Shown one piece after another: positions 1-64,000 of a DNA stretch of 64,000 nucleotides. Every line of letters begins with the position of its first letter. Position 1 is the stretch's first letter. Origin of the DNA: Candidatus Roseilinea mizusawaensis (GTDB lineage: Bacteria; Chloroflexota; Anaerolineae; J036; Brachytrichaceae); NCBI GenBank assembly GCA_016841965.1, contig JAEANN010000044.1, positions 62,001 to 126,000 on the forward strand. The letters are read 5' to 3'. A model generated the notes under the pieces. It ran no database searches and was not told where the DNA came from. It saw nothing but the letters and a program-made list of their open reading frames with translations. The position numbers and the translations under genes are program-made.

Positions 1-260
1 TCGGCTGGGGATCCGTGACGCAACTCGCCATGACCAACACGCTCGTGCAGTTGCTCGTCCCCAATGAATTGCGGGGAAGGGTGATCAGCACGTATCTGTG
101 GGCGCTGCAAGGCGTCGCGCCGTTCGGAAGCCTGTTCGTCGGCGCGCTGGCGCAGCAATTTGGCGCGCCGGCGGCGGTGCTGTTCGGCGGCGGCGTGTGC
201 CTGCTGGCTGTCGTTGCCATTCACCTGAAGACGCCCACAATCCGGCAAATTGTGGCGTAA
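1..260 (+). CDS. MFS transporter, C-terminal end (partial)
   Basis: Reading frame open from the window edge (codons from base 3) to a TAA at 258-260. It encodes the last ~86 residues of a major facilitator superfamily permease. The short motif ELRGRVIS, followed by two hydrophobic segments, matches the late cytoplasmic loop and final helices of drug/siderophore-exporter-like MFS proteins (MFS_3 type). The GTG at 15 is internal to the frame and is not needed as a start, because sense codons continue upstream of it. The substrate cannot be read from this fragment. It faces the next gene tail to tail with a hairpin in between. Confidence 0.75.
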   Translation, partial: GWGSVTQLAMTNTLVQLLVPNELRGRVISTYLWALQGVAPFGSLFVGALAQQFGAPAAVLFGGGVCLLAVVAIHLKTPTIRQIVA

Positions 261-264
261 GGCG

Positions 265-291
265 CCCTCTCTCTGCCATGCAGAGAGAGGG
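265..291. terminator. Perfect 12-bp inverted repeat between convergent genes
   Basis: CCCTCTCTCTGC at 265-276 pairs perfectly with 280-291 around a 3-nt loop. It lies just after the MFS stop and 24 bp before the end of the convergent dioxygenase gene. There is no T-tract on either side, so a bidirectional 3' hairpin or a dispersed palindrome is as likely as a classical Rho-independent terminator. Confidence 0.5.
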
Positions 292-314
292 GCGGCAGCA
301 GACGAAGCGGTGGC

Positions 315-1202
315 TCACACGCCCCAGCGTTTGCGCGCTTCTTCCATTGGAATCGTTTGACCTTGCATCCAGCCGTAATGCGCGATGGGGTTTTCGCCGA
401 TCCATCGCTCGTCCACCGGTTCGTCAGCGCGTTGATAGCGCGTGTCGCAACTGAGGCGGTAGGTTTGGGTCTCGTTGTTGAGCGAGCCGTGCATGGTGTA
501 CATGCCAAAGATCAGCGCGTCGCCCATCTCGAATTCGGTAGTCAACCAGCGGCCGCCGTACTGCTCGATCAGCTCGAGCGGGTCGTTGGAGAACCAGCCG
601 GTGACGTGGTCGCGGTCAACATCCATCTGGCCGTAAGTGGCCTTGACGCGCTCCAGGTTCTGCGAGCCTTCGAGGATGGCCAGCGGGCCTTTGCGGAAGG
701 GCACATCGCCGAGCGGCGTCCACACGGTGTAGAGGTTGCGTGTGCCGCGGCCCATGTACACCACATCGTAGTGCGCGCCGGTAAAGTCGCCGGCCCCCAC
801 CGCGCGCAGCCACTTGTAGTTGTACGTGAGCGAAGGCCCGCCCAGGAAGTCACTGAAGAATTGCATCAGCTCCGGGGCCTCGACGACGGCCAGGAACTCC
901 GGGCTATGCGTGACGGCTTTGGCCCCGCCCAGGAATGACCCACGCGCGCCGGGGGCGATCCACGCTTCGTCGAGCGGGTGGCTGCGGTCGATTTGGCCGT
1001 TGGCGTCCAGGTTGTCGATGAGCACGCGCCGCACAGCTTTGACCTTTTGCGGGTCGTGCAGCTTGCGAATGAGCAGATAACCGTCTTCCTGCATGCGTGC
1101 GCGCAATGCCTCTGGATTGCCCATCAGATCATTCGCCTCGCGCAAGCGTCCAAGATACTTACCGTCCAGTTCCAACTCGCGTGTTCCCATGTGCAGTTTC
1201 AT
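315..1202 (-). CDS. Phytanoyl-CoA dioxygenase (PhyH) family protein
   Basis: 295-residue cytosolic Fe(II)/2-oxoglutarate-dependent oxygenase of the PhyH family. The metal triad is visible: H144-x-D146 in GAHYDVV and the distal His238 in YTMHGS. Arg249 is placed to bind 2-oxoglutarate. The length fits the family. The ATG at 1202 is preceded by GAGGTGAT at good spacing, which supports this start and a leadered mRNA. The family hydroxylates diverse small molecules; the substrate here is unknown and no pathway neighbour helps. A second, divergent PhyH protein lies at 16803-17576. Convergent with the MFS gene and divergent from recN. Confidence 0.85.
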   Translation of the reverse strand: MKLHMGTRELELDGKYLGRLREANDLMGNPEALRARMQEDGYLLIRKLHDPQKVKAVRRVLIDNLDANGQIDRSHPLDEAWIAPGARGSFLGGAKAVTHSPEFLAVVEAPELMQFFSDFLGGPSLTYNYKWLRAVGAGDFTGAHYDVVYMGRGTRNLYTVWTPLGDVPFRKGPLAILEGSQNLERVKATYGQMDVDRDHVTGWFSNDPLELIEQYGGRWLTTEFEMGDALIFGMYTMHGSLNNETQTYRLSCDTRYQRADEPVDERWIGENPIAHYGWMQGQTIPMEEARKRWGV

Positions 1203-1331
1203 GTTCCATCACCTCACAGAAATTTAATCGCTGATCCTCTCCATGCAGGGCAGACCAATTCTACAATCCATCATACTTGTCTGTCTTGGCACACTCGTTA
1301 CCCGATGCGTCCCCGTTCCATGCCGTGATCG

Positions 1332-1351
1332 GGTAGAATATTTGTTCTACC
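1332..1351 (+). promoter_or_regulatory. SOS/LexA-box-like palindrome upstream of recN
   Basis: GGTAGAA-tatttg-TTCTACC is a perfect 7-bp inverted repeat. Its core GAAT-N4-GTTC differs by one base from the GAAC-N4-GTTC operator used by LexA/DinR of Gram-positive bacteria. It sits 50 bp before the recN start and overlaps a possible -10 (TAGAAT, 1334-1339). recN is SOS-controlled in many bacteria, so LexA regulation is a reasonable inference. Confidence 0.5.
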
Positions 1352-1400
1352 GAATCGCAGACCGGCAAGAACTGAGCGAACTGAGCGAGGAATCATCACC

Positions 1401-3209
1401 ATGTTGACCGAGCTTCGCGTGCGCGATTTTGCCATCATCGATGTCCTCGATGTGGAGATGGGGCCGGGCCTGAATGTCCTCACCGGCGAGACCGGCGCCG
1501 GCAAGAGCATCATCGTGGACTCCATTGCCCTGCTGCTTGGCGACCGCGCCGAGGCGAACATGGTGCGCGCCGGCGCCGAGCGTGCCTTGGTCGAAGGGGT
1601 GTTTACCCTCGATGACGAATCGCGCCAACTGGTGGAGGCGCTGCTGGCCGAACAGGGCCTGGAGTCGGACGAGCCGGGGCAACTCATTCTCGGCCGAGAG
1701 GTGCGCGCCAATGGCCGCAGCCTGTGCCGGGTGAATGGCCGGTCGGTCAGCCAGAGTGTGCTGCGCGATCTGGGTGAACTGCTGGTTGATGTGCACGGTC
1801 AGTCCGAGCACGTCTCGCTGCTGCGGGTCAAGGAACACATCAACCTGCTGGATCGCTACGCCGGCCTGTGGGACTTGCGCCAACTCGTGGCCGCCAAATA
1901 CCACGAACTGCGCGCCGTGCGCCGCGAGATCGACCAGCTCACCCACAACGCCCGCGAGCGCGCCCGGCGCGTCGATATGCTCAAGTTCCAGCTCGAGGAA
2001 ATTCGCTCGGCCAAACTGAAACCCAACGAAGAAGCCACGCTGCAAGAAGAGCATTCCCGGCTCGCCAATGCCGAGGCGCTGGCCGCCTATGCCGAGGAAG
2101 CTTACGGCCTGCTGTACGAATCCACGCGCAGCCAGCCGGCGGCTGTGGATCAAATGGCGCAGGCCGCGCGGGCCATCGAGCACCTGGCGCGCTTCGACAA
2201 GCAGTTCGAAGAGTACGGCAGGCAAATGGCCGAGGCCACGGCGATTGTGGAAGAAGTGGCGCGCAGTCTGCGCGACTACCGCGAGGCTATCGAATTCAAC
2301 CCCCGCCGGCTGGAGCAGGTCGAGGGCCGGCTGGAGCTAATCAAGAAACTCAAACGCAAATACGGCGACACCATCGAAGCCATGCTGGCCTTTGCCGATC
2401 AGGCCGAAGCCGAGCTGGCGCAAATCGAAAACAGCGCCGAGCGGATCGAGCAGCTCCAGGCAAGTCTGGCCGGCTTGACGCGCGAGTATGCCGCGCTGGC
2501 CGGCGAATTGTCGGCCCGCCGGCGCGCAGCGGCGATCGAGCTGGCGCGCGGCGTAGAAGCCGAGTTGCAAGACCTGCGCATGGCCGGCGCCCGTTTTGCC
2601 GTCAGCATCACCCACGAGCCGAGCGATGATGGCATCGATCCCCCCGCTGACTTTGGCGACATCCCGGCGACCTGGCCAGAATCCGAAATCCAAAATTCCA
2701 AATCCAAAATCCGCTACGATGTTACCGGCATCGACCGCGTTGAGTTCATGATCGCGCCCAACGTCGGCGAGGGGTTGAAGCCGCTGGCAAAGATCGCTTC
2801 CGGCGGCGAGACGGCCCGGCTGATGCTGGCGCTGAAAGCGGTGCTGAGCCGCGCCGATCGTACGCCGACGCTGATCTTCGATGAGATCGATCAGGGCATC
2901 GGCGGGCGCGTAGGCACAATCGTGGGACAGAAGCTGTGGGGCTTGACCGGCTCGCATCAAGTGTTGTGCATCACCCACCTGCCGCAACTGGCCGGCTTCG
3001 CCGATACGCATTTCAAGGTGGAAAAGGCCCTGCGCGATGATGGGGCCGGCGCCCAGCGCACTGTCACCAGCGTGCGCCGGCTGAAGCGCGAGGACAGGCT
3101 GGAGGAACTAGCCCAGATGCTCGGCACATCGGGCAAGACAGGCCGGCACGGGGCCGAGCAGTTGTTGAAAGAAGCCGCCGAGCTGAAGGCTGTTGTTGCC
3201 AAAAGTTAA
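1401..3209 (+). CDS. recN: DNA repair protein RecN
   Basis: 602-residue SMC-like ATPase acting in double-strand-break repair. The Walker A motif GETGAGKS is at residues 29-36, a long coiled-coil arm follows (roughly 160-390), and the ABC signature (ASGGETARL) and Walker B (LIFDEIDQGIGG) are near residues 470-500. The order matches RecN: head half, arm, head half. The ATG at 1401 has a weak GAGG upstream. An odd stretch at about residues 425-440 (NSKSKI) is encoded by an AT-rich repeat, AAATCCAAAATTCC-like, just before the C-terminal head. It is in frame and lies in a linker, so function is probably intact. An SOS-box-like palindrome precedes the gene. Confidence 0.95.
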   Translation: MLTELRVRDFAIIDVLDVEMGPGLNVLTGETGAGKSIIVDSIALLLGDRAEANMVRAGAERALVEGVFTLDDESRQLVEALLAEQGLESDEPGQLILGREVRANGRSLCRVNGRSVSQSVLRDLGELLVDVHGQSEHVSLLRVKEHINLLDRYAGLWDLRQLVAAKYHELRAVRREIDQLTHNARERARRVDMLKFQLEEIRSAKLKPNEEATLQEEHSRLANAEALAAYAEEAYGLLYESTRSQPAAVDQMAQAARAIEHLARFDKQFEEYGRQMAEATAIVEEVARSLRDYREAIEFNPRRLEQVEGRLELIKKLKRKYGDTIEAMLAFADQAEAELAQIENSAERIEQLQASLAGLTREYAALAGELSARRRAAAIELARGVEAELQDLRMAGARFAVSITHEPSDDGIDPPADFGDIPATWPESEIQNSKSKIRYDVTGIDRVEFMIAPNVGEGLKPLAKIASGGETARLMLALKAVLSRADRTPTLIFDEIDQGIGGRVGTIVGQKLWGLTGSHQVLCITHLPQLAGFADTHFKVEKALRDDGAGAQRTVTSVRRLKREDRLEELAQMLGTSGKTGRHGAEQLLKEAAELKAVVAKS

Positions 3210-3274
3210 GATACCCCGCCCACGTCAGCAGGTATGAGCAATGACCATACCGGCAGAATTGGATTCTGCCACAC

Positions 3275-4090
3275 ATGATCAGACCAGAGCATATCGTCGC
3301 CATTGATATAGAGCCGGCCGAGGTGGACAATGTGCAGGCGCGCCGGCTGGCTGATTGCACCGTCAGTACAGGACAGCCAGATCGGCTGCCTGGCGACAAG
3401 TCGCGCGACGCATGCATCGGCAAAGTTGCTAAGCTGGCGTGGCTGCATTACCTGCAACGCGAGTCGATCGTCTGTCGTTTGTGGGATCACATACGCCGGG
3501 ATGGTGGCCGCGATCCTGCGCCGCTCGACGGCTTCATTGCTCAGCCCGACGCTGCTGAACTGCTAGCCAGTGATGTGTTTGCAGATGCTGCCTGCCAGTG
3601 CCATGAAGGCGTGCACTTCCGGCCCATTTTCTATCCCACTTGTGAGCGGCGAGGTATCTTTGGGTTCGAGGTCAAATCCACGGGCGTTGGCCCGCGCCAT
3701 CTGGTTGGGGGCCAGGTCAGCTATACCGCCATCCTCGAAGACGATTTTCTCGTCTATGCCTCAATGCACGCTGATGCGCTCGATGCATCACCCCCCCACA
3801 AGCTCATCAGCCAGGAACAGCGATTGGCGGCTGCTGAACGTACACCGTATGTGCTGGTGCGCGCCTATGTGGAGTTGCGCGACTCAGATATAGCCCAGGC
3901 AGATAGCACTGCCTGGATGTATCGGGTCTACCTGGTCGGTTATATGACACGCCCCGTTTTCTTTGGCTCTAGCCATCTGCGGCTGATGGTCATGCCGCGA
4001 CCAAACAAAGGTGAACGGGCTGTTTACTATGCTGTGCCGTTGCGATTAGGCTTCAATCTGGCCGGCCTGCGCCAGGCATTGGGACTGTGA
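3275..4090 (+). CDS. Putative type II restriction endonuclease (PD-(D/E)xK-like), unrecognised family
   Basis: 271-residue soluble protein that I do not recognise from sequence. Its last 4 bases overlap the start of a DNA methyltransferase gene (GTGA junction), which is the usual arrangement of a restriction-modification pair. One stretch fits a nuclease core: FEVKST at 131-136 has the E-x-K pattern on a predicted beta strand, followed by GGQVSYTAIL, as in PD-(D/E)xK enzymes. A conserved-looking helix around residues 48-62 could supply the other acidic part. No clear leading Asp of the PD motif is seen. Nuclease function is inferred from context plus the ExK motif. It could instead be an accessory protein of unknown role. 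Confidence 0.5.
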   Translation: MIRPEHIVAIDIEPAEVDNVQARRLADCTVSTGQPDRLPGDKSRDACIGKVAKLAWLHYLQRESIVCRLWDHIRRDGGRDPAPLDGFIAQPDAAELLASDVFADAACQCHEGVHFRPIFYPTCERRGIFGFEVKSTGVGPRHLVGGQVSYTAILEDDFLVYASMHADALDASPPHKLISQEQRLAAAERTPYVLVRAYVELRDSDIAQADSTAWMYRVYLVGYMTRPVFFGSSHLRLMVMPRPNKGERAVYYAVPLRLGFNLAGLRQALGL

Positions 4091-5883
4091 GCATGCGCAA
4101 AAAGGCTTCTTCCGTCAATCACGCCAGGCCGGCTGCGGCGTCTGTCGGTCTCGATACAGGCCGGCCGGTGCTCGTTTGGGCCGGCAAGCACTCCTTGCAT
4201 CCTTTTGAGCCGTCGCCTTTTCGGTTGGTGGAGGCGCACGCTCTGAGCGCGCACGCTCTGAGCGCGCACGATGTGAGCGCGCACGATGTGAGCGCGCACG
4301 ATCTGCATGCCGTTGGAGGCGCGCGCCTCTTGTCTGCTACACCCGGCGAAGTCGCCCGGCAAGCCAACCTGCTGTTTCATGCCGATAACAAAGATATGCT
4401 GGCATGTCTGCTGGCGAATGGTTTTCGCGGCAAAATCAGGCTGATCTACATCGATCCACCCTTCGATAGTGCCGCCCACTATGCCCGTAAGGTGACGCTG
4501 CGGGGCGCAACCGGTCGGCCCATTTTGTTCGGCGCTGCTCGCATCCTTGGCGAACAGGTGCAGTACAGCGATATCTGGGCCGGCAATGATTACTTGCAGT
4601 TCATGTACGAGCGGCTGTTTCTTTTGCGCGACCTGCTGGCGGAAGATGGTTGCCTGTGGCTGCATTGTGATTACCGGCGCGCGCATTACCTGCGCATGCT
4701 GCTGGAAGAGGTGTTTGGCGCAGACAACTACCTGAATACCATCTCATGGCGTAGCCAGGTGGCGCGCGGCGCCAAAGTCAATGCGTTCTATTTCCCGTTC
4801 AGCACGCACTATCTGCAAGTCTTTACCCGCAATAAACAGGCTCCCACTCTCTGGAACCCGGTCAAGCGCGAGGTTGAGCTTACCGAAGCCGAGGCAGCCG
4901 CCGCATATATGCGTGACGCACGGGGCTTCTTTCGCATCTCTGACCCGGGCATATATGGCTTCGATCGTCTGAAGGCGCTGCATGCCGAGGGCCGCTTGTA
5001 TGCCCCGTTTGGCGGTGAAGTTGTGGTGGATGAAGCGGCGCGCCGTGTCTGCGCTTCGAAGGGGGGCAACATCGGCGTCAAGTATTACCTGAAGCCGGGC
5101 CGGCGGGGCAGGTACATCGTCGAACGCGCCGTGGACAATCTATGGGATGACATTCCCGGCCTTGGCATCACGCCGGGGGAAGATTCCGGCTATCCCACAC
5201 AGAAGACCGAAGCCCTGTTGCGCCGCATCATCGCAGTGTCGAGCAATCCAGGCGATTGGGTGCTCGACTGCTTTGCCGGCAGTGGCACCACGCTGGCCGT
5301 GGCTCAGCAAATGGGTCGGCGCTGGATTGGCGGCGACATCAATCGCGGCGCAATTCAGACGATTGTCCGGCGCCTGCACACGATCAGGACATGCTGTGCG
5401 TCGCGCCAGCCGGTGCACGCCGTGGGTGGTACAGATGCTCTTCCTGCCGCCTTCGACCTCAATCAAGCGTTCCAACGAGGCTTTGTGATTTTTGCCGACA
5501 GTGCGCGCTGTGCCGGCGAGGGTACTGCAGCGGCGCAACAAGCCCGCGCCCGCGTCACGGTGTGTCGGGTTAACGATGCAAGGCTGCCCTACGTCAGGTT
5601 GGTTATCGAAGACTTCGTTTCGCCGCAGGTGGTTGCGTGGCGCGCGCAGTCTCAGGATGCTGCTCCGTCCATCGCCGACTGGCGCACTGTTGTCGACAGC
5701 GTCATGATCGATCCGGCCTACGATGGCGCTATATTTCGGCCCACCCATGTTGACGCGCCGCGCAAGCGCGCCGATTTGGTGCAAGGATGCTATGAAGTGC
5801 CAGTCGATCCCGGCGCTGTTGTCGTGGCTGTCAGAATCATCGATGTATTTGGTGAGGAAGTTTTGATTGTTCAGCCTGTGTGA
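4087..5883 (+). CDS. Site-specific DNA methyltransferase, beta class (N6-adenine or N4-cytosine)
   Basis: 598-residue SAM-dependent DNA methylase. The catalytic motif DPPF (123-126) comes before the SAM-binding motif FAGSGTT (396-402), which is the beta-class order seen in type III Mod and some type II enzymes. The F/Y in DPPF suggests N6-adenine. A long variable region (about 230-340) and an extra C-terminal domain (about 440-598) may read the target site. The GTG at 4087 overlaps the upstream stop; the ATG at 4093 is an equally good start. A 15-bp tandem repeat codes for HALSA/HDVSA units at residues 51-72, so repeat changes would alter linker length without breaking frame. Partner of the preceding putative nuclease. 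Confidence 0.88.
   Translation: MSMRKKASSVNHARPAAASVGLDTGRPVLVWAGKHSLHPFEPSPFRLVEAHALSAHALSAHDVSAHDVSAHDLHAVGGARLLSATPGEVARQANLLFHADNKDMLACLLANGFRGKIRLIYIDPPFDSAAHYARKVTLRGATGRPILFGAARILGEQVQYSDIWAGNDYLQFMYERLFLLRDLLAEDGCLWLHCDYRRAHYLRMLLEEVFGADNYLNTISWRSQVARGAKVNAFYFPFSTHYLQVFTRNKQAPTLWNPVKREVELTEAEAAAAYMRDARGFFRISDPGIYGFDRLKALHAEGRLYAPFGGEVVVDEAARRVCASKGGNIGVKYYLKPGRRGRYIVERAVDNLWDDIPGLGITPGEDSGYPTQKTEALLRRIIAVSSNPGDWVLDCFAGSGTTLAVAQQMGRRWIGGDINRGAIQTIVRRLHTIRTCCASRQPVHAVGGTDALPAAFDLNQAFQRGFVIFADSARCAGEGTAAAQQARARVTVCRVNDARLPYVRLVIEDFVSPQVVAWRAQSQDAAPSIADWRTVVDSVMIDPAYDGAIFRPTHVDAPRKRADLVQGCYEVPVDPGAVVVAVRIIDVFGEEVLIVQPV
4235..4305 (+). repeat. 15-bp tandem repeat inside the methyltransferase gene
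   Basis: Four full units (4235-4249, 4250-4264, 4265-4279, 4280-4294) and a partial fifth. The first two read CGCACGCTCTGAGCG and the next two CGCACGATGTGAGCG. Each unit adds five residues to an N-terminal linker. Confidence 0.9.
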
Positions 5884-5940
5884 TGGCCGATGCACACCTG
5901 GCTGCTGCCGACACCGCGCAGCTACGAGTCTCCCTTGCGC

Positions 5941-6678
5941 TCAGATCATCATGTAACCGCTGCCACGCAAGTTGACGATCCGACAGTGCAAGGTGGGATG
6001 GCGTTCCAGCTTGCTGCGCAAGCGAACCAGGTGTGGGCGTAGGAGTTTGGCCCCTTCGCGTTGATTCCTGCCGTGTTTCATCAGCGCATGTTCGATCAAA
6101 TCGGAGATGGAAACAACCTGGCCGCGGCGGGTATACAGCAGTTGGAAAATCCGGCCTTCGATGGGACTGAGTCGCACATAGTCCTGGCCACTCTGGATGA
6201 GATGTGTGGCCGGATCCCATCGAAACTCACTGCTTGCGCCGGGCTGATCGGGCGAAGTTGTACCGGAGCGGGCGGTGCTGCTCCAGGTGAAGGTGGCCGG
6301 CTGGGGCTGCTGGTTGATCCGTTCTGCCATCAGGCGGGTGCTCAATTCCCGATGCGCTTCACTGTCAGTCGACAATAAATACTCGCGGACACCCAACTGT
6401 AATGCTCTAATGGCAAGATGGATATCGCTGCCTTGCTTGTCATAAAGGATGGTAGCCACAAGTGTTCCGCGCTGCTCCTTTAGCAATGATAGCAACGCAA
6501 TTGCGCCTGCTTGCACTTCAGCAACCAGAAGAGCGTTATTGCCGGCCTTACCCAGGCCGCTCAAAGCTTCAGAGATTGTATGAGCTTCAGCAATATCGCA
6601 GCCTGCGTCTTTCAGCCCTTTTAGGATTGCGGTGTCAGGCTGATCACCACTGAAAAGGTAGATTGCTTGTTTGCTCAT
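5941..6678 (-). CDS. Atypical response regulator: receiver-like domain plus OmpR-type winged helix
   Basis: 245-residue probable transcription factor. Residues ~1-115 fold like a receiver domain, but the phosphoacceptor position reads LLVAEVQ, with Glu where Asp is expected. Residues ~165-245 form a Trans_reg_C winged helix (LSPIEGRIFQLL ... VRLRSKLE ... GSGYMMI). A Ser/Thr/Pro-rich linker joins them. No histidine kinase is adjacent. Glu in place of Asp suggests a phosphorylation-independent regulator, as in other pseudo-receiver proteins. Transcribed convergently with the methyltransferase and divergently from the carboxypeptidase. Target genes are unknown. Confidence 0.75.
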   Translation of the reverse strand: MSKQAIYLFSGDQPDTAILKGLKDAGCDIAEAHTISEALSGLGKAGNNALLVAEVQAGAIALLSLLKEQRGTLVATILYDKQGSDIHLAIRALQLGVREYLLSTDSEAHRELSTRLMAERINQQPQPATFTWSSTARSGTTSPDQPGASSEFRWDPATHLIQSGQDYVRLSPIEGRIFQLLYTRRGQVVSISDLIEHALMKHGRNQREGAKLLRPHLVRLRSKLERHPTLHCRIVNLRGSGYMMI

Positions 6679-6898
6679 CGATCATACTTGTCTTTGCTCA
6701 ATGGATATGTAATATGTCTTGATTATATCCCTTCCAGGATTGACAGTATTCGCTCCAGGCTCTCCTGGGTGTTGTGATATTTTGGCCGGCTGGGTCGCTG
6801 TTGGTTGTGCCGGCCCCAAGGGTAAAATCCACACTATCGCATGACCCGCTTCACACAGAACGTGGGGAGAGCGTGTGTACAAGAAGGAGAAGCATTCC

Positions 6899-8404
6899 GT
6901 GAAAGATCAACTTATCGAGCTTAAACGGCGTTTGATGGAAATCGATGACCTGAATGCAATCGCCGCCCTCCTGAACTGGGATCAGTCGACCTACATGCCG
7001 CCCGGTGGCGCGGCAGCGCGTGGCCGGCAGGCGGCTACCCTGGGCCGGCTGGCACACGAGAAGGCTACCGATCCGGCCATCGGACGCCTGCTTGATGCCT
7101 TGCAGCCGTATGCGGATAGCCTGCCTTATGATTCCGACGACGCCAGCTTGATCCGTGTCGCGCGCCGCAACTATGAGCGCGCCATCAAAGTGCCGCCGGA
7201 GTTCATGGGACGCTTCTTCGCTCATTCGGCCGGCTCTTACGATCTATGGACACGCGCTCGCCCGGCCAATGACTTCTCTCTGGTTCAGCCGTGCTTGGAA
7301 AAGACGCTCGACTATAGTCGCGAACTGGCCAATTTCTTCCCCGGCTACGACCATATCGCCGATCCCCTGATTGACTTCAGCGACTATGGCATGAAGGCTG
7401 CGTCGGTGCGTGCTGTGTTCGCTGAACTACGCAGTCAGCTTGTCCCGCTGGTCGAGGCCATCACTGCGCGTCCGACCCCTGACGACGCTTGCCTGCACCA
7501 ACACTACCCGGAGGACCGCCAGCTTGCATTTGGGGTGAACGTGATCAAGCGCTTTGGCTATGACTTCCGGCGCGGCCGACAAGACAAAACCCACCATCCT
7601 TTCATGACCAAGTTCTCGTTGGGCGATGTGCGCATCACCACCCGCGTCAAAGAGGACGATCTCGGCGAGGCGCTGTTCAGCACCATGCATGAAGCCGGGC
7701 ATGCCATGTACGAGCAGGGCGTCAGCATGGATTACGAAGGCACGCCGCTTGCCGACGGTGCATCAGCCGGCGTCCACGAGAGCCAGTCACGCTTGTGGGA
7801 GAACATCGTGGGCCGCAGCTTGGCTTTCTGGCAACACTTCTATCCCGAATTGCAGGCGACTTTCCCCGATCAACTCGGCGCAGTCTCCCTCGACACGTTC
7901 TACCGCGCCATCAACAAGGTGCAACGCTCGCTGATCCGCACCGACGCCGATGAAGTTACCTACAGTCTGCACGTCATCATCCGCTTCGATCTAGAGCTGG
8001 ACCTTCTAGAAGGCAAGCTGGCGGTAAAGGACCTGCCCGAAGCCTGGCGCGCGCGCTACGCCTCGGATCTCGGCGTTGCGCCGCCTGATGATAGAGATGG
8101 CGTATTGCAGGATGTGCACTGGTACGCCGGCACGATTGGCGGCGCTTTCCAGGGCTACGCGCTGGGTAACATCATGAACGCTCAGTTCTACGAAGCGGCG
8201 CTCAAGGCCCGGCCCTCCATTCCAGACGACATTGCGCGCGGCCAGTTCGACACACTGCACGGCTGGCTGAAAGACACCATCTACCGGCATGGCAGCAAAT
8301 TCACCGCCACTGAGCTGCTGGAGCGCGTCACCGGCGGTCCGCTTGATGTTGGCCCGTACATTCGCTACCTGCGCGCCAAGTTCGGCGCCCTGTACGGGGT
8401 GTAG
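6899..8404 (+). CDS. Carboxypeptidase Taq, M32 family metallocarboxypeptidase
   Basis: 501-residue cytosolic zinc carboxypeptidase. HEAGH (residues 264-268 from this start) gives two zinc His ligands and the catalytic Glu. GVHESQSRLWEN supplies the third ligand region, and IRTDADEVTY is the family's conserved I-R-x-x-A/D-D/N-E motif. I chose the GTG at 6899 over the in-frame GTG at 6875, because AAGGAG at 6884-6889 is a good ribosome-binding site for 6899 and the resulting length fits the ~500-residue family. It trims amino acids from peptide C-termini. It stands alone, with no operon partner visible. Confidence 0.92.
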   Translation: MKDQLIELKRRLMEIDDLNAIAALLNWDQSTYMPPGGAAARGRQAATLGRLAHEKATDPAIGRLLDALQPYADSLPYDSDDASLIRVARRNYERAIKVPPEFMGRFFAHSAGSYDLWTRARPANDFSLVQPCLEKTLDYSRELANFFPGYDHIADPLIDFSDYGMKAASVRAVFAELRSQLVPLVEAITARPTPDDACLHQHYPEDRQLAFGVNVIKRFGYDFRRGRQDKTHHPFMTKFSLGDVRITTRVKEDDLGEALFSTMHEAGHAMYEQGVSMDYEGTPLADGASAGVHESQSRLWENIVGRSLAFWQHFYPELQATFPDQLGAVSLDTFYRAINKVQRSLIRTDADEVTYSLHVIIRFDLELDLLEGKLAVKDLPEAWRARYASDLGVAPPDDRDGVLQDVHWYAGTIGGAFQGYALGNIMNAQFYEAALKARPSIPDDIARGQFDTLHGWLKDTIYRHGSKFTATELLERVTGGPLDVGPYIRYLRAKFGALYGV

Positions 8405-8478
8405 GACGCGCTTCTTTATCAGCTCTGTTGCGCAGTTTCCACCGAGCCGGCGACGGTCCATAGGGTGTGATCGGAAAA

Positions 8479-8731
8479 GTGAACCACGAAGAAGCAAAGA
8501 GCACAAAGAGGGGTCAGGGTGAACCTGCCTGCGCCTATTGGGTGTCCTTTGATTCTGAACCACGAAGAAGCAAAGAGCACAAAGAGGGGTCAGGGTGAAC
8601 CCGCCTGCGCCTCTTTAATGGCCTTTGATTCTTCGTGGTTCGATTTCTGCGAGCGAGCCACTAGGGAGTAGAAGTCACGAAGCAGTGAGGACATCCATTC
8701 GCTTTGTGTGCTTCGTGTCTTTGTGGTTCAC
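8479..8731. repeat. MITE-like intergenic element with ~30-bp terminal inverted repeats and an internal duplication
   Basis: The left end (GTGAACCACGAAG..., 8479 on) is mirrored by 8702-8731 ending CTTTGTGGTTCAC. Inside, 8481-8536 is repeated at 8557-8612 with one mismatch in 56 bp, and 8620-8640 carries another inverted copy (CTTCGTGGTTC). It contains no gene and fills the 333-bp gap between the carboxypeptidase and pseudouridine synthase genes. A related element lies at 56414-56495. Confidence 0.75.
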
Positions 8732-8737
8732 AATCTT

Positions 8738-9508
8738 TCATACCCCGGCCCACATCGATTGCGTCTGGCGCGAGGCGTGCTTGCGAAGCTGTTTGAGAGC
8801 GGTGGCTAAATCTTTGGGGTAGGGCGCTTCGAATGTGTGCGTCTTGCCCGTTGTCGGATGCGTCAATGTGATGGAGAGCGCGTGCAGCGCCAGCCGGCCG
8901 ATCAACGGTCGCTCGTCATCCTCGCCCGGCCGGTACTGGCGCTTGATCGCCGACAACATGAGCGGCGTCCCGGTGCCATAGAGTGGGTCGGCGGCCACAG
9001 GCATACCCAATGCGCAGAGATGCACGCGTATCTGGTGTGTGCGGCCATGTTTGGGGGTCGCTTCGACCAGCGCTACTTGAACCCGGGGCGATTGAAACTT
9101 CTCAAGCAGCCGAAAGTGCGTGGTAGCCGGTTTGCCGGCTTCCAGATCGATGATGGTGCGATGTTGGCGGTCGGCGTCCACCCGCAAGGGGGCGGATAGG
9201 GATCGTTGCTGCCAGGTCGGATGTCCCATGACCAGCGCATGATAGACCTTGACAACCCGGTGCTCTTGGAACTGGGCGCTGAGGGACTTGTGTGCCTCTG
9301 CGTTGCGCGCCAGCACGACCACGCCGCTGGTGTCGCGGTCGAGCCGATGCACCACCCACAACTGGCCAAATGTGGGTTCCAGCATCGCAGCCAGATAGGG
9401 GCGATCGGTGTCATAGCCGTCTGGCACGGTTGGCAGGCCTGATGGTTTGCTCACCACCAGCATGTCCAAGTCCAGGTGCAACAACTCTGGCTCGTGTTTG
9501 GCCTTCAT
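8738..9508 (-). CDS. RluA-family RNA pseudouridine synthase
   Basis: 256-residue enzyme isomerising uridine to pseudouridine in rRNA or tRNA. The catalytic motif HRLDRDTSG is at residues 54-62 with Asp57 as nucleophile. HGRTHQIRVH and ADPLYG follow as expected for RluA/RluC/RluD types. No S4 domain precedes it. The open frame extends to 9697, but the ATG at 9508 has GGGAGAGG just upstream and begins where family homology begins, so I take it as the start. The target uridine cannot be assigned. Its 3' end abuts the MITE-like repeat. Confidence 0.9.
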   Translation of the reverse strand: MKAKHEPELLHLDLDMLVVSKPSGLPTVPDGYDTDRPYLAAMLEPTFGQLWVVHRLDRDTSGVVVLARNAEAHKSLSAQFQEHRVVKVYHALVMGHPTWQQRSLSAPLRVDADRQHRTIIDLEAGKPATTHFRLLEKFQSPRVQVALVEATPKHGRTHQIRVHLCALGMPVAADPLYGTGTPLMLSAIKRQYRPGEDDERPLIGRLALHALSITLTHPTTGKTHTFEAPYPKDLATALKQLRKHASRQTQSMWAGV

Positions 9509-9599
9509 TCCTCTCCCGTAACGGTTATCCTTTCTGCGACCACTTTGCACTGATACGCCAGACGACGCGCCGGCGTGTCTCAGTGCTGCTAGTTTACCC

Positions 9600-9925
9600 G
9601 GCTTCGCCTGCGTGTCGGCAACCAGCAAGCCTGGCGGCTTGCTACTTCGGCGCGTCGGTATTTGCCGCAACGCCGGCTGCCGCCCCAGCGCCCCCATGCG
9701 CTACCGGCGCCCGCGGTGGCAATGTCATGCTGGAAGAAGGCAGCCGCGTCGCAGGCAACCTGTCACTCTACTGCGGTCGGGGCTGTGTTGTTGGCTGTGC
9801 TGGGCGCGGCTCGCCTGATCGGCTGGGTAGTTGGTTTTGTTGCCTCGGCCATCGGCATGGGCGCGCTCATTCTCACCGTGGCTGGCAAGTGGGACTATCC
9901 GCGACCGGCGGCAGCAGTAGTGTGA
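9600..9925 (+). pseudogene. Frameshifted remnant of a bactofilin-like/membrane protein
   Basis: Two adjacent frames read as one decayed protein. The first (about 9610-9770) gives a signal-like stretch, a Pro/Ala linker and GNVMLEEGSRVAGNLSLY, which resembles polymer-forming beta-helix (bactofilin-type) repeats. After a +1 shift near 9765-9775 the next frame gives a long hydrophobic segment (VGAVLLAVLGAARLIGWVVG and on) ending in a TGA at 9923-9925. No single frame encodes both parts. The reading as a pseudogene is an inference from these resemblances. It could be non-coding. It fills most of the 490-bp gap. Confidence 0.35.
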
Positions 9926-9983
9926 CACCGCCTGTCGCGCCGGCGGGCGCAACCGCAGACTCGCAAAGTCTTTGGGGCCTTTA

Positions 9984-9989
9984 TATAAT
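9984..9989 (+). promoter_or_regulatory. -10 hexamer TATAAT close to the EIIA start
   Basis: Consensus TATAAT ends 9 nt before the ATG at 9999, predicting transcription starting within 1-3 nt of the start codon. No Shine-Dalgarno sequence fits in that space. Confidence 0.55.
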
Positions 9990-9998
9990 GCGCGCTTT

Positions 9999-10448
9999 AT
10001 GAGTGCTTCACCTCTGCCGCGCCGACAGGTGCGCATCGTTGTTGCTACGCATGGTGAACTGGCGCGCGCCCTACTCGGCGCGGTGGAATCGATTGCCGGG
10101 CCGCAGCCTGATCTGATTTGGCTGGGGCTGGCTGCCGGCGAGTCCCCCGACATGTTCGAGACGCGTCTGGCCTCGGCCCTGGCGTCGGACAGGCCGGCGC
10201 TGGTGTTGGTGGATTTTCTGGGCGGCACTCCCTGGAACGCGGCCTTGCGTGTGGCGCGCAGCCGCGAGCAGGTGTGTGTGGTCAGTGGCGTCAATCTGCC
10301 CATGTTGCTTGAAGTGGCCCTGTTGCCGACCGACGACCTCGAGCAAATGGCTGGCGCTGCCATCGATACCGGCATTCGCTCCATCCAGCTCAACCCGCGC
10401 CGCCTGGCCGCGCATACCGACGCCACAAGAGGAGATCAGGTTGCATGA
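9999..10448 (+). CDS. PTS EIIA component, mannose/fructose (EIIA-Man) family
   Basis: 149-residue EIIA-Man-like domain. The N-terminal strand VRIVVATHGELA places the phosphorylatable His at residue 18. DFLGGTPWNAA and the VSGVNLPMLLE segment match the family's conserved GGTP and NLPM motifs. An upstream in-frame ATG/GTG could add 9 residues, but a TATAAT sits inside that stretch, so the ATG at 9999 is preferred. No EIIB, EIIC, EI or HPr gene is nearby, so it may be regulatory (as in dihydroxyacetone-kinase or PTS-Ntr systems) rather than part of a transporter. Its stop overlaps the next gene by 4 bp (ATGA), indicating translational coupling. Confidence 0.8.
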   Translation: MSASPLPRRQVRIVVATHGELARALLGAVESIAGPQPDLIWLGLAAGESPDMFETRLASALASDRPALVLVDFLGGTPWNAALRVARSREQVCVVSGVNLPMLLEVALLPTDDLEQMAGAAIDTGIRSIQLNPRRLAAHTDATRGDQVA

Positions 10449-10954
10449 CATCGCCCCTTCCTGCGCTGATTGGCGTGCTAGCCGACACGCACAATAACGC
10501 CGGCAACACCCGCGCGGCGTTGGATATTTTCCGCGAGCGCAACATAGACCGGTTGATCCACTGCGGGGATGTCACCGGCGCGCATTTGCTCGAATTGTTC
10601 GTCGGCTTTCAGGTGTGGCTGGTGCGCGGCAACAACGATTACGATGGATTGAGCTTGCGCGCGCAGGCGCGGCGATTGGGCAATATCCATTACATGGGCG
10701 CCGACGCCCATCTGGAGTTCGACGGCCACGCAGTCGCTGTAGCGCATGGGGATGATGCCGGCCTAATCGATGCTTTAGTGTTCTCCTGCGCTTATGAGTG
10801 GGTCTTTTGCGGCCATTCGCACAGCTGCGCGCTCGAATTGCATGGCTCAACCCGGCTGCTCAATCCCGGCGCGCTTGGCGGGCGCTGCGCCGAGCCGCGC
10901 AGCGTGGCGATTGTTGATCTGGCCTGTGGCGACGCTGAGTTTGTAAATCTGTGA
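10445..10954 (+). CDS. YfcE/MJ0936-family metallophosphoesterase
   Basis: 169-residue calcineurin-like phosphodiesterase. All metal motifs are present: ADTHNN near residue 13, GDVTG, RGNND, AHGDD and GHSH. Family members hydrolyse phosphodiesters such as cyclic nucleotides or model substrates; the true substrate is unknown. The ATG overlaps the EIIA stop and is preceded by GAGGAGAT, so it is co-transcribed. No membrane segment. Confidence 0.9.
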   Translation: MTSPLPALIGVLADTHNNAGNTRAALDIFRERNIDRLIHCGDVTGAHLLELFVGFQVWLVRGNNDYDGLSLRAQARRLGNIHYMGADAHLEFDGHAVAVAHGDDAGLIDALVFSCAYEWVFCGHSHSCALELHGSTRLLNPGALGGRCAEPRSVAIVDLACGDAEFVNL

Positions 10955-10974
10955 AGTGCATTCCCCTTGCGTGC

Positions 10975-11010
10975 GCAGAAACAAAATAGCGCAAGCCTTT
11001 GGCTTGCGCT
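10975..11010 (-). terminator. Rho-independent terminator after tRNA-Val
   Basis: On the reverse strand AGCGCAAGCC-aaa-GGCTTGCGCT forms a perfect 10-bp stem (plus-strand 10988-11010), followed by ATTTTGTTT. It begins only a few bases after the tRNA 3' end. Confidence 0.85.
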
Positions 11011-11013
11011 GAA

Positions 11014-11087
<74 letters not shown>

Positions 11088-11098
11088 GCGGATGTGCA

Positions 11099-12235
11099 TT
11101 ATACGCGCTTTGGCTCTATGTGCAACTGCCGATATGTCTGGGCTGTTTGGTCGGCGATGTGGCGCATGGTGTAGTGGGCCAGCACCCGCTCGCGCCCGCG
11201 TTGCGCCAGCTCTGCGCGCAGCGCCGGCGACGCAATCAGACGCGCAAGCTGCGCGCGCAGGGCTTCAGCGTCGTTCTCGGCAAAGATCAGGCCGGCCTCG
11301 CCAATGACATTGGGAATCTCGCCGCAGGTCGAGCCAATCACCGGCACGCCGCAGGCCATAGCCTCGATCAACACGCGCCCGAATTGCTCTTTCCAGTTGC
11401 GCTGCGTCCGTGAAGGCAGTACCAGCGCGTCGAATTCTCCGTATACCTGCGGCATTTCGGTTGAGGGGGAGGGCGGCCGGAAGATCACCCGCCCGGTGAG
11501 TCCCAGCCCTGCGCTTAACTGCTCAAGGGCGCTCCGCTCTGGCCCGGCCCCGATTATCATCAATCGGGTTGTGGGGGGCAGGCCGGCTACGGCGCGCAAC
11601 AACACGTCGATGCCCTTTTCAGGCACCAGCCTTCCTGCGTAGCCGATGGTGAACTGGCCGTCCCGCTCCACGGCGCGCGCCCTAGGGCGAAAATGGCTTT
11701 CGTCCACGCCGAATTGTGGGATCACCGGCATGTCGCCAGCGAAGCCTTTCGCCCGGCAGACCTGCGCGGCTTCCTGATTGCCGGCGATGCCATTGTCAAC
11801 ATGCGTTAGCACATAGCGTTCCATCCAGTTGAACGGCGGCGGATAACGGCGCAGCACATTTTGCCAGGTGAAAAAGAGGGTGCGCGGCGAGCGCGCGCCG
11901 CCTGATCGGCGGTGTGATTGAAGCGACGCGGCTGCGCGCAGGGCGAGGAAGGTTGCCAGGTTATATGGCTCTTCGTCGATGTGAAACACATCGGGCCGGC
12001 TCGCAGCCAGCTCGCGCCCCAGGGTGGGGTAGTAGTGCAGGTGAAAGTTGCCGTCAAAGCGAATGGGCAATATGCGCAGGGTGTAGCCGGACACATGGGC
12101 GCGTTCAAGGGACTGGCCGGCCCATGCCGGCGGGGTGAACACGGTCAGCGCGATGTCGTCATGGGCGGCGATCAGTTCGCACTTGCGCTGATATTCGCCG
12201 ACGATGAGGGCTTTGGAGAGCATGACGACGCGCAT
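11099..12235 (-). CDS. GT4-family glycosyltransferase
   Basis: 378-residue GT-B fold glycosyltransferase. The C-terminal half shows GYAGRLVPEKGIDVLL and EQFGRVLIEAMACGVP, the family EX7E region that contacts the nucleotide-sugar donor. The start is taken as the ATG at 12235, because a GATAAT hexamer lies exactly 6 nt before it and the protein then begins MRVVMLSKALIVG. An upstream in-frame start would run through that hexamer. It probably adds a sugar to a surface glycan or lipid; donor and acceptor are unknown. It has no glycan-synthesis neighbours beyond nearby broken genes. Confidence 0.85.
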   Translation of the reverse strand: MRVVMLSKALIVGEYQRKCELIAAHDDIALTVFTPPAWAGQSLERAHVSGYTLRILPIRFDGNFHLHYYPTLGRELAASRPDVFHIDEEPYNLATFLALRAAASLQSHRRSGGARSPRTLFFTWQNVLRRYPPPFNWMERYVLTHVDNGIAGNQEAAQVCRAKGFAGDMPVIPQFGVDESHFRPRARAVERDGQFTIGYAGRLVPEKGIDVLLRAVAGLPPTTRLMIIGAGPERSALEQLSAGLGLTGRVIFRPPSPSTEMPQVYGEFDALVLPSRTQRNWKEQFGRVLIEAMACGVPVIGSTCGEIPNVIGEAGLIFAENDAEALRAQLARLIASPALRAELAQRGRERVLAHYTMRHIADQTAQTYRQLHIEPKRV

Positions 12236-12241
12236 GTGGTG

Positions 12242-12247
12242 ATTATC
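12242..12247 (-). promoter_or_regulatory. GATAAT -10 element of a leaderless GT4 gene
   Basis: Reverse-strand GATAAT, then 6 nt (CACCAC), then the ATG at 12235. The predicted transcription start coincides with the start codon. Confidence 0.55.
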
Positions 12248-12302
12248 CCGCAAGCCGATACACTATCCATGCGCTCGCGCTCGATCCTGTGGCGCGCTGC
12301 CA

Positions 12303-12497
12303 GAAACAAAACACAATGATCTCGCCGTTGATCGCCTGAGCGCAGTGCTGCAACTGGCCGGCGATGACCCCAAGGCGGCCAACACCTTCGATCAGCCAGA
12401 GGCGATGCGCGCCAGGACATTGGCGGCGCTGCCGGTGCGCGACGGGATGGCGCGGCTCGAATTGCCGCCCTTGTCTTTCACGCTGTTGGCCGTCTGA
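12303..12497 (+). pseudogene. C-terminal remnant of a GH51-type alpha-L-arabinofuranosidase
   Basis: The open frame ending in TGA at 12495-12497 has no plausible start. It encodes LAGDDPKAANTFDQPEAM... and ends LELPPLSFTLLAV. This matches the terminal beta-sandwich of GH51 arabinofuranosidases, whose last strand typically reads L-P-P-x-S-F-T. The remaining ~85% of the gene is absent; upstream sequence is the divergent GT4 promoter. It is therefore most likely a deletion scar. The identification rests on the ~45-residue C-terminal pattern. Confidence 0.6.
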
Positions 12498-12529
12498 GGC
12501 CATGTATCATCTGCGCGAGGAGATCAACT

Positions 12530-13309
12530 ATGAATATCGACTTCACGGGACAGGTTGCAGTGGTTACTGGCTCGGGCACAGGGATTGGCTACGCCGCAGC
12601 CGAGTTGTTCGCCCGCTGCGGCGCGGCGGTGGTAGTCAACGGCCGCCGGCCTCAGGTCACGCAGGAAGCCGCCGACAAGATCGCTGCGTTGGGCGCAAAG
12701 GTGATCGCCGTGGCAGCCGATGTCAGCACAATCGAAGGCGCCGGCCGGCTGATTGACGAGACGGTGAAGGCGTTTGGCGGCATTGACGTGCTGGTCAACA
12801 ACGCGGCCATCTTTGCCACCGCTGACTTTGTCGAGTCGCCGTATCACGAGTGGCGGCGCGTGTTGGATGTCAACCTCGATAGCGCCATTCACTGCTCGCG
12901 CGCGGCGGCCCGCGTGATGATCGCGCAGGGCCGGGGCGGGCGCATCGTCAACGTGTCGTCCATCCACTCCTATCGCGCCGAGCGCGGCGCGTCGCACTAC
13001 GATCTGGCCAAGGGCGCGATGGATCAATTGACCCGCGCGCTGGCCCTGGAGCTGGGGCCGCACAATATTCTGGTCAACAGTGTGGCGCCGGGCTTCGTCG
13101 ATACGCCAATGTCCATCGTGAACGGTAAGAACGAGTTGGAATCGGAGTGGTTCATCACCAACTATGTGCAGCAGCGACGCATTCCGCTGGCGCGCGCATC
13201 GCAGCCGGCCGAGATCGCTCAGCCGATTGTGTGGCTGGCCTCGCGGTTGAACACCTACGTGAACGGCCACGTCCTCGTCGCCGACGGCGGTCTGTCCGTG
13301 ACGTTCTAG
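12530..13309 (+). CDS. Short-chain dehydrogenase/reductase (SDR)
   Basis: 259-residue classical SDR oxidoreductase. The cofactor motif GSGTGIG is at 14-20, NNAA at 90-93, the catalytic Ser at 143/144, and Tyr157 and Lys161 form YxxxK. The PG motif at SVAPGFVDTP is present. NAD(P)H preference is unclear; Asn-Gly-Arg-Arg after strand 2 would suit NADP. Start ATG with GAGGAGATCA upstream. Substrate unknown. The 220 bp after it (13310-13533) show no gene. Confidence 0.9.
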   Translation: MNIDFTGQVAVVTGSGTGIGYAAAELFARCGAAVVVNGRRPQVTQEAADKIAALGAKVIAVAADVSTIEGAGRLIDETVKAFGGIDVLVNNAAIFATADFVESPYHEWRRVLDVNLDSAIHCSRAAARVMIAQGRGGRIVNVSSIHSYRAERGASHYDLAKGAMDQLTRALALELGPHNILVNSVAPGFVDTPMSIVNGKNELESEWFITNYVQQRRIPLARASQPAEIAQPIVWLASRLNTYVNGHVLVADGGLSVTF

Positions 13310-13533
13310 TTCCACTGCAGGCCGAATGCAAGAACCCTTGCGGGTAGCCATCAGTAGTGCATCCGAAGGCGGCCATCGAAGACCTCCTGTTGAGCGAAGC
13401 GCGGTGTAGCGATTTTGCGGCCACCGTATTGATGCCGGGGGACATTGATGCCGGGCGACATCGTCGGGTTGCGATGAAATATCCTTAATCCGTTATCGGG
13501 AGCGGGATGTAGAGCGTGGAGAGGTCTGGAGAC

Positions 13534-13767
13534 ATGGCGACAACAGACGCGCGGATGTGTGCGCGAACATGCCGACAGTGGATGGGGGCGCTCGCGGCGG
13601 CGCTTGGGCTGTGCCTTGTGCTGGCCGGCTGCGATGGCGGCCGGCCCAGGGCCAATCCACCGGCCACGCCGGTGGTTGAACAGCCCACGCCGTGCCCCGA
13701 TTCGATTGCCTGTCGCGCGCTCAAGCGCCTCGATGAAGGGCGTCGGCAGGCGGAAGAAGACCGCTAG
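13534..13767 (+). CDS. Small putative lipoprotein
   Basis: 77-residue exported protein. Residues ~17-32 are a hydrophobic signal segment ending in the lipobox LVLAGC, so the mature protein would start at a lipidated Cys. The rest is Pro-rich (ANPPATPVVEQPTPCPDS) and then charged. The ATG at 13534 has GGAG shortly upstream. No family is recognised. It is convergent with the remnant regulator that follows, 9 bp away. Confidence 0.6.
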   Translation: MATTDARMCARTCRQWMGALAAALGLCLVLAGCDGGRPRANPPATPVVEQPTPCPDSIACRALKRLDEGRRQAEEDR

Positions 13768-13776
13768 CCGCCGGCT

Positions 13777-14888
13777 TCATCGGCTGGTTTGCAGATTGCT
13801 GCTCTCATCGTCGGCGCATATGTGTGCGATGGCTTGATCCAGTTCCAGGTGTGATGTCGCAGCCGCATACCCTGCGTCGCCCAGGAGCCGGCGGGCTGTG
13901 TCTGCATAGCCCTGTATCTCTGCGTGGTCGGCCGGCGTCAGGTCGGCCGGCAGATGCGGCATGGCTGCGCCCAGAAGCTGGGCGGCCCGCTGGGCGGCCC
14001 GTTGGGCGGCCCGTTGGGCGGCCCGTTCGGGTTGCCCCTCGGCCAGCGCCAGGCCGGCCAGTCCAACTACGCAGCGCGCCACCATCGCCAGGCGCCTCAG
14101 GTCGCGCGATGCTGTCAGGCCGGCTTGAAACAGACTGTGTGCGGCAGGCAGATCGCCTCTTTGCAGCGCAATACGCCCCAGGTGATGCCGGCTGATCGCC
14201 GCGCACCACTGCCCGCCGATCTGGTCGAACAGAGTCAGCGCTTCTTCGAGGGTCGCCTGCGCCTCGTCCAGCAGGCCGGCATTGATCTGCGACTCCCCCT
14301 GCGCCATCAGCGCCAGTCCCAGTTCGTTGAGCGCGCCCAGCGCGCGGAACATCCCGGCGCTTTCGGCTGCGAGTTCGATTGCGCGAGCATACTGGCTGCG
14401 CGAGGCGCTGATGTCGCTGTGTTGCATGAGCGTGTGCGCCACGCCGCGTCGATCGTCCAGCCGGCGGTACAGCGCAAAGGCTTCGTGGAGTGCAGCCTCC
14501 GCGCCATCCAGATCGTGATCGGCGACGCGGATGAAGCGCGCGTGAGCGATGTGAATGCGCGCAAGTGTTTGTGCGTCGGCTGCCTCGTGGGCGGCTGCCA
14601 GCGCATGGTCAAAAAAGCGCCGGGCGTTCTCCAGGTCAGAGGCTGCCTCGGCCGACATGGCTTTGACCAGCCACGCCTGGGCGACCAAATCATGTGCATT
14701 CCCCAGGCTGCCGCAGATCATCAGCGCCTCATCGCAGTCGCGCAGCGCGCTCTGGAATGCCGAGTGATTGAAATCAAACAGCCCCAGCCCGATGAGCGCC
14801 CGCGCGCGATCAACGGTCTGCGCGCTGTTGACAGATAACGCCCATTCCAGCATCTGCCGGCCTTCATGGAAATAACCGCGCACATCCG
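13777..14888 (-). pseudogene. Beheaded TPR-rich C-terminal half of a LuxR/AfsR-type regulatory ATPase
   Basis: The reverse-strand frame from about 14888 to a stop at 13777-13779 encodes ~370 residues of helical TPR-like repeats. It begins RGYFHEGRQMLEWAL, the signature that follows the NB-ARC/ATPase part of AfsR/MalT-like regulators. Upstream the frame stays open but becomes antisense to the gene at 14866-15717, with no ATPase or DNA-binding domain and no credible start. I read it as a truncated gene, cut at about 14880. The alanine-rich AAQR stretch is encoded by a 12-bp tandem repeat (13981-14028). It may still be expressed as a fragment. Confidence 0.6.
13981..14028. repeat. 12-bp tandem repeat, four units
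   Basis: Units GGCGGCCCG(C/T)T(G/C) at 13981-13992, 13993-14004, 14005-14016 and 14017-14028. On the reverse strand they encode repeated AAQR. Confidence 0.9.
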
Positions 14889-15717
14889 CGCGTTTGCGGA
14901 AGGTCTGATCGGCGAAGCGCGTGAGCAGCAGCCTGACCTGAGCGCCGGCCAGGTGCGCTATGCGCTGCCGCTGGTGTTGCCGGAAGGGCTGGACTGGAAT
15001 CCTGACGCCGCCGAAGCCGGCGACCGCAGCTTCCGCGCGCGCGCCGAAGACCCGGCCAATCCGCAATCGCGCTGGGTCGAGGTGCGCGGCGCGCGTGACG
15101 CCTTGCCCCGGCCCGATGTGCCGGCTACGCCGGTGACGCTGCGCGGGACGGACGGCGCAGCCTACAACCTTGCCGAGGGTTTCGTGGTGATGTGGGTCGA
15201 GGACGGCACACATTACGCTGTGTCCGCCTCGTTCGGACTGACAGAAACGGTGGATATCGCCGGCTCGCTGGCCCCCATGACGCTGGAAATGTTCGAGCAG
15301 ATCATGCGCGAGCGGCGCAGTGGACAGGCAGACGGGGCAGCCGACCTTGTGGCTCGGCTGGAACAGGCATTGGCAAGCCGGGACTTTGCCGCGCTGCAAC
15401 CGCTGATGGGCAATCCGTTCATCATCGGTTACTGGCGGTCGGAGGGCGTGTCGTTGACGCCGGCCGAAGCCATCGAGGAACTGCGCCGCAACCACCTGGG
15501 CACGCGCGCGTCGTTGACTTTCGAGCAGTCCATCAGCCCGCCGGGGTTCGAATTGCCCGACAGGCTCTCGCCGGATGTCAGGTTGGCGCAAGCAGTGTTG
15601 GTCAAAGGCTGGGGCAGCGATGGCCAGGCTGAGGCGATTCTGCTCATCGGCCAGGCAGGCCAAGGAGCGGCCTATTGGCACAGCGTCATCGTGGCGATGA
15701 ACGGCTTTGCTGAGTGA
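14866..15717 (+). CDS. Uncharacterised protein, possibly truncated or chimeric at its N-terminus
   Basis: 283 residues. No Shine-Dalgarno or -10 signal precedes the ATG, and the first ~10-25 residues are antisense to the TPR remnant. The middle (about 85-140: TPVTLRGTDGAAYN ... VVMWVEDGTHYAV) resembles the beta-rich DUF4367-like domain of anti-sigma/lipoprotein C-termini. The last ~120 residues (LEQALASRDFAALQPLMGNPF ... YWRSEG) resemble a domain common in hypothetical lipoproteins of Chloroflexota. No signal peptide or lipobox is left. The gene may be the 3' part of a larger exported protein joined to unrelated DNA. Function unknown. Confidence 0.5.
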   Translation: MEITAHIRAFAEGLIGEAREQQPDLSAGQVRYALPLVLPEGLDWNPDAAEAGDRSFRARAEDPANPQSRWVEVRGARDALPRPDVPATPVTLRGTDGAAYNLAEGFVVMWVEDGTHYAVSASFGLTETVDIAGSLAPMTLEMFEQIMRERRSGQADGAADLVARLEQALASRDFAALQPLMGNPFIIGYWRSEGVSLTPAEAIEELRRNHLGTRASLTFEQSISPPGFELPDRLSPDVRLAQAVLVKGWGSDGQAEAILLIGQAGQGAAYWHSVIVAMNGFAE

Positions 15718-15789
15718 TCCCTTGCGCGGCGCAGAGCAGCGCGCCGGCCCGTGCAGCATCCTTCATGCTGCGCGGGCCGGCTTGTTGAT

Positions 15790-15843
15790 GCGGCGCACTA
15801 TGCGGCGCACTATGCGGCGCACTATGCGGCCCGCTATGCGGCG
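15790..15843. repeat. 12-bp tandem repeat at the 3' end of the methyltransferase gene
   Basis: GCGGCGCACTAT occurs at 15790-15801, 15802-15813 and 15814-15825. A variant unit at 15826-15837 and a partial unit follow. The stop codon of the reverse-strand gene (15834-15836) lies inside the fourth unit, so repeat expansion may have created the present C-terminus. Confidence 0.9.
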
Positions 15844-16637
15844 CGTTCGCCGGTCACGCAGAAGAGGGTGTCGGTTGCTTTGGCCGGCAAGGGGGTGAAC
15901 TCGCTGGTTACGCGAATGTGGGTGAAGCCGGCTGCTTCGTAGAGCGCCGCAGCCTGTGCCTGGGTGTACCAGCGGCCGGCCGGCGAGCGTTCGTGGTGTT
16001 CGGTATAGACAATTTCACGGACACCGTCTGCGTTGTCGCGCAGCACCTCGAAGCGGTCTTTCGAATGCCACAGGCGCGCCTCGCTGTCGTACCGCTCATA
16101 GCTCCATCGGCGCACAGTCAGGCCGTCGTCGGGTCTGGTCTTTTCAAACAACAGCGCCCAATCAGACTCCAGCGGCCAGCCGGGCTGCCAGGGCAGGAAG
16201 AAGGGCATGATCAGCGCGCCGCCCGGTAGGAGATGGTGATAAAAGCGACGCATGGCCTCTTGAGCGGCAGCTTCGTCGGTGAGCAGTTGAAACGAACTCG
16301 ACGGCACCAAGATGACGCGATAGGCGCGCGGCAGGTCCAACGCCTCCATGCGTTGCTGGTACAGATTGGGCGACAGGCCGCGCGCGCGGGCCTTGTTGCG
16401 GGTGATATCCAGCATCTCTGGCGAGACGTCCACGCCGTCGCAGTCGATGCCCTGCGCCAGATAGTCCAGCACCAGCCGGCCTGTGGCGCAGCCCACGTCG
16501 AGCGCCGGCTGGCCGTAGCGCCGGATCACATCCAGAAACAAGGCGCGATCGGCCCAGTTGGCCGTGTCGTCGCGCCATACATCCCATGTCGAGGCCAGCA
16601 GGCCGTGATATTCGTAATCGGGCGGGTTGTTTTGCAT
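15834..16637 (-). CDS. Class I SAM-dependent methyltransferase
   Basis: 267-residue soluble methyltransferase. Motif I LDVGCATGRL is at about residues 46-55, followed by an acidic motif II (GVDVSPEML) and a post-I region typical of Methyltransf_11/25. The substrate is unknown. The ATG at 16637 has TATAGT 8 nt upstream and no ribosome-binding site. The C-terminal ERAA and stop fall in a 12-bp tandem repeat. Divergent from a PhyH dioxygenase gene with its own promoter. Confidence 0.85.
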   Translation of the reverse strand: MQNNPPDYEYHGLLASTWDVWRDDTANWADRALFLDVIRRYGQPALDVGCATGRLVLDYLAQGIDCDGVDVSPEMLDITRNKARARGLSPNLYQQRMEALDLPRAYRVILVPSSSFQLLTDEAAAQEAMRRFYHHLLPGGALIMPFFLPWQPGWPLESDWALLFEKTRPDDGLTVRRWSYERYDSEARLWHSKDRFEVLRDNADGVREIVYTEHHERSPAGRWYTQAQAAALYEAAGFTHIRVTSEFTPLPAKATDTLFCVTGERAA

Positions 16638-16733
16638 GTCCCAGGACTATAACCGCGCATCCGGCTCTTGCGCGCATACAGTTTCTGTGCGCCGGCGCAT
16701 ACAGGCCGGCTGCCGGGTCGGATCTGCCCTGCA

Positions 16734-16763
16734 TTGACAATCCACGCTCTGACGTGCTATGGT
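16734..16763 (+). promoter_or_regulatory. Sigma-70-type promoter of the second PhyH gene
   Basis: TTGACA (16734-16739), 18-bp spacer, TATGGT (16758-16763). The ATG lies 39 bp after the -10, leaving room for the GAGGAAG ribosome-binding site. Confidence 0.7.
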
Positions 16764-16802
16764 GCTGCCAATCTTGTGACGATGGGATGTGTGAGGAAGA
16801 CC

Positions 16803-17576
16803 ATGCCTGTGCGAGTGATGACAGACGCTCAGCGAATCGCTTTCGAGACGAATGGCTTTCTGGTGATCGAGAACGCCCTGACCGCCGACGAATTGCGCGA
16901 GGTGCGCGCCGCTGCCGATCGTGTAGAACAGCTCTGGCGCGCCGATCCGGCGCTGCCCGGTGTGCGCAAGCCGGAGCTTGAAGAGGTGATCGCTCCCATC
17001 AACTATGACGACACGCTGCTGCGGCTGATGTGGCATCCGCGCGTTTTTCCGATTGTGCGCGAGATCGTGGGCGACGACGTGTCAATGATCGACAACTCGT
17101 ATTACATTACGCCGCCCCGCACGCCGCGCACACACGCTGGCTGGCATCACGATGTCGGGCTGCCGGGCGTGTATCACCCCCTGTCGGTGATGATGGTCAA
17201 GGTATTCTGGCTGCTCACGGATGTGAACACCAACAGCGGCGGCACAGCCATGCTGCCCGGCTCGCACCGGCTGCCCATGGACTTTCAGTTCCCGGATGTG
17301 GCCGACCCCAAGCAGATGCCCGGCGCAGTGCAGATGACGGGCAAGGCCGGCACGGCTTATCTGTTCAACGGCCGCGTGTATCACTGCGCCGTGAACAACG
17401 AGAGCGACCAGCCGCGCAAAGTGTTGATCTATAACTACGGCCACGTGTGGATGAAGGTCTGGCAGGGCTATGAGCCGTCGCCGCGCCTAATTGCCGAGGC
17501 CAAAGCCAGCGGCGACCCCGTGCGGCTGCAATTGCTGGGCGCGGTCGATCCGTATGGCGCGTATTTGAGGGATTGA
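16803..17576 (+). CDS. Phytanoyl-CoA dioxygenase (PhyH) family protein
   Basis: 257-residue Fe(II)/2-oxoglutarate oxygenase. H115-x-D117 (in GWHHDVG) and His194 (RVYHCAVNN) form the iron site; Arg205 is the likely 2-oxoglutarate anchor. GGTAMLPGSHR is typical of the family. The ATG at 16803 with GAGGAAG upstream is preferred to longer in-frame starts that run through the promoter. Its substrate is unknown. It shares little with the other PhyH protein at 315-1202 beyond the core motifs, so the two are not a recent duplication. Confidence 0.87.
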   Translation: MPVRVMTDAQRIAFETNGFLVIENALTADELREVRAAADRVEQLWRADPALPGVRKPELEEVIAPINYDDTLLRLMWHPRVFPIVREIVGDDVSMIDNSYYITPPRTPRTHAGWHHDVGLPGVYHPLSVMMVKVFWLLTDVNTNSGGTAMLPGSHRLPMDFQFPDVADPKQMPGAVQMTGKAGTAYLFNGRVYHCAVNNESDQPRKVLIYNYGHVWMKVWQGYEPSPRLIAEAKASGDPVRLQLLGAVDPYGAYLRD

Positions 17577-17873
17577 GCGAATTGACCTGGCGCGCTCCTC
17601 GCGCGTCATCACCGCGCTGGAGCGCGCCCACACTGCTCACATCGCGTCGCAACGGCTATTGGCAAGGCAATCCCAACCCCCCGGGGCGTGTGGGTCGATT
17701 CATACGGTTGAGCGCACTCAGCGCTGGTGTCTATATCCTCCGCGTGGAAAAGCCGGACACGTCACTTCAGCGTACAATAGACAAGTTTGAATGCAACCCA
17801 AGTGATGGCTGCTGATCGTTGAACCGCTCCAGCCCCTCACGAGATTTAATACCAATCAGGAGTGATTGCACAA

Positions 17874-20747
17874 ATGGCAGTTAAGACCGCAACCCCAAAA
17901 ACACCCTCCAGGCCAGTCTCCAAGACTGCGACTATAAAGTCCTCGAAGGCGGCCCCACCACCCAGCCCAAACGGCAAGAAGCAGTGGGTGTACTTGTTCA
18001 CCGACACCAAGGCTGTTCAGAAAGTTGCCCCAACCTGGAACGATGTGCGCAACTTGCTTGGCGGGAAGGGCGCCGGCCTGTGGGATATGACCAGCGCCGG
18101 CCTGCCGGTGCCGCCTGGCTTCACCATCACTACCGAGGTCTGCGATGCGTTCGTCAAGGCTGGCAACAAAATTCCCAAAGAAGCCTGGGATCAGGCGCTT
18201 GCCGCCATGAAAGTCGTTGAGAAGCAGACCGGCAAGGTGTTCGGCGGCGGCAAGAAGGGCGTGCGCCCTCTGCTTGTGTCTGTGCGTTCCGGCGCCCGTG
18301 AGTCCATGCCCGGTATGATGGAGACCGTCCTCAACGTCGGCCTGAACGACAAGACCGTCGAAGAAATGGCCCAGGTCACCGGCAACGAGCGCTTTGCCTA
18401 TGACTCGTATCGCCGCCTGCTGATGATGTTCGGCAGCACCGTGCTTGGCATTCCCGACGAGAAGTTTGACGAGCCGATGGAGCGCATGAAGGAGCACAAA
18501 GGCTACAAAGCCGACACCGACCTGACTACAGACGACCTGAGGGAACTGGTCGCCATTTTCAAGCAGGTCATCAAGGATGAGACCGGCCGAGACTTCCCCC
18601 AGGATGTGTACGAGCAGCTCCGCGAATGCGCCATGGCTGTGTTCCGCAGCGCCACCGGCCACAAAGCCAAGACCTATGCCAGGCAGATGGGTTGGAAGAG
18701 CACCCTGCCCACAGCCGTTAACGTGGTGACGATGGTCTTCGGCAACATGGGCGAAGACAGCGGCACCGGCGTCGCCTTCACCCGAGACCCTTCGACCGGT
18801 GAAAAGAAGATGCTGGGCGAATACCTGCTCAATGCCCAGGGCGAAGATGTAGTGGCCGGCATCCGCACCCCCAAGCCCATCTCCGAGATGGAAAAGGAGA
18901 TGCCGAAGACCTACAAGCAGTTCATGAAGATCGCGGCCCTGCTGGAGAAGCACTACAAGAACATGCAGGACGTGGAGTTCACTATCGAGCAAGGCAAACT
19001 CTACATGCTGCAGACCCGCAACGGCAAGCGCACCGCCAAAGCGGCCATCAAGATTGCCGTTGACCAAGCAAACGAGAAACTCATCACAAAAGAAGAGGCC
19101 GTGCGCCGCGTGACCCCCGCTGATGTCGACTTTCTGCTGCATCCACAATTCGACGAAGCTGCGGTCAAGGCTGCTAGGCAGGAAGGCCGGCTGCTCGCCA
19201 AGGGCGTGAATGCCTCGCCGGGCGCCGCCGTCGGTATGCTGGCCTTCGACGCTGATCTGGCCGAGAAGTGGGGCAAGGAAGAAGGTAAGGCCGTCATCCT
19301 CATCCGCCCGGAGACCAAGCCCGATGATGTGCACGGCATGGTTGCTGCCAGGGGCATCCTCACCGCGCGCGGCGGCGCCACCTCGCACGCCGCAGTGGTG
19401 GCCCGCCAGTTCGGCATTCCAGCCGTCTGTGGCGCCGATGTGTTAAAGATTGATCTGGCTGCCCGCACTGTCACCGCCGACGGTCAGGTGCTGAAGGAAG
19501 GCGACTGGGTCTCTCTCGATGGCGCCAAGGGCGAAGCCTATGTCGGCCAGTTGCCCACAGTTAGCCCCTCGTTCGAAGAGCAAAAAGACCTGGTCACGTT
19601 GCTGAAGTGGGCTGATGAAATCAGCGCGCGCAAGACCCGCGTCGTCAACGGCAAACCCTTCCCCGGCTTGCAGGTGTGGGCCAATGCCGACTATCCGCGC
19701 GACGCCGAGCGCGCCCGCCAGTATGGCGCCCAGGGGATTGGTCTGTGCCGCACCGAGCACATGTTCTTCGAGGAAGAGCGCCTGCCCATCGTGCAGCGCA
19801 TGATCCTGGCCAAAGATGACGCGACACGCCAGCAGGCTCTGGATGAGTTGCTGCCGTTCCAGCGCGGCGACTTTGAAGGCTTGTTCCGCGCGATGACCGG
19901 CCTGCCCGTCATTATTCGCCTGATCGACCCACCCATGCACGAATTCCTGCCCAGTCAGGAAGACCTGCTCAAGGAAACCAGCCACCTGCAGGCCAAGCGC
20001 AAATATGCCGGCCTGAGCGAGGCAGAAGAGGCCGAACTCAAGGCTAAAGAAGAGATGTTGCAGGCCGTGATTGCCATGCACGAGCAGAACCCGATGATGG
20101 GTCTGCGCGGCATCCGCCTGGGCATCATGCTGACCGGCCTGATCAAGATGCAGGTGCGCGCCATCTTCGAGGCTGCCTGCAATGTCAAGCAGGAAGGCTA
20201 TGAGCCGCACCCGGAGGTCATGATCCCGCTCACCGGCCATGTCAACGAGCTGAAGAAAGTGCAGCCGGAACTGGAAGCTGTGGCGAAGGAAGTCATGGCC
20301 GAGAAGGGCGTCACCGTCAAGTACAAGTTCGGCACCATGATCGAGATCCCGCGCGCCGCGGTCACAGCCGCCGAGATTGCGACGCTGGCGCAGTTCTTCT
20401 CCTTCGGCACGAATGACCTGACACAGATGACCTATGGCTACTCGCGTGACGACGCCGAGCGTGGCTTCCTGCTCAAGTATGTCGAAGACGGCATCCTGCC
20501 GGCCAATCCTTTCCAGACCATTGACCAGGAAGGTGTGGGTGTGCTCATGCGCATGGCAGTCGAAGCAGGCCGCAAGACGCGCCCCGATCTTGAAGTGGGT
20601 ATCTGCGGCGAGCATGGCGGCGACCCCGACTCGGTGGATTTCTGCTATCGCATTGGCAACAACTATGTGAGCTGCTCGCCGTTCCGCGTGCCGATTGCCC
20701 GCCTGGCGGCGGCGCATGCGGCGCTGAAGCACGGCGTGAAGAAGTAA
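17874..20747 (+). CDS. ppdK: Pyruvate, phosphate dikinase
   Basis: 957-residue enzyme interconverting pyruvate, ATP and phosphate with PEP, AMP and pyrophosphate. The N-terminal nucleotide-binding domain shows GGKGAGLWDM. The swivelling phospho-His is in GGATSHAAVVAR (His505). The PEP/pyruvate barrel ends with GTNDLTQM and GICGEHGGD. A Lys/Pro/Thr-rich extension of ~40 residues precedes the usual start of the family. The ATG at 17874 follows CAGGAG; an in-frame GTG at 17862 is possible. A TACAAT at 17773-17778 may be the -10, giving a ~90-nt leader. A strong terminator follows. No PEP carboxykinase or pyruvate kinase gene is near. Confidence 0.96.
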   Translation: MAVKTATPKTPSRPVSKTATIKSSKAAPPPSPNGKKQWVYLFTDTKAVQKVAPTWNDVRNLLGGKGAGLWDMTSAGLPVPPGFTITTEVCDAFVKAGNKIPKEAWDQALAAMKVVEKQTGKVFGGGKKGVRPLLVSVRSGARESMPGMMETVLNVGLNDKTVEEMAQVTGNERFAYDSYRRLLMMFGSTVLGIPDEKFDEPMERMKEHKGYKADTDLTTDDLRELVAIFKQVIKDETGRDFPQDVYEQLRECAMAVFRSATGHKAKTYARQMGWKSTLPTAVNVVTMVFGNMGEDSGTGVAFTRDPSTGEKKMLGEYLLNAQGEDVVAGIRTPKPISEMEKEMPKTYKQFMKIAALLEKHYKNMQDVEFTIEQGKLYMLQTRNGKRTAKAAIKIAVDQANEKLITKEEAVRRVTPADVDFLLHPQFDEAAVKAARQEGRLLAKGVNASPGAAVGMLAFDADLAEKWGKEEGKAVILIRPETKPDDVHGMVAARGILTARGGATSHAAVVARQFGIPAVCGADVLKIDLAARTVTADGQVLKEGDWVSLDGAKGEAYVGQLPTVSPSFEEQKDLVTLLKWADEISARKTRVVNGKPFPGLQVWANADYPRDAERARQYGAQGIGLCRTEHMFFEEERLPIVQRMILAKDDATRQQALDELLPFQRGDFEGLFRAMTGLPVIIRLIDPPMHEFLPSQEDLLKETSHLQAKRKYAGLSEAEEAELKAKEEMLQAVIAMHEQNPMMGLRGIRLGIMLTGLIKMQVRAIFEAACNVKQEGYEPHPEVMIPLTGHVNELKKVQPELEAVAKEVMAEKGVTVKYKFGTMIEIPRAAVTAAEIATLAQFFSFGTNDLTQMTYGYSRDDAERGFLLKYVEDGILPANPFQTIDQEGVGVLMRMAVEAGRKTRPDLEVGICGEHGGDPDSVDFCYRIGNNYVSCSPFRVPIARLAAAHAALKHGVKK

Positions 20748-20770
20748 GTCTGTTTCTCTGCCGGTTGCCA

Positions 20771-20807
20771 AACCTCACAGGCCGGTTGGAGGCCTGTGAG
20801 GTTTTTT
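20771..20807 (+). terminator. Rho-independent terminator of ppdK
   Basis: AACCTCACAGGCC and GGCCTGTGAGGTT form a perfect 13-bp stem around a 7-nt loop (20771-20803), followed by a T-rich run. It starts 23 bp after the ppdK stop. Confidence 0.93.
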
Positions 20808-20810
20808 GTT

Positions 20811-20816
20811 TATGAT
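20811..20816 (+). promoter_or_regulatory. TATGAT -10 element of a leaderless glycosyltransferase gene
   Basis: TATGAT, 7 nt, then the ATG at 20824; no Shine-Dalgarno. It lies directly after the ppdK terminator, so the downstream gene has its own promoter. Confidence 0.6.
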
Positions 20817-20823
20817 TGCCGCC

Positions 20824-22776
20824 ATGCGCTCCGCATCGCGCCATGTCTGGCTTGCGCTTGTCCTGCTTCTCGTCGCATTTGCTGTGCGCGTGCTTGGCCT
20901 GGACGCGCAGAGCTTGTGGTACGACGAGGGGTACTCGGTCATGTTTGTCCGGCATGATCTCGGTCATGTCATCACACAGGCCGGCCCGCTCGAGCTGAAC
21001 ACGCCGCTCTACTATGTTCTCTTGTTCATCTGGGTCCGGCTGGCTGGCGACACAGAGTTCAGCGCGCGGCTGGTGTCGGTTTTTGCCGGCGCCCTGACCG
21101 TGGCCCTGGCCATGTCGCTGGCCCGGCGGCTTGCGGGCCGCGCAGCCGGCCTGTGGGCGTTGGCGTTGCTGGCCTTGTGGCCGGCCCACGTCGCTCTCTC
21201 GCAGGAAGCGCGCATGTACGCGCTGGTCACCCTGCTAGTGTTTGCCTCGGTCGTCGTATTGGTAACGCGCTGTTTGCGCGCGGGCCTTGCGGTGGGCCGT
21301 GCGGTGGATTGGGTCGTGTGGGTCGGGCTGTGCCTGGCTGCGTTCAGTGCGCATGTGCTGGCTGCCTTTATCATTGCTGCGCAGGCCGTCGTCATCCTGG
21401 CCGGCCTGTTGATGGCGCTATGGCGCGCGCGGCGAACGCGCGTCGCCGGTGTGTGGGGCAGGTTCAGGGGCGCGTTGCTTGCAATCGTCGCGCTTGCGCT
21501 TGTCACCGGCGCGTGGACGCTGTGGCTGCTGTCCTTTCGCGCCGCCTATGGCACCAGTTTCAGCGACCCCCTCGATGGCTTCAACACATTGGCGCGCAGC
21601 CTGGCCGCGCTGATCTTGCCGCGCAATCTGCCAGAGGGTCTGATTCTGCCGGCGGCGGGGTTGGCCGGCGCGCTGATCGTGAGCGTGGCGATCATTGCAT
21701 CCCCGCCGGCGCGTCCCGTGATCGGAATTACCTTGCTCGCCCTGGTCGGCATTGCTGTCTTTTGTGCGCTCACGGGCAAGTTTGCTGCGCGCTACCCGGC
21801 TATTGTTGCGCCGTTGCTGACTGTGGTGGTGAGCGTGCCCCTGGGGAGCGCAACACGACAGCGGGCACGCCTGGCCCGGCCGGCCTGGTCGGCCCTGGTT
21901 GGCGCGGTCTGTCTGATCTTGGCTGCGCTGGGTGTGTGGGCCTGGCGCACCGACCCGCTGTATGCTAACGAGGATTTTCGCGGCGCAGTCGCCTTTCTGC
22001 GCCGGCAGATAGCCCCGGCCGAACGGGTGGTGCTGGTCTCCGGCCACTTTGCCCCCGTGTTTGCCTATTATTACGGCGACACGGGCTGGATTGCCATCCC
22101 CGCCGACCCAGTGCTTGATATCAATCATGTGCTCGATTACGAGCGGGCCGCGCCGGCGCTCAACCGCGATCTGGCCGGCGCAAGCGGAGCGTGGTTGCTT
22201 GAGTGGCAGCAAGATATCATCGATCCTACGCACATCGTGCCCGAGTTGCTGCGGCGGCAGGCGCAAGGGCGCGCATACGCCGAATACACGCCGGCTTTTC
22301 ACAACCTGCGCCTGCGCCATTTCCGCTTTGCGCAGCCCTATCAGCCGATCCCTGTGCCTGTGCCGTGGCAGTCCCGCCTCGACGCCGGCGGCGACCCGCG
22401 TGGACTGGGCGCGTTGGGTTGCCACGTCTTCACCCCCCCGCGCGCCGGCGACGCCGAACTTGAAGTAGCCTGCTTCTGGACGTTGGCGCGCTTTTCCGGC
22501 CTGCCGCTCGATACTCGCGTCTCGTTGCGCCTGGTGGAGCGCGGTGGTGCATGGATCGCCCAGTCCGATCAGTACCTGGCCGCGCCCTATGGCTTGCCGA
22601 ATGTCACAATCGGCCCATCCCTGGCAGCATTCTACGTGATGCAGCTTCCACCCGATCTGCCGGCCGGCCAGTACGAACTGCATGCCGTGCCCTATATCCG
22701 CCTGAGCGACGATCGCACGCTGGAAATTGTCCCGCGAGTGCATACGCCAGTCTCTGTTGCGCCCGGCGTGCGATGA
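20824..22776 (+). CDS. Membrane glycosyltransferase, PMT/ArnT-like (GT-C fold)
   Basis: 650-residue integral membrane protein with about a dozen hydrophobic helices over residues 8-370, then a soluble C-terminal region. The first loop after helix 1 reads LDAQSLWYDEGYS; an acidic D-E pair there is the expected catalytic site in GT-C enzymes using polyprenyl-phosphate sugars. SQEARMYAL is another conserved family loop. It likely glycosylates lipids, proteins or surface polymers at the outer face of the membrane. The ATG at 20824 sits 7 nt after a TATGAT. Tail to tail with another membrane glycosyltransferase-like gene. Confidence 0.8.
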   Translation: MRSASRHVWLALVLLLVAFAVRVLGLDAQSLWYDEGYSVMFVRHDLGHVITQAGPLELNTPLYYVLLFIWVRLAGDTEFSARLVSVFAGALTVALAMSLARRLAGRAAGLWALALLALWPAHVALSQEARMYALVTLLVFASVVVLVTRCLRAGLAVGRAVDWVVWVGLCLAAFSAHVLAAFIIAAQAVVILAGLLMALWRARRTRVAGVWGRFRGALLAIVALALVTGAWTLWLLSFRAAYGTSFSDPLDGFNTLARSLAALILPRNLPEGLILPAAGLAGALIVSVAIIASPPARPVIGITLLALVGIAVFCALTGKFAARYPAIVAPLLTVVVSVPLGSATRQRARLARPAWSALVGAVCLILAALGVWAWRTDPLYANEDFRGAVAFLRRQIAPAERVVLVSGHFAPVFAYYYGDTGWIAIPADPVLDINHVLDYERAAPALNRDLAGASGAWLLEWQQDIIDPTHIVPELLRRQAQGRAYAEYTPAFHNLRLRHFRFAQPYQPIPVPVPWQSRLDAGGDPRGLGALGCHVFTPPRAGDAELEVACFWTLARFSGLPLDTRVSLRLVERGGAWIAQSDQYLAAPYGLPNVTIGPSLAAFYVMQLPPDLPAGQYELHAVPYIRLSDDRTLEIVPRVHTPVSVAPGVR

Positions 22777-22785
22777 GGCGAGCGC

Positions 22786-25104
22786 TTATCGCGGCTTCTG
22801 TATATCCAGGCTCATCAGGATCATTAAATTGTTTGCCACTGCGCCGCCGCGTGCGTCCGCAACCGGCAGACGTTCTTGCGTAGTCGAGTCATACATCCCG
22901 ACTGCCAGTTGATACCGCCCGTTCGACAAATCGCGCGTGTCCAACGTGTGTGGGTCTGGCACAATTTCGCCGGGCGACCAGAAAGGTGTCGGGTAGTCAC
23001 CCCCGCGTGGTGGTGCATCAGACTGAGCAACTGGCGCGCCGCTGGCGTCTAGCACATGCACAAAAGCTGTGCGCGCGTGAGCATCAACAGCGCGACTCCG
23101 CCAGATCAACGTCACGCTAAACGGCTCACCGGCGGTCAAGCGCGCCGATGCGATTACATCCAGCAGTTCGATTTGCTCTGCCAGAATAAAGCGCGCCGGC
23201 GCATTGTTCCAGCGTTGTGTTTCGGCTTCGTCTAGCCGAACTGGAATGTGACCAAACAGACCCTGGCACGGATGCCCTGCGCATCTCGGTTCGAGCGACG
23301 GTGTGTTGGCTTGATCGATCCAGCTTGCTTTCACCTGAGCGACCACCGGGGTCGGCGTATCTGCCCATATGGGCAGATGATAATATTCGGCAAATGTGTC
23401 TCCACGAGTCCAGCGGCTGGTTGGAAACTGGCCGAACCCTGGATCAAAGTCGTGCTGGATGTAAAGCGAGCGACCGCTCAGGGTGAATAGCTCCAGTCGC
23501 AGACGGTAATCAGCATCCAAGCGGCGCAGGCTCTGCCAGTACAGCACGAGCGTCAAGCCGTTGTTGCGGCTGGCAGGCGTGCGTGTCAGCGAGTAGCCAA
23601 GCAGGCGAATGCTATCGCCATAGACGATGTCAACCGGCGTCTGAATATCGCGCATTTCCTCGTATGGCCCCAGAACGAATGCCGGCTTTGCGACCGCCGC
23701 CCCGATCACCATCATCGGCGTCACCAGCCCTACCCAGGCGACCCCGCCCAGTGTGACCAGCGCAACTACAGACTTGCCCGGCAGCGCATGCAGCCCAATT
23801 GCGAGCAACACGCACAGCGCGCTCAGCCCCGGCAGGAAGAATCGTCCCATTAACAATCCCGGCTCGTTGCCCAGAAAAGTTCTGACCGTTGGCGCGGCTG
23901 CCACCCAGACAAACTGCAATGCCGCTATCCACACAGCAGAGCGCATTGGAGCATTTTTCAGCGCCAGTAGCAATCCGATCAGCGCTACCCCTGCTGCAAT
24001 GCGCGCTATCCAGTACCATTCGGGCGGCATGCGAATAGCGCCCCAGCCGAACGCGCCGAACAAGCTATCGAAGGCAAAGCGCCCCCCGTATGTTTGCAGT
24101 GCCTCGGCAAATGTGACTAACCGATTGTCTTCCGTTGCCGAGGGCATGTCTGCGCCGATAGCGCCCCCGCCCGTCTGAATAGCCATCTGGGTTGCGCCGG
24201 TGAATTGGCGCAAGCTGCGACCTTCAGACAGTTCAATGCCTGCCACGGTCAGCGCAATCAGCGGAATAAGAAATAACCCGGCTACCTTCAGCAGCGCGCG
24301 TTGGCGTCTGCTTGGTGTGGTTGCGATAACGACTCCGGCGGCTGTGCTGACGCCAAACAGTGTCAGCGATACTGCCGAGTCTTTGGTCAAGCTGGCCGCG
24401 GCCAGACACATGGCCAGCAAAATCAGATCTGCCGCTGCGGGGCCTTCTGCCCGTTGCCGCCAGATGCGCGCGCCAAACAGCAACGTCAGCGAACCGAAGA
24501 GAGCAATTCCCACATCATTTGTAATCACGCCGCCGATAGCCAGAAACAAGGGCCAAAAAGCATGCAGCGCTGTTGCCAGCAGCGCCAACGATACCTTGCC
24601 CGGCAAAAGCGCGCGAGCCGCCAGAAACGTCACGCCGACAGACAGCCCGCTCAGGAGCACTGAAACCATTCTGCCTGCGCGAACTGCCAGGGCCGTGCCT
24701 GTCCAAGGCTGACTGGTCAAGTGTGGGTCAGGCTTGATCCACAGCCGCCACCAGGGTGGATTGAACGTTGGCTGAATGTTATCGCTTGTGTCTATCCCGG
24801 ATATGACCCACGCCACCAGCCAGTAGTACAGTGGTGGCTGATGCGATTCATCAAATCGGTCGAGTCTGAGGCCGCTTGGTGGGAGGCGTCCTTCGTTCTG
24901 CGCCAGATAGCGCGCATAAGCGTAATGGCCGGTTTCGTCGTGCGACTCCCACACCGGAATTGTCAAAGCATAGAACGCTGACAGCCCTATATGGATAAGT
25001 ATCAGCGCCGCGCATACAATCGTCGGTGACTTGAGCGTGATTTGAAACAGCGTTGACCCAAATTGGGCATGGTCTGCTTTGGCGTATCCACGGGTAGAAT
25101 CCAT
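22786..25104 (-). CDS. Large membrane glycosyltransferase-like protein (GT39/GT83-related)
   Basis: 772 residues. Helix 1 (about 28-48) is followed by PVWESHDETGHYAYARYL, an acidic loop in the position of the GT-C catalytic Asp/Glu, and about ten further helices up to residue ~475. The last ~290 residues are soluble and beta-rich, with two similar segments (TPVDIVYGDSIRLLGYSL and AEQIELLDVIASARLTAGEP) typical of periplasmic beta-sandwich tails in Chloroflexota membrane glycosyltransferases. No ribosome-binding site is obvious before the ATG. Acceptor unknown. It diverges from the P-type ATPase gene across 29 bp. Confidence 0.7.
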   Translation of the reverse strand: MDSTRGYAKADHAQFGSTLFQITLKSPTIVCAALILIHIGLSAFYALTIPVWESHDETGHYAYARYLAQNEGRLPPSGLRLDRFDESHQPPLYYWLVAWVISGIDTSDNIQPTFNPPWWRLWIKPDPHLTSQPWTGTALAVRAGRMVSVLLSGLSVGVTFLAARALLPGKVSLALLATALHAFWPLFLAIGGVITNDVGIALFGSLTLLFGARIWRQRAEGPAAADLILLAMCLAAASLTKDSAVSLTLFGVSTAAGVVIATTPSRRQRALLKVAGLFLIPLIALTVAGIELSEGRSLRQFTGATQMAIQTGGGAIGADMPSATEDNRLVTFAEALQTYGGRFAFDSLFGAFGWGAIRMPPEWYWIARIAAGVALIGLLLALKNAPMRSAVWIAALQFVWVAAAPTVRTFLGNEPGLLMGRFFLPGLSALCVLLAIGLHALPGKSVVALVTLGGVAWVGLVTPMMVIGAAVAKPAFVLGPYEEMRDIQTPVDIVYGDSIRLLGYSLTRTPASRNNGLTLVLYWQSLRRLDADYRLRLELFTLSGRSLYIQHDFDPGFGQFPTSRWTRGDTFAEYYHLPIWADTPTPVVAQVKASWIDQANTPSLEPRCAGHPCQGLFGHIPVRLDEAETQRWNNAPARFILAEQIELLDVIASARLTAGEPFSVTLIWRSRAVDAHARTAFVHVLDASGAPVAQSDAPPRGGDYPTPFWSPGEIVPDPHTLDTRDLSNGRYQLAVGMYDSTTQERLPVADARGGAVANNLMILMSLDIQKPR

Positions 25105-25133
25105 TTGTTTGTGCTTGTCGCTGGAATTATTAC

Positions 25134-27620
25134 ATGGACAAGGCGCTCTCAGCTATTTCAATCGACTCCGCTGACACCAATTCGATATCCGCGCGAGCTG
25201 TATTGCCCGGCCTGACCGACGCCGAAGTGCAGCAGCGCATTGCGAGCGGCCAGACCAATGCCTATGCGCCCAGAACGGCGCGCAGCACCTGGGACATCAT
25301 CCGTGACAACGTTTTCACCGTCTTTAACATGGTGCTGTTGATCGCAGTGGCTGCAACGCTGGCCGTAGGTCTGGCGACCACCGGCGCGCGCTTGTTGGTC
25401 ATTGGCGATACGTTGTTCTCTGGCGCCAGCGTGTGGGTCAACATGATCGTCGGCATTGTGCAAGAGTTGCTCGCTAAGCGCAAGCTCGACCGGCTGGCGG
25501 CGCTCTCTGTGCGCAAGGCGCGCGTGCGCCGCAACGCTCAAATCATCGAGATTCCCATCGAACAGATTGTCCTGGATGATCTGGTGCTGCTGGAGCCGGG
25601 CGACCGCGCGCCGGTGGATGGGCCGGTGGTGGAGAGTCGCGCGCTGGAGATGGACGAATCGCTGTTGACCGGCGAATCTGATTCGGTCTCCAAGGCGGTT
25701 GGCGATGAAGTGATGAGTGGCACGTTCTGTCTGGCCGGCGCCGGCGTCGTGCGCGCGGCAAAGATCGGCGCCGACAGCTATGCCAACCGCCTGACCGCAA
25801 CCGCCAAAGGACTGAAGAGTGCGCTCACCCCCCTGCAACAGAAGCTCAACTTCGTTGTGCAAGTGCTGGTGGTGCTGATGGTCGTGGTGGTCGTGTTGCA
25901 GTTGCTGGCGGCCTGGCGCACCGATGTGCCGATGGTGGACGCGCTGCGCTATACCCTGACGATCGTCACCAGTTTTGTGCCGGCCGGCCTGATCCTCGCC
26001 AACACCGTTTCGCTCAGCGTGGGCGCCGTGCAGATTGCCCGCTTCGAGACGCTGGTGCAGCGTATCAACGCCATCGAGAGCATGGGCAATGTCACGGTGC
26101 TGTGCACCGACAAAACCGGCACGCTCACCCAGAACAAGCTGACGGTGCAGCAGGTTGTGCCGCTGGGCGACTATGCGTTGCCCGGCGCGCAGGAGCGCCT
26201 GGCGCACTATGCCATGAGTGTGGCTGCCCAGAACAAGACAGCCGGCGCGATTGCCGAGTTCGCCGGCCAGCCTCGGCACAGGCCGGTGGTTGTTGCAGAA
26301 ATCCCGTTTAGTTCGGCGCGCAAATGGGGCGCTGTCACCTTGCGCGATGCCGATCCTGACCGCGACGATCCGCGCACCCTGGTGCTGGGGTCGCCCGAGT
26401 TGGTGCTCGACCCACAGCATCCGCGCGCCGATGCCATTCAGACCCAGGTGCGTGCGTTCACTGCGCAAAGCCTGCGTGTGGTGGCGCTGGTCGAGGCGAT
26501 GGGCGCTATTCAAGCCGGCGACTCGCGTCTTCCGGACAGGCGTGAGCCGGTGGCCTTGGTGGTGTTGCGCGACGAAATCCGACCCGATATTGCCGATACC
26601 ATGAGCCAGTTCGAGCAGTTGGGCGTGCGCATCAAGGTTATCTCCGGCGACAGCGCCGACACGGTCAGGGCGATTGCCGAACGGTCGGGGGTGAAGAACC
26701 TGACCGCCATCACCGAGCAAGAATTGTCCAAACTGAGCGGTGCGGCCTTCGACACAGCCGCGCGCACACATGGTCTGTTTGCGCGCATTACGCCAGAAAC
26801 CAAGCAACGTATCGTGGCCTCACTCATCAAGCAGGGCGAATATGTTGCCATGGTGGGCGATGGGGTGAACGACGTGCCGGCGATCAAGCAGGCGCGCATG
26901 GGTGTTGCGATGAACGATGGCGCGCAGATCACCAAGGATGTGTCGGAGCTGGTGCTGTTGAACAACAGCATGTCCACATTGCCGCGCGCCCTGCAAGAAG
27001 GCCAGCGCATCACGCAGAAGATTTACGCTTCATCGCGCCTGTATCTGGCCAAGAACGTCATCACCATTTTGGCGTTTCTGTTTATTGGCTATGTGACGCT
27101 GCCGTTCCCTGCCGAGCCGCGCCAGATCAGTTGGATTGCCACGATGACGGTGTCATTGCCGTGCACATTGCTGGCGTTTGGGTTGCTGAAGCCCGGCTAC
27201 ACCTTTCGCTTTACGCGCGAAGTGCTGGCCTACAGCGTTCTGGTCGGCTTTGTGGGCGCGGTGGTGTTTACGGCGGCCTATGTCTGTGAGTATGCACTGG
27301 CCGGCGAAGCTGCTGCGCGCGCAGCCTTCACCATGACCAACCTGCACTTCAGCATGCATGTGTTCTGGGACGTCCACGATGTGTCCATTTTCAATCTCGA
27401 AACGATCCGCAAACGCCCGCGCGAGTTTCTGGTTGGACTGGGGTTGCTGGGGGTGGGTGTGGCTGTCCCGCAGATCGTTCCACAAGTGTTCAATGCGGTG
27501 CCGCTGACGCCCAGTGGTTGGCTGATTGCGCTGATCCTGCCGCTGGCCGGCGCGCTGCTTATGCGCGCAGCCGTGTATGGGCCATTTACTCGCGCCATGC
27601 TGCGCACGCTGCGCAAATAG
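25134..27620 (+). CDS. Cation-translocating P-type ATPase (CtpE-like)
   Basis: 828-residue ion pump. The actuator motif TGES is at 179-182, the phosphorylation motif DKTGTLT has Asp326, and MVGDGVNDVPAIKQA forms the hinge. Helix M4 carries VPAGL where Ca/Na pumps have PEGL; this and the overall length resemble mycobacterial CtpE, implicated in calcium uptake. There is no N-terminal heavy-metal domain or CPC motif, so it is not a copper or zinc exporter. The ion is an inference. No strong Shine-Dalgarno is visible before the ATG at 25134; TGGAAT lies 6 nt upstream. No operon partner. Confidence 0.88.
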   Translation: MDKALSAISIDSADTNSISARAVLPGLTDAEVQQRIASGQTNAYAPRTARSTWDIIRDNVFTVFNMVLLIAVAATLAVGLATTGARLLVIGDTLFSGASVWVNMIVGIVQELLAKRKLDRLAALSVRKARVRRNAQIIEIPIEQIVLDDLVLLEPGDRAPVDGPVVESRALEMDESLLTGESDSVSKAVGDEVMSGTFCLAGAGVVRAAKIGADSYANRLTATAKGLKSALTPLQQKLNFVVQVLVVLMVVVVVLQLLAAWRTDVPMVDALRYTLTIVTSFVPAGLILANTVSLSVGAVQIARFETLVQRINAIESMGNVTVLCTDKTGTLTQNKLTVQQVVPLGDYALPGAQERLAHYAMSVAAQNKTAGAIAEFAGQPRHRPVVVAEIPFSSARKWGAVTLRDADPDRDDPRTLVLGSPELVLDPQHPRADAIQTQVRAFTAQSLRVVALVEAMGAIQAGDSRLPDRREPVALVVLRDEIRPDIADTMSQFEQLGVRIKVISGDSADTVRAIAERSGVKNLTAITEQELSKLSGAAFDTAARTHGLFARITPETKQRIVASLIKQGEYVAMVGDGVNDVPAIKQARMGVAMNDGAQITKDVSELVLLNNSMSTLPRALQEGQRITQKIYASSRLYLAKNVITILAFLFIGYVTLPFPAEPRQISWIATMTVSLPCTLLAFGLLKPGYTFRFTREVLAYSVLVGFVGAVVFTAAYVCEYALAGEAAARAAFTMTNLHFSMHVFWDVHDVSIFNLETIRKRPREFLVGLGLLGVGVAVPQIVPQVFNAVPLTPSGWLIALILPLAGALLMRAAVYGPFTRAMLRTLRK

Positions 27621-27684
27621 CGCCGGCTTAACCCGACGCTGGTCGCTGCATCCACTCCCTGTGCAAATCAAGTAGCATTGGCCC

Positions 27685-27849
27685 GTGACGACTGCGCAAG
27701 CGCAACAGGCTTCTCCTCAAGCAGTATCATCTCCATCTCCCGCGTCCCAAGTCGCAGGCTGGCTATGGTGGCCCAGTCTGATCGTGTTGATCAGCAACGC
27801 TTGCATCATGACGATCGAGCTGGTAGCCGGCCCGTTGGTTGCGCCCTAG
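27685..27849 (+). pseudogene. N-terminal remnant of a fused MFS/spermidine synthase-like membrane protein
   Basis: A 54-codon frame from the GTG at 27685 to a TAG at 27847-27849. After a Gln/Ser/Pro-rich head it encodes LIVLISNACIMTIELVAGP, the hallmark first helix of membrane spermidine-synthase-like (MFS-fused) proteins, then stops where the family continues with a Tyr-Leu-Gly loop. Downstream sequence carries no continuation in any frame. The promoter-like TAGCAT 6 nt before the GTG is retained. It fills the 320-bp gap between the ATPase and coiled-coil genes. Confidence 0.55.
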
Positions 27850-27940
27850 TGCATGCCGGTGGTTGGCAAGCCGATGGCTCATGGCAAGCTTTGTCTGAAA
27901 GGATAGTATCGTACAATCGGCGCGAGAGGTGACGTAGTGC

Positions 27941-30697
27941 ATGAGCGCGATCGAAACGGGATTGCTGATTGTTCCGGCGATCCTTCTCATCGCAGTGCTG
28001 ACATGGGTTGCGCTCTATGCGCTGGCCGAGCGCCATGCGCGCCGCTACCGGCAAGAAGCTGCCCGCGTGCGACGTTTGCTTGATTCGGCCGATGCTGTGC
28101 TGGGACAGTACGAGATTGCCACAGATCAATATAAGCCCGATAGCCCAGAACCATATGGGCCGTTAGCCCAGGATGTGGCCGGCCGGCTGCAACAGGCGCG
28201 CAATGACCGTCACCAGTGTATGGCGCATTTGGCTCAGCTCGAAGCCACAATCCCCCAACTGCCTCGCGAACGGATGCGATCCATCCCGCCGGGGTCCTGG
28301 TTTTATCTGCGCCGCTGGATACAGCATCTCCAACAGATCCAACCCGTTGCGCTGCGTGCGCAGAGCTTACAAGAGCAGCTTACGCGCATTGCCGGCCTGC
28401 TCGATCAGTTGCGCAGCTTGCCGCTCGACATCGCTGCCCGCGTGCGTGAGTTGTTTAACGCCACCGATCGCATTGCCCGCATCGGCCAGTCATTGAAAGC
28501 GTCCGGCGCGCGCGGCGACAGCCTGGACGCGACCCTTGCCCAGGCCGATGGCTTTGTTGCTGCGCTGCGCGGGCTGGCGGACTGTTTTCTGCAGCCTGCC
28601 GACGAGATTGTGATGCAGCGCGCCACCCAGCAAAGCACCTGCCAGGCGCACGCGGTATTGCGCGCCATCGAGCGCCCCATCTACAAGACGTTGCGCCGGC
28701 TGCAAACCTGGCAGTCGCAGTACGCCGAGGCCCGCAACATGATCGGCGTGATGCAACTCGAAATCAGCGCAGCCGAGAGGGCGCTGCGCGAGGCGCCGCC
28801 CCGGCTTGATGTGGCCGGCTACACATTCGAGTTGCAGCAACTTCGCCAGACGGCCCAGATGATCGACGACCAACAACGGGCCGCCGATGTTGACGCCCTG
28901 GCCGATTTGTCTAACGCGGCCACCCAGCAGGCCATAAAAGCCAGAGACCTGGCCACGCATGTCATGGGGCTGTGCAAAACCTATCAAAGCATCGAGCAGG
29001 CCATTCTTGCCAACACCGAATGGCTTGATCGTATTGGCGCAACCATGGACGAATTGGCCCGCTCGCCCGTCTGCCCGGTTGTCTGGGATCGCAGCGCCGC
29101 TGAACAAGGCCGGCTGCTGGCGTGGCGCGAGCGCATCGGCGGACTGGACGTGTCGCGCAACGCCGGCCGGCTGAAGAGCGATCTGGACAACGTCCTCGAA
29201 CTGGGCTTACAGGCCCGCGCATTGGAGGCGCAAGTGCACGCTGTGCGCGATTGGCACAGTCAGTTACAAGCCTTGTTGCGCAGCGATGAGGCCCGCACAC
29301 GCGCCGACTGGTTGCAACAAGCGGCCCAGGTGCAGGTTGCGGCGTCGCAGTACGCCCCTGAAAACTGGACGCCGACCGAAGCCCTGGCAACCCTGCGCGC
29401 CGATGCCTTGGCGTTGGCCCGGCGCGAGCGTGACCTGGCACCTTTGTTCGAGAACCACCCACTTGCAGAGACTCAGATCCAGCAGTGGATCGATGTGCTG
29501 GCGATTTACGTGCGCGAACGTCGCGCTATGACTGCGCGGCTGAACAGCATCGACCAGATTCTGGACGCCATCCACAAACAGGAGCAATCGGCGCGCGTGC
29601 TGTTGGCAGATACCTTGCGTGCGCTGGAGGCGCTGAATATCGAAGCCGGCCGGCTGCTGCCAGATTCACCAGGCGCGGCGCGCTGGGCTGAGTTGATCGA
29701 AGTCTGGCAGCGCGCCTCTCGCTTGGAAGAACTGCTCGACCAACGTGATACTGGCAAGGTATCAGACAAGGCGGTGACTGTTGAAGCCTGGTCACGCCAG
29801 TGCCTAGGTGCAGTGACTGATCTATGTGTCGCGTTGCAGGCTGAATGCGCCCAGGCCCGCACGCAACTCGGCGCGCGTATCCAGGAATTGACCGCTATCG
29901 CCCCGTTTGATCTGGAGGGCGCAATGCAAACGGCGCAGGCGCTGATGAAGACATCCGACCCGGCGCAGGCTGCGCCGAAACGACAAGCCGGCCGCACGCC
30001 GGCAAAGTCGCCCCCGCTCTCCAACCTGGTCGAACAGGCCAATCAGATCTGGCTCGTGTTGAGCGAACTCGACATAGCCTTCACAGAACTGGAAGCACAG
30101 ATTGCGGCGCCAATCGAACACAGGTCGGCCCGCCTGCGCCAGGAGCGCCAGCAGGCCCGGCAGCAGTTGCGTGAGCTGGAGCGACTGCGCACTCAACTTC
30201 CCAATATCCAGCCCATGCCGGTGGCTTGCGTTGATGCCGATCAGCTTTTGCAGGATTACCAGCAAGCCCAAGCCAGCCTGCAAGATCTACAACAAAACGG
30301 GCGCACGGTGCGCGCTGTTGTCGCCCGGCTGGACAATCTGATTCAGCAGCACGAGTACATCGCCAATCGCAGCGCCAGCCTGATGGGTGACTTGGAGCGC
30401 GACATCCTGCGCCTGAACGATGTGTGGGGCCAGTTCAGCGAATGGGTGCGCGCGTTGCAGCGCTATCGCAATCAGCGCAGGCATGACAAGCTGCTGGTGC
30501 TCGCCATCGACACGCGCTTCGACGAGATCGAAAAGCGGTTCGAGAGCATTCGCCTGCGCTACAAAGGCCGGCCGGTGCCTGTCAACTACGCCTGGCACGA
30601 GTTGGATGTGCTGCTGCGCGACATGGTTCGTGACATCAACGTGACCCGCGACGGACAGGCCGAGCTTGTCACGGTGGGCATGATCCAGGCCGGCTGA
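27941..30697 (+). CDS. Membrane-anchored coiled-coil protein of EzrA-like architecture
   Basis: 918 residues. One N-terminal transmembrane helix (about residues 8-28, VPAILLIAVLTWVALYAL), then ~880 residues that are almost wholly helical and rich in Gln, Arg, Leu and Ala, with coiled-coil heptads and no glycine-rich nucleotide-binding motif. One N-terminal anchor plus a long spectrin-like helical domain is the layout of the Firmicutes cell-division regulator EzrA, but I see no diagnostic sequence match. ATG with GAGAGGTGA upstream; TACAAT at 27912-27917 may be the -10. It is 16 bp before the truncated lipoprotein gene. Function unknown. Confidence 0.6.
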   Translation: MSAIETGLLIVPAILLIAVLTWVALYALAERHARRYRQEAARVRRLLDSADAVLGQYEIATDQYKPDSPEPYGPLAQDVAGRLQQARNDRHQCMAHLAQLEATIPQLPRERMRSIPPGSWFYLRRWIQHLQQIQPVALRAQSLQEQLTRIAGLLDQLRSLPLDIAARVRELFNATDRIARIGQSLKASGARGDSLDATLAQADGFVAALRGLADCFLQPADEIVMQRATQQSTCQAHAVLRAIERPIYKTLRRLQTWQSQYAEARNMIGVMQLEISAAERALREAPPRLDVAGYTFELQQLRQTAQMIDDQQRAADVDALADLSNAATQQAIKARDLATHVMGLCKTYQSIEQAILANTEWLDRIGATMDELARSPVCPVVWDRSAAEQGRLLAWRERIGGLDVSRNAGRLKSDLDNVLELGLQARALEAQVHAVRDWHSQLQALLRSDEARTRADWLQQAAQVQVAASQYAPENWTPTEALATLRADALALARRERDLAPLFENHPLAETQIQQWIDVLAIYVRERRAMTARLNSIDQILDAIHKQEQSARVLLADTLRALEALNIEAGRLLPDSPGAARWAELIEVWQRASRLEELLDQRDTGKVSDKAVTVEAWSRQCLGAVTDLCVALQAECAQARTQLGARIQELTAIAPFDLEGAMQTAQALMKTSDPAQAAPKRQAGRTPAKSPPLSNLVEQANQIWLVLSELDIAFTELEAQIAAPIEHRSARLRQERQQARQQLRELERLRTQLPNIQPMPVACVDADQLLQDYQQAQASLQDLQQNGRTVRAVVARLDNLIQQHEYIANRSASLMGDLERDILRLNDVWGQFSEWVRALQRYRNQRRHDKLLVLAIDTRFDEIEKRFESIRLRYKGRPVPVNYAWHELDVLLRDMVRDINVTRDGQAELVTVGMIQAG

Positions 30698-30713
30698 TAG
30701 GAGCAGACACAAG

Positions 30714-31253
30714 ATGACATCCGCGTACACGCGTAGATCGTTCCTGGCCGCCGCTGCAACGGCGGCTACTGCGCTTGGCGCAGCCGCGTGCGGCGCCGGC
30801 GTCAAGCTTGTTTCACCCATGAGCACAATCCCTCAAGCCAACTTTTTTGTGTCACCCGATGGCGATGATGCTTGGAACGGCGTCTTGCCTGCTCCGAACG
30901 CAGCGCGATCCAATGGCCCCTTTGCCACACTGCAACGCGCACAACAGGCCGTGCGTGAAAGGGTTCGTCAGGGGCTGAGCAGCGATGTGACGGTGCTGAT
31001 CCGCGCCGGTGTGTACTATTTGCCGCAGGGTCTGACTTTTACGCCGGAGGATTCCGGAACGGATGAACATGGCATCACCTATGCCGCGTATCCCGGTGAG
31101 CATCCTGTCCTGATCGGCGGCGTGCGGCTGGCCGGCTGGCAACCCTGGCGCGATGGCATCTGGCGGGTAGAGTTGCCCGATGGGGTTCGGCCTGCGCAGG
31201 TGTTCGAGGTGGGGCGCCTTCACGGCAACAAGATGGATGCCGTGAAGGCGTGA
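30714..31253 (+). pseudogene. Truncated right-handed beta-helix lipoprotein (N-terminal part)
   Basis: 179 residues. It starts with a Tat-type signal (TRRSFLAAAATAATALG) and a lipobox-like AAAC. Then comes the start of a pectate-lyase-like secreted beta-helix protein: FFVSPDGDDAWNG, GPFATLQRAQQAVRE and YYLPQGLTFTPEDSG are the typical opening of these ~600-residue proteins. Homology stops at about residue 165, and the last codons form one arm of a perfect inverted repeat that ends at the TGA. The catalytic beta-helix is missing, so it is probably a broken gene, although the short frame itself is intact and has an AGGAG site. Confidence 0.6.
31215..31250. repeat. Perfect 12-bp inverted repeat at the lipoprotein truncation point
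   Basis: CGCCTTCACGGC (31215-31226), 12-nt loop, GCCGTGAAGGCG (31239-31250), directly before the TGA. No T-run follows. Confidence 0.7.
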
Positions 31254-31291
31254 GGGACATCGTTAAAGGGGGCGGAACAGCGCCGCTGCAA

Positions 31292-32656
31292 TCAACCGAT
31301 CTTTCTGGCGATCTCGGCCAGCAGGCGCTGGCGAGTCTCTTCGAGTGGGATGCGCTCGATGACCGGCGCGAAGAAGCCTTCCACAATCAGCCGGCGCGCT
31401 TCGGCTTCAGGCACGCCGCGTGAGCGCAGATAAAACATCGGCTCTTCCTCCAGCCGGCCTACCGTCGAGCCATGCGTGCAGCGCACATCATCGGCTTCGA
31501 TCTCCAGGCCGGGGATCGAGTCGGCGCGCGACTTGCTGGACAATTGCAGGTTGCGGTTGGCCTGGTAGGCGTCGGTCTTTTGCGCGCCGGGGAAGACGCG
31601 GATATTGCCGCGCCACACCGTGCGCGCTTCGTCGCGCAGCGCGTTTTTGTACAGTAGGTCGCTCTTGCAGGCCGGGGCAATGTGGTTTTGCTGTGTGTCG
31701 TAGTGCAGTTGCTGCCGGCTGTCGGCGAAGAACACACCGGACAACAGGGCAGTGGCTCGCTCGCCCAACAAATCGGCTTCGATGGCCGACTTGGTGTATC
31801 GTGAGCCAACGCCGCCGGCCACCCAGTGCAATGTTGCGCCTTCATGAAGATGGGCGCGCTCATTGGTGAAGTTCCACACGCCAGGCCCCCAGTCCTGAAT
31901 GCTCACGTAGTCCAGTTGTGCATTCTTGCCGACGATGATCTCGACTGCCCCGTTGTAGAACGTTTGAGTTGGGGCTGATCCTTTGGCCGGCGCTGCCGAA
32001 GCAAATTCCTCGATCAGTGTGGCCTGCGCACCTTCATCCAGCACGATCAACGTGTGGTTGAAGCCGGCGCGCTGGCCGGCTGTCATCCACGTTGCCGCGC
32101 GCAGCGGTTGCTCGATGCGTACACCCTTGGGCACATACAACACCACGCCGCCGCGCATAAAAACGCCGTGCAGGGCGGCAAAGTAGGCGTCGCTTAGTCT
32201 GACGCATTCGGTCATCAGATGTTGCTCCAGCCAGTCGGTGTGTGCATGGCTGGCCGAATGCAAGTCCTGGAAGATCACACCCTGCTCGCGCAGGCCGGCA
32301 TCTAGACGCGAAACCACCGGCGCGCCATCCACATGCGCCACAACGCCCGGCGCGTCGGCATTTAGAAACGGTTCTAGGAAGCGATGGGTGTCTGCGTCTT
32401 CACCTGCCGAAGGCGCAGCGGGTAGTTGGATACTCGCCAGAACTTGGTCGAGTTTGAAGAGAGACAGATCAACGCGCCGCCACAGCTCGTCGGTGCGCTG
32501 TGGGGCCGGCGTGTCGCGGAAGACGCGCAACGCTTCCAGCCGGCGCGCTGCCAGCCAGGCCGGGTCGTCGGCGGCGCTCGCGTATGCCTCCACAAACTCG
32601 CGCGTCAGCTCCCCGCTTTTCACCAGCGGCGCGGGTTTCAAAGTCACAACAGCCAT
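31292..32656 (-). CDS. sufD: Fe-S cluster assembly protein SufD
   Basis: 454-residue scaffold subunit that pairs with SufB in the SufBCD complex building iron-sulfur clusters. The central beta-helix region shows VLYVPKGVRIEQPL and DYVSIQDWGPGVWNFTNERA. The C-terminus has VRCTHGSTVGRLEEEPMFYLRSRG, the SufD/SufB ending with the conserved His and the short RSRG(I/V) motif. The ATG overlaps the sufB stop by one base (TAATG), so translation is coupled. Last gene of the sufC-sufB-sufD operon. Confidence 0.93.
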   Translation of the reverse strand: MAVVTLKPAPLVKSGELTREFVEAYASAADDPAWLAARRLEALRVFRDTPAPQRTDELWRRVDLSLFKLDQVLASIQLPAAPSAGEDADTHRFLEPFLNADAPGVVAHVDGAPVVSRLDAGLREQGVIFQDLHSASHAHTDWLEQHLMTECVRLSDAYFAALHGVFMRGGVVLYVPKGVRIEQPLRAATWMTAGQRAGFNHTLIVLDEGAQATLIEEFASAAPAKGSAPTQTFYNGAVEIIVGKNAQLDYVSIQDWGPGVWNFTNERAHLHEGATLHWVAGGVGSRYTKSAIEADLLGERATALLSGVFFADSRQQLHYDTQQNHIAPACKSDLLYKNALRDEARTVWRGNIRVFPGAQKTDAYQANRNLQLSSKSRADSIPGLEIEADDVRCTHGSTVGRLEEEPMFYLRSRGVPEAEARRLIVEGFFAPVIERIPLEETRQRLLAEIARKIG

Positions 32657-35292
32657 TAGCCGACCGTCCCTTCCATCTGCAATGCAATCAGCCGGTTCAT
32701 CTCTACGGCGTATTCCATCGGCAGTTCCTTGACCAGCGGCTCGATAAAGCCGGATACAACCATGGTCGAGGCTTCCTCTTCGGTCAGGCCCCGGCTCATG
32801 GCGTAGAAGAGCTGTTCCTCGCCGATCTTGCTCACCGAAGCCTCGTGGCCGATGGTTACGTCGTCGTTGTCCACTTCAATGTATGGATAGGTGTCGCTGC
32901 GGCTGTGCTCATCCAGAATGAGCGCGTCGCACACCACGTTGCTGCGGCTGCCGGTCGCGTCCTTGTACACCTTCAGCAGGCCGCGATAGCTGGCGCGACC
33001 ACCGTCTTTGCTGATCGACTTGCTGACGATCTTCGAGGTGGTGTTGGGCGCGGCGTGAACGACCTTGCCGCCGGCGTCCTGATGCTGACCCTTGCCGGCG
33101 AAGGCAATCGACAGGATCTCGCCGTGCGCGCCGGGACCCATCAGATACACCGCCGGATACTTCATCGTCAGCTTGGAGTTGTGGACGATGAAGCCCTGTG
33201 AGACAAAGTTGCCGGTGTCCTCCACTTCGATGTCCCAGGTTGGCACAGCTTCTGCTGACGGCTCTGAGACCATCACATCTACGATCTCCACACTTGCGGG
33301 CAGTTCGATCTGTGAACGCCCGACGGCCCGGTGATGGCGCAACTGGGCCGGCTTTGCCTGTTGAGCTTCCTCGCGCAGTTGTGGGCTGACGCGGCTTACC
33401 AGGCGTTCATCGAGTGGGAAGCTCAGCCGGTACGCGCCATGCGCGGTGCACTCGATGCCCTGAATGGTTACTGTGCGCGGTTGATCAAACTCGGTGTACA
33501 GGCGAGAGGTGATGCCCAACGTGACCAGCACTGAGGCCACGTCTTCGAGCAGCGCGCGGTTGACCGACTTCAGCACAAAACGCCGGTCAGCCAGCACGTA
33601 GCCATCCGCGTCCAGATAGCCGGCGATAAACGACAGGCGCTGCGATTCAGGCAGCGACCATACCCATGCCGGCACGCGCTTGTTGCCGGCTCCGTCGGTG
33701 AACCCGTTCAGGGTGAACAACTCTGCCAGTTCTTTGCTGCTCCAGGCCACATGATTGCCGTCGGCGCGCTCGGTGGGTTTTGCGTCAATCAACGCTGCCA
33801 TCGCGCCCATCAGACGCTCGCGGGCGCGGTCATTCCGCGGAGTAGAGAAGCCGACTTTGGCCCAGCGCACGATGCCGTCTGTCTTGCCAGACTGCGCGTC
33901 GATGTTGCCGTCGCCGATCCAGTAGCCAAACAGCCACATGATGTCATCGGTTGTATGCTCGACCGTGCCTAGCCGCGAATCACGCGCGCGCATCATGCTC
34001 AGAGCGGGAGCGTACTGATTCGATGACTCGAAGGCAGTTGTTAACGCCGGCAGTTGTAGCGCGTGCGGCGCACCATAGTCAAGCGACATGCGCGGGATGA
34101 TGGCCTGCTTCAATTGATCTGCGCGCACATAGGCAAGGCGATAGCGCCCCAACTTCTTTGGCGCGCTTGCGTCATAGATATAGGAGTAGAACGGGTGGTT
34201 GGCGGTGACGCGCAGTTTGCGTTCGCCCACAGACACGGTGTGCACCGGCTGATAGCCCGAAAACCGCTTTGCAACCACGCGGCGGAAACATAGCTCGCCG
34301 GTGCGCTCATCATAGGACAACACCCTGTCGCCCACGTTGAGCGATTCGATTGTCTTGAGACCGTCCGGGGTGGTCACCGTCGAGCCTTCTGCCAGGCATC
34401 CCAAATTGCCGTCCACCCATTCCATGGTGGCCCCTTCGTAAGCCACGGCACGCTTGGTCACCAGGTTGTACACGTTGGTTGACCAGTTCTGAATGGTGGT
34501 GTAGCGGCAGCGCCCGCCCTTCTTCACGATGATTTCTACCACCGCGCTGTGCAGCGAGTCGCTGGAGTAGATTGGTGCGGTGCAGCCTTCCACGTAATGC
34601 ACGTATGCGCCCTCGTCCACGATGATGAGGGTGCGCTCGAACTGTCCTACGTTCTTAGCATTGATGCGGAAGTAGGCTTGCAGCGGCAGGTCGATCTTGA
34701 CGCCCGGCGGCACATAGATGAACGACCCGCCCGACCACACCGCACTGTTGAGCGCGGCAAACTTGTTGTCGGTGTAGGGAATCACCGTGCCAAAGTGCTC
34801 GCGGAACAATTCGGGATGCTCGCGCAACGCCGAGTCGGTGTCGAGGAATATCACGCCCTTGTCCGCCAGCTCTTTGGCCAGATTGTGGTAAATGACTTCC
34901 GACTCGTACTGCGCACCGACGCCGGCCAGATACTTCTTCTCGGCTTCTGGAATACCCAGCCGGTCGTAGGTGTTCTTGATCTCAGGCGGTAGCTCCTCCC
35001 ATGACTCGGCCTGCTCCTCGGTTGGCTTGATGTAATAGTAGATATCGTCGAACTGGATGTCCTTGAGTGCCGGCCCGCCCCAGTTCGGCATTGGCTTGGC
35101 TTGGAAGGCAGCCAGCGCGCGCAGCCGGAAATCTGTCATCCACTGCGGCTCGCCCTTGATGCGTGAGATTTGCGTCACAACATCGGCATCCAGACCTTTG
35201 CGGCTCTTGAATGTGTAGTTTTCGGCCTCATGAAAGCCGTACTTCTCTGCGTAACTCTCATTGACCTCAACTTGAGTCTTGGTTTCAGCCAT
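32656..35292 (-). CDS. sufB: Fe-S cluster assembly protein SufB with an in-frame intein
   Basis: 878-residue precursor. After removal of residues 299-705 the exteins give a 471-residue SufB, the normal size. Extein landmarks are YVPPGVKIDLPLQ, YTTIQNWSTNVYNL, EWVDGNLG at the splice site, SKLTMKYPAVYL after it, and the C-terminal GHEASVSKIGEEQLFYAMSRG. SufB is the scaffold on which clusters form with SufC (ATPase) and SufD. The ATG at 35292 follows AGGTAAG. The intein splits a highly conserved core block, so splicing is needed for a functional protein. Confidence 0.95.
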   Translation of the reverse strand: MAETKTQVEVNESYAEKYGFHEAENYTFKSRKGLDADVVTQISRIKGEPQWMTDFRLRALAAFQAKPMPNWGGPALKDIQFDDIYYYIKPTEEQAESWEELPPEIKNTYDRLGIPEAEKKYLAGVGAQYESEVIYHNLAKELADKGVIFLDTDSALREHPELFREHFGTVIPYTDNKFAALNSAVWSGGSFIYVPPGVKIDLPLQAYFRINAKNVGQFERTLIIVDEGAYVHYVEGCTAPIYSSDSLHSAVVEIIVKKGGRCRYTTIQNWSTNVYNLVTKRAVAYEGATMEWVDGNLGCLAEGSTVTTPDGLKTIESLNVGDRVLSYDERTGELCFRRVVAKRFSGYQPVHTVSVGERKLRVTANHPFYSYIYDASAPKKLGRYRLAYVRADQLKQAIIPRMSLDYGAPHALQLPALTTAFESSNQYAPALSMMRARDSRLGTVEHTTDDIMWLFGYWIGDGNIDAQSGKTDGIVRWAKVGFSTPRNDRARERLMGAMAALIDAKPTERADGNHVAWSSKELAELFTLNGFTDGAGNKRVPAWVWSLPESQRLSFIAGYLDADGYVLADRRFVLKSVNRALLEDVASVLVTLGITSRLYTEFDQPRTVTIQGIECTAHGAYRLSFPLDERLVSRVSPQLREEAQQAKPAQLRHHRAVGRSQIELPASVEIVDVMVSEPSAEAVPTWDIEVEDTGNFVSQGFIVHNSKLTMKYPAVYLMGPGAHGEILSIAFAGKGQHQDAGGKVVHAAPNTTSKIVSKSISKDGGRASYRGLLKVYKDATGSRSNVVCDALILDEHSRSDTYPYIEVDNDDVTIGHEASVSKIGEEQLFYAMSRGLTEEEASTMVVSGFIEPLVKELPMEYAVEMNRLIALQMEGTVG
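33178..34398 (-). other. SufB intein with LAGLIDADG (DOD) homing endonuclease
   Basis: 407-residue protein-splicing element, precursor residues 299-705. It starts with Cys299 (CLAEGSTVTTPDG, block A). TANHPFYSY is block B with its TxxH. The two dodecapeptides LFGYWIGDGN and FIAGYLDADGY mark a DOD homing endonuclease with both acidic residues present. It ends with block F/G (NFVSQGFIVHN), with the His-Asn pair and Ser706 as +1 nucleophile. All splicing residues appear intact, so self-excision is expected. The intact endonuclease suggests a fairly recent arrival or continued selection. Confidence 0.93.
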
Positions 35293-35410
35293 CTTACCTG
35301 TCCTCGTTCACCAGGTTGGTTGGGTTTTCAGGTTGTTCGGATTCGATAATCAGGATCCTGCAAACCTCAAGAACCTTGTGAAGCTTGTAAACCGGCTAAC
35401 TTTACGAACC

Positions 35411-36241
<831 letters not shown>

Positions 36242-36412
36242 GTGTATTCCTCTCGCTTGAGATCACTGGCCCGGCCAGGGCTGTGTCAGAAGATTCTGTT
36301 TCTACCTGATGCGGCAGTATAGCCGCGTCAGCAGGCGCTGTCAATATTTATCATGCTGATCTTGTTTATTATTCTCGCTCAACTGGCTGAGCGGAGGATG
36401 AGAGCTATTCAA

Positions 36413-37480
36413 CTAGCCTGCCGGCGGTGGGGGACTGGCGGCACCTTGATCGGTTGCCGATTCGGGGCGACGTGCTGAGAAGAGCGCCAGCGTGATCACG
36501 ACGCCGGCCAGCACCACTGCCAGCGTCGCCAGTTTGAGCAGCGGCGGCTGCGCGATCAGCGCCACTGCTCCGAACGCCAGGCAGGCTGCCGCGTACAACA
36601 CCACAATCCGGCGCGCGCTCCAGCCGGCGTCGGCCAGTCGCAAATGTAAGTGCCCCCGATCACCCTGCACCGGGCTTTTGCCGCGCCGCGCTCGATCCAC
36701 GATCTGCCAGGCTACGTCGGCGATCGGCACGCCCATTACCAGCAACAACAGCGCCACTTTTGCCCCGGCGATGATGCCCAGGCAGGCCAGTGTGAAGCCC
36801 AGGTACTGCGCCCCGCTGCCCAGGAAAATGCGCGCCGGCTGAAAGTTGAACACCAGGAAGCCCAGCAACGCGCCGGCCAGCGCAATGGGCAGCAACGCCA
36901 CACTGTATTGTCCTTCGCGCAGCATGTGAATGGCAGTCACGCTCGCCGCAATCAGCGACACGCTGGCCGCTAGACCGTCCACGCCGTCCAGGAAGTTCAC
37001 CGTGTTCATCATGCCCAGAAACCAGAAGGCACTCGCGATGACCACCTGCCAGCCGGCCAGCACCTGTTCTTGACCGATGAGCGGATTGTGAAATCGCTCG
37101 ATGAAGATGAGATGCCCGATCGCGATTGCTGCGCCGAGCGCCTGGGCGATGAATTGTGGTCCAGCCCTCAGTTCCAGGCGGTCGTCGAGCAAGCCGGCCA
37201 CGAAGATCACCACACTGCCGAGCAGCAGGCCGGCCAGTCGGATGCCTTCCTGCGGATCGAGGGTGGGCACCCCAAATGTCTGGCTGATCAGCGCCGTGCC
37301 GATGAACGCGCCAAACAACGGCACAGCGCCCAGCCTGGACGTGACCCGGCTGTGTCTACGCCGGCCGCCGGGCTTGTCGGCAATCCCCAGCTTCAAGCCG
37401 AGGCGGATCGCCGCCGGCGTCAGCGCCAGCGCAAGTGCAAGCGCGATGGCAAAGGTTGCGACAAGGGCCGGAACTGGCAC
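36413..37480 (-). CDS. Polyprenyl-phosphate sugar-1-phosphate transferase (MraY/WecA family)
   Basis: 355-residue integral membrane enzyme with about 10-11 helices. It transfers a sugar-1-phosphate from a UDP-sugar to undecaprenyl phosphate. Family motifs: GLLDDRLEL (Asp pair), NTVNFLDGVDGLA and the cytosolic GDRGHLHLRL His motif of WecA-like enzymes. It probably starts glycan or teichoic-acid-like polymer synthesis. The open frame extends to 37534, but TACAAT lies exactly 6 nt before the GTG at 37480, and residues before it are not hydrophobic. I take that GTG as the start of a leaderless mRNA. Divergent from the DUF2085 gene. Confidence 0.87.
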   Translation of the reverse strand: MPVPALVATFAIALALALALTPAAIRLGLKLGIADKPGGRRRHSRVTSRLGAVPLFGAFIGTALISQTFGVPTLDPQEGIRLAGLLLGSVVIFVAGLLDDRLELRAGPQFIAQALGAAIAIGHLIFIERFHNPLIGQEQVLAGWQVVIASAFWFLGMMNTVNFLDGVDGLAASVSLIAASVTAIHMLREGQYSVALLPIALAGALLGFLVFNFQPARIFLGSGAQYLGFTLACLGIIAGAKVALLLLVMGVPIADVAWQIVDRARRGKSPVQGDRGHLHLRLADAGWSARRIVVLYAAACLAFGAVALIAQPPLLKLATLAVVLAGVVITLALFSARRPESATDQGAASPPPPAG

Positions 37481-37521
37481 ACCGTGATTGTAACCGGCGG
37501 CATGGATATAATCGCCGCGTG
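37478..37521. promoter_or_regulatory. Divergent pair of leaderless promoters
   Basis: On the minus strand TACAAT (37492-37487) is followed by 6 nt and the GTG at 37480. On the plus strand TATAAT (37507-37512) is followed by 6 nt and the GTG at 37519. The two start codons are separated by only 38 bp, with no room for ribosome-binding sites. Confidence 0.65.
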
Positions 37522-38229
37522 CAGCGTGAACCATCTGGCGAGCCGCAGCGCCTGTCGCGGCTTGTTTCCACCCTGAACCAGTTTGCGGACACTTTTCGCC
37601 GCCATTGGCTGGCGATGATCGTGGGTATGTTGCTGGTGTACACCGGCCTGCCGTTCGTTGCGCCGGTGTTAAAGAAGGCCGGCCTCGATGGCTTGGCGCA
37701 GGCGATCTATCAGCCGTATAAGTTTGTCTGCCACACCTACGCTTTTCGCTCGTTTTTCCTGTTTGGTGAGCAGGTGGTCTATGCGCGTGGCCAGGGCGAA
37801 GGCGAATTCGAGCGCGCCACCGGCATCAATCCTCTAACGCCGACCGGCCTGTTCGAAGCGCGCGACTTCCAAGGCAACGAGCGTGTTGGCTATAAGGTGG
37901 CCCTGTGCCAGCGCGACATTGCTATTTATCTCAGCATGGCGATCAATGGCATGATCTTTGCGGGGGTGCGTCGCCGCGCCAGCCGGCCCATCCCCTGGCT
38001 CCTGTTCGTGCTGATCGGTCTGCTCCCGATCGGCATCGACGGTTTCTCGCAGTTGCTCAGCCAGCCGCCGCTGGCGATTTTGCCCTTCCGCGAAAGCAAT
38101 TGGGCGCTGCGCGTGTTGACCGGCGCATTGTTCGGGACCAGCGTGGCTTGGCTGGTCTTTCCGCTGATCGAGGCGAGTTTTGCCGCCGAGACGCGCGCGG
38201 CGCAGTTGATGCAAAAAGCAGACACGTAA
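37519..38229 (+). CDS. DUF2085 membrane protein
   Basis: 236-residue protein with about five hydrophobic helices. VCHTYAFRSFFLFG, ALCQRDIAIYLSMA and LLPIGIDGFSQLL fit the DUF2085 pattern (Cys-His, Cys-x-Arg-Asp and Asp-Gly-x-x-Gln residues), a family of unknown function. The GTG at 37519 is preferred over the longer frame from 37435 because of the TATAAT 6 nt upstream. It is 6 bp before a TlpA-like thioredoxin gene and so probably co-transcribed. The conserved cysteines may be thioredoxin targets, but this is only a guess. Confidence 0.8.
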   Translation: MQREPSGEPQRLSRLVSTLNQFADTFRRHWLAMIVGMLLVYTGLPFVAPVLKKAGLDGLAQAIYQPYKFVCHTYAFRSFFLFGEQVVYARGQGEGEFERATGINPLTPTGLFEARDFQGNERVGYKVALCQRDIAIYLSMAINGMIFAGVRRRASRPIPWLLFVLIGLLPIGIDGFSQLLSQPPLAILPFRESNWALRVLTGALFGTSVAWLVFPLIEASFAAETRAAQLMQKADT

Positions 38230-38235
38230 TACGCC

Positions 38236-38820
38236 ATGACTAACCCCGTTCCCCAACCCCGGCGCCGCTCAGCGTGGCCCATTGTGATTCTGGCCGGCGT
38301 CGCTGCACTGTTCGGCTTCGGCGCAGGCGTGTTGATCGCTAGCAGCGCGAATCAACCGGCTGCGCCGCTCAGCGCGCCGGCGCAGCCGGTGATCCAGTTT
38401 CTGCGCGAAAACGAGCCTGCGCCAGACTTCGATTTGCAGACGTTCGACGGTCAGACTGTGCGACTCAGTGATTTCAAAGGCCGGCCTGTGCTCATCAATT
38501 TCTGGGCTTCGTGGTGCCCGCCCTGCAAAGAAGAAACGCCCGATCTGATTGCCGCTTACAACGACCTCAAAGACATCAATGCCGTTTTTATCGGCGTTGG
38601 CACGCAGGATGACACCGACAAGCTCAAGCAATTCGCCAACGAATATCAGATTCCCTATCTCGTGGTCGAAGACCCGCTGGGCAAGGTGAGCAACCAGTAC
38701 CGCGTGCTGGGCATGCCCACCACGTTCCTGATCGACGCAGATGGCATCTTGCGCAAAGTCATCAACGGCGTTGTCACCCGCGACCAGATCATCACACAAA
38801 TGCGGGGCCTGGCGCAGTGA
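38236..38820 (+). CDS. TlpA-like membrane-anchored thioredoxin
   Basis: 194-residue thiol-disulfide oxidoreductase. An N-terminal transmembrane anchor (about residues 14-36) and a Pro/Ala linker precede an AhpC-TSA/TlpA domain. The active site is WCPPC in NFWASWCPPCKEE, and the cis-Pro loop GMPTTFLID is present. It probably reduces extracytoplasmic disulfides or serves cytochrome maturation. The start ATG is 6 bp after the DUF2085 stop with no clear ribosome-binding site, consistent with operon coupling. Confidence 0.9.
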   Translation: MTNPVPQPRRRSAWPIVILAGVAALFGFGAGVLIASSANQPAAPLSAPAQPVIQFLRENEPAPDFDLQTFDGQTVRLSDFKGRPVLINFWASWCPPCKEETPDLIAAYNDLKDINAVFIGVGTQDDTDKLKQFANEYQIPYLVVEDPLGKVSNQYRVLGMPTTFLIDADGILRKVINGVVTRDQIITQMRGLAQ

Positions 38821-38853
38821 CAGCCGGCCCGCACAACTCAGGGAGGTAACCCC

Positions 38854-39723
38854 ATGAACGAAGCACCGATTGTCCTCGGCGTGATCGGCGGAAGCGGTCT
38901 GTATGCGATGCCGGGGCTGACCGATATCACCGAGCAGCGCATCCACACCCCGTTTGGCGATCCCTCAGATGCTGTTGTGATCGGTTCTTTGCGTGGCAAG
39001 CGCATTGCCTTTCTGCCGCGCCACGGCCGGGGCCATCGTTTCAGCCCCGGCGAAGTGCCCTATCGCGCCAACATGTACGCCATGAAGGCGCTTGGCGTCA
39101 GGCACATAGTCAGCGTCAGCGCCTGCGGCAGTTTGCGCGAACACATGAAGCCGCGCGACGTGGTTGTGCCTGATCAACTGGTGGACTTCACGCGCGGCAA
39201 GCGGGCGCTGTCTTTTTTTGAGGAAGGCTGGGTGGCGCATGCCTCGGTTGCCGACCCGTATGCAAAGTCGCTCAGCGCGGCGCTGGTGCAAGCGGTGCGC
39301 GATGCCGGCGGCACCGCCCATGCCGGCGGCACATTCATCACCATCGAAGGCCCGCGCTTTAGCACCAAGGCAGAAAGCAACATGTTCCGCGCTTGGGGGT
39401 GCGACATCATCGGCATGACTGCCTCGCCCGAAGCGGCGCTGGCCCGCGAAGCGGAGATCGATCTGGCCGTCATGGCGCATGTCACCGACTACGATGTGTG
39501 GCACGACTCCGAAGAGCCGGTCACCACCGAAATCGTCATCGAGCGGTTGAATGCGAATCTGACGCTGGCGCAACAAGCTATCGCCAACCTGGTCACCGTA
39601 GTCGAAACGTTGCCCCACGAGACTGAGGGGTGTATGCGCTTTGCGACCATCAGCGCCGCCGAGCGCATCCCGCAAGCGGCCCGCGAGCGCCTCTCGTTGC
39701 TGATGGGCAAATATCTGTCCTAG
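38854..39723 (+). CDS. mtnP: S-methyl-5'-thioadenosine phosphorylase
   Basis: 289-residue purine-nucleoside-phosphorylase-fold enzyme splitting methylthioadenosine to adenine and methylthioribose-1-phosphate in methionine salvage. GVIGGSGLYAMPGL, PRHGRGHRFSPGEVPYRANM and TIEGPRFSTKAESNMFR are diagnostic of MTAP. The ATG follows GGGAGGT. It sits 33 bp after the thioredoxin gene. No mtnA/mtnK follows. An adenosine-type amidohydrolase fused to CYTH lies 12 kb away and may act on related nucleosides. Confidence 0.94.
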   Translation: MNEAPIVLGVIGGSGLYAMPGLTDITEQRIHTPFGDPSDAVVIGSLRGKRIAFLPRHGRGHRFSPGEVPYRANMYAMKALGVRHIVSVSACGSLREHMKPRDVVVPDQLVDFTRGKRALSFFEEGWVAHASVADPYAKSLSAALVQAVRDAGGTAHAGGTFITIEGPRFSTKAESNMFRAWGCDIIGMTASPEAALAREAEIDLAVMAHVTDYDVWHDSEEPVTTEIVIERLNANLTLAQQAIANLVTVVETLPHETEGCMRFATISAAERIPQAARERLSLLMGKYLS

Positions 39724-39735
39724 CGCCCTGCAGCA

Positions 39736-39759
39736 ATCCGACTTTACATCCGACTTTAC
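39736..39759 (+). repeat. 12-bp tandem duplication
   Basis: ATCCGACTTTAC at 39736-39747 is repeated exactly at 39748-39759, just before the ribosome-binding site of the next gene. Confidence 0.8.
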
Positions 39760-39776
39760 AAAGGAGTCACAAGTTC

Positions 39777-40292
39777 GTGCAGACACCCATCCGCTCCAAA
39801 CCATCCGCGCCGGCCGCTTTGTGGGCGCTGGCGCTTGTGTCACTGCTGTTGAATATCGCGCTTGTTGCGCTGATCGTGGTTGTGGTGATGTCGGCGCGTC
39901 AGTTCGCCGCTGACACCGCCGACGCGCTGACTGCTGTCAGCAATCAGGACATCAATTACACGCTGCGCCTGAATCAGACCGTGCCGGTGCGCGCCGATGT
40001 GCCGTTCGCGCAAACCATTGTGGTGCCGATCAGCCAGTCCATCGATGTGAACACCATTGTGACGGTCTCGCGCGAGTTGCCGGTCATCGGCGTGATCGAT
40101 CTCGATGTGCCGATCCAGGCGTCCATCCCCGTCAACTTCGAGGTGCCCATCGTGGTCAACCAGACGTTTCCCATCAGCGCCGACGTGCCGCTGAACATGG
40201 AGATTCCGCTTAGCATTCGGGTCAACGAGACGCCGTTGAAAGCGACCATCGACTCGGTGGTGCGTTCACTCAATACGTTCGCGGGTCGCTGA
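39777..40292 (+). CDS. Uncharacterised membrane-anchored protein with repetitive beta segments
   Basis: 171 residues. One N-terminal transmembrane helix (about 14-40), then alternating hydrophobic/polar segments with repeated V-P-(I/V) units (TVPVRADVPF, IVVPISQSIDV, DVPIQASIPV, ISADVPLNMEIPL). This suggests an extracytoplasmic beta structure. No family is recognised. The GTG at 39777 has AAGGAG 10 nt upstream, which decides the start over the longer open frame from 39630. Its last 27 bp overlap the 3' end of the convergent VOC gene. Confidence 0.7.
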   Translation: MQTPIRSKPSAPAALWALALVSLLLNIALVALIVVVVMSARQFAADTADALTAVSNQDINYTLRLNQTVPVRADVPFAQTIVVPISQSIDVNTIVTVSRELPVIGVIDLDVPIQASIPVNFEVPIVVNQTFPISADVPLNMEIPLSIRVNETPLKATIDSVVRSLNTFAGR

Positions 40293-41222
40293 AGCGAGAG
40301 CGCCGGCATCCACGCGCCATGCGCTTGATGTGTTTGCCGCTGTCAGCACAATTTGGTTGCCGGATGGATCTGCGAGCATGAAGCCCTGTTCCTCTGCCGT
40401 CAGGGCAACGCCGCCGGCCTTCACGCGCTCGATCAGCCGCTGCAAGGCCGGCTGATCGCGCAGTTGTAGGGTGAAGTGGCGCAGGCCGACCGCGTTCGCC
40501 GGCGGGGGCGGCGCGCCAACGCCGGCCCAGGTGTTGATGCCAATGTGATGGTGATAGCCGCCAGCCGACAGAAACGCCGCGCTGCTGCCATAGCGTTGCA
40601 TCCGGTCGAATCCCAGCATGTTGTGGTAGAAGCGTTCGGCTTCATCCAGACGGCTGACGTGCAGGTGAATGTGCCCGATGTGTGTGTCGGGCGGCAGGCC
40701 GGCGCTCTCTTTGCGCTCGCCCAGCAAGCTCAACAACCCTTCGATATCCAGCGGTTCCGTGACCATCGCCAACGCGCCATTAGGCGCGCCATCAGGCGCG
40801 CCGTTGGTGCGCGGCCAGGCATTGGAAGGCCGGTCAGCGTAAATCTCAATGCCGTTGCCGTCGGGGTCGGTCAGATACAGCGCCTCGCTGACGCCGTGAT
40901 CGGACGCGCCCTGCAAGGGGTATTGCGTCTCGATGAAGCGCATCACGATGCGCGCCAGGGCAATGCGCGATGGGACGAGAATGGCGAAGTGATACAGGCC
41001 GGTGGTGCGGGCCGGCTTGCGCACAGCGCCCGGCGTCTCCTCCAGGACGATCAGCGGCGCGCCCGCTCCCGCAGCCAGTTCCAGCCGATGCGCAGCCTCG
41101 CCCACACGCTGTAAGCCCAGCACATCGATGTAGAACGGCGCTGCGCGATGCAATGTCGAGACTTTCAAGTGCACACATCCAATGCGCGTTTCGGGATGAA
41201 TGAGAAACCCGTTTTCAGACAT
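40266..41222 (-). CDS. Two-domain VOC-family protein (glyoxalase/catechol-2,3-dioxygenase-like)
   Basis: 318 residues with two vicinal-oxygen-chelate domains. The first (about 10-130) has GCVHLKVSTL, GLYHFAIL and NGIEIYAD; the second (about 190-300) has GHIHLHVSRL and LRHFTLQL. The His...His...Glu pattern of the metal site is seen in the first domain. It resembles CatE/YfiE-type dioxygenases; the substrate is unknown. The ATG at 41222 is chosen over an adjacent GTG. A 12-bp tandem repeat encodes GAPDGAPNGA between the domains. It overlaps the convergent hypothetical gene at its 3' end. Confidence 0.8.
   Translation of the reverse strand: MSENGFLIHPETRIGCVHLKVSTLHRAAPFYIDVLGLQRVGEAAHRLELAAGAGAPLIVLEETPGAVRKPARTTGLYHFAILVPSRIALARIVMRFIETQYPLQGASDHGVSEALYLTDPDGNGIEIYADRPSNAWPRTNGAPDGAPNGALAMVTEPLDIEGLLSLLGERKESAGLPPDTHIGHIHLHVSRLDEAERFYHNMLGFDRMQRYGSSAAFLSAGGYHHHIGINTWAGVGAPPPPANAVGLRHFTLQLRDQPALQRLIERVKAGGVALTAEEQGFMLADPSGNQIVLTAANTSSAWRVDAGALASATRERIE
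40771..40806. repeat. 12-bp tandem repeat in the VOC gene linker
   Basis: AACGCGCCATTA, GGCGCGCCATCA and GGCGCGCCGTTG in tandem. On the reverse strand they encode a Gly-Ala-Pro-Asn/Asp repeat between the two VOC domains. Confidence 0.8.
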
Positions 41223-41242
41223 CACAGCACCAACCTTTGGCT

Positions 41243-41284
41243 AATAGAGTCCGCTCAATAGAGTCCGCTCAATAGAGTCCGCTC
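41243..41284. repeat. 14-bp tandem repeat at the end of the dehydrogenase gene
   Basis: AATAGAGTCCGCTC occurs three times exactly (41243-41256, 41257-41270, 41271-41284), reaching into the stop codon of the reverse-strand dehydrogenase gene. Confidence 0.95.
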
Positions 41285-42311
41285 AATTGACGATCCCCAG
41301 CGGTGGCTCGTGGCGCAATACCCGCAGCGCATTCTCGTAGAACCCGGCAAACTCGCCGGCCGACACGTCGTTGCACGAGCCGATGTGCGGCGTGAGCAAC
41401 ACGTTCGCACTGGGGGTGCGCTCGATCAATTGCAACAACGGATTGTCCGGCTTGATCGGCTCCCATTCGTAAGTGTCGAAGGCAGCCCCGCTCAGGTGGC
41501 CCGCTTCCAGCGCGGCAACCACGGCCTGTTCGTCCACCACGCTGCCGCTGCCGGCCTCGACCAGCACGGCCCCGCGTTTCATCAGGGCGATGCGCGCCGC
41601 GTTCAGCCAGTGATCGGTCTCCGGGAAGTAGGGCAGCAGGCACACCACCATGTCACTTTCGCGGAGCAGCGCCTCTGGCTCGCGGTAAATGATGTTGAAT
41701 GACTGCTCGATGTGCGACGGCAACCGCGCGCGCTTGGTGTACAGCACGCGGCATTGCCATCCAACCAGCCGGCGCGCCAACTCGGCCCCGATCTCGCCGA
41801 AGCCCAGTATGCCGACCGTTTTGCCATACAACAGGCCGACCTGGGTTTGCCGGCTCCAGTTGAAGAAGAAGACATCCTCGGTGGTGCGGCGCGCCGGCCC
41901 GCCGATGAACTGCTCTGGGGCTTGGTGCAGGATCAGTTGTTCGGGCATGATCCGCCGCAGCACGGCCAGCATCTGCATCATGATGTGCTCGGCGACTGCG
42001 ATTGTCCCCACAATAGGCCGGGCAGCCACCGGCACGCCCATATCCCGCGCAGCCTGTAGATCAATATCATGAACCAGTGAGCCGATGCGCTGAATGAGCT
42101 TCAGCCGCGCGCCGGCGGCGATGATTTCGCGGTCGATGACGCCTGAACGTTCGCTGATGAGCACATCGACCTGTGGAATAAGTTGAAGCACTTCAGCCCG
42201 CGAGGGGTTGCGGCGCATGACGACGTTCAGGCCGGCCGGCGCCGCATTCAACCGCCATTGCTGATGCTGCTGCCCCAGCGGGCACAGATAGAGCACATCC
42301 AGATGTGACAT
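41283..42311 (-). CDS. D-isomer-specific 2-hydroxyacid dehydrogenase family protein
   Basis: 342-residue NAD-dependent dehydrogenase fold. The dinucleotide motif GFGEIG is at 170-175. The catalytic Glu lies in DTYEWEP (282-284) and the His in TPHIGS (309). The third catalytic residue, Arg in the usual N-x-x-R-G-x-x-V-D motif, aligns with Ser255 (EAGSGSVVDE). The reaction may therefore be altered or lost. The ATG at 42311 follows TACACT by 6 nt; the longer frame to 42350 would run through that promoter. Divergent from a GH4 glycosidase gene across 39 bp, suggesting a shared sugar-acid role. Confidence 0.85.
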   Translation of the reverse strand: MSHLDVLYLCPLGQQHQQWRLNAAPAGLNVVMRRNPSRAEVLQLIPQVDVLISERSGVIDREIIAAGARLKLIQRIGSLVHDIDLQAARDMGVPVAARPIVGTIAVAEHIMMQMLAVLRRIMPEQLILHQAPEQFIGGPARRTTEDVFFFNWSRQTQVGLLYGKTVGILGFGEIGAELARRLVGWQCRVLYTKRARLPSHIEQSFNIIYREPEALLRESDMVVCLLPYFPETDHWLNAARIALMKRGAVLVEAGSGSVVDEQAVVAALEAGHLSGAAFDTYEWEPIKPDNPLLQLIERTPSANVLLTPHIGSCNDVSAGEFAGFYENALRVLRHEPPLGIVN

Positions 42312-42317
42312 GCAGCG

Positions 42318-42323
42318 AGTGTA
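42318..42323 (-). promoter_or_regulatory. TACACT -10 element of the leaderless dehydrogenase gene
   Basis: Reverse-strand TACACT, 6 nt, then the ATG at 42311. A plus-strand TACACT overlaps at 42322-42327 and may serve the GH4 gene, which has a ribosome-binding site (AAAAGG) before its ATG. Confidence 0.6.
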
Positions 42324-42350
42324 CACTACACAAGTGCAAAAGGCGCCCAC

Positions 42351-43670
42351 ATGACACGCTCGCTAAAAATCGTCTTTATCGGCGCCGGCAGCGTCAGCTT
42401 TGGCCCGTCCGTTCTTGGCGATCTGTTCAGCCTGGCCGACCGACTGCGCGGCAGTCAAGTCTGGCTGGTGGATGTCAATGAGCCGGCAGTGCTGCTGATG
42501 GCGCAGGTCGCGGCGCGCGCCAACGACGCGCTGGGACACCCCTTTGCGCTGCATCACACCACCGCGCGCACAGAGGCCCTGCCCGGCGCGGATTTTGTCA
42601 TTGTGTCGGCCGCCGTTGACCGGCTGGCGACGTGGCGATTAGACTGGCAAATTCCACTCAAGCACGGTGTGCGTCACGTGCTGGGTGAGAACGGCGGGCC
42701 GGGCGGCCTTTCACATGCGTTGCGCAGCATTCCTCTCGTTCTGGACATCGCGCGCGATGTGCAGACGTTGTGCCCCAATGCGTTGCTTATCAACTTCACC
42801 AATCCGGTCAGCCGGGTGTGTCTGGCGCTCAGCCGGCGCACGGGCCTGCGCTTCGTCGGGCTGTGTCACCAGATCGACGCAGGCTATCGGCTGGTCAATC
42901 GTGTGCTGGGTCTTGTCTCGCCCGATGGCAAAGCCGGCCATGGGCTGACTGCCGAGATCGAGCAGAAGATGCATCTCACCGCCGCCGGCTTGAACCATTT
43001 CACCTTCATCCTGGAGATGCGCGAGCGCGAGAGCGGGCGTGATCTATACCCTGAGTTCCGCGACACAGTGAAGCGCATGCCGCCGGATTTCGAGTTGATG
43101 TCGCGCCGGCTGCTCGACACGTATGGGCTGTTCTGTGCTGTCGGTGATCTGCATGCCGGCGAGTACGTCGGATTTGCGCACGAGACGATCCCCCTCATCG
43201 GCTATGATTTCGACGCCTATGAGCGGCGCAGCCGCGAGCAGTGGGCGCGGCTGCAAGCTATTGCGCGCGGCGAGGCGCCTATCGAGATCCGTGAATCACG
43301 CGAACGGGTGGCGCAGATCATCGACGCAGTAGCGCATGATCTGAACCGCCCCGAGTTGGCCGTCAATATCCGCAACGATGGCTGGATTGCCAATCTGCCC
43401 GTCGGCGCAGTAGTGGAGATTCCGGGCCTGGTGAACGCGGCCGGCGTGCATGGTGTGCCGGTGGGCGAGTTGCCGGCCGGCCTGGCCGCGCTCATGCGCC
43501 GCGAGATCGACATTCAAGAGCTGGTCGTTACCGCAGCCGTCGAGGGGGATCGTCGGGCTGCTCTGCAGGCGCTGCTGCTCGATCCGCACATTCATGCCTA
43601 CGCGCAGGCCGAGCACTTGCTGGATGATCTGTTGCGTGCGCACGCGAAGTATTTGCCGCAGTTTGCGTAA
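42351..43670 (+). CDS. GH4 family alpha-glucosidase/alpha-galactosidase
   Basis: 439-residue NAD+ and Mn2+-dependent glycosidase. N-terminal Rossmann motif GAGSVSFG, then NFTNPVSRV and GLCHQIDAGY, where Cys and His bind the metal. It acts by an oxidation-elimination route on alpha- or beta-glycosides. Family membership does not settle the sugar; MelA/AglA-type proteins are nearest in appearance. It is next to a hydroxyacid dehydrogenase, a URO-D-like protein and a GPH symporter, so a small carbohydrate-use locus is likely. Confidence 0.9.
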   Translation: MTRSLKIVFIGAGSVSFGPSVLGDLFSLADRLRGSQVWLVDVNEPAVLLMAQVAARANDALGHPFALHHTTARTEALPGADFVIVSAAVDRLATWRLDWQIPLKHGVRHVLGENGGPGGLSHALRSIPLVLDIARDVQTLCPNALLINFTNPVSRVCLALSRRTGLRFVGLCHQIDAGYRLVNRVLGLVSPDGKAGHGLTAEIEQKMHLTAAGLNHFTFILEMRERESGRDLYPEFRDTVKRMPPDFELMSRRLLDTYGLFCAVGDLHAGEYVGFAHETIPLIGYDFDAYERRSREQWARLQAIARGEAPIEIRESRERVAQIIDAVAHDLNRPELAVNIRNDGWIANLPVGAVVEIPGLVNAAGVHGVPVGELPAGLAALMRREIDIQELVVTAAVEGDRRAALQALLLDPHIHAYAQAEHLLDDLLRAHAKYLPQFA

Positions 43671-43706
43671 CAGGCTGCCGGCGCAGCCCGACCAACAAGG
43701 GCCTGA

Positions 43707-44786
43707 CTAATACCGGCCCAATGCCAGCCCCTTTTGGATGAAATAGCAATAGGTATCGTAGTAAACCGTGTTGGGGATGGAGTGGTCGCTGTGCAGCACA
43801 TAGCCGTAGCCCTGTTTGACAACCGGGATTTTGGCTTCCAGCTCGGCGTCGATCACGGCGCGATCGTTGGTGTACAGGGCGCGCACGTCGATGCCGCCCA
43901 TAAACGATAGCCGGTCGCCATACTCACGATGCAGCTTGAGCAGATCCATGCCGGCCTTGACCTCGATCACTTGCAGCATGTCGATGCCGGCGCGCAACAT
44001 GCCCGGCAGCAACGGCGCCACGTAGCCGCACGAGTGCATGATGACCGGCAGGCCCTTGCTCTTGGCGAAGTCAATGGTCAACTTGTGGGCCGGCTCGATG
44101 ATCTCGCGGTACATGGCCGGCGACATGAACGGGCGCTGCTTGAACCCCATGTCTTCGTAGTACCAGATGCCGTCGGGCAGCCCCTCTTCGGCAAACAGCA
44201 TCTCTTGCAGTTCCACGTTCAGTTGTGCGTAGGTCATGGCCATGTCGCGCACCCAGTCGGGGTCCTCGGCCATGCCGATCAGCATCCATTGGTGGCCGGT
44301 GACATCTTTGAGAATCTCGAACACGTTGACGCCGGACCAGGCGAAGAAACGGCCGGCCCGACGCGCCCGCTCTTTCGCTGCGCGGTAATCCTCGAACTTG
44401 ATGCGCCGGCGCTCGGCCTTCAGCTTCGGCTTGATGTGGGCTTCCCAGTTTGTTCGATCCTTGACCAGAAAATCGATGTGCTCCGGCGTCGCGTCGTGCA
44501 ACTTGTGGGTGCGCAGGATGGCGTAGTTGCCGTTGCGCACCAGCCGGGTTTCCTCAGTCTCTTCCAGCACTTCGGGCACAAAATCCAGATCGGCCACCAT
44601 CTCGAACGGCGAGACCAATTCGAGGTCGAAGCCAAAATGATCGCAGAGTGATTCAGCGGGCTTCAAGTGGCCCTGTTGGGTCCAGGTGGCCTGCGTGTCG
44701 TTCCAGAAATGCTCAAACAGGCCGATGCGGTCCACCGGCTTGCGGCGCAGAATGTTCTCGATGCGTTCTCGTCCAGTCAGTTCCAT
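43707..44786 (-). CDS. Uroporphyrinogen decarboxylase (URO-D)-like protein
   Basis: 359 residues of the URO-D/MtbA superfamily (GRERIENILRRKPVDR at the N-terminus; MHSCGYVAPLLPGML and MGGIDVRALYTND later). The HSCG motif suggests a zinc-dependent methyltransferase or an uncharacterised member rather than heme-pathway HemE, which has a different N-terminus. Such proteins are often found in carbohydrate loci with unknown roles. The ATG at 44786 has GGAG upstream; a TTG at 44804 is less likely. It may be co-transcribed with the GPH symporter upstream (90-bp gap). Confidence 0.82.
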   Translation of the reverse strand: MELTGRERIENILRRKPVDRIGLFEHFWNDTQATWTQQGHLKPAESLCDHFGFDLELVSPFEMVADLDFVPEVLEETEETRLVRNGNYAILRTHKLHDATPEHIDFLVKDRTNWEAHIKPKLKAERRRIKFEDYRAAKERARRAGRFFAWSGVNVFEILKDVTGHQWMLIGMAEDPDWVRDMAMTYAQLNVELQEMLFAEEGLPDGIWYYEDMGFKQRPFMSPAMYREIIEPAHKLTIDFAKSKGLPVIMHSCGYVAPLLPGMLRAGIDMLQVIEVKAGMDLLKLHREYGDRLSFMGGIDVRALYTNDRAVIDAELEAKIPVVKQGYGYVLHSDHSIPNTVYYDTYCYFIQKGLALGRY

Positions 44787-44875
44787 GGGAGTGTTCTCCG
44801 GCAAAAAGATTCGCTTTGAGGTTGGCGTCGGATCGGCGAGCCTATCGAACCGATCGGCCAGCCAAATAATCCATT

Positions 44876-46276
44876 TTAGGCGGCGCGCTCGCGGCGTTTC
44901 TGCAGTTCAGCGAGCGTCTGCTCATGCTGGGCTTTGGTGATGGGAAAACGCCACACCAGTCCCATGCCGATCAGCAGGACGATCGCCGGTGCAGGCCCGA
45001 TCATCCAGCGGATGGCCAGCAGGGCGCTGTCGGGTTGGATGATGGGCGTTGTGGCGTTTGCCGGCGGCGTGATGTAGCCGGCCCATGCCAACACCTGGCT
45101 GACCAGAAACAGGCCGACGGCCAACCCCAGCTTTTGCAGCAGGACGAAGAAGCCGTAGAATGCGCCCTCGCGCCGGCGGCCGGTCTGCAACTCATCTAGT
45201 TCGATCACATCCGGCAGCATGGCCCACGGTACGAGATATGCTGTCGCCACGCCGACGCCGGCCAGCGCGCCCAGCGCGATGATGATCCACGCCGGCCAGT
45301 CGGGTTGCACCGCAAACAGCGCGAACGACACCGCGATCCAGAACCCCATGCCCCGGAAGTACACGCCTTTCTTGCCGGTGCGCCGGCTGACGCGCGTCCA
45401 GATGAATAGCCAGATCAGCGCGCTGCCTTGCACGGCAAGAATCACCAACGGGGTCAAGTCGGGCTGGCGCAGCCAGTAGGTAAGGTAATACACCACGATG
45501 GTCGAGACAGTTTGCACCACCAGCCACGACGCAAGATAGATGCCGGTGACATAGCGAAAGGCGCGGTTGGCAAAGGTGAAGCGCAGGGCCTCGATAAACG
45601 GCATAGGCGCTTCTTCCTCAGCCGTGTGGCGCTCATACGTGCCCCAGAAGGCGAAGAAGAACGGCACGGTTGCCACGATCGCCCAAACCAGGGCCGAGAC
45701 TGCGTAAGCCGTTTGCAGCCCGGCAGCCGGCTGAATGGCGTTCACGATGATGGGGTGCACGACAGCGGCGATCAACCCGCTGCCGATGGAGAACGCGAAG
45801 CGATACTGATTCAGGCTGGTGCGCTCGTCGTAATCGCGCGTCAGCTCTGCCGTCAGCGCAGTGTACGGCACGTTGACTACGGTAAAGGCCAGATCGAGCA
45901 TCAGCGAGACCACCAGGTAGTACACAAACCGGCCTGTCTCGTCGAAAGGCGGCACAAGGAACAGCAACAGGAATGTCACGCCAAACGGCGCCGCGCCGAA
46001 CAGGAACCATGGCCGGCGCCGGCCCCAGCGCGTGTGCACGCGATCCGAGATCATGCCGACCAGCGGATCATTGATCGAATCCCAGATTTTGTTGAGCAGC
46101 AGGATCAGGCCGGCTGCCGCCGGCGGCACGCGCGCCACGTCGGTCAAAAAGTACAGCAAAAAGAATGACATGATGGCCGTGGCGACCGCCGGGCCAACAT
46201 CGCCGGCGCCAAAGGCCAGCTTGGTCACGAAAGGGACTTTCTCGCTTGCCTGGGTAGCATTTGCTGATATGTGCAT
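44876..46276 (-). CDS. GPH-family sugar:cation symporter (MelB-like MFS)
   Basis: 466-residue permease with 12 predicted helices. WDSINDPLVGMISDRVHTRWGRRRPW is broken here as DPLVGMISDR and RWGRRRPW, the classic GPH loop 2-3 signature. The family couples uptake of glycosides, pentosides or hexuronides to Na+ or H+. The ATG follows GGGAGGT. Its position next to GH4 and URO-D-like genes fits import of a disaccharide or glycoside later cut inside the cell. Confidence 0.9.
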   Translation of the reverse strand: MHISANATQASEKVPFVTKLAFGAGDVGPAVATAIMSFFLLYFLTDVARVPPAAAGLILLLNKIWDSINDPLVGMISDRVHTRWGRRRPWFLFGAAPFGVTFLLLFLVPPFDETGRFVYYLVVSLMLDLAFTVVNVPYTALTAELTRDYDERTSLNQYRFAFSIGSGLIAAVVHPIIVNAIQPAAGLQTAYAVSALVWAIVATVPFFFAFWGTYERHTAEEEAPMPFIEALRFTFANRAFRYVTGIYLASWLVVQTVSTIVVYYLTYWLRQPDLTPLVILAVQGSALIWLFIWTRVSRRTGKKGVYFRGMGFWIAVSFALFAVQPDWPAWIIIALGALAGVGVATAYLVPWAMLPDVIELDELQTGRRREGAFYGFFVLLQKLGLAVGLFLVSQVLAWAGYITPPANATTPIIQPDSALLAIRWMIGPAPAIVLLIGMGLVWRFPITKAQHEQTLAELQKRRERAA

Positions 46277-46317
46277 CCGTGAACCTCCCGCACACAGTGT
46301 ATATCAGGTGTCGGAGT

Positions 46318-46348
46318 GTCAGACGACAGACGGCAGACGACAGAAAGC
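46318..46348. repeat. Short degenerate CAGACGACAGACGG repeat
   Basis: CAGACGACAGACGG followed by CAGACGACAGAAAG in the 92-bp gap between the symporter and aldehyde dehydrogenase genes. No gene or promoter is evident there. Confidence 0.55.
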
Positions 46349-46368
46349 AGTTGCTCACTCGTCAATCG

Positions 46369-47745
46369 CTACACCAGCCGGCGCAACAGGCGCAACAAGC
46401 TGTCTGAATAGGGCATGTATCGCTGAGGGATATCCAGCCAGAAGGGTTTCTTCAGCACCGCCTTCGCGTGTGTGAATGTGTCGAAGCTATGGCGCCCGTG
46501 GTACTTGCCCATGCCGCTGGCTCCCACGCCTCCGAATGGCAAAGCCGGGTTCGAGAAGTGCAGAATGACGTCGTTGATACACACCCCGCCAGAGGATGTT
46601 TCGCGCAATATGCGTTCTTGATGTGCTGGGTCTCGCGAAAACAAATACAGCGCCAGGGGCGTGGGGCGCGCGTTCACAAATCGAACCGCCTCGTCGAACG
46701 TGTGATAGTCGATGATCGGTAGCAACGGTCCGAAGATTTCTTCCTGCATCAGTGGACTATCGAGCGGCGGTGTGTCGATTAGCGTCGGCGCGATATAACG
46801 ATCAGCAGGGTCAGTCTGCCCCCCCTGAATGATACGGCCCGTGTCCAGCAGCGCGCGCAGTCGGTTGAAGTGTCGGTCATTGATGATGCGTCCATAGTCC
46901 GGGCTGCGCTGTGGGTTGTCGCCAAAAAATTTGCGTATGGCGTTGTGGGCAAGGGCAATGAAGTCGGACTTGATGCGCCGGTCGATCAGCACGTAGTCGG
47001 GCGCAATGCAGATCTGTCCGGCATTGGTGAACTTGCCCCAGATGATGCGCTGTGTTGCTGTTGTCAGGTCTACCTCGGCATCGATGATGGCTGGACTTTT
47101 GCCGCCCAGTTCGAGGGTAACCGGCGTCAGGTGTTGCGCGGCTGCTTGCAAGATCAATTTGCCCACTGCCGCGCCGCCGGTATAGAAGATGTAGTCGAAG
47201 CGATGCCTGAGCAGCGCCTGAGCAATTTGTGCGTCGCCCTCGATCACCGCGACGTAGCCGGGGTCGAACGTGTCGGCGACCAGCCGCGCGAGTAGGCTGG
47301 ATGTGGCCGGCGCAAGCTCAGAAGGTTTCAGCACGGCGCAGTTCCCGGCAGCGATTGCGCCGATCAATGGCGCGATCATCAGCAGGAATGGGAAATTCCA
47401 CGGCCCGATAATGAGGATGATCCCGTATGGCTCTGGGTAGATCCAGGCGGACCCCGGCCATTGCACCCAGTGCGTTGACACACGCCGGGGCGCAGCCCAT
47501 TTGCGCAGTCTGCTGCGGATATGCTTCAGGTCTTCGAGCGCCATGCCGATCTCAGTAGCAAATCCTTCGACTGCCGATTTGCGCAAATCGGCCTGCAAAG
47601 CAGCCAGAATCGCGTGTTCGTTGCCGCGCACAGCCCGTTCCAGCGCGCGGAGTTGCCGGAGCCGAAACTCGACCGGACGAGTCTGGCCAGAGTCATAGAA
47701 AGCGCGCTGGCGATTCAGGATTGCAGTGATGTTCGTGTCAGACAT
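46369..47745 (-). CDS. Aldehyde dehydrogenase family protein (class 3-like)
   Basis: 458-residue NAD(P)+-dependent oxidoreductase converting aldehydes to acids. Catalytic Cys246 is in NAGQICIAPD and general base Glu212 in LELGGKSP. PWNFPFLL and YTGGAAVGK line the cofactor site. The short length and hydrophobic C-terminus resemble class 3/fatty aldehyde dehydrogenases. TAAAAT lies 7 nt before the ATG with no ribosome-binding site. Monocistronic by appearance. Confidence 0.92.
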   Translation of the reverse strand: MSDTNITAILNRQRAFYDSGQTRPVEFRLRQLRALERAVRGNEHAILAALQADLRKSAVEGFATEIGMALEDLKHIRSRLRKWAAPRRVSTHWVQWPGSAWIYPEPYGIILIIGPWNFPFLLMIAPLIGAIAAGNCAVLKPSELAPATSSLLARLVADTFDPGYVAVIEGDAQIAQALLRHRFDYIFYTGGAAVGKLILQAAAQHLTPVTLELGGKSPAIIDAEVDLTTATQRIIWGKFTNAGQICIAPDYVLIDRRIKSDFIALAHNAIRKFFGDNPQRSPDYGRIINDRHFNRLRALLDTGRIIQGGQTDPADRYIAPTLIDTPPLDSPLMQEEIFGPLLPIIDYHTFDEAVRFVNARPTPLALYLFSRDPAHQERILRETSSGGVCINDVILHFSNPALPFGGVGASGMGKYHGRHSFDTFTHAKAVLKKPFWLDIPQRYMPYSDSLLRLLRRLV

Positions 47746-47752
47746 GCCTGCA

Positions 47753-47758
47753 ATTTTA
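47753..47758 (-). promoter_or_regulatory. TAAAAT -10 element of the leaderless aldehyde dehydrogenase gene
   Basis: Reverse-strand TAAAAT, 7 nt, then the ATG at 47745. Confidence 0.6.
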
Positions 47759-47874
47759 GGGGGTTCGATAGAGCGGGGCCGGTGAACCGATGCAGAGGAA
47801 TGCTGTCAGATGGCGAGATCGCCGGCCCCAAAAGCCGGCCCCAAGGTCACAAGACCTTCAGGGTTGGCATCAAG

Positions 47875-47948
47875 TACCCCCGGCAGGACTCGAACCCACA
47901 ACACCCGCCTTAGGACGGCGGTGTTCTATCCGATTGAACTACGGGGGC
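47875..47948 (-). tRNA. tRNA-Arg (anticodon CCT)
   Basis: Acceptor arms GCCCCCG and CGGGGGT (the outer pair would be a G-U wobble), anticodon stem CCGCC/GGCGG around GTCCTAA giving anticodon CCT (codon AGG), and T arm GGGTTCGAGTCC. CCA is not encoded. Its 5' acceptor strand overlaps the end of the glutaredoxin-like gene by about 10 bp. Downstream, AAGGTC-ttgt-GACCTT and a GC-rich duplicated segment could act as a weak terminator. Confidence 0.9.
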
Positions 47949-48205
47949 GATTCGCCTGTCTTGATTGTAACTGATCGCGCCAGGGCCGCCGCCAGCGTCT
48001 GTGGATCAATCGGCGCTGTCAACGTCGGTCCGCCCTCGAGCGCGATCACGGGAATCTTGTCCCAGTATTGGCGCAGCGCTGCGCGGTCTTCGTCGATGTT
48101 GACGCGCACAATCTGCGCGTTGTGCGCTGCTGCCAGTTGTGCCAGTGGCCCTGCGATCTCTTCGCACAGGCCGCATCGGGGGCGGTAGTAGAACGTGATC
48201 CGCAT
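47939..48205 (-). CDS. Glutaredoxin-like protein (DUF836 family)
   Basis: 88-residue thioredoxin-fold protein. The redox motif CGLC is at residues 11-14 (FYYRPRCGLCEEI), followed by RVNIDEDRALRQ-like text and the cis-Pro at DKIPVIALEGG. Likely a small thiol oxidoreductase. The start lies 11 bp after the stop of the HerA-like gene, so the two are probably co-transcribed. The stop TAG falls within the 5' end of tRNA-Arg. Confidence 0.85.
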   Translation of the reverse strand: MRITFYYRPRCGLCEEIAGPLAQLAAAHNAQIVRVNIDEDRAALRQYWDKIPVIALEGGPTLTAPIDPQTLAAALARSVTIKTGESPP

Positions 48206-48216
48206 GGCTCGTTCGT

Positions 48217-50691
48217 CTATGGCTCCTCATGGCCTGGCTGCCATGCCAGCGCAATCAGATCAACAAAAATGTCGCTCTTGCGCGGTGAAATCGGAGCCTG
48301 TGACATATCGTTCAAGGCTGCCATCCACTGGTTGTTGAGCGCCTCCAGCGCCGACTTGTATTCGGCCGCGACGCGCTCCAGGTCGGCCGTCAGTTTGGCG
48401 ATCACGTCCTCCGACTCTTTCACTTCTTCCTCGGCAGCCAGGGTGGCCCGCCTTTTCCAGGCGCCCCACGACACGGCCCGTCCGGTGCTGCGCTTGTTGC
48501 GGCCGATCACAAAGTTGAACACCGACTCAACATTGGTCAGCAGCTCCTCACGTTTGCGCGCGTCGAGTTCGGCGCGGTCCATTGTCAACTCGCGTTGCTC
48601 GCGCGCCAGCCGGTCCTGAAGGGTGGCGATGCGCCGCTCGAACTGGTTGTGGATTTTGGTGGCTTCGGCATCGCGTTTCTGTTTGGCCGCATGCTCGCAG
48701 CGTTGGCGGAAAGATCTCTGGTCTTCATCGGGCCGGCCATGTAGCCGCAGCGCGCGGTTGAACCACACATGGACCACAGCGTGGCGGTAGATATGCTCGA
48801 TCAGCGCCCGCTCGGCCTGTTTCATCCATCGGTTGGTCAGGCCGGGTGGCAGTGGCTCGAACCGCGCATCGGGCATGGGCGCGCGCGTCAGCGCGTTGAC
48901 ATCAAAGCCCGACACGGTATGTGCCTGGGTGAAATCGGGTGTTGCGATTAGCTGATTGAGCGCCAGCAGGTAGGTGTAGCGCTGGTTAGTTGCGACGCCG
49001 CTGGCCCGGTCTGCGAAGCGCACATTTGCGCTTGCGAGCAGGAAGGGGCGGTAGATCAGGCTGGCCGACTGCCGATTACTGGCCGGCAAAAACACTTCGC
49101 GCACATCGGGCGGCAGGGCCGGCCGGCTTGTGGATGTTGAGCGCGTCTCATTGACTTCCGATGGCGACCGGCGAGGGATGCTCTTGCTCTCCGTTGCAAG
49201 CGCGTCGGCGCTGGGGCTGGCCGGCTCGTGCGCCGGCGCGTTGACTGCCGGCCTCAGCCGGCGCAGGTGTTCGCGGGTGAGCGGGCCGCGCAGGAAACTC
49301 ATCGTCCAGCGCGTGCGCAGGAAGCGTGGCTCGCCGCTGGCAGTCTGCACCAGGAACGTGCGCGGCGGCAACGTGCGCAGCGGTTCTTCGAACGTCTCGC
49401 GGTCGAATCCGATGCCGGCGGTCTCCAGACCTTCCAGCGCCCGCGCCCGGTCGCGCTCGGTGCGCAGCCGGCCGATGAACCATGCGCCGATGTTCGACAG
49501 CGCTTTGTAATCCAGGTCGGCCGGGTTCTGGGTAGCCATAAACACGCCCATTCCCGCCGCGCGACCCTGCTTGACCAGCGTCATCAGCGGCGTTTTGGTG
49601 GGCGGATTGCGCGAGGGCGGCAGGTAGCCGAACACCTCGTCGAAATACACCAGGCAGCGCAGCGTCGATGTGCCGGCGTGTGAGCGCATCCACAGCACCA
49701 GTTGCGAAAGCAGCAGCGTGATGAAAAACTGGCGCTCGGCGTCGCCCAGGTGCGCCAGATAGAACACGTTGGCCGGCGTTTTGCCGGCCGGGCTTAGGCT
49801 GCCCGGCTCGCGCACCGGCTTCATCAGGCCAGAAATGTCGATCGGCGGGCCGACTTGCCAGGCCGCGAAGGCGGGCGATGCGACCAGCGCATTCAATGCC
49901 ATGGCCAGCTTGAAGCGATCTGCTCTGGGGTAGAACACATCCATGTCGAACACGCCGATCTTATTGACGGGCGGATCCTGGATCATGCGAATCAACAGCG
50001 CCATATCCACTGCCTGGCCGGCGCGCCAGGCGGCCTCGAAAAGTGTGGCCAGCAGAATATGCTCTCGGCTCTTGAGTGGATCGGCCTGAATGCCGGCCAG
50101 CTCCAGCACCGCCGAGCAGATCTGCGCGATGCGCTCGCGCAATATCTCGGCGCCGGTCGCCCATGCAATGCCGGCCGGCGCGTTCAAGCTCTGCAGCAGG
50201 TTGATGGGCATCCCCGCCTCGCTGCCGGGTGTGAAGATGCGCACGCTGGCGCGGTCGCGCAAGGCTTGCACGCGCTCCGGCACGATGCCTGATTCGGCCA
50301 GTCCCTCGCGCCACTTCTGCGCGGTGCGCGCCGCCAGCTCATCGAGCGTGATCTGGCTGTGTGCGGCTTCGTCCTCCGTCAGCCACGGCTTGAAGTCCGA
50401 TGGCGCGAGCGCGGGAAAGGTGAGCGCCAGATTGGTGATGTCGCCTTTGGGGTCAATGATGATGAGCGGAATCCCCTGCAGCAGCAGCTCTTCGAGCACG
50501 CTGATGCCCAGGCCGGTCTTGCCGGTGCCGGTCATCCCCAGGCACACCGCATGCGTGATCAGATCGCGCAGGGTGATGGTGAACGGGTTATCGGACGTCT
50601 GTTGGCTGGAGGGCAAGAATTCTCGGCCCAGATAAAGCTTGCCGGGTTGGTCGATCATGGCAGGCGCCTCGCTGTCAGGTGTACGTGTCAT
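48217..50691 (-). CDS. HerA-like ATPase with C-terminal coiled coil
   Basis: 824 residues. Walker A GMTGTGKT is at 52-59 and Walker B in LVYFDEVFGYLPPS. FMATQNPADLDYKALSNIG and GRLRTERDRAR follow, the sensor and arginine-finger region of HerA/FtsK-type P-loop motors. A proline-rich linker (about 480-535) leads to a helical C-terminus (620-800) with long coiled coil. HerA-like ATPases act in DNA end processing, transfer or defence, usually with NurA or another nuclease. None is adjacent. Start at the ATG at 50691, with an alternative ATG 11 codons in. DNA-motor activity is inferred. Confidence 0.8.
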   Translation of the reverse strand: MTRTPDSEAPAMIDQPGKLYLGREFLPSSQQTSDNPFTITLRDLITHAVCLGMTGTGKTGLGISVLEELLLQGIPLIIIDPKGDITNLALTFPALAPSDFKPWLTEDEAAHSQITLDELAARTAQKWREGLAESGIVPERVQALRDRASVRIFTPGSEAGMPINLLQSLNAPAGIAWATGAEILRERIAQICSAVLELAGIQADPLKSREHILLATLFEAAWRAGQAVDMALLIRMIQDPPVNKIGVFDMDVFYPRADRFKLAMALNALVASPAFAAWQVGPPIDISGLMKPVREPGSLSPAGKTPANVFYLAHLGDAERQFFITLLLSQLVLWMRSHAGTSTLRCLVYFDEVFGYLPPSRNPPTKTPLMTLVKQGRAAGMGVFMATQNPADLDYKALSNIGAWFIGRLRTERDRARALEGLETAGIGFDRETFEEPLRTLPPRTFLVQTASGEPRFLRTRWTMSFLRGPLTREHLRRLRPAVNAPAHEPASPSADALATESKSIPRRSPSEVNETRSTSTSRPALPPDVREVFLPASNRQSASLIYRPFLLASANVRFADRASGVATNQRYTYLLALNQLIATPDFTQAHTVSGFDVNALTRAPMPDARFEPLPPGLTNRWMKQAERALIEHIYRHAVVHVWFNRALRLHGRPDEDQRSFRQRCEHAAKQKRDAEATKIHNQFERRIATLQDRLAREQRELTMDRAELDARKREELLTNVESVFNFVIGRNKRSTGRAVSWGAWKRRATLAAEEEVKESEDVIAKLTADLERVAAEYKSALEALNNQWMAALNDMSQAPISPRKSDIFVDLIALAWQPGHEEP

Positions 50692-50825
50692 GTGTCGGGC
50701 GCGATCGACTGCCGCACGATTTGAACATGATGACAGAATGCTCTATCCTGCCGCTGGATTGACAAACGCGCCTCGCACACAGTCGCACAAATGTTCCGAC
50801 GTGTGGGGATGATAACACGCTGCGC

Positions 50826-51575
50826 TCAGACCTGCCGCACCAGGTCGCCAAAGCGGGCGGCGATTTCGCCTTGATCGGTTGCGACGATCAGGCTGCCGTC
50901 GTCGGCGATGCGCACGGCGCGGCCGCGCACGCCGCCGGCGCCGGTGTCGATCTCGACTTGTTTGCCCAGCGTCTCCACACGCCGGGCATACTCGCCGGTG
51001 GGGTTGCGTTGTCCGAGCGACAGCTCTATCTGTCGCTCGTCGAGGTGTTTCAAGAGTGAAGTCAAGATGTGCTCGCGGTCGAGCGGATGCCCGAGTTCGC
51101 GGCGCAGGCTGGTGGCGCGTTGCTGTACATCGGCCGGCGCATCGTCAAAGCGGGTGTTGACGTTTAGTCCGATGCCCAGCACGGCAAAATCGAATTGTGC
51201 GCCGGTGAGGGATGACTCTACCAGAATGCCGCACACTTTGCGCCCGTTCAGCAGTACATCGTTGAACCACTTGATGGCCGTGGAGAAGGGCTGTGGAGCG
51301 AAGGGCCTCAGTGCTTCGAGGGTGTCTAGGACGGCGAGCGCCGCCGACAGGGTGATCCAGCCGGCCTGGGCCGGGGCGAGGCGCGGGCGCAGCACTAAGG
51401 ACAGATAGAGTGACTGGCCGGGCGGCGAATGCCAGACATGGCCGGCGCGCCCCCGGCCGGCGGTTTGCGCGTCGGCCAGCACGACTGTGCCTTCCGGCGC
51501 GCCGCGCTCGGCCAGCTCGCGCGCCACATCCATGGTTGATGTGACAACCTCGCGCCGGACAATGTCGAATCGCAT
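50826..51575 (-). CDS. birA: Biotin-[acetyl-CoA-carboxylase] ligase
   Basis: 249-residue enzyme attaching biotin to carboxylase carrier domains. TAGRGRAGHVWHSPPGQSLY is the biotin/ATP loop in family style (GRGR), followed by IKWFNDVLLNGRKVCGILVES with the catalytic Lys-Trp-x-Asn-Asp. No N-terminal helix-turn-helix is present, so it is a ligase without BirA repressor function. GACATT is 6 nt before the ATG, a weak match to the leaderless pattern. The carboxylase genes are elsewhere. Confidence 0.92.
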   Translation of the reverse strand: MRFDIVRREVVTSTMDVARELAERGAPEGTVVLADAQTAGRGRAGHVWHSPPGQSLYLSLVLRPRLAPAQAGWITLSAALAVLDTLEALRPFAPQPFSTAIKWFNDVLLNGRKVCGILVESSLTGAQFDFAVLGIGLNVNTRFDDAPADVQQRATSLRRELGHPLDREHILTSLLKHLDERQIELSLGQRNPTGEYARRVETLGKQVEIDTGAGGVRGRAVRIADDGSLIVATDQGEIAARFGDLVRQV

Positions 51576-51619
51576 GGGCTAAATGTCACATGCTGGAGTG
51601 GGTACGTGCGTCGCGTGGC

Positions 51620-53614
51620 CTACCTCTCGGCAATTTCTACGTATTCTTCGCGCACCAGCGCGGCATCTGGCACGCTGAAATGGCCGAGCAGTTTGCCGAT
51701 GATATCGGCTTTGCGCGCGGCGTCTTTGGGACTCCAGGTGCGGCTCTTGATTTCCAGGAAATAGCCGTTGCGTTTTGGCTCGATCATCCGGTCGATGTTG
51801 ATGAACAGATTCTCGTCCTCGAAGAGGACCTCCCAGCGCAGACGGTCTTTTTCGATGATGACTTCGCGCGAGGGCTGAAAGTATTCACGGTAGAAGCGCA
51901 GGCTGCGATCGGCCGGCGCGATGAAGCGCGAGCGCGACATGAGCACCGAATGGGCGAACTCGCGCTCTTTCTGCGGGCCGATCAGCGTCAGCCGATAGCG
52001 GCTGCTGACGGTGTGACCCTGCTCATCGACGCGGTCATCCTCTCGATAGCGCAGGCGCGACTCATCATTGTCGAAGAAGAAGTAAGTGTCGTACTGGCGG
52101 TAATGCACATGCCGGACGACAGTGAGTGGGCTGGCCTCGCCGGCGCCCTGAATCGCGGCGATGACAGGGTGTGCGTCGTCGAGATGAGCCTTGACCTGAA
52201 TCTCGAACGACTCTTCTTGTTGCACGCCGCCGATGGCGGCCAGCTTGCTCAACACATCGTTTTCCCGCTCGATGAGGAAGGCGTCAATTTGCACGGCCAG
52301 CACGTTAGCGCGCCGGCGAATGTCGTCCTCGTCCAAAGTGAGTAACACGCGATTGCGCATCAGCGGCCGGCCATTGACCCACACATCGCGTACGTCGGTC
52401 GATTTGCCGGCATACACGATCTGGGTGTAGACGCTGGTCGGGTCATGCGAGAGTAGGGCGTAGTGTGGCGTATTGTGCAGCGTTTGCAGGTCGAGCACGA
52501 TGACATCGGCGCGTTTGCCCGGCGCCAGTGAGCCGGTGAGATGGCCGATGTGCAACGCGCGCGCGCCTTCGATGGTCGCCATAGCCAACGCCGTGCGCGC
52601 CGGCACGGCGACGGGGTCGCGCGTGCTGCCTTTGGCCAGCAGCGCCGCCAACCGCATCTCTTCGAAGTGATCGAGGTCATTGTTGCTGGCCGGGCCATCG
52701 GTGCCGATGCCGATGTGCAGGCCGGCTGCCAGCATCTGGGTAACGTTAGCGATACCGCTGGCCAGCTTGAGATTGGCGGTCGGGTTGTGGGCTACGGTGG
52801 CGCCGGCGCGCTTGAGGGTGCGCATCTCGCCCTGATCGATGGCAGTGCAGTGGGCGGCGATCACTTTGGCCTCCAGCACGCCGTTCTTCTTGATCCATGC
52901 CACCACCGGCATGCCGTTTTCGCGCCGGCAGTCCTCCACCTCCTGGAATGTCTCGCTGATGTGAATGTGCAGCGGCACGTCGTACTTCACGGCCATCTCG
53001 GCGCAGCGCCGCATGAGCGCCCCGCTGCACGTATATGGCGCATGAGGCGCAACTACTGGCACAATTAGGGGATGTCCTTTCCATTTGCGCACGAAAGCTT
53101 CACAGGCTTCGAGGCTGTCTTCGTAGGACGCCGCGTCGGGGGTGGGGTATTGCATGATGGTCTGCGAGCACAGCGCGCGCAGGCCGGCTTCAGCGATGGT
53201 CTGCGCGATGGTGTCCTCGAAGTAATACATGTCGTTGACGCACGTGACGCCGCTGCGGATCATTTCGGCGCAGGCCAGTTGCGCGCCGAGCGCCACGAAC
53301 TCTGGCGAGACGAAGTGCCGCTCGACCGGCAGCATGTAGCCATATAGCCACACGTCAAGCCGGCGATCGTCGGCCAGGCCGCGCAGCAATGTCATCGGCA
53401 TGTGGGTGTGCGCGTTGATCAGCCCGGGCATGATTACGCACCCGCTGCAATCGATGACCTGATTGGCCTGGTATTGTGCGGAGATCTCGGTGGCCGGCCC
53501 GGCGGCGACAATGGAATCGCCCGCGAGAGCAACAGCGCCGTTTGGATACAGCGCGAAGCTGTCGTCCATTGTTACAACAATACCGTTGGTGAGGAGGGTG
53601 TCTACCTGCTGCAT
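51620..53614 (-). CDS. Amidohydrolase (MTA/SAH deaminase-like) fused to a CYTH domain
   Basis: 664 residues in two parts. Residues ~1-455 are an ATZ/TRZ-type metal-dependent deaminase: metal motif NAHTHMP, HIHISET, the AAHCTAID strand and GIGTDGPASNN with the catalytic Asp. These match 5'-methylthioadenosine/S-adenosylhomocysteine deaminases and chlorohydrolases. Residues ~480-664 form a CYTH-like domain: ESFEIQVKAH in place of the usual E-x-E-x-K, LRYREDD, SRYRLTLIGP and YFLEIKSRTW, the fold of CyaB adenylate cyclases and thiamine-triphosphatases. Start ATG at 53614, 6 nt after TATAAC. CYTH acts on triphosphates, so nucleotide turnover is plausible. Confidence 0.85.
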   Translation of the reverse strand: MQQVDTLLTNGIVVTMDDSFALYPNGAVALAGDSIVAAGPATEISAQYQANQVIDCSGCVIMPGLINAHTHMPMTLLRGLADDRRLDVWLYGYMLPVERHFVSPEFVALGAQLACAEMIRSGVTCVNDMYYFEDTIAQTIAEAGLRALCSQTIMQYPTPDAASYEDSLEACEAFVRKWKGHPLIVPVVAPHAPYTCSGALMRRCAEMAVKYDVPLHIHISETFQEVEDCRRENGMPVVAWIKKNGVLEAKVIAAHCTAIDQGEMRTLKRAGATVAHNPTANLKLASGIANVTQMLAAGLHIGIGTDGPASNNDLDHFEEMRLAALLAKGSTRDPVAVPARTALAMATIEGARALHIGHLTGSLAPGKRADVIVLDLQTLHNTPHYALLSHDPTSVYTQIVYAGKSTDVRDVWVNGRPLMRNRVLLTLDEDDIRRRANVLAVQIDAFLIERENDVLSKLAAIGGVQQEESFEIQVKAHLDDAHPVIAAIQGAGEASPLTVVRHVHYRQYDTYFFFDNDESRLRYREDDRVDEQGHTVSSRYRLTLIGPQKEREFAHSVLMSRSRFIAPADRSLRFYREYFQPSREVIIEKDRLRWEVLFEDENLFINIDRMIEPKRNGYFLEIKSRTWSPKDAARKADIIGKLLGHFSVPDAALVREEYVEIAER

Positions 53615-53620
53615 GAGGCA

Positions 53621-53626
53621 GTTATA
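53621..53626 (-). promoter_or_regulatory. TATAAC -10-like element of the amidohydrolase-CYTH gene
   Basis: Reverse-strand TATAAC, 6 nt, then the ATG at 53614; no Shine-Dalgarno. It supports this start over upstream in-frame codons. Confidence 0.5.
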
Positions 53627-53649
53627 GCATACGTCCGCTCCCGTTCGCA

Positions 53650-53789
53650 TATAATCCCTGCCACCTAATCGATTCGCCAAGTCGAGCGCCAGACGTGCTG
53701 AAAATAGTCGGGCCTTTTGTGGGTTGGCTTGGGCGGGTGGGAATCTGTAAAACAGAGGCCGGTCGCGCGGGACACGCGGCCGGCCTTTT
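53650..53789 (+). promoter_or_regulatory. Long 5' leader with an intrinsic-terminator hairpin before an EamA transporter gene
   Basis: A TATAAT at 53650-53655 is 200 bp upstream of the EamA start. Within the leader, 53757-53767 pairs with 53775-53785 (11 bp including one G-U, 7-nt loop), followed by TTTT. A hairpin TCTG/CAGA precedes it. This layout suggests attenuation or a riboswitch. I could not match it to a known class by eye. Confidence 0.45.
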
Positions 53790-53854
53790 GCAGCCCGGCC
53801 GGACAAAAATCGAGCGCGAGAAAGCAAGATAAAAAAGAGGAAAGAGGCAGCGTG

Positions 53855-54799
53855 ATGAGTCGGAAATCATTCGTGGCTGACCTGTCGATGCTGGGAATTG
53901 CCATCATCTGGGGCTTCACTTTTCCCATGGTCAAGGACGCCGTGACCGGTTTTCCGGTGTATTCATTTCTAGCGTTGCGCTTTGCCATCGCTTCAGTCGC
54001 GCTGTTGCTGATCACCTGGCGCTTGCTGCCAGCCATTCCCCCTAAGTGGGTTGCATTTGCTCTCGGCGCCGGCCTGGTCAACTTTGCCGGCTTTGCCCTG
54101 CAAACATTTGGCTTGCAGACAGTGCCGCCGGGGCGCGCGGCTTTCATCACCGGCCTTTATGGCGCCATAGTGCCGTTTATGCTCGTTTTCGTTGGGCGCG
54201 GGCGTGTTACCCGGCCGATATGGGCTGCGATGCTGCTATCCGTGCTTGGGCTGACCTGCCTGTTCTGGCAAGACTTGACGTTTAGCGTTTCCGCTGGCGA
54301 TATCCTGCTGGTGTTATGCGCTGTCGCCTTTGCAGCTCAGATCGTCATGGTCGGGATGTTTCCAAAACATCTCGATGCACGCCCGCTGGCGACGCTTCAG
54401 GCGCTTGTCTGTTTCGGCGGAGCGGCTGTGTTTGCGATTGCCAACGACGGCCTGCTCATCACACTGCTGGGTGTGCCGCTGAACACATTGGGCGCGGCTG
54501 CCTTCACCGCCATTTTTGCGACGGCGCTGGCGCTGCTGGTTCAGACCTGGGCGCAACGCCACACCCCAACCACACACGCGGCGCTGATTTTCTGCACCGA
54601 ACCGGTGTGGGGCGCATTGGCCGGCCTGGTCCTGTTTGGCGAAGTGTTCACCCCGATCGCTGTGCTCGGCTGCGCTTTGATGCTGTTGGGCATGATGGCG
54701 CCGAATTTGAGCGGTGTGGCGCTGAATCTGGCGCGCCGACGCGCGCTGCGATCCCAATCTGAGCCGGCCACCTCCTCTTTGAGGGCGCCGGCCCGCTAA
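53855..54799 (+). CDS. EamA/DMT-family transporter
   Basis: 314-residue membrane protein with ten predicted helices in two EamA repeats (GIAIIWGFTFPMVK opens the first; TEPVWGALAGLVLFGE lies in the second). The drug/metabolite transporter family exports or imports amino acids, nucleosides and drugs; the substrate here is unknown. The ATG at 53855 is preceded by AAGAGG, which decides it against the longer frame from 53717 that would run through a terminator-like hairpin. The leader suggests metabolite control. Confidence 0.88.
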   Translation: MSRKSFVADLSMLGIAIIWGFTFPMVKDAVTGFPVYSFLALRFAIASVALLLITWRLLPAIPPKWVAFALGAGLVNFAGFALQTFGLQTVPPGRAAFITGLYGAIVPFMLVFVGRGRVTRPIWAAMLLSVLGLTCLFWQDLTFSVSAGDILLVLCAVAFAAQIVMVGMFPKHLDARPLATLQALVCFGGAAVFAIANDGLLITLLGVPLNTLGAAAFTAIFATALALLVQTWAQRHTPTTHAALIFCTEPVWGALAGLVLFGEVFTPIAVLGCALMLLGMMAPNLSGVALNLARRRALRSQSEPATSSLRAPAR

Positions 54800-54904
54800 G
54801 CTGGCGTTTCTAGCTAGCTCAGGGTCTCATCTGCATGCAGAAGTCGGCCAGAAACCACTTAAAAGAAGGGGGCAGCATCTCTCGCCATAACGCGCTGAAA
54901 CGGG

Positions 54905-54910
54905 TAAAAT
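54905..54910 (+). promoter_or_regulatory. TAAAAT -10 element of the leaderless FHA-regulator gene
   Basis: TAAAAT, 6 nt, then the ATG at 54917; no Shine-Dalgarno. Confidence 0.62.
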
Positions 54911-54916
54911 CGAGCC

Positions 54917-55675
54917 ATGAGTTCCCCGCGTGACTCGGTCACACCCATGTTGGCAGCCATCTTGCAGGCGACACATCAGCCTGACCAGAGAATCATGCTG
55001 CGCGCCCCCAGTGTGCGCATTGGGCGGGGCGTAACCGGGTCTTATGACATCATTATCCAGCCGGACGATGTGTCTGTATCACGCGAGCACGCTTACCTGG
55101 TGCTGGAAACAAACGTCTGGGTTTTTCACGATACTAGCCGAAATGGAAGCTACGTGAACGGGCAATTGGTGAAAGGGCAGCGGGTGGCGCTTAAGCCGGG
55201 TGACCGCATCCAGATCGGCAAGACTTTCGACTACACGTTCAAGATCATCAGCCCAACCTACGAGATGCAGCTCGGCTCCGAAGCGCCCGGAGACCTAGGG
55301 CAACCGGTGTTGGGGGGGACTGAATTGCCGCCGAGCAACTCTGGCATTTGGATCAGCCCAAGCGCCGCCGTGTGGCGGGATGGGGCTGTGTTGCCGGCCA
55401 TGCTTTCGCGCACGGAGTACCGCCTGCTCAAATATCTGATGCGCCGGCCCGGCGACGTGTGCGACTATGACTCCGTCATCCGTGCCGTGTGGGGAAGTCT
55501 GCGCGAGAAAGACAGCCTGCATGAGTTGATCTATCGCGTGCGGCGCAAGATCGAGCCTGATCCATCCATGCCGCGCTATCTGATCATCCGCGCCGGCATT
55601 GGTGTGGTGTTCTTTCCACAAGGGGTCGACGCCAGCAACAGTTTGCCGGAATCCTCGTCATCTCAGATCGGGTGA
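54917..55675 (+). CDS. FHA domain-winged-helix DNA-binding protein
   Basis: 252 residues. The N-terminal FHA domain (about 27-115) has RIGRG, SREHA and SRNGSYVNG, the residues that bind phosphothreonine. The C-terminal part (about 150-240) is an OmpR-like winged helix (RTEYRLLKYLMRRPGDVCDYDSVIRAVWG ... is split here as TEYRLLKYLM and YRVRRKIEPDP). Likely a transcription factor controlled by a Ser/Thr protein kinase rather than a histidine kinase. No kinase gene is adjacent. The reverse-strand mgtC gene is convergent. Confidence 0.82.
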   Translation: MSSPRDSVTPMLAAILQATHQPDQRIMLRAPSVRIGRGVTGSYDIIIQPDDVSVSREHAYLVLETNVWVFHDTSRNGSYVNGQLVKGQRVALKPGDRIQIGKTFDYTFKIISPTYEMQLGSEAPGDLGQPVLGGTELPPSNSGIWISPSAAVWRDGAVLPAMLSRTEYRLLKYLMRRPGDVCDYDSVIRAVWGSLREKDSLHELIYRVRRKIEPDPSMPRYLIIRAGIGVVFFPQGVDASNSLPESSSSQIG

Positions 55676-55715
55676 GTCTGGCGGGCCGGTGCCGATCGGC
55701 TGGACAGACCGGCCC

Positions 55716-56402
55716 TTATTCCCACTTGATGCGCAGCATGTATTGTCTGTGGGTGAAGTGGTCTACCAGGTGCTGTGAGATCTCGCCGGCCCGGCGCTGT
55801 TTGAACTCCAGGTCGAACTTCAAGGTGCGCTGTTGCAGCCGCAAATCGTGCTCTAGTTCGATGTGCAGCACACGCACGCCGAAGCCCTCAATCTCGCGCC
55901 GGATGTTTTCGCTGGGTGTGTCGTCGTCGAGCGTTGTGGTGAGCAAAAGCGAAGCATAGCGCTCCACACCGATCAGCCGTTCGAGCCAAGGCAGCGACAG
56001 CACAACGATCAGCGCAATCCCCATTCCGATCAGCCCCAAAGCGACGTAACCGCTGCCATAGGCTAGGCCCAGGATGGTGACATACCACAGGACGGCGGCA
56101 GTAGTCAGGCCGCGCACCAGATTGCCCTGGCGCAGAATGGTGCCGGCGCCCAAAAAGCCCATGCCGGTCAGCACGCCGGCAGCCAGCCGGGCTGGGTCAG
56201 GGCGCCAGTCGATGCCAGGTGTTGCAGCGCCAGCGTACCAGAACTCTGAAAGCAAAGCCGCGATTGCCGCAGCCACGCACACCAGCGTAGTGGTGCGCAG
56301 GCCGGCGGGGCGGCCGCGGCTCTCCCGCTCCAGGCCCAAGATCAGACCTGTCAGCGTCGCCGCGCCCACGCGCAACAGCACAGCGTCAATTGGCAGCGGC
56401 AT
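55716..56402 (-). CDS. MgtC/SapB-family membrane protein
   Basis: 228 residues. About five N-terminal helices contain the MgtC signature GLILGLERESRGRPAGLRT and GMGFLGAGTIL. The soluble C-terminus (about 150-228) resembles the ACT-like domain of MgtC. Family members affect magnesium homeostasis and F-ATPase or virulence; the role here is unknown. The ATG at 56402 follows TTTGAT by 6 nt, and the longer frame to 56435 starts inside a repeat element, so 56402 is preferred. Confidence 0.88.
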   Translation of the reverse strand: MPLPIDAVLLRVGAATLTGLILGLERESRGRPAGLRTTTLVCVAAAIAALLSEFWYAGAATPGIDWRPDPARLAAGVLTGMGFLGAGTILRQGNLVRGLTTAAVLWYVTILGLAYGSGYVALGLIGMGIALIVVLSLPWLERLIGVERYASLLLTTTLDDDTPSENIRREIEGFGVRVLHIELEHDLRLQQRTLKFDLEFKQRRAGEISQHLVDHFTHRQYMLRIKWE

Positions 56403-56413
56403 ACTGTGATCAA

Positions 56414-56495
56414 ACCACAAAGCTGCGAAGCCCACAAAGCGGATGCAGGTCGGAATCGGCTTGGCTTCTCTTTGTGTGCTTTGATTCTTTGTGGT
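56414..56495. repeat. Second copy of the ACCACAAAG inverted-repeat element
   Basis: ACCACAAAG...CACAAAG at 56415-56439 is mirrored by CTTTGTG...CTTTGTGGT at 56470-56495. It lies between mgtC and the RNase J gene and could fold as a long hairpin in the RNase J transcript. It is related to the 8479-8731 element. Confidence 0.65.
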
Positions 56496-56515
56496 GAGTA
56501 TCTACGTGATGCGAC

Positions 56516-58165
56516 TCACGCAACAACCGGGATGATCATAGGCCGACGCCGAGTTTCGCTATAAACGAACTTGTTTAGCACGTCCACTGCCTTTTCCTTG
56601 AGTACAGTATCGCTGGCAGTTCCGTTCAAGTTCTTCAGCTCCTCGCGCACCGATTGCGCCAGTGTCTTAAGAAAATCCTCGGAATCTTTCATGTAAACAA
56701 AGCCGCGTGTGATGATCTCTGGATCGTTGGCCAAGCCGCCCTGCGAGTTGCGGCGCATGACCAGCAGGATGAAGCCGTCACGAGCCAGCATTTCACGATC
56801 ACGAATCACCATTGGGCCAATATCGCCCACGCCGCTGCCATCGACGAACACGTAGCCGCCCGGAATGCGATCGAGCTTGCGCGCCCGGCCGTCGGTGAAC
56901 TCGATCGGCGTGCCGTTCTCGACGACGAAGATGTTGTCGGCCGGGATGCCGAGTTGCCGGGCCAGCCGGCCATGCGCTGTCAACATGCGTAACTCGCCGT
57001 GCACAGGAATGAAGTACTTCGGGCGCAGCAGGCTGATCAGCAGTTTTTGCTCTTCTTGTCGGGCGTGGCCAGACACATGCACCTGCGCCAGCGGCGAGTA
57101 GATCACGTTGGCTCCCTTCTGGAACAGGCGATTGATGATGCGGTGCACATATTCTTCGTTGCCGGGGATGGGGTGCGCCGACAGCACGATGCTGTCGCCC
57201 GGCATGGCATTGAGCAGTGAATGCCGCCCGGTGGCCATGCGGCCTAGCACAGCGCTTGGCTCGCCCTGCGTGCCGGTTGCCATGACAGCCACCTCGTGCG
57301 GCGGCATTTTCACGGCGTCTTCCAGTTTCACCAGTATGCCGTCGGGAATGTCCAGATAGCCCATCTTCTGGGCGATCTTGATGTTTTCCATCATGCTGGC
57401 CCCGGCGATGGCCAGCTTGCGCCCGTACATCTCGCTGATGTTGACGACCTGTTGCACGCGCGAGATCAGCGAAGCAAACGTGGCTACGATGACGCGCCCT
57501 TCTGCGTCGCGGAAGACATTTTCCAGCGCCGGCTCAATATCGCGCTCGCTGGGAGTGATACCGGGATACTCGGCATTCGTGCTGTCTGACAGTAACGCCA
57601 GCACGCCCCGCCCGGCGAACTCGGCCAGTTTGGCGAAGTCCGGCTTATGACCGTCCACCGGCGTGTGATCGAACTTAAAGTCGCCGCTGTGGACAATCAG
57701 GCCGGCCGGCGTGGTGATGCCCAGTCCCACATTGTCGGGGATGCTGTGGCACATGCGAAAGAACTCAACCTTGAATGGGCCAATGTTGACGGTGCCGTCG
57801 GTCGGCAGCGCGTTGATGGTTGTCTTGTCCAGGATTTTGGCTTCTTTGAGCTTGATCTCCAGCAAGCCCCTGGTCAGCGGCGTGCAGTAGATCGGCACAT
57901 TCGGAAAGTCCTTGACCACATAGGGCATGGCGCCGGTATGATCTTCGTGCCCGTGCGTGACGATGATGCCCCGCACCAGATCGCGTTTGTCTTTCAGATA
58001 CGAATAGTCTGGAATGACCGCATCGATCCCGTGCATGTCGGACTCGGGGAACATGATGCCGCCATCTACGAGCAAGATGTTTCGCCCGTATTCGTAGGCC
58101 ATCATATTTTTGCCTACTTCGCCGAGTCCCCCAATCGGAATCCACTTAAGGGGTTGTGATGCCAT
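56516..58165 (-). CDS. rnj: Ribonuclease J
   Basis: 549-residue metallo-beta-lactamase/beta-CASP nuclease with 5'-3' exonuclease and endonuclease activity on mRNA and rRNA precursors. The zinc motif HGHEDH is at 71-76, SGDFKFDHTP and LLSDSTNAE are conserved, and the beta-CASP and C-terminal domains are complete. The ATG at 58165 has no clear Shine-Dalgarno. It follows a 440-bp region without genes. Confidence 0.95.
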   Translation of the reverse strand: MASQPLKWIPIGGLGEVGKNMMAYEYGRNILLVDGGIMFPESDMHGIDAVIPDYSYLKDKRDLVRGIIVTHGHEDHTGAMPYVVKDFPNVPIYCTPLTRGLLEIKLKEAKILDKTTINALPTDGTVNIGPFKVEFFRMCHSIPDNVGLGITTPAGLIVHSGDFKFDHTPVDGHKPDFAKLAEFAGRGVLALLSDSTNAEYPGITPSERDIEPALENVFRDAEGRVIVATFASLISRVQQVVNISEMYGRKLAIAGASMMENIKIAQKMGYLDIPDGILVKLEDAVKMPPHEVAVMATGTQGEPSAVLGRMATGRHSLLNAMPGDSIVLSAHPIPGNEEYVHRIINRLFQKGANVIYSPLAQVHVSGHARQEEQKLLISLLRPKYFIPVHGELRMLTAHGRLARQLGIPADNIFVVENGTPIEFTDGRARKLDRIPGGYVFVDGSGVGDIGPMVIRDREMLARDGFILLVMRRNSQGGLANDPEIITRGFVYMKDSEDFLKTLAQSVREELKNLNGTASDTVLKEKAVDVLNKFVYSETRRRPMIIPVVA

Positions 58166-58547
58166 GAGAATAAAGCGTTGTGATGCTCCTCAGCCGAGCG
58201 TGGCAAAGCATCGCCATCTTATTAGGTGAGGTGGCGGACGTGTCCCGCTCGCAAATGGCGCTCCAGAGGTTGCAGCCTCCTGCACCCGGGTTGAATAATG
58301 ACTTACGACACGCGCGACTGCCTCGCGCGCGTTAAAGTTCGATCGATGCCAGATAGAGCGGGAAGGCGTGTGGAGATTATGAACCATAAGAATGGCTGCG
58401 CTGTTCAGGCGCCGTACCAGCTAGGTCGGCCTGGCGCCAACCAACTGAACCAGGCCTCAATGATCGCTCATGAATTGGGTCTGGCTGCAGCCAATTCACA
58501 CCCCGCTCATCCAGATTACAAGCCAGTACAATTGCCACATTATACCC
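58166..58547. other. Intergenic region without a recognisable gene
   Basis: Between divergently arranged RNase J and cyclodeaminase-like genes. A 92-codon frame (58298-58576) has no recognisable family, no ribosome-binding site, and runs into the promoter of the next gene. I see only a short inverted GCCTGG/CCAGGC pair near 58433-58460. Confidence 0.5.
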
Positions 58548-58577
58548 TTGACGATAAACGACCTACACATCTATAGA
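58548..58577 (+). promoter_or_regulatory. Sigma-70-type promoter
   Basis: TTGACG (58548-58553), 18-bp spacer, TATAGA (58572-58577), placing transcription start about 25 nt before the ATG at 58609. AAGGAG lies between. Confidence 0.65.
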
Positions 58578-58608
58578 CCTAAGGACCTAACTAAGGAGCA
58601 GGAAATAC

Positions 58609-59190
58609 ATGCAGGTCGGAACTGGCGCGCAGGCTATTTGCGCGCACATTGCAGGAACGAACTATTGCCAGGCCGGCGCGACCGTTGCATTGAGCGGCGC
58701 CCTGGCGGCTGCACTGGGTCGGGCCACAGCCAACGGCAGCCTGGATGAGCAGGTGGCCGGCGCAGCCGCCGAAGCTGCGCGTAACATCCAGCGCGAATTG
58801 ACAATCATTCGTGAACGCTTCCTTGCGCTGGCCGATCAAGATGGCACTGCCATCGGGGAAATGTACGCCCTGAAGAAGAGCGGCCGGGCATTGCAAGGCT
58901 ACGCTTTGTTGTGTGACGGCCCACGCGAGATGGCAGAGCTGGCCATTCGCGCCGCGCGCATGTTGCAGGACTACCGTCGCTTTGTGTGTGAGCGCACGCG
59001 CGATGATCTGGAGTTCAGCATCACGCTGATGGCGACTGTGGCGCGCGCAGCGATGCAGTTGCTGGATAGCAACATGCGCATCTGGCCGCTGCCCGAATTG
59101 CTGGCCCGCTATGACGCTGTAGTGACAGACCTGGCGGCTCAGGTCGATGCGCTGACGCCGGTCAAGCGTATCCGCCAGCAGGCTGGCTAA
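58609..59190 (+). CDS. Cyclodeaminase/cyclohydrolase (FTCD_C)-like protein
   Basis: 193 residues, all-helical. The segment GATVALSGALAAALGRATA near residue 23-41 and the regularly spaced alanine-rich helices resemble the formiminotetrahydrofolate cyclodeaminase/methenyl-THF cyclohydrolase family (FchA), whose members are ~200 residues. The usual P-G-G-G-S loop is replaced by Q-A-G-A-T, so activity is doubtful. ATG with AAGGAG upstream. No folate gene is adjacent. Assignment is tentative. Confidence 0.45.
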   Translation: MQVGTGAQAICAHIAGTNYCQAGATVALSGALAAALGRATANGSLDEQVAGAAAEAARNIQRELTIIRERFLALADQDGTAIGEMYALKKSGRALQGYALLCDGPREMAELAIRAARMLQDYRRFVCERTRDDLEFSITLMATVARAAMQLLDSNMRIWPLPELLARYDAVVTDLAAQVDALTPVKRIRQQAG

Positions 59191-59358
59191 ACGCTCATCA
59201 AAGCCAGTGCAGGGCTTCGGCGAATTCAATCAAGCCGGCCTTGCATGATAGCGTGCCGCGACGCTGACTTGCGTCGGCTGTGCCACACAGTGCGCGCACA
59301 GCCACACGCACCGATTGATTTACCGCAGGGCGGCGCTTGCCACTTCGCTGCAGCGGGG

Positions 59359-59364
59359 CACAAT
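59359..59364 (+). promoter_or_regulatory. CACAAT -10-like element of the DUF2961 gene
   Basis: CACAAT, 7 nt, then the ATG at 59372; no Shine-Dalgarno. Confidence 0.45.
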
Positions 59365-59371
59365 AGGCGGC

Positions 59372-60463
59372 ATGAACAACACAACATCGTTCAATGGCTT
59401 GGGGATGAACCTCGGCACGCTGTCTCGTTTGTCGCGCGCCAAGACGCGCTCCATCAGCGCCGAAAACTTCACCGGCGAGAAGGGCAAGGGTGGCATGGCC
59501 ACCGAGGGCACCGGCGCTCATGCCGGGCGTGAGCTGGGGCAGGGTTGGAAAATCTCGCCCAGCGTCAATATCCCGGCGCACACTACCTTCACCATGGCTG
59601 ACATTGCCGGCCCCGGCGCTATTCAGCAGATCTGGCTCACTCTTTTCCCCGACTACTGGCGGCGCGTGATTCTGCGCATGTACTGGGATGGTGAAGAGAC
59701 GCCGTCGGTCGAAACGCCGGTGGGCGACTTCTTCTGCAATGGTTGGTGCCAGCGCAGCAATGTCACATCGCTGGCGGTGTGCGTCAACCCGGCCGGCGGT
59801 TTCAACGCCTACTGGGAGATGCCGTTCCGCAAGTCGGCGCGCATCACGCTGGAGAATCGCCACGACGAGCCGGTGACGGTGTACTACCAGGTCAACTACA
59901 CTCTCACCGAAGTGCCGCACGATGTGGCCTACTTTCATGCCCAATGGCGGCGCAGCAACCCGCTTCCCTACAAGACCGTGCACACGCTGCTCGATGGCGT
60001 CCAGGGATGGGGTCAATACGTTGGCACTTATCTGGCCTGGGGCGTCAACAACAACGGTTGGTGGGGCGAGGGCGAAATCAAGTTCTACATGGATGGCGAC
60101 ACCGACTGGCCGACTATCTGTGGCACCGGCACCGAAGATTACTTCGGCGGCGCGTGGAACTTCGGGCATCCGCGCGGCGAGTATGGCGTGTTCAGTTCGC
60201 CCTATACCGGCCTCTCGCAGGTCATCAAACCCGACGGGCTGTATCGCAGTCAGCAGCGCTTTGGCATGTATCGCTGGCACATCATGGATCCCATCCGTTT
60301 TGAGCAGGACTTGCGCGTGACCATCCAGGCGTTGGGTTGGCGCCCCAACGGGCCGTATCTGCCTTTGCAAGACGACATTGCTTCGACTGCGTTCTGGTAT
60401 CAGACCGAGCCGCACGCAGCCTTTCCGGAATTGCCCGATCGCGACTATCTGGACGTGATCTGA
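59372..60463 (+). CDS. DUF2961 family protein (probable carbohydrate-related)
   Basis: 363 residues. GLGMNLGTLSRLSRAKTRSI followed by SAENFTGEKGKGG is the standard DUF2961 opening, and GTGTEDYFGGAWNFG the conserved middle. The family forms beta-sandwich proteins that include fructan/arabinan-active glycoside hydrolases in some gut bacteria; no signal peptide is present here, so it acts in the cytoplasm. The ATG at 59372 begins exactly at the family start. Downstream 60464-60646 holds a repeat but no gene. Confidence 0.85.
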   Translation: MNNTTSFNGLGMNLGTLSRLSRAKTRSISAENFTGEKGKGGMATEGTGAHAGRELGQGWKISPSVNIPAHTTFTMADIAGPGAIQQIWLTLFPDYWRRVILRMYWDGEETPSVETPVGDFFCNGWCQRSNVTSLAVCVNPAGGFNAYWEMPFRKSARITLENRHDEPVTVYYQVNYTLTEVPHDVAYFHAQWRRSNPLPYKTVHTLLDGVQGWGQYVGTYLAWGVNNNGWWGEGEIKFYMDGDTDWPTICGTGTEDYFGGAWNFGHPRGEYGVFSSPYTGLSQVIKPDGLYRSQQRFGMYRWHIMDPIRFEQDLRVTIQALGWRPNGPYLPLQDDIASTAFWYQTEPHAAFPELPDRDYLDVI

Positions 60464-60540
60464 TTGCCGCCGATCATAGAGGGCGCACAGAAATCGGCTC
60501 ACCTCCTGCATGTCTTTTGGGTAGATGCGATCACGCATTC

Positions 60541-60582
60541 CCTCACCCCCAATCCCTCCCACTGGGAGAGGGGCGGGAGAAG
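60541..60582. repeat. Dispersed-type palindrome CTCCCA-c-TGGGAG in a C-rich/G-rich context
   Basis: CCTCACCCCCAATCCCTCCC followed by ACTGGGAGAGGGGCGGGAG: a short inverted repeat of the kind found scattered in intergenic DNA of many bacteria. It resembles the CCCTCTCTC hairpin at 265-291. Confidence 0.5.
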
Positions 60583-60646
60583 AACGAAAAGCGCCAGCGG
60601 TGACAATCGTTTGTCCCTGTTTGCAACACAGCAAAAAGGCGTTTGA

Positions 60647-61495
60647 ATGAAGCTGATCGAGGCGTTGGCCGTGCAGGCGGGCGATTGTGTGTCGGTCGTT
60701 GGCGCGGGTGGCAAGACATCCTTGTGCTGGCGGCTGGCGCGTGAATTTGCTCAACAAGGCGATTCGGTGGTTTTCACCACCACCACGCGCATCCGCCGGC
60801 CGGCCCCTGGCGCTTTCGATCTGCTCAGTGTGTCCGACATTTCAGAGGTGTCGAACGCTCTGGCTGTGTCCTCCGGCTGGCGCATGGCCTGTGTCGCGGC
60901 GGCCATCGATGGCGCGATCGACGATACACCGGTGGCCGAGTCGCTGATGCCGGCGGTTCACACCAAGCTGGCCGGCTTTAGCCCAGAGGAGGTGTGCCGG
61001 CTGCATCGCGCGCTTGCGCAGGCTGCGACGCCGATCACATGGCTGGTCGAGGCCGACGGCGCGCGCGGCTTGCTGCTTAAAGCGCCGGCAGATTACGAGC
61101 CGGTGATTCCCTATTGCGCCGGGGTGGTGTGTGTGGTGGTCGGCCTCGACGCGCTAGGCCGGCCATTGGACGAGCGGGTGGCGCACCGGGTCGAGCGCAT
61201 CACGGCGCTGACGGGGGCGCAGTCCGGCGATATCATCACCCCAGAGATCATGACCGCGCTGCTGTCGCATCGCCAAGGCGGCTTGAAGGGCATCCCTGCC
61301 GGCGCGCGCGTGATCGCTGTGCTGAACCAGCGCGCTGTGCATCGGCCTCATCCGGCCGCCTTGCATATTGGGCGCACGCTGGCAGCGCGCGGATTTGATC
61401 GCGCAGTAGTGGCGACCTTGCGTGCTGCGCAGCCGGTGTTGCAGGTGATCGATGGCGCAACAACCACTCAGTCCGCCTCCCGTCATGCGAACTGA
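60647..61495 (+). CDS. yqeC: YqeC-like selenium-dependent hydroxylase accessory protein
   Basis: 282-residue P-loop protein: VVGAGGKTSLCWRLA near residue 18-32 is the nucleotide-binding loop, FTTTTRI follows, and VEADGARGLLLKAP is the diagnostic YqeC motif. The family occurs with molybdenum hydroxylases that carry labile selenium, as a putative maturation factor. No hydroxylase or other accessory gene is in the window, so the role is by family only. ATG with AAAAGG upstream. Confidence 0.85.
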   Translation: MKLIEALAVQAGDCVSVVGAGGKTSLCWRLAREFAQQGDSVVFTTTTRIRRPAPGAFDLLSVSDISEVSNALAVSSGWRMACVAAAIDGAIDDTPVAESLMPAVHTKLAGFSPEEVCRLHRALAQAATPITWLVEADGARGLLLKAPADYEPVIPYCAGVVCVVVGLDALGRPLDERVAHRVERITALTGAQSGDIITPEIMTALLSHRQGGLKGIPAGARVIAVLNQRAVHRPHPAALHIGRTLAARGFDRAVVATLRAAQPVLQVIDGATTTQSASRHAN

Positions 61496-61503
61496 GTGGT
61501 TGT
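61460..61503. terminator. Perfect 13-bp inverted repeat at the yqeC stop, between convergent genes
   Basis: ACAACCACTCAGT (61460-61472) pairs with 61491-61503 around an 18-nt loop and includes the yqeC stop codon. No T-run follows, so termination is possible but not certain. Confidence 0.5.
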
Positions 61504-61523
61504 CGCGGCAAGGGGGGGCCGGG

Positions 61524-62924
61524 CTATTCCTGTTCAGGCGTGATCGGCGCGGGATGCTCGCCGAAATCCTGCGGGGTTTTGTGAATCTCTGGCTGTGATA
61601 CAAACGTGCTGACCATGCTGCGCGTATCTGTCACGCCCAGCCAGTGGAACAAATCCGTAAAGCGGCGCTCGAGCAGCGCGCGGATGTGACTGCGATCCAG
61701 CTCGCTCAGCCGCCATATCTGTTCTTTGAATGGCCCGATAGCGCGCCGGCGCGCGCGGTGCAGGAATTGCGCTTCACTGAAGCCGGGCCTGCGCTCGTTT
61801 TCCAATGTCCGGAGTATCCAGTCGCGCATTTCCAGGCGCAAGGCTTCGGGCAGGGCGTCGATAACGATGTTTTGCAGTTGGGTGGCCAGCTTGACTTCTA
61901 GAGCGCCGCTTTGCGCAAACTGCGCGAACATCTCATCCGAGACTGTGCTGGCGCCATGTAGCGAAACGCCGCCCAGCCCGTATTCTTTGCGGGCCGCCTC
62001 GGATAGCTGGCGCAGCAACGCAAAATCGACCTCTGGCGCCAGCACGGTTCCATTGGGCGCCACGACACCGCCGCGCGTTGTGCCGGCCATGACGGCGACT
62101 TTGCACAAACCGGGTTTGTGGTGCAGCGCGCGGGCGCAGCCATCCAGGTAAGCGCGCAACTCGTGAATGTCGCTGTTGCGCTGGCCGGCTGCGCCCACTT
62201 CACCGCCAACTGCCACAACGACTGGGTGTGGCTGGCGCGCGCGGATATAGTCGGTCAACAAGGCGCTCATCTCAGCGTTCAACCGTTGTTGTTCGGCCGG
62301 GATGCTGCGGGTCATGTCTACTAGCGTGGATGTGTCCAGGTCGAAGTTGTAGAAGCCGGCTTGCAGCGACTCGTCGATCAGGCGGCGCAGAGCGCTCAGT
62401 TCTGCGTCCGTGTCTTTCTTGTAGCGCTCGGCCAGCAGTTGAAAGTGATCGCCTTGCAAAAAGATCGGCCCGCGAAAGCCTTCCTTGATCGCGGCGGCAA
62501 GCACCATGCTGGTGTACTCGGCAGGTCGCTGGGCGGTGTCGATCATCTCGTTGCGCGTCAATTCGAACATCAGCGCGCCGGTTCTGCTTTTGATGGCGGC
62601 GCTGAAGGCGGCGCGGGCCGAGTCGTAGACCAACGCGCGCAGGTTGACAGCCGGCACAGCAAACGTAGTGGGGATGCGCTCGAACCCGCGCGCAACGTAT
62701 AGCTCGTGGATAGAAGCCGGCCGGATGCCAAGCGTCTGCGCTGTTTCCCAAATCAGCCAGCGCGCATAGACGCGCGTGTCACCAGCGCCGAACACTGCCT
62801 CGCGCGCGAGGGTGTCGATGTCTCGCGCCCGCAGGATGGCTTCGTCGCGCACCCGCACGCGCCCGGTGTCGACCTCAATCGATTCGCTCGTCTTGTCGAG
62901 CACTGACAGAAGCGTTGCATTCAT
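61524..62924 (-). CDS. Class II fructose/tagatose-bisphosphate aldolase-like protein
   Basis: 466 residues. FAVPAVNLRALVYDSARAAF opens a class II aldolase barrel, FLQGDHFQLL holds the expected Asp-His pair, AVGGEVGAAG lines up with the family's second metal region, and GGVSLHGAST carries the later metal His. An extra N-terminal ~85 residues and a C-terminal ~100 residues go beyond ordinary FBA. The sugar is unknown. The ATG at 62924 is preceded by AGGAGGTG, which decides it against the longer frame to 62996. It follows a mannitol dehydrogenase-family gene, suggesting sugar-alcohol or sugar-phosphate breakdown. Confidence 0.78.
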   Translation of the reverse strand: MNATLLSVLDKTSESIEVDTGRVRVRDEAILRARDIDTLAREAVFGAGDTRVYARWLIWETAQTLGIRPASIHELYVARGFERIPTTFAVPAVNLRALVYDSARAAFSAAIKSRTGALMFELTRNEMIDTAQRPAEYTSMVLAAAIKEGFRGPIFLQGDHFQLLAERYKKDTDAELSALRRLIDESLQAGFYNFDLDTSTLVDMTRSIPAEQQRLNAEMSALLTDYIRARQPHPVVVAVGGEVGAAGQRNSDIHELRAYLDGCARALHHKPGLCKVAVMAGTTRGGVVAPNGTVLAPEVDFALLRQLSEAARKEYGLGGVSLHGASTVSDEMFAQFAQSGALEVKLATQLQNIVIDALPEALRLEMRDWILRTLENERRPGFSEAQFLHRARRRAIGPFKEQIWRLSELDRSHIRALLERRFTDLFHWLGVTDTRSMVSTFVSQPEIHKTPQDFGEHPAPITPEQE

Positions 62925-63038
62925 GGATACACCTCCTGAACAAGCTCGATGGGAGTCCGCTACAGATAAGTATAGGCTGGTGTATGCGAGGCGCAAACGG
63001 ATGCGTTTTGTTTCAGCGATGGATGGGAGGTGTGTTGT

Positions 63039-64000
63039 TCAGGCGCGGGAGCTGCGCTGACAGGTCGCCGGCGCGCTTGTCAATGCGCGATATCGCTCGA
63101 CAACCATCTCGAACACCGGCTCGCCCGGCGACAACTCGCACACCTCGCCGAGCACTTTGGCGATGCCATAGCTATGTAGCCGGCTTTGCAGGTCGGCGGC
63201 TACAGGGTCGGTCGGGTCGTTGAAGCGCAGGCCGGCGGCGATGCCTGTCACCAGATGGGCCGGCATGACGCCCTCGGCGACGGCATTCAGCGCCGCGCCG
63301 ACCAGGCGATCGGTGCGGGCCAGCTTGCGGATGGGGTCGCGTCCCAGGCGCGCAATCGTGTCGCCTAGTGCGCGATTGCGGAAGCGCTGCAATAGATCGT
63401 CGATGTTCGCCAGTAGCGCGCCGTGTGGCGGGTGGTACTTGCGCGTCAGCGCCAGCGCCGATTCCTCCATTGCGCCGCGCGCCTGGAAGTAAATGTCGTC
63501 ATCATCGAGCGCGTCGTAGCCGTACTCGTAACCCGCCAGATATCCCAGGTATGCCAGCACGGCGTGGCCGGCGTTGTGAATGTACAGCTTGCGCTCGGTG
63601 TAGAACGAGAAGGGCGCAAACGGCAACATACCCACGATGGCCGGCGGCTCGCCCACAAATCCGTTGCGGTCAACCGGCAGCTCTTTGTACGGCTCGACGA
63701 CGATCAGGCTGGGATCTTGCGCGCGCATCTCTGGCGTTGGGGCCGGCACCATGCGCGCGATCACCGTGTCCACAAAACCGATATGGCCGGCGACGTACTC
63801 GTGAAGTTCATGCGGCAAGGCCTGCAACACCATCTCGCGCAGAATGCTGGCTGCGCCTTTCAAGTTCTCGCAGATGATCAGGTTGAGCGGCTCGAGCACG
63901 CCGGCCCGGGCGCGGCGTGCGATGCCTTTGGCCAGCGTGGGCGCCACGTATTTCAGCGCGCCGGCGCCAACGGCTGTGGCGCCGATCTGTGTTTCGGGCA
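63039..64000 (-). CDS. Mannitol-1-phosphate/altronate dehydrogenase family protein (partial, 5' end outside)
   Basis: The frame stays open past the window edge. Visible residues include TAVGAGALKYVAPTLAKGI, LNLIICENLKGAA, VDTVIARMVP, and KLYIHNAGHAVLAYLG with the catalytic Lys-x5-His region of the polyol-specific long-chain dehydrogenases (MtlD-like). About 320 residues are present, and the NAD-binding N-terminus lies beyond the window. The length and ICEN motif favour mannitol-1-phosphate 5-dehydrogenase over fructuronate reductase. The aldolase-like gene lies 114 bp downstream on the same strand. Confidence 0.85.
   Translation of the reverse strand, partial: PETQIGATAVGAGALKYVAPTLAKGIARRARAGVLEPLNLIICENLKGAASILREMVLQALPHELHEYVAGHIGFVDTVIARMVPAPTPEMRAQDPSLIVVEPYKELPVDRNGFVGEPPAIVGMLPFAPFSFYTERKLYIHNAGHAVLAYLGYLAGYEYGYDALDDDDIYFQARGAMEESALALTRKYHPPHGALLANIDDLLQRFRNRALGDTIARLGRDPIRKLARTDRLVGAALNAVAEGVMPAHLVTGIAAGLRFNDPTDPVAADLQSRLHSYGIAKVLGEVCELSPGEPVFEMVVERYRALTSAPATCQRSSRA

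Follow-up and report, generated by a model that had tools for sequence, protein, structure and literature searches.

A deaminase joined to a CYTH domain with altered metal motifs in Chloroflexota

The CYTH or triphosphate-tunnel (TTM) phosphatases, such as SaTTM, YgiF and AtTTM3, stand alone or are joined to a CHAD domain and carry the motifs ExExK and ExE, the phosphate-binding motifs RxR and KxR and the Lys of a TLK motif. In SaTTM, metal 1 is bound by the second Glu of ExExK (E7) and the first of ExE (E135), and the remaining two, E5 and E137, take part in binding metal 2 (PMC8233210); in YgiF, metal 2 is held by both Glu of ExExK (E4 and E6) and the second of ExE (E162) and metal 1 by the first of ExE (E160), and activity is impaired by E6A or E160A (PMC4641920). 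In a published network of 38,246 CYTH sequences the partners found in multidomain clusters were CHAD and phosphoribulokinase. Plant TTM1 and TTM2 (cluster 7 of the network, from plants and Amoebozoa) have a kinase domain of the phosphoribulokinase/uridine-kinase type N-terminal to a TTM domain without ExExK and ExE, yet have been reported to cleave pyrophosphate. The polyphosphate polymerase Vtc4p, which carries a VTC domain and works in a membrane complex, keeps metal site 1 only, has basic residues at the TTM acidic patch and makes polyphosphate (PMC4641920). The class IV adenylate cyclase CyaB is characterised by the published signatures HFxxxxExExK and a small residue in place of the first RxR Arg, and the Med18/Med20 tunnel has been reported to have lost activity.

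Here we describe a protein encoded in a 64,000-nucleotide stretch of the Candidatus Roseilinea mizusawaensis genome (the window; positions 62001–126000 of contig JAEANN010000044.1). The genome is 3.86 Mb in size and is most closely related to Anaerolineae/Thermoflexales (phylum Chloroflexota). The protein has two domains, an MTA/SAH-type adenosine deaminase and a CYTH/triphosphate-tunnel domain. A preliminary description of the window had read it as a nucleoside-type deaminase joined to a CYTH-like domain, and the reading frame, the PF01979 and NCBIfam matches and a structural model of the CYTH half all agree with this. No paper describing an amidohydrolase–CYTH fusion was found in our literature search (the 2002 family-defining paper lay outside its scope); the architecture may already appear in automated databases.

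The fusion gene and its deaminase half

The gene and its parts are as follows.

51620–53614, minus strand: deaminase–CYTH fusion gene, 664 residues and a stop codon, ATG at 53614
52295–53614, minus strand: N-terminal amidohydrolase domain of the MTA/SAH/5'-deoxyadenosine deaminase type, residues 1–440, from Pfam, NCBIfam and structure matches
52229–52330, minus strand: helical linker, residues ~429–462
51623–52210, minus strand: C-terminal CYTH/triphosphate-tunnel domain, residues ~469–664, from Pfam matches in relatives, profile comparison and the model

Relatives align over the full length at 46–92% identity and do so from the Met encoded at 53614. An alternative TTG start at 53827 is possible, although the frames of most relatives fall short of that position. 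An origin of the fusion by chance or by frameshift is ruled out by 69 full-length relatives. Within the linker E451 and K457 are invariant and F446 and R450 nearly so.

The N-terminal half is matched by the Pfam amidohydrolase family PF01979 (E 1.2e-69) and by NCBIfam deaminase models with E values down to 2.8e-140. The best of these, NF006549, scores 467.9 bits and misses its equivalog cut-off of 540, and the fusion likewise falls under the cut-offs of the MTA/SAH and 5'-deoxyadenosine deaminase models. The half resembles the described MTA/SAH (5'-deoxyadenosine) deaminases, among them 4f0r/4f0s (C. violaceum), 4gbd (P. aeruginosa) and TM0936, over its entire length; identity to 4f0r is 40% (E 6e-97, TM 0.96), and 4gbd, solved with methylthio-coformycin, superposes with a TM of 0.97. 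The residues expected of such an enzyme were located as below.

53402–53410, minus strand: metal motif H69-x-H71, invariant
53321–53350, minus strand: W89...E98, invariant
52952–52963, minus strand: H218 and catalytic E221 (H-x-x-E), invariant
52850–52852, minus strand: H255, invariant
52697–52699, minus strand: metal ligand D306, invariant

All of the metal ligands (HxH, H, H and D) and the catalytic Glu are thus present and invariant among the 69 relatives. W89 and E98 we take to be the counterparts of the residues that contact adenine and ribose in TM0936-type deaminases. Since these two, like the metal ligands and the catalytic Glu, never vary, the deaminase is very probably active. The same genome also encodes MTA phosphorylase and SAH hydrolase, so 5'-deoxyadenosine or adenosine may be the likelier substrate in the cell. 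What sets the protein apart from the described deaminases is the addition of approximately 220 C-terminal residues, comprising the linker and the CYTH domain.

A CYTH domain with a replaced metal site

The C-terminal part of the window protein itself scores under the Pfam CYTH threshold, being too diverged. PF01928 was matched by 16 of 36 relatives, with a best E value of 1.9e-8, and several exceed the curated cut-off (31.1, 30.4 and 29.0 bits against 23.2). Profile–profile comparison of the family with canonical Chloroflexota CYTH proteins gave 94.6% (E 6.7e-8). An AlphaFold model of this half, built with 59 sequences, is a CYTH tunnel (pLDDT 93.3, pTM 0.89) in which the eight-stranded beta-tunnel with plug helix that defines the CYTH-like superfamily is predicted. 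The model matches the structures of SaTTM, an archaeal CYTH protein and class IV cyclases with Z scores of 16–18 and an rmsd of 2.0–2.6 over 161–167 residues (Z 16–17 for the CyaB type); Med18/Med20 also match, with Z about 12–14. By sequence and by structure, then, the C-terminal half belongs to the CYTH fold superfamily, and the outcome that would have overturned the preliminary description, a C-terminal part with some other fold, was not seen.

The motifs of the domain are listed here.

52190–52204, minus strand: E471-x-Q473-x-K475 in place of ExExK, in 69 of 69 relatives
52043–52051, minus strand: R522-x-R524, phosphate-binding arginines, invariant
51836–51850, minus strand: K589-x-R591-x-R593, phosphate-binding, invariant
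51746–51754, minus strand: E621-x-K623 in place of the acidic ExE of beta-8, in 69 of 69 relatives

The first motif had been read in the preliminary description as E-I-Q-V-K, with the suggestion that metal binding may differ. That reading was correct and the suggestion is supported, the change being larger than was claimed in that ExE has also become ExK throughout the family. In the profile alignment the second Glu of each motif is the one that has changed, to Q473 in ExExK and to K623 in ExE, and where canonical proteins have the TLK Lys the family has a variable, mostly hydrophobic residue. A third position of the acidic patch may be Arg (R563), in a gapped stretch of the alignment. In common with SaTTM, YgiF and AtTTM3 the fusion has the tunnel fold, RxR, KxR, the beta-8 Glu of metal site 1 and the plug-helix region; it differs from them in ExQxK, ExK, the missing TLK Lys and the position of its CYTH domain behind a deaminase.

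In all, 27 residues of the tunnel domain are invariant in the 69 relatives. Because E471, the metal-1 Glu E621, RxR, KxR(xR), DxY and a beta-7 Asp are among them, as is the phosphate-binding K475, the domain is under selection rather than decaying. In this pattern of conservation the catalytic, water-activating metal-2 site has been dismantled with the phosphate-binding side preserved, and the replacement is itself under selection. Plant TTM1 and TTM2 offer a parallel, likewise having a metabolic enzyme domain N-terminal to a TTM domain without the canonical metal motifs, but there the motifs have been lost, whereas the fusion carries fixed residues in their stead and has no W/YxRxR motif.

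Distribution and gene neighbourhood

The preliminary description had proposed a search for the same fusion across genomes. When 400 Chloroflexota genomes were searched it was found in 89: the source genome, all six further members of its family that were sampled, 43 of 48 genomes from other families of its class, and 39 genomes elsewhere, spread over five families. The uninterrupted open frames are all at least 657 residues long, and two shorter ones are apparently genes split over contigs. Contig-split genes aside, the two domains are fused in 89 of 89 genomes, and neither a free-standing CYTH domain nor an unfused deaminase of the fusion clade was found in the 400. A search with the deaminase half separates a distinct clade, since all matches of at least 49% identity to the window protein are fusions or contig-split pieces of them and everything unfused lies at or below 43%. 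The divergence of the two halves is correlated (r 0.92, a value reached by 0 of 2000 permutations) and the tree of the fusion follows taxonomic families. One old fusion, vertically inherited, is the simplest account of these data.

Among the best 80 of 557 in the genome scan, one labelled Calditrichia is nested among Chloroflexota in the tree, and the viral contigs and plasmids searched held no relative. One genome bin (G297) has two full-length copies on different contigs (L006 and G297:C53), reflecting either a strain mixture or a duplication. Those long CYTH-containing frames that were examined elsewhere in Chloroflexota read as CYTH-CHAD proteins or chance frames. The source genome's other CYTH protein (L191 1206–2804, minus strand, contig C45) reads as CYTH-CHAD and has at its start E-W-Q-F-E, a degenerate counterpart of ExExK.

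Among approximately 120 fusion loci no conserved operon partner specific to the fusion was found; the genes that recur beside it have housekeeping roles and differ between lineages. Named from reading their sequences, these include CinA, upstream on the same strand at 29 loci, CoaE, downstream at 17, and a glycogen synthase-like protein at eight. A gene for an FHA domain with a response-regulator-type winged-helix DNA-binding domain (54917–55675, plus strand) adjoins the fusion in several close relatives. The window also holds a gene to which the preliminary description had possibly linked the fusion:

38854–39723, plus strand: S-methyl-5'-thioadenosine phosphorylase (TIGR01694, 295 bits, over the cut-off of 274.85)

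This link found no support. The gene lies 12 kb from the fusion, is not among the recurrent neighbours and is common in the phylum, being present in 313 of the 400 genomes (83 of 89 carriers of the fusion and 230 of 311 others) and missing from six carriers. Elsewhere in the window, a SufB gene of 878 residues (32656–35292, minus strand) has two SufB stretches flanking an intein-like insert (approximately residues 302–658), which gives weak matches to intein-bearing models.

Possible roles of the CYTH half

We tentatively favour a reading in which the CYTH half regulates the deaminase by binding, but not hydrolysing, a ligand that bears a tri- or polyphosphate. The N-terminal half would act on 5'-modified adenosines (5'-deoxyadenosine, adenosine, MTA or SAH) as a conventional metal-dependent deaminase. 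With RxR, KxRxR and the metal-1 glutamate the tunnel would hold its ligand, be it tripolyphosphate, polyphosphate, ATP or some other nucleotide, and would leave it intact because Gln and Lys replace the metal-2 site. Formation of SAM and formation of adenosylcobalamin both involve tripolyphosphate, which is therefore a plausible candidate ligand. Binding might be relayed to the deaminase via the conserved helical linker, as the fusion itself leads us to guess, and deamination could in this way follow the cell's energy or phosphate status or its SAM/radical-SAM flux. Precedents for a tunnel of this kind are provided by Med18/Med20 and by the joining of a kinase to a motif-less tunnel in plant TTM1 and TTM2, although the pyrophosphate cleavage reported for the latter makes a single-metal or metal-free activity conceivable as well.

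The main alternative, possible if doubtful, is that the CYTH half is still an enzyme with changed chemistry, using the site-1 metal with Lys and Gln in place of site 2. As a pyrophosphatase, nucleotide phosphatase or phosphate transferase it would then act on some ligand that is related to the substrate of the deaminase. The invariant residues, which include the site-1 Glu, RxR and KxR, would fit a catalyst equally well, and both the plant enzymes and Vtc4p are reported to act with altered tunnels. Against this, canonical TTMs are impaired when their metal-2 glutamates are mutated (PMC4641920), and the third position of the putative basic patch, R563, depends on a gapped alignment. The parallel with Vtc4p extends to the retained metal-site-1 Glu and the largely replaced acidic patch; however, the fusion keeps the hallmark first Glu, and has a soluble deaminase as partner and no membrane complex. 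Among 36 members searched, no match to the Pfam VTC family was listed at an E value of 1 or better. The 50 structure matches listed for the CYTH model include no VTC structure, which does not speak against a relationship.

That the domain serves only structure or oligomerisation, as a relic tunnel whose charged residues hold the fold or an interface, seems unlikely. Med18/Med20 show that the fold can be purely structural, and the constant fusion of the two domains and a confident model of the full-length protein (pTM 0.85) would be consistent with such a role, but many of the invariant positions are phosphate-binding residues of active relatives that would be dispensable in a scaffold.

A bolder form of the catalytic alternative, which we consider improbable, is that the CYTH half has a new kind of catalytic tunnel. 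With one metal and a basic patch of Gln, Arg and Lys, this tunnel would be nearer in mechanism to Vtc4p than to the triphosphatases, and would make or transfer phosphate chains or act on a nucleotide coupled to deamination. If true, the protein would be a bifunctional bacterial enzyme that connects the salvage of SAM by-products with the metabolism of polyphosphate or nucleotides.

An ordinary role as a tripolyphosphatase or a class IV adenylate cyclase, of the kind that the examples in the preliminary description (CyaB and thiamine triphosphatase) suggest, is very improbable despite the correct fold and the retained RxR and KxR, given ExQxK and ExK in all relatives. For a cyclase, moreover, the window protein lacks the HF motif ahead of ExExK, and an invariant Arg (R522) stands where a small residue is expected.

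An unexplored nucleotide or cofactor pathway, as first suggested, is possible. The physiological roles of CYTH proteins are largely unknown, and the deaminase is a third stable partner for them, present across several branches of the Chloroflexota. Its consistently rewritten metal site provides a defined system in which to ask what a non-hydrolysing CYTH tunnel does, and the fusion also bears on whether a phosphate ligand gates nucleoside salvage.
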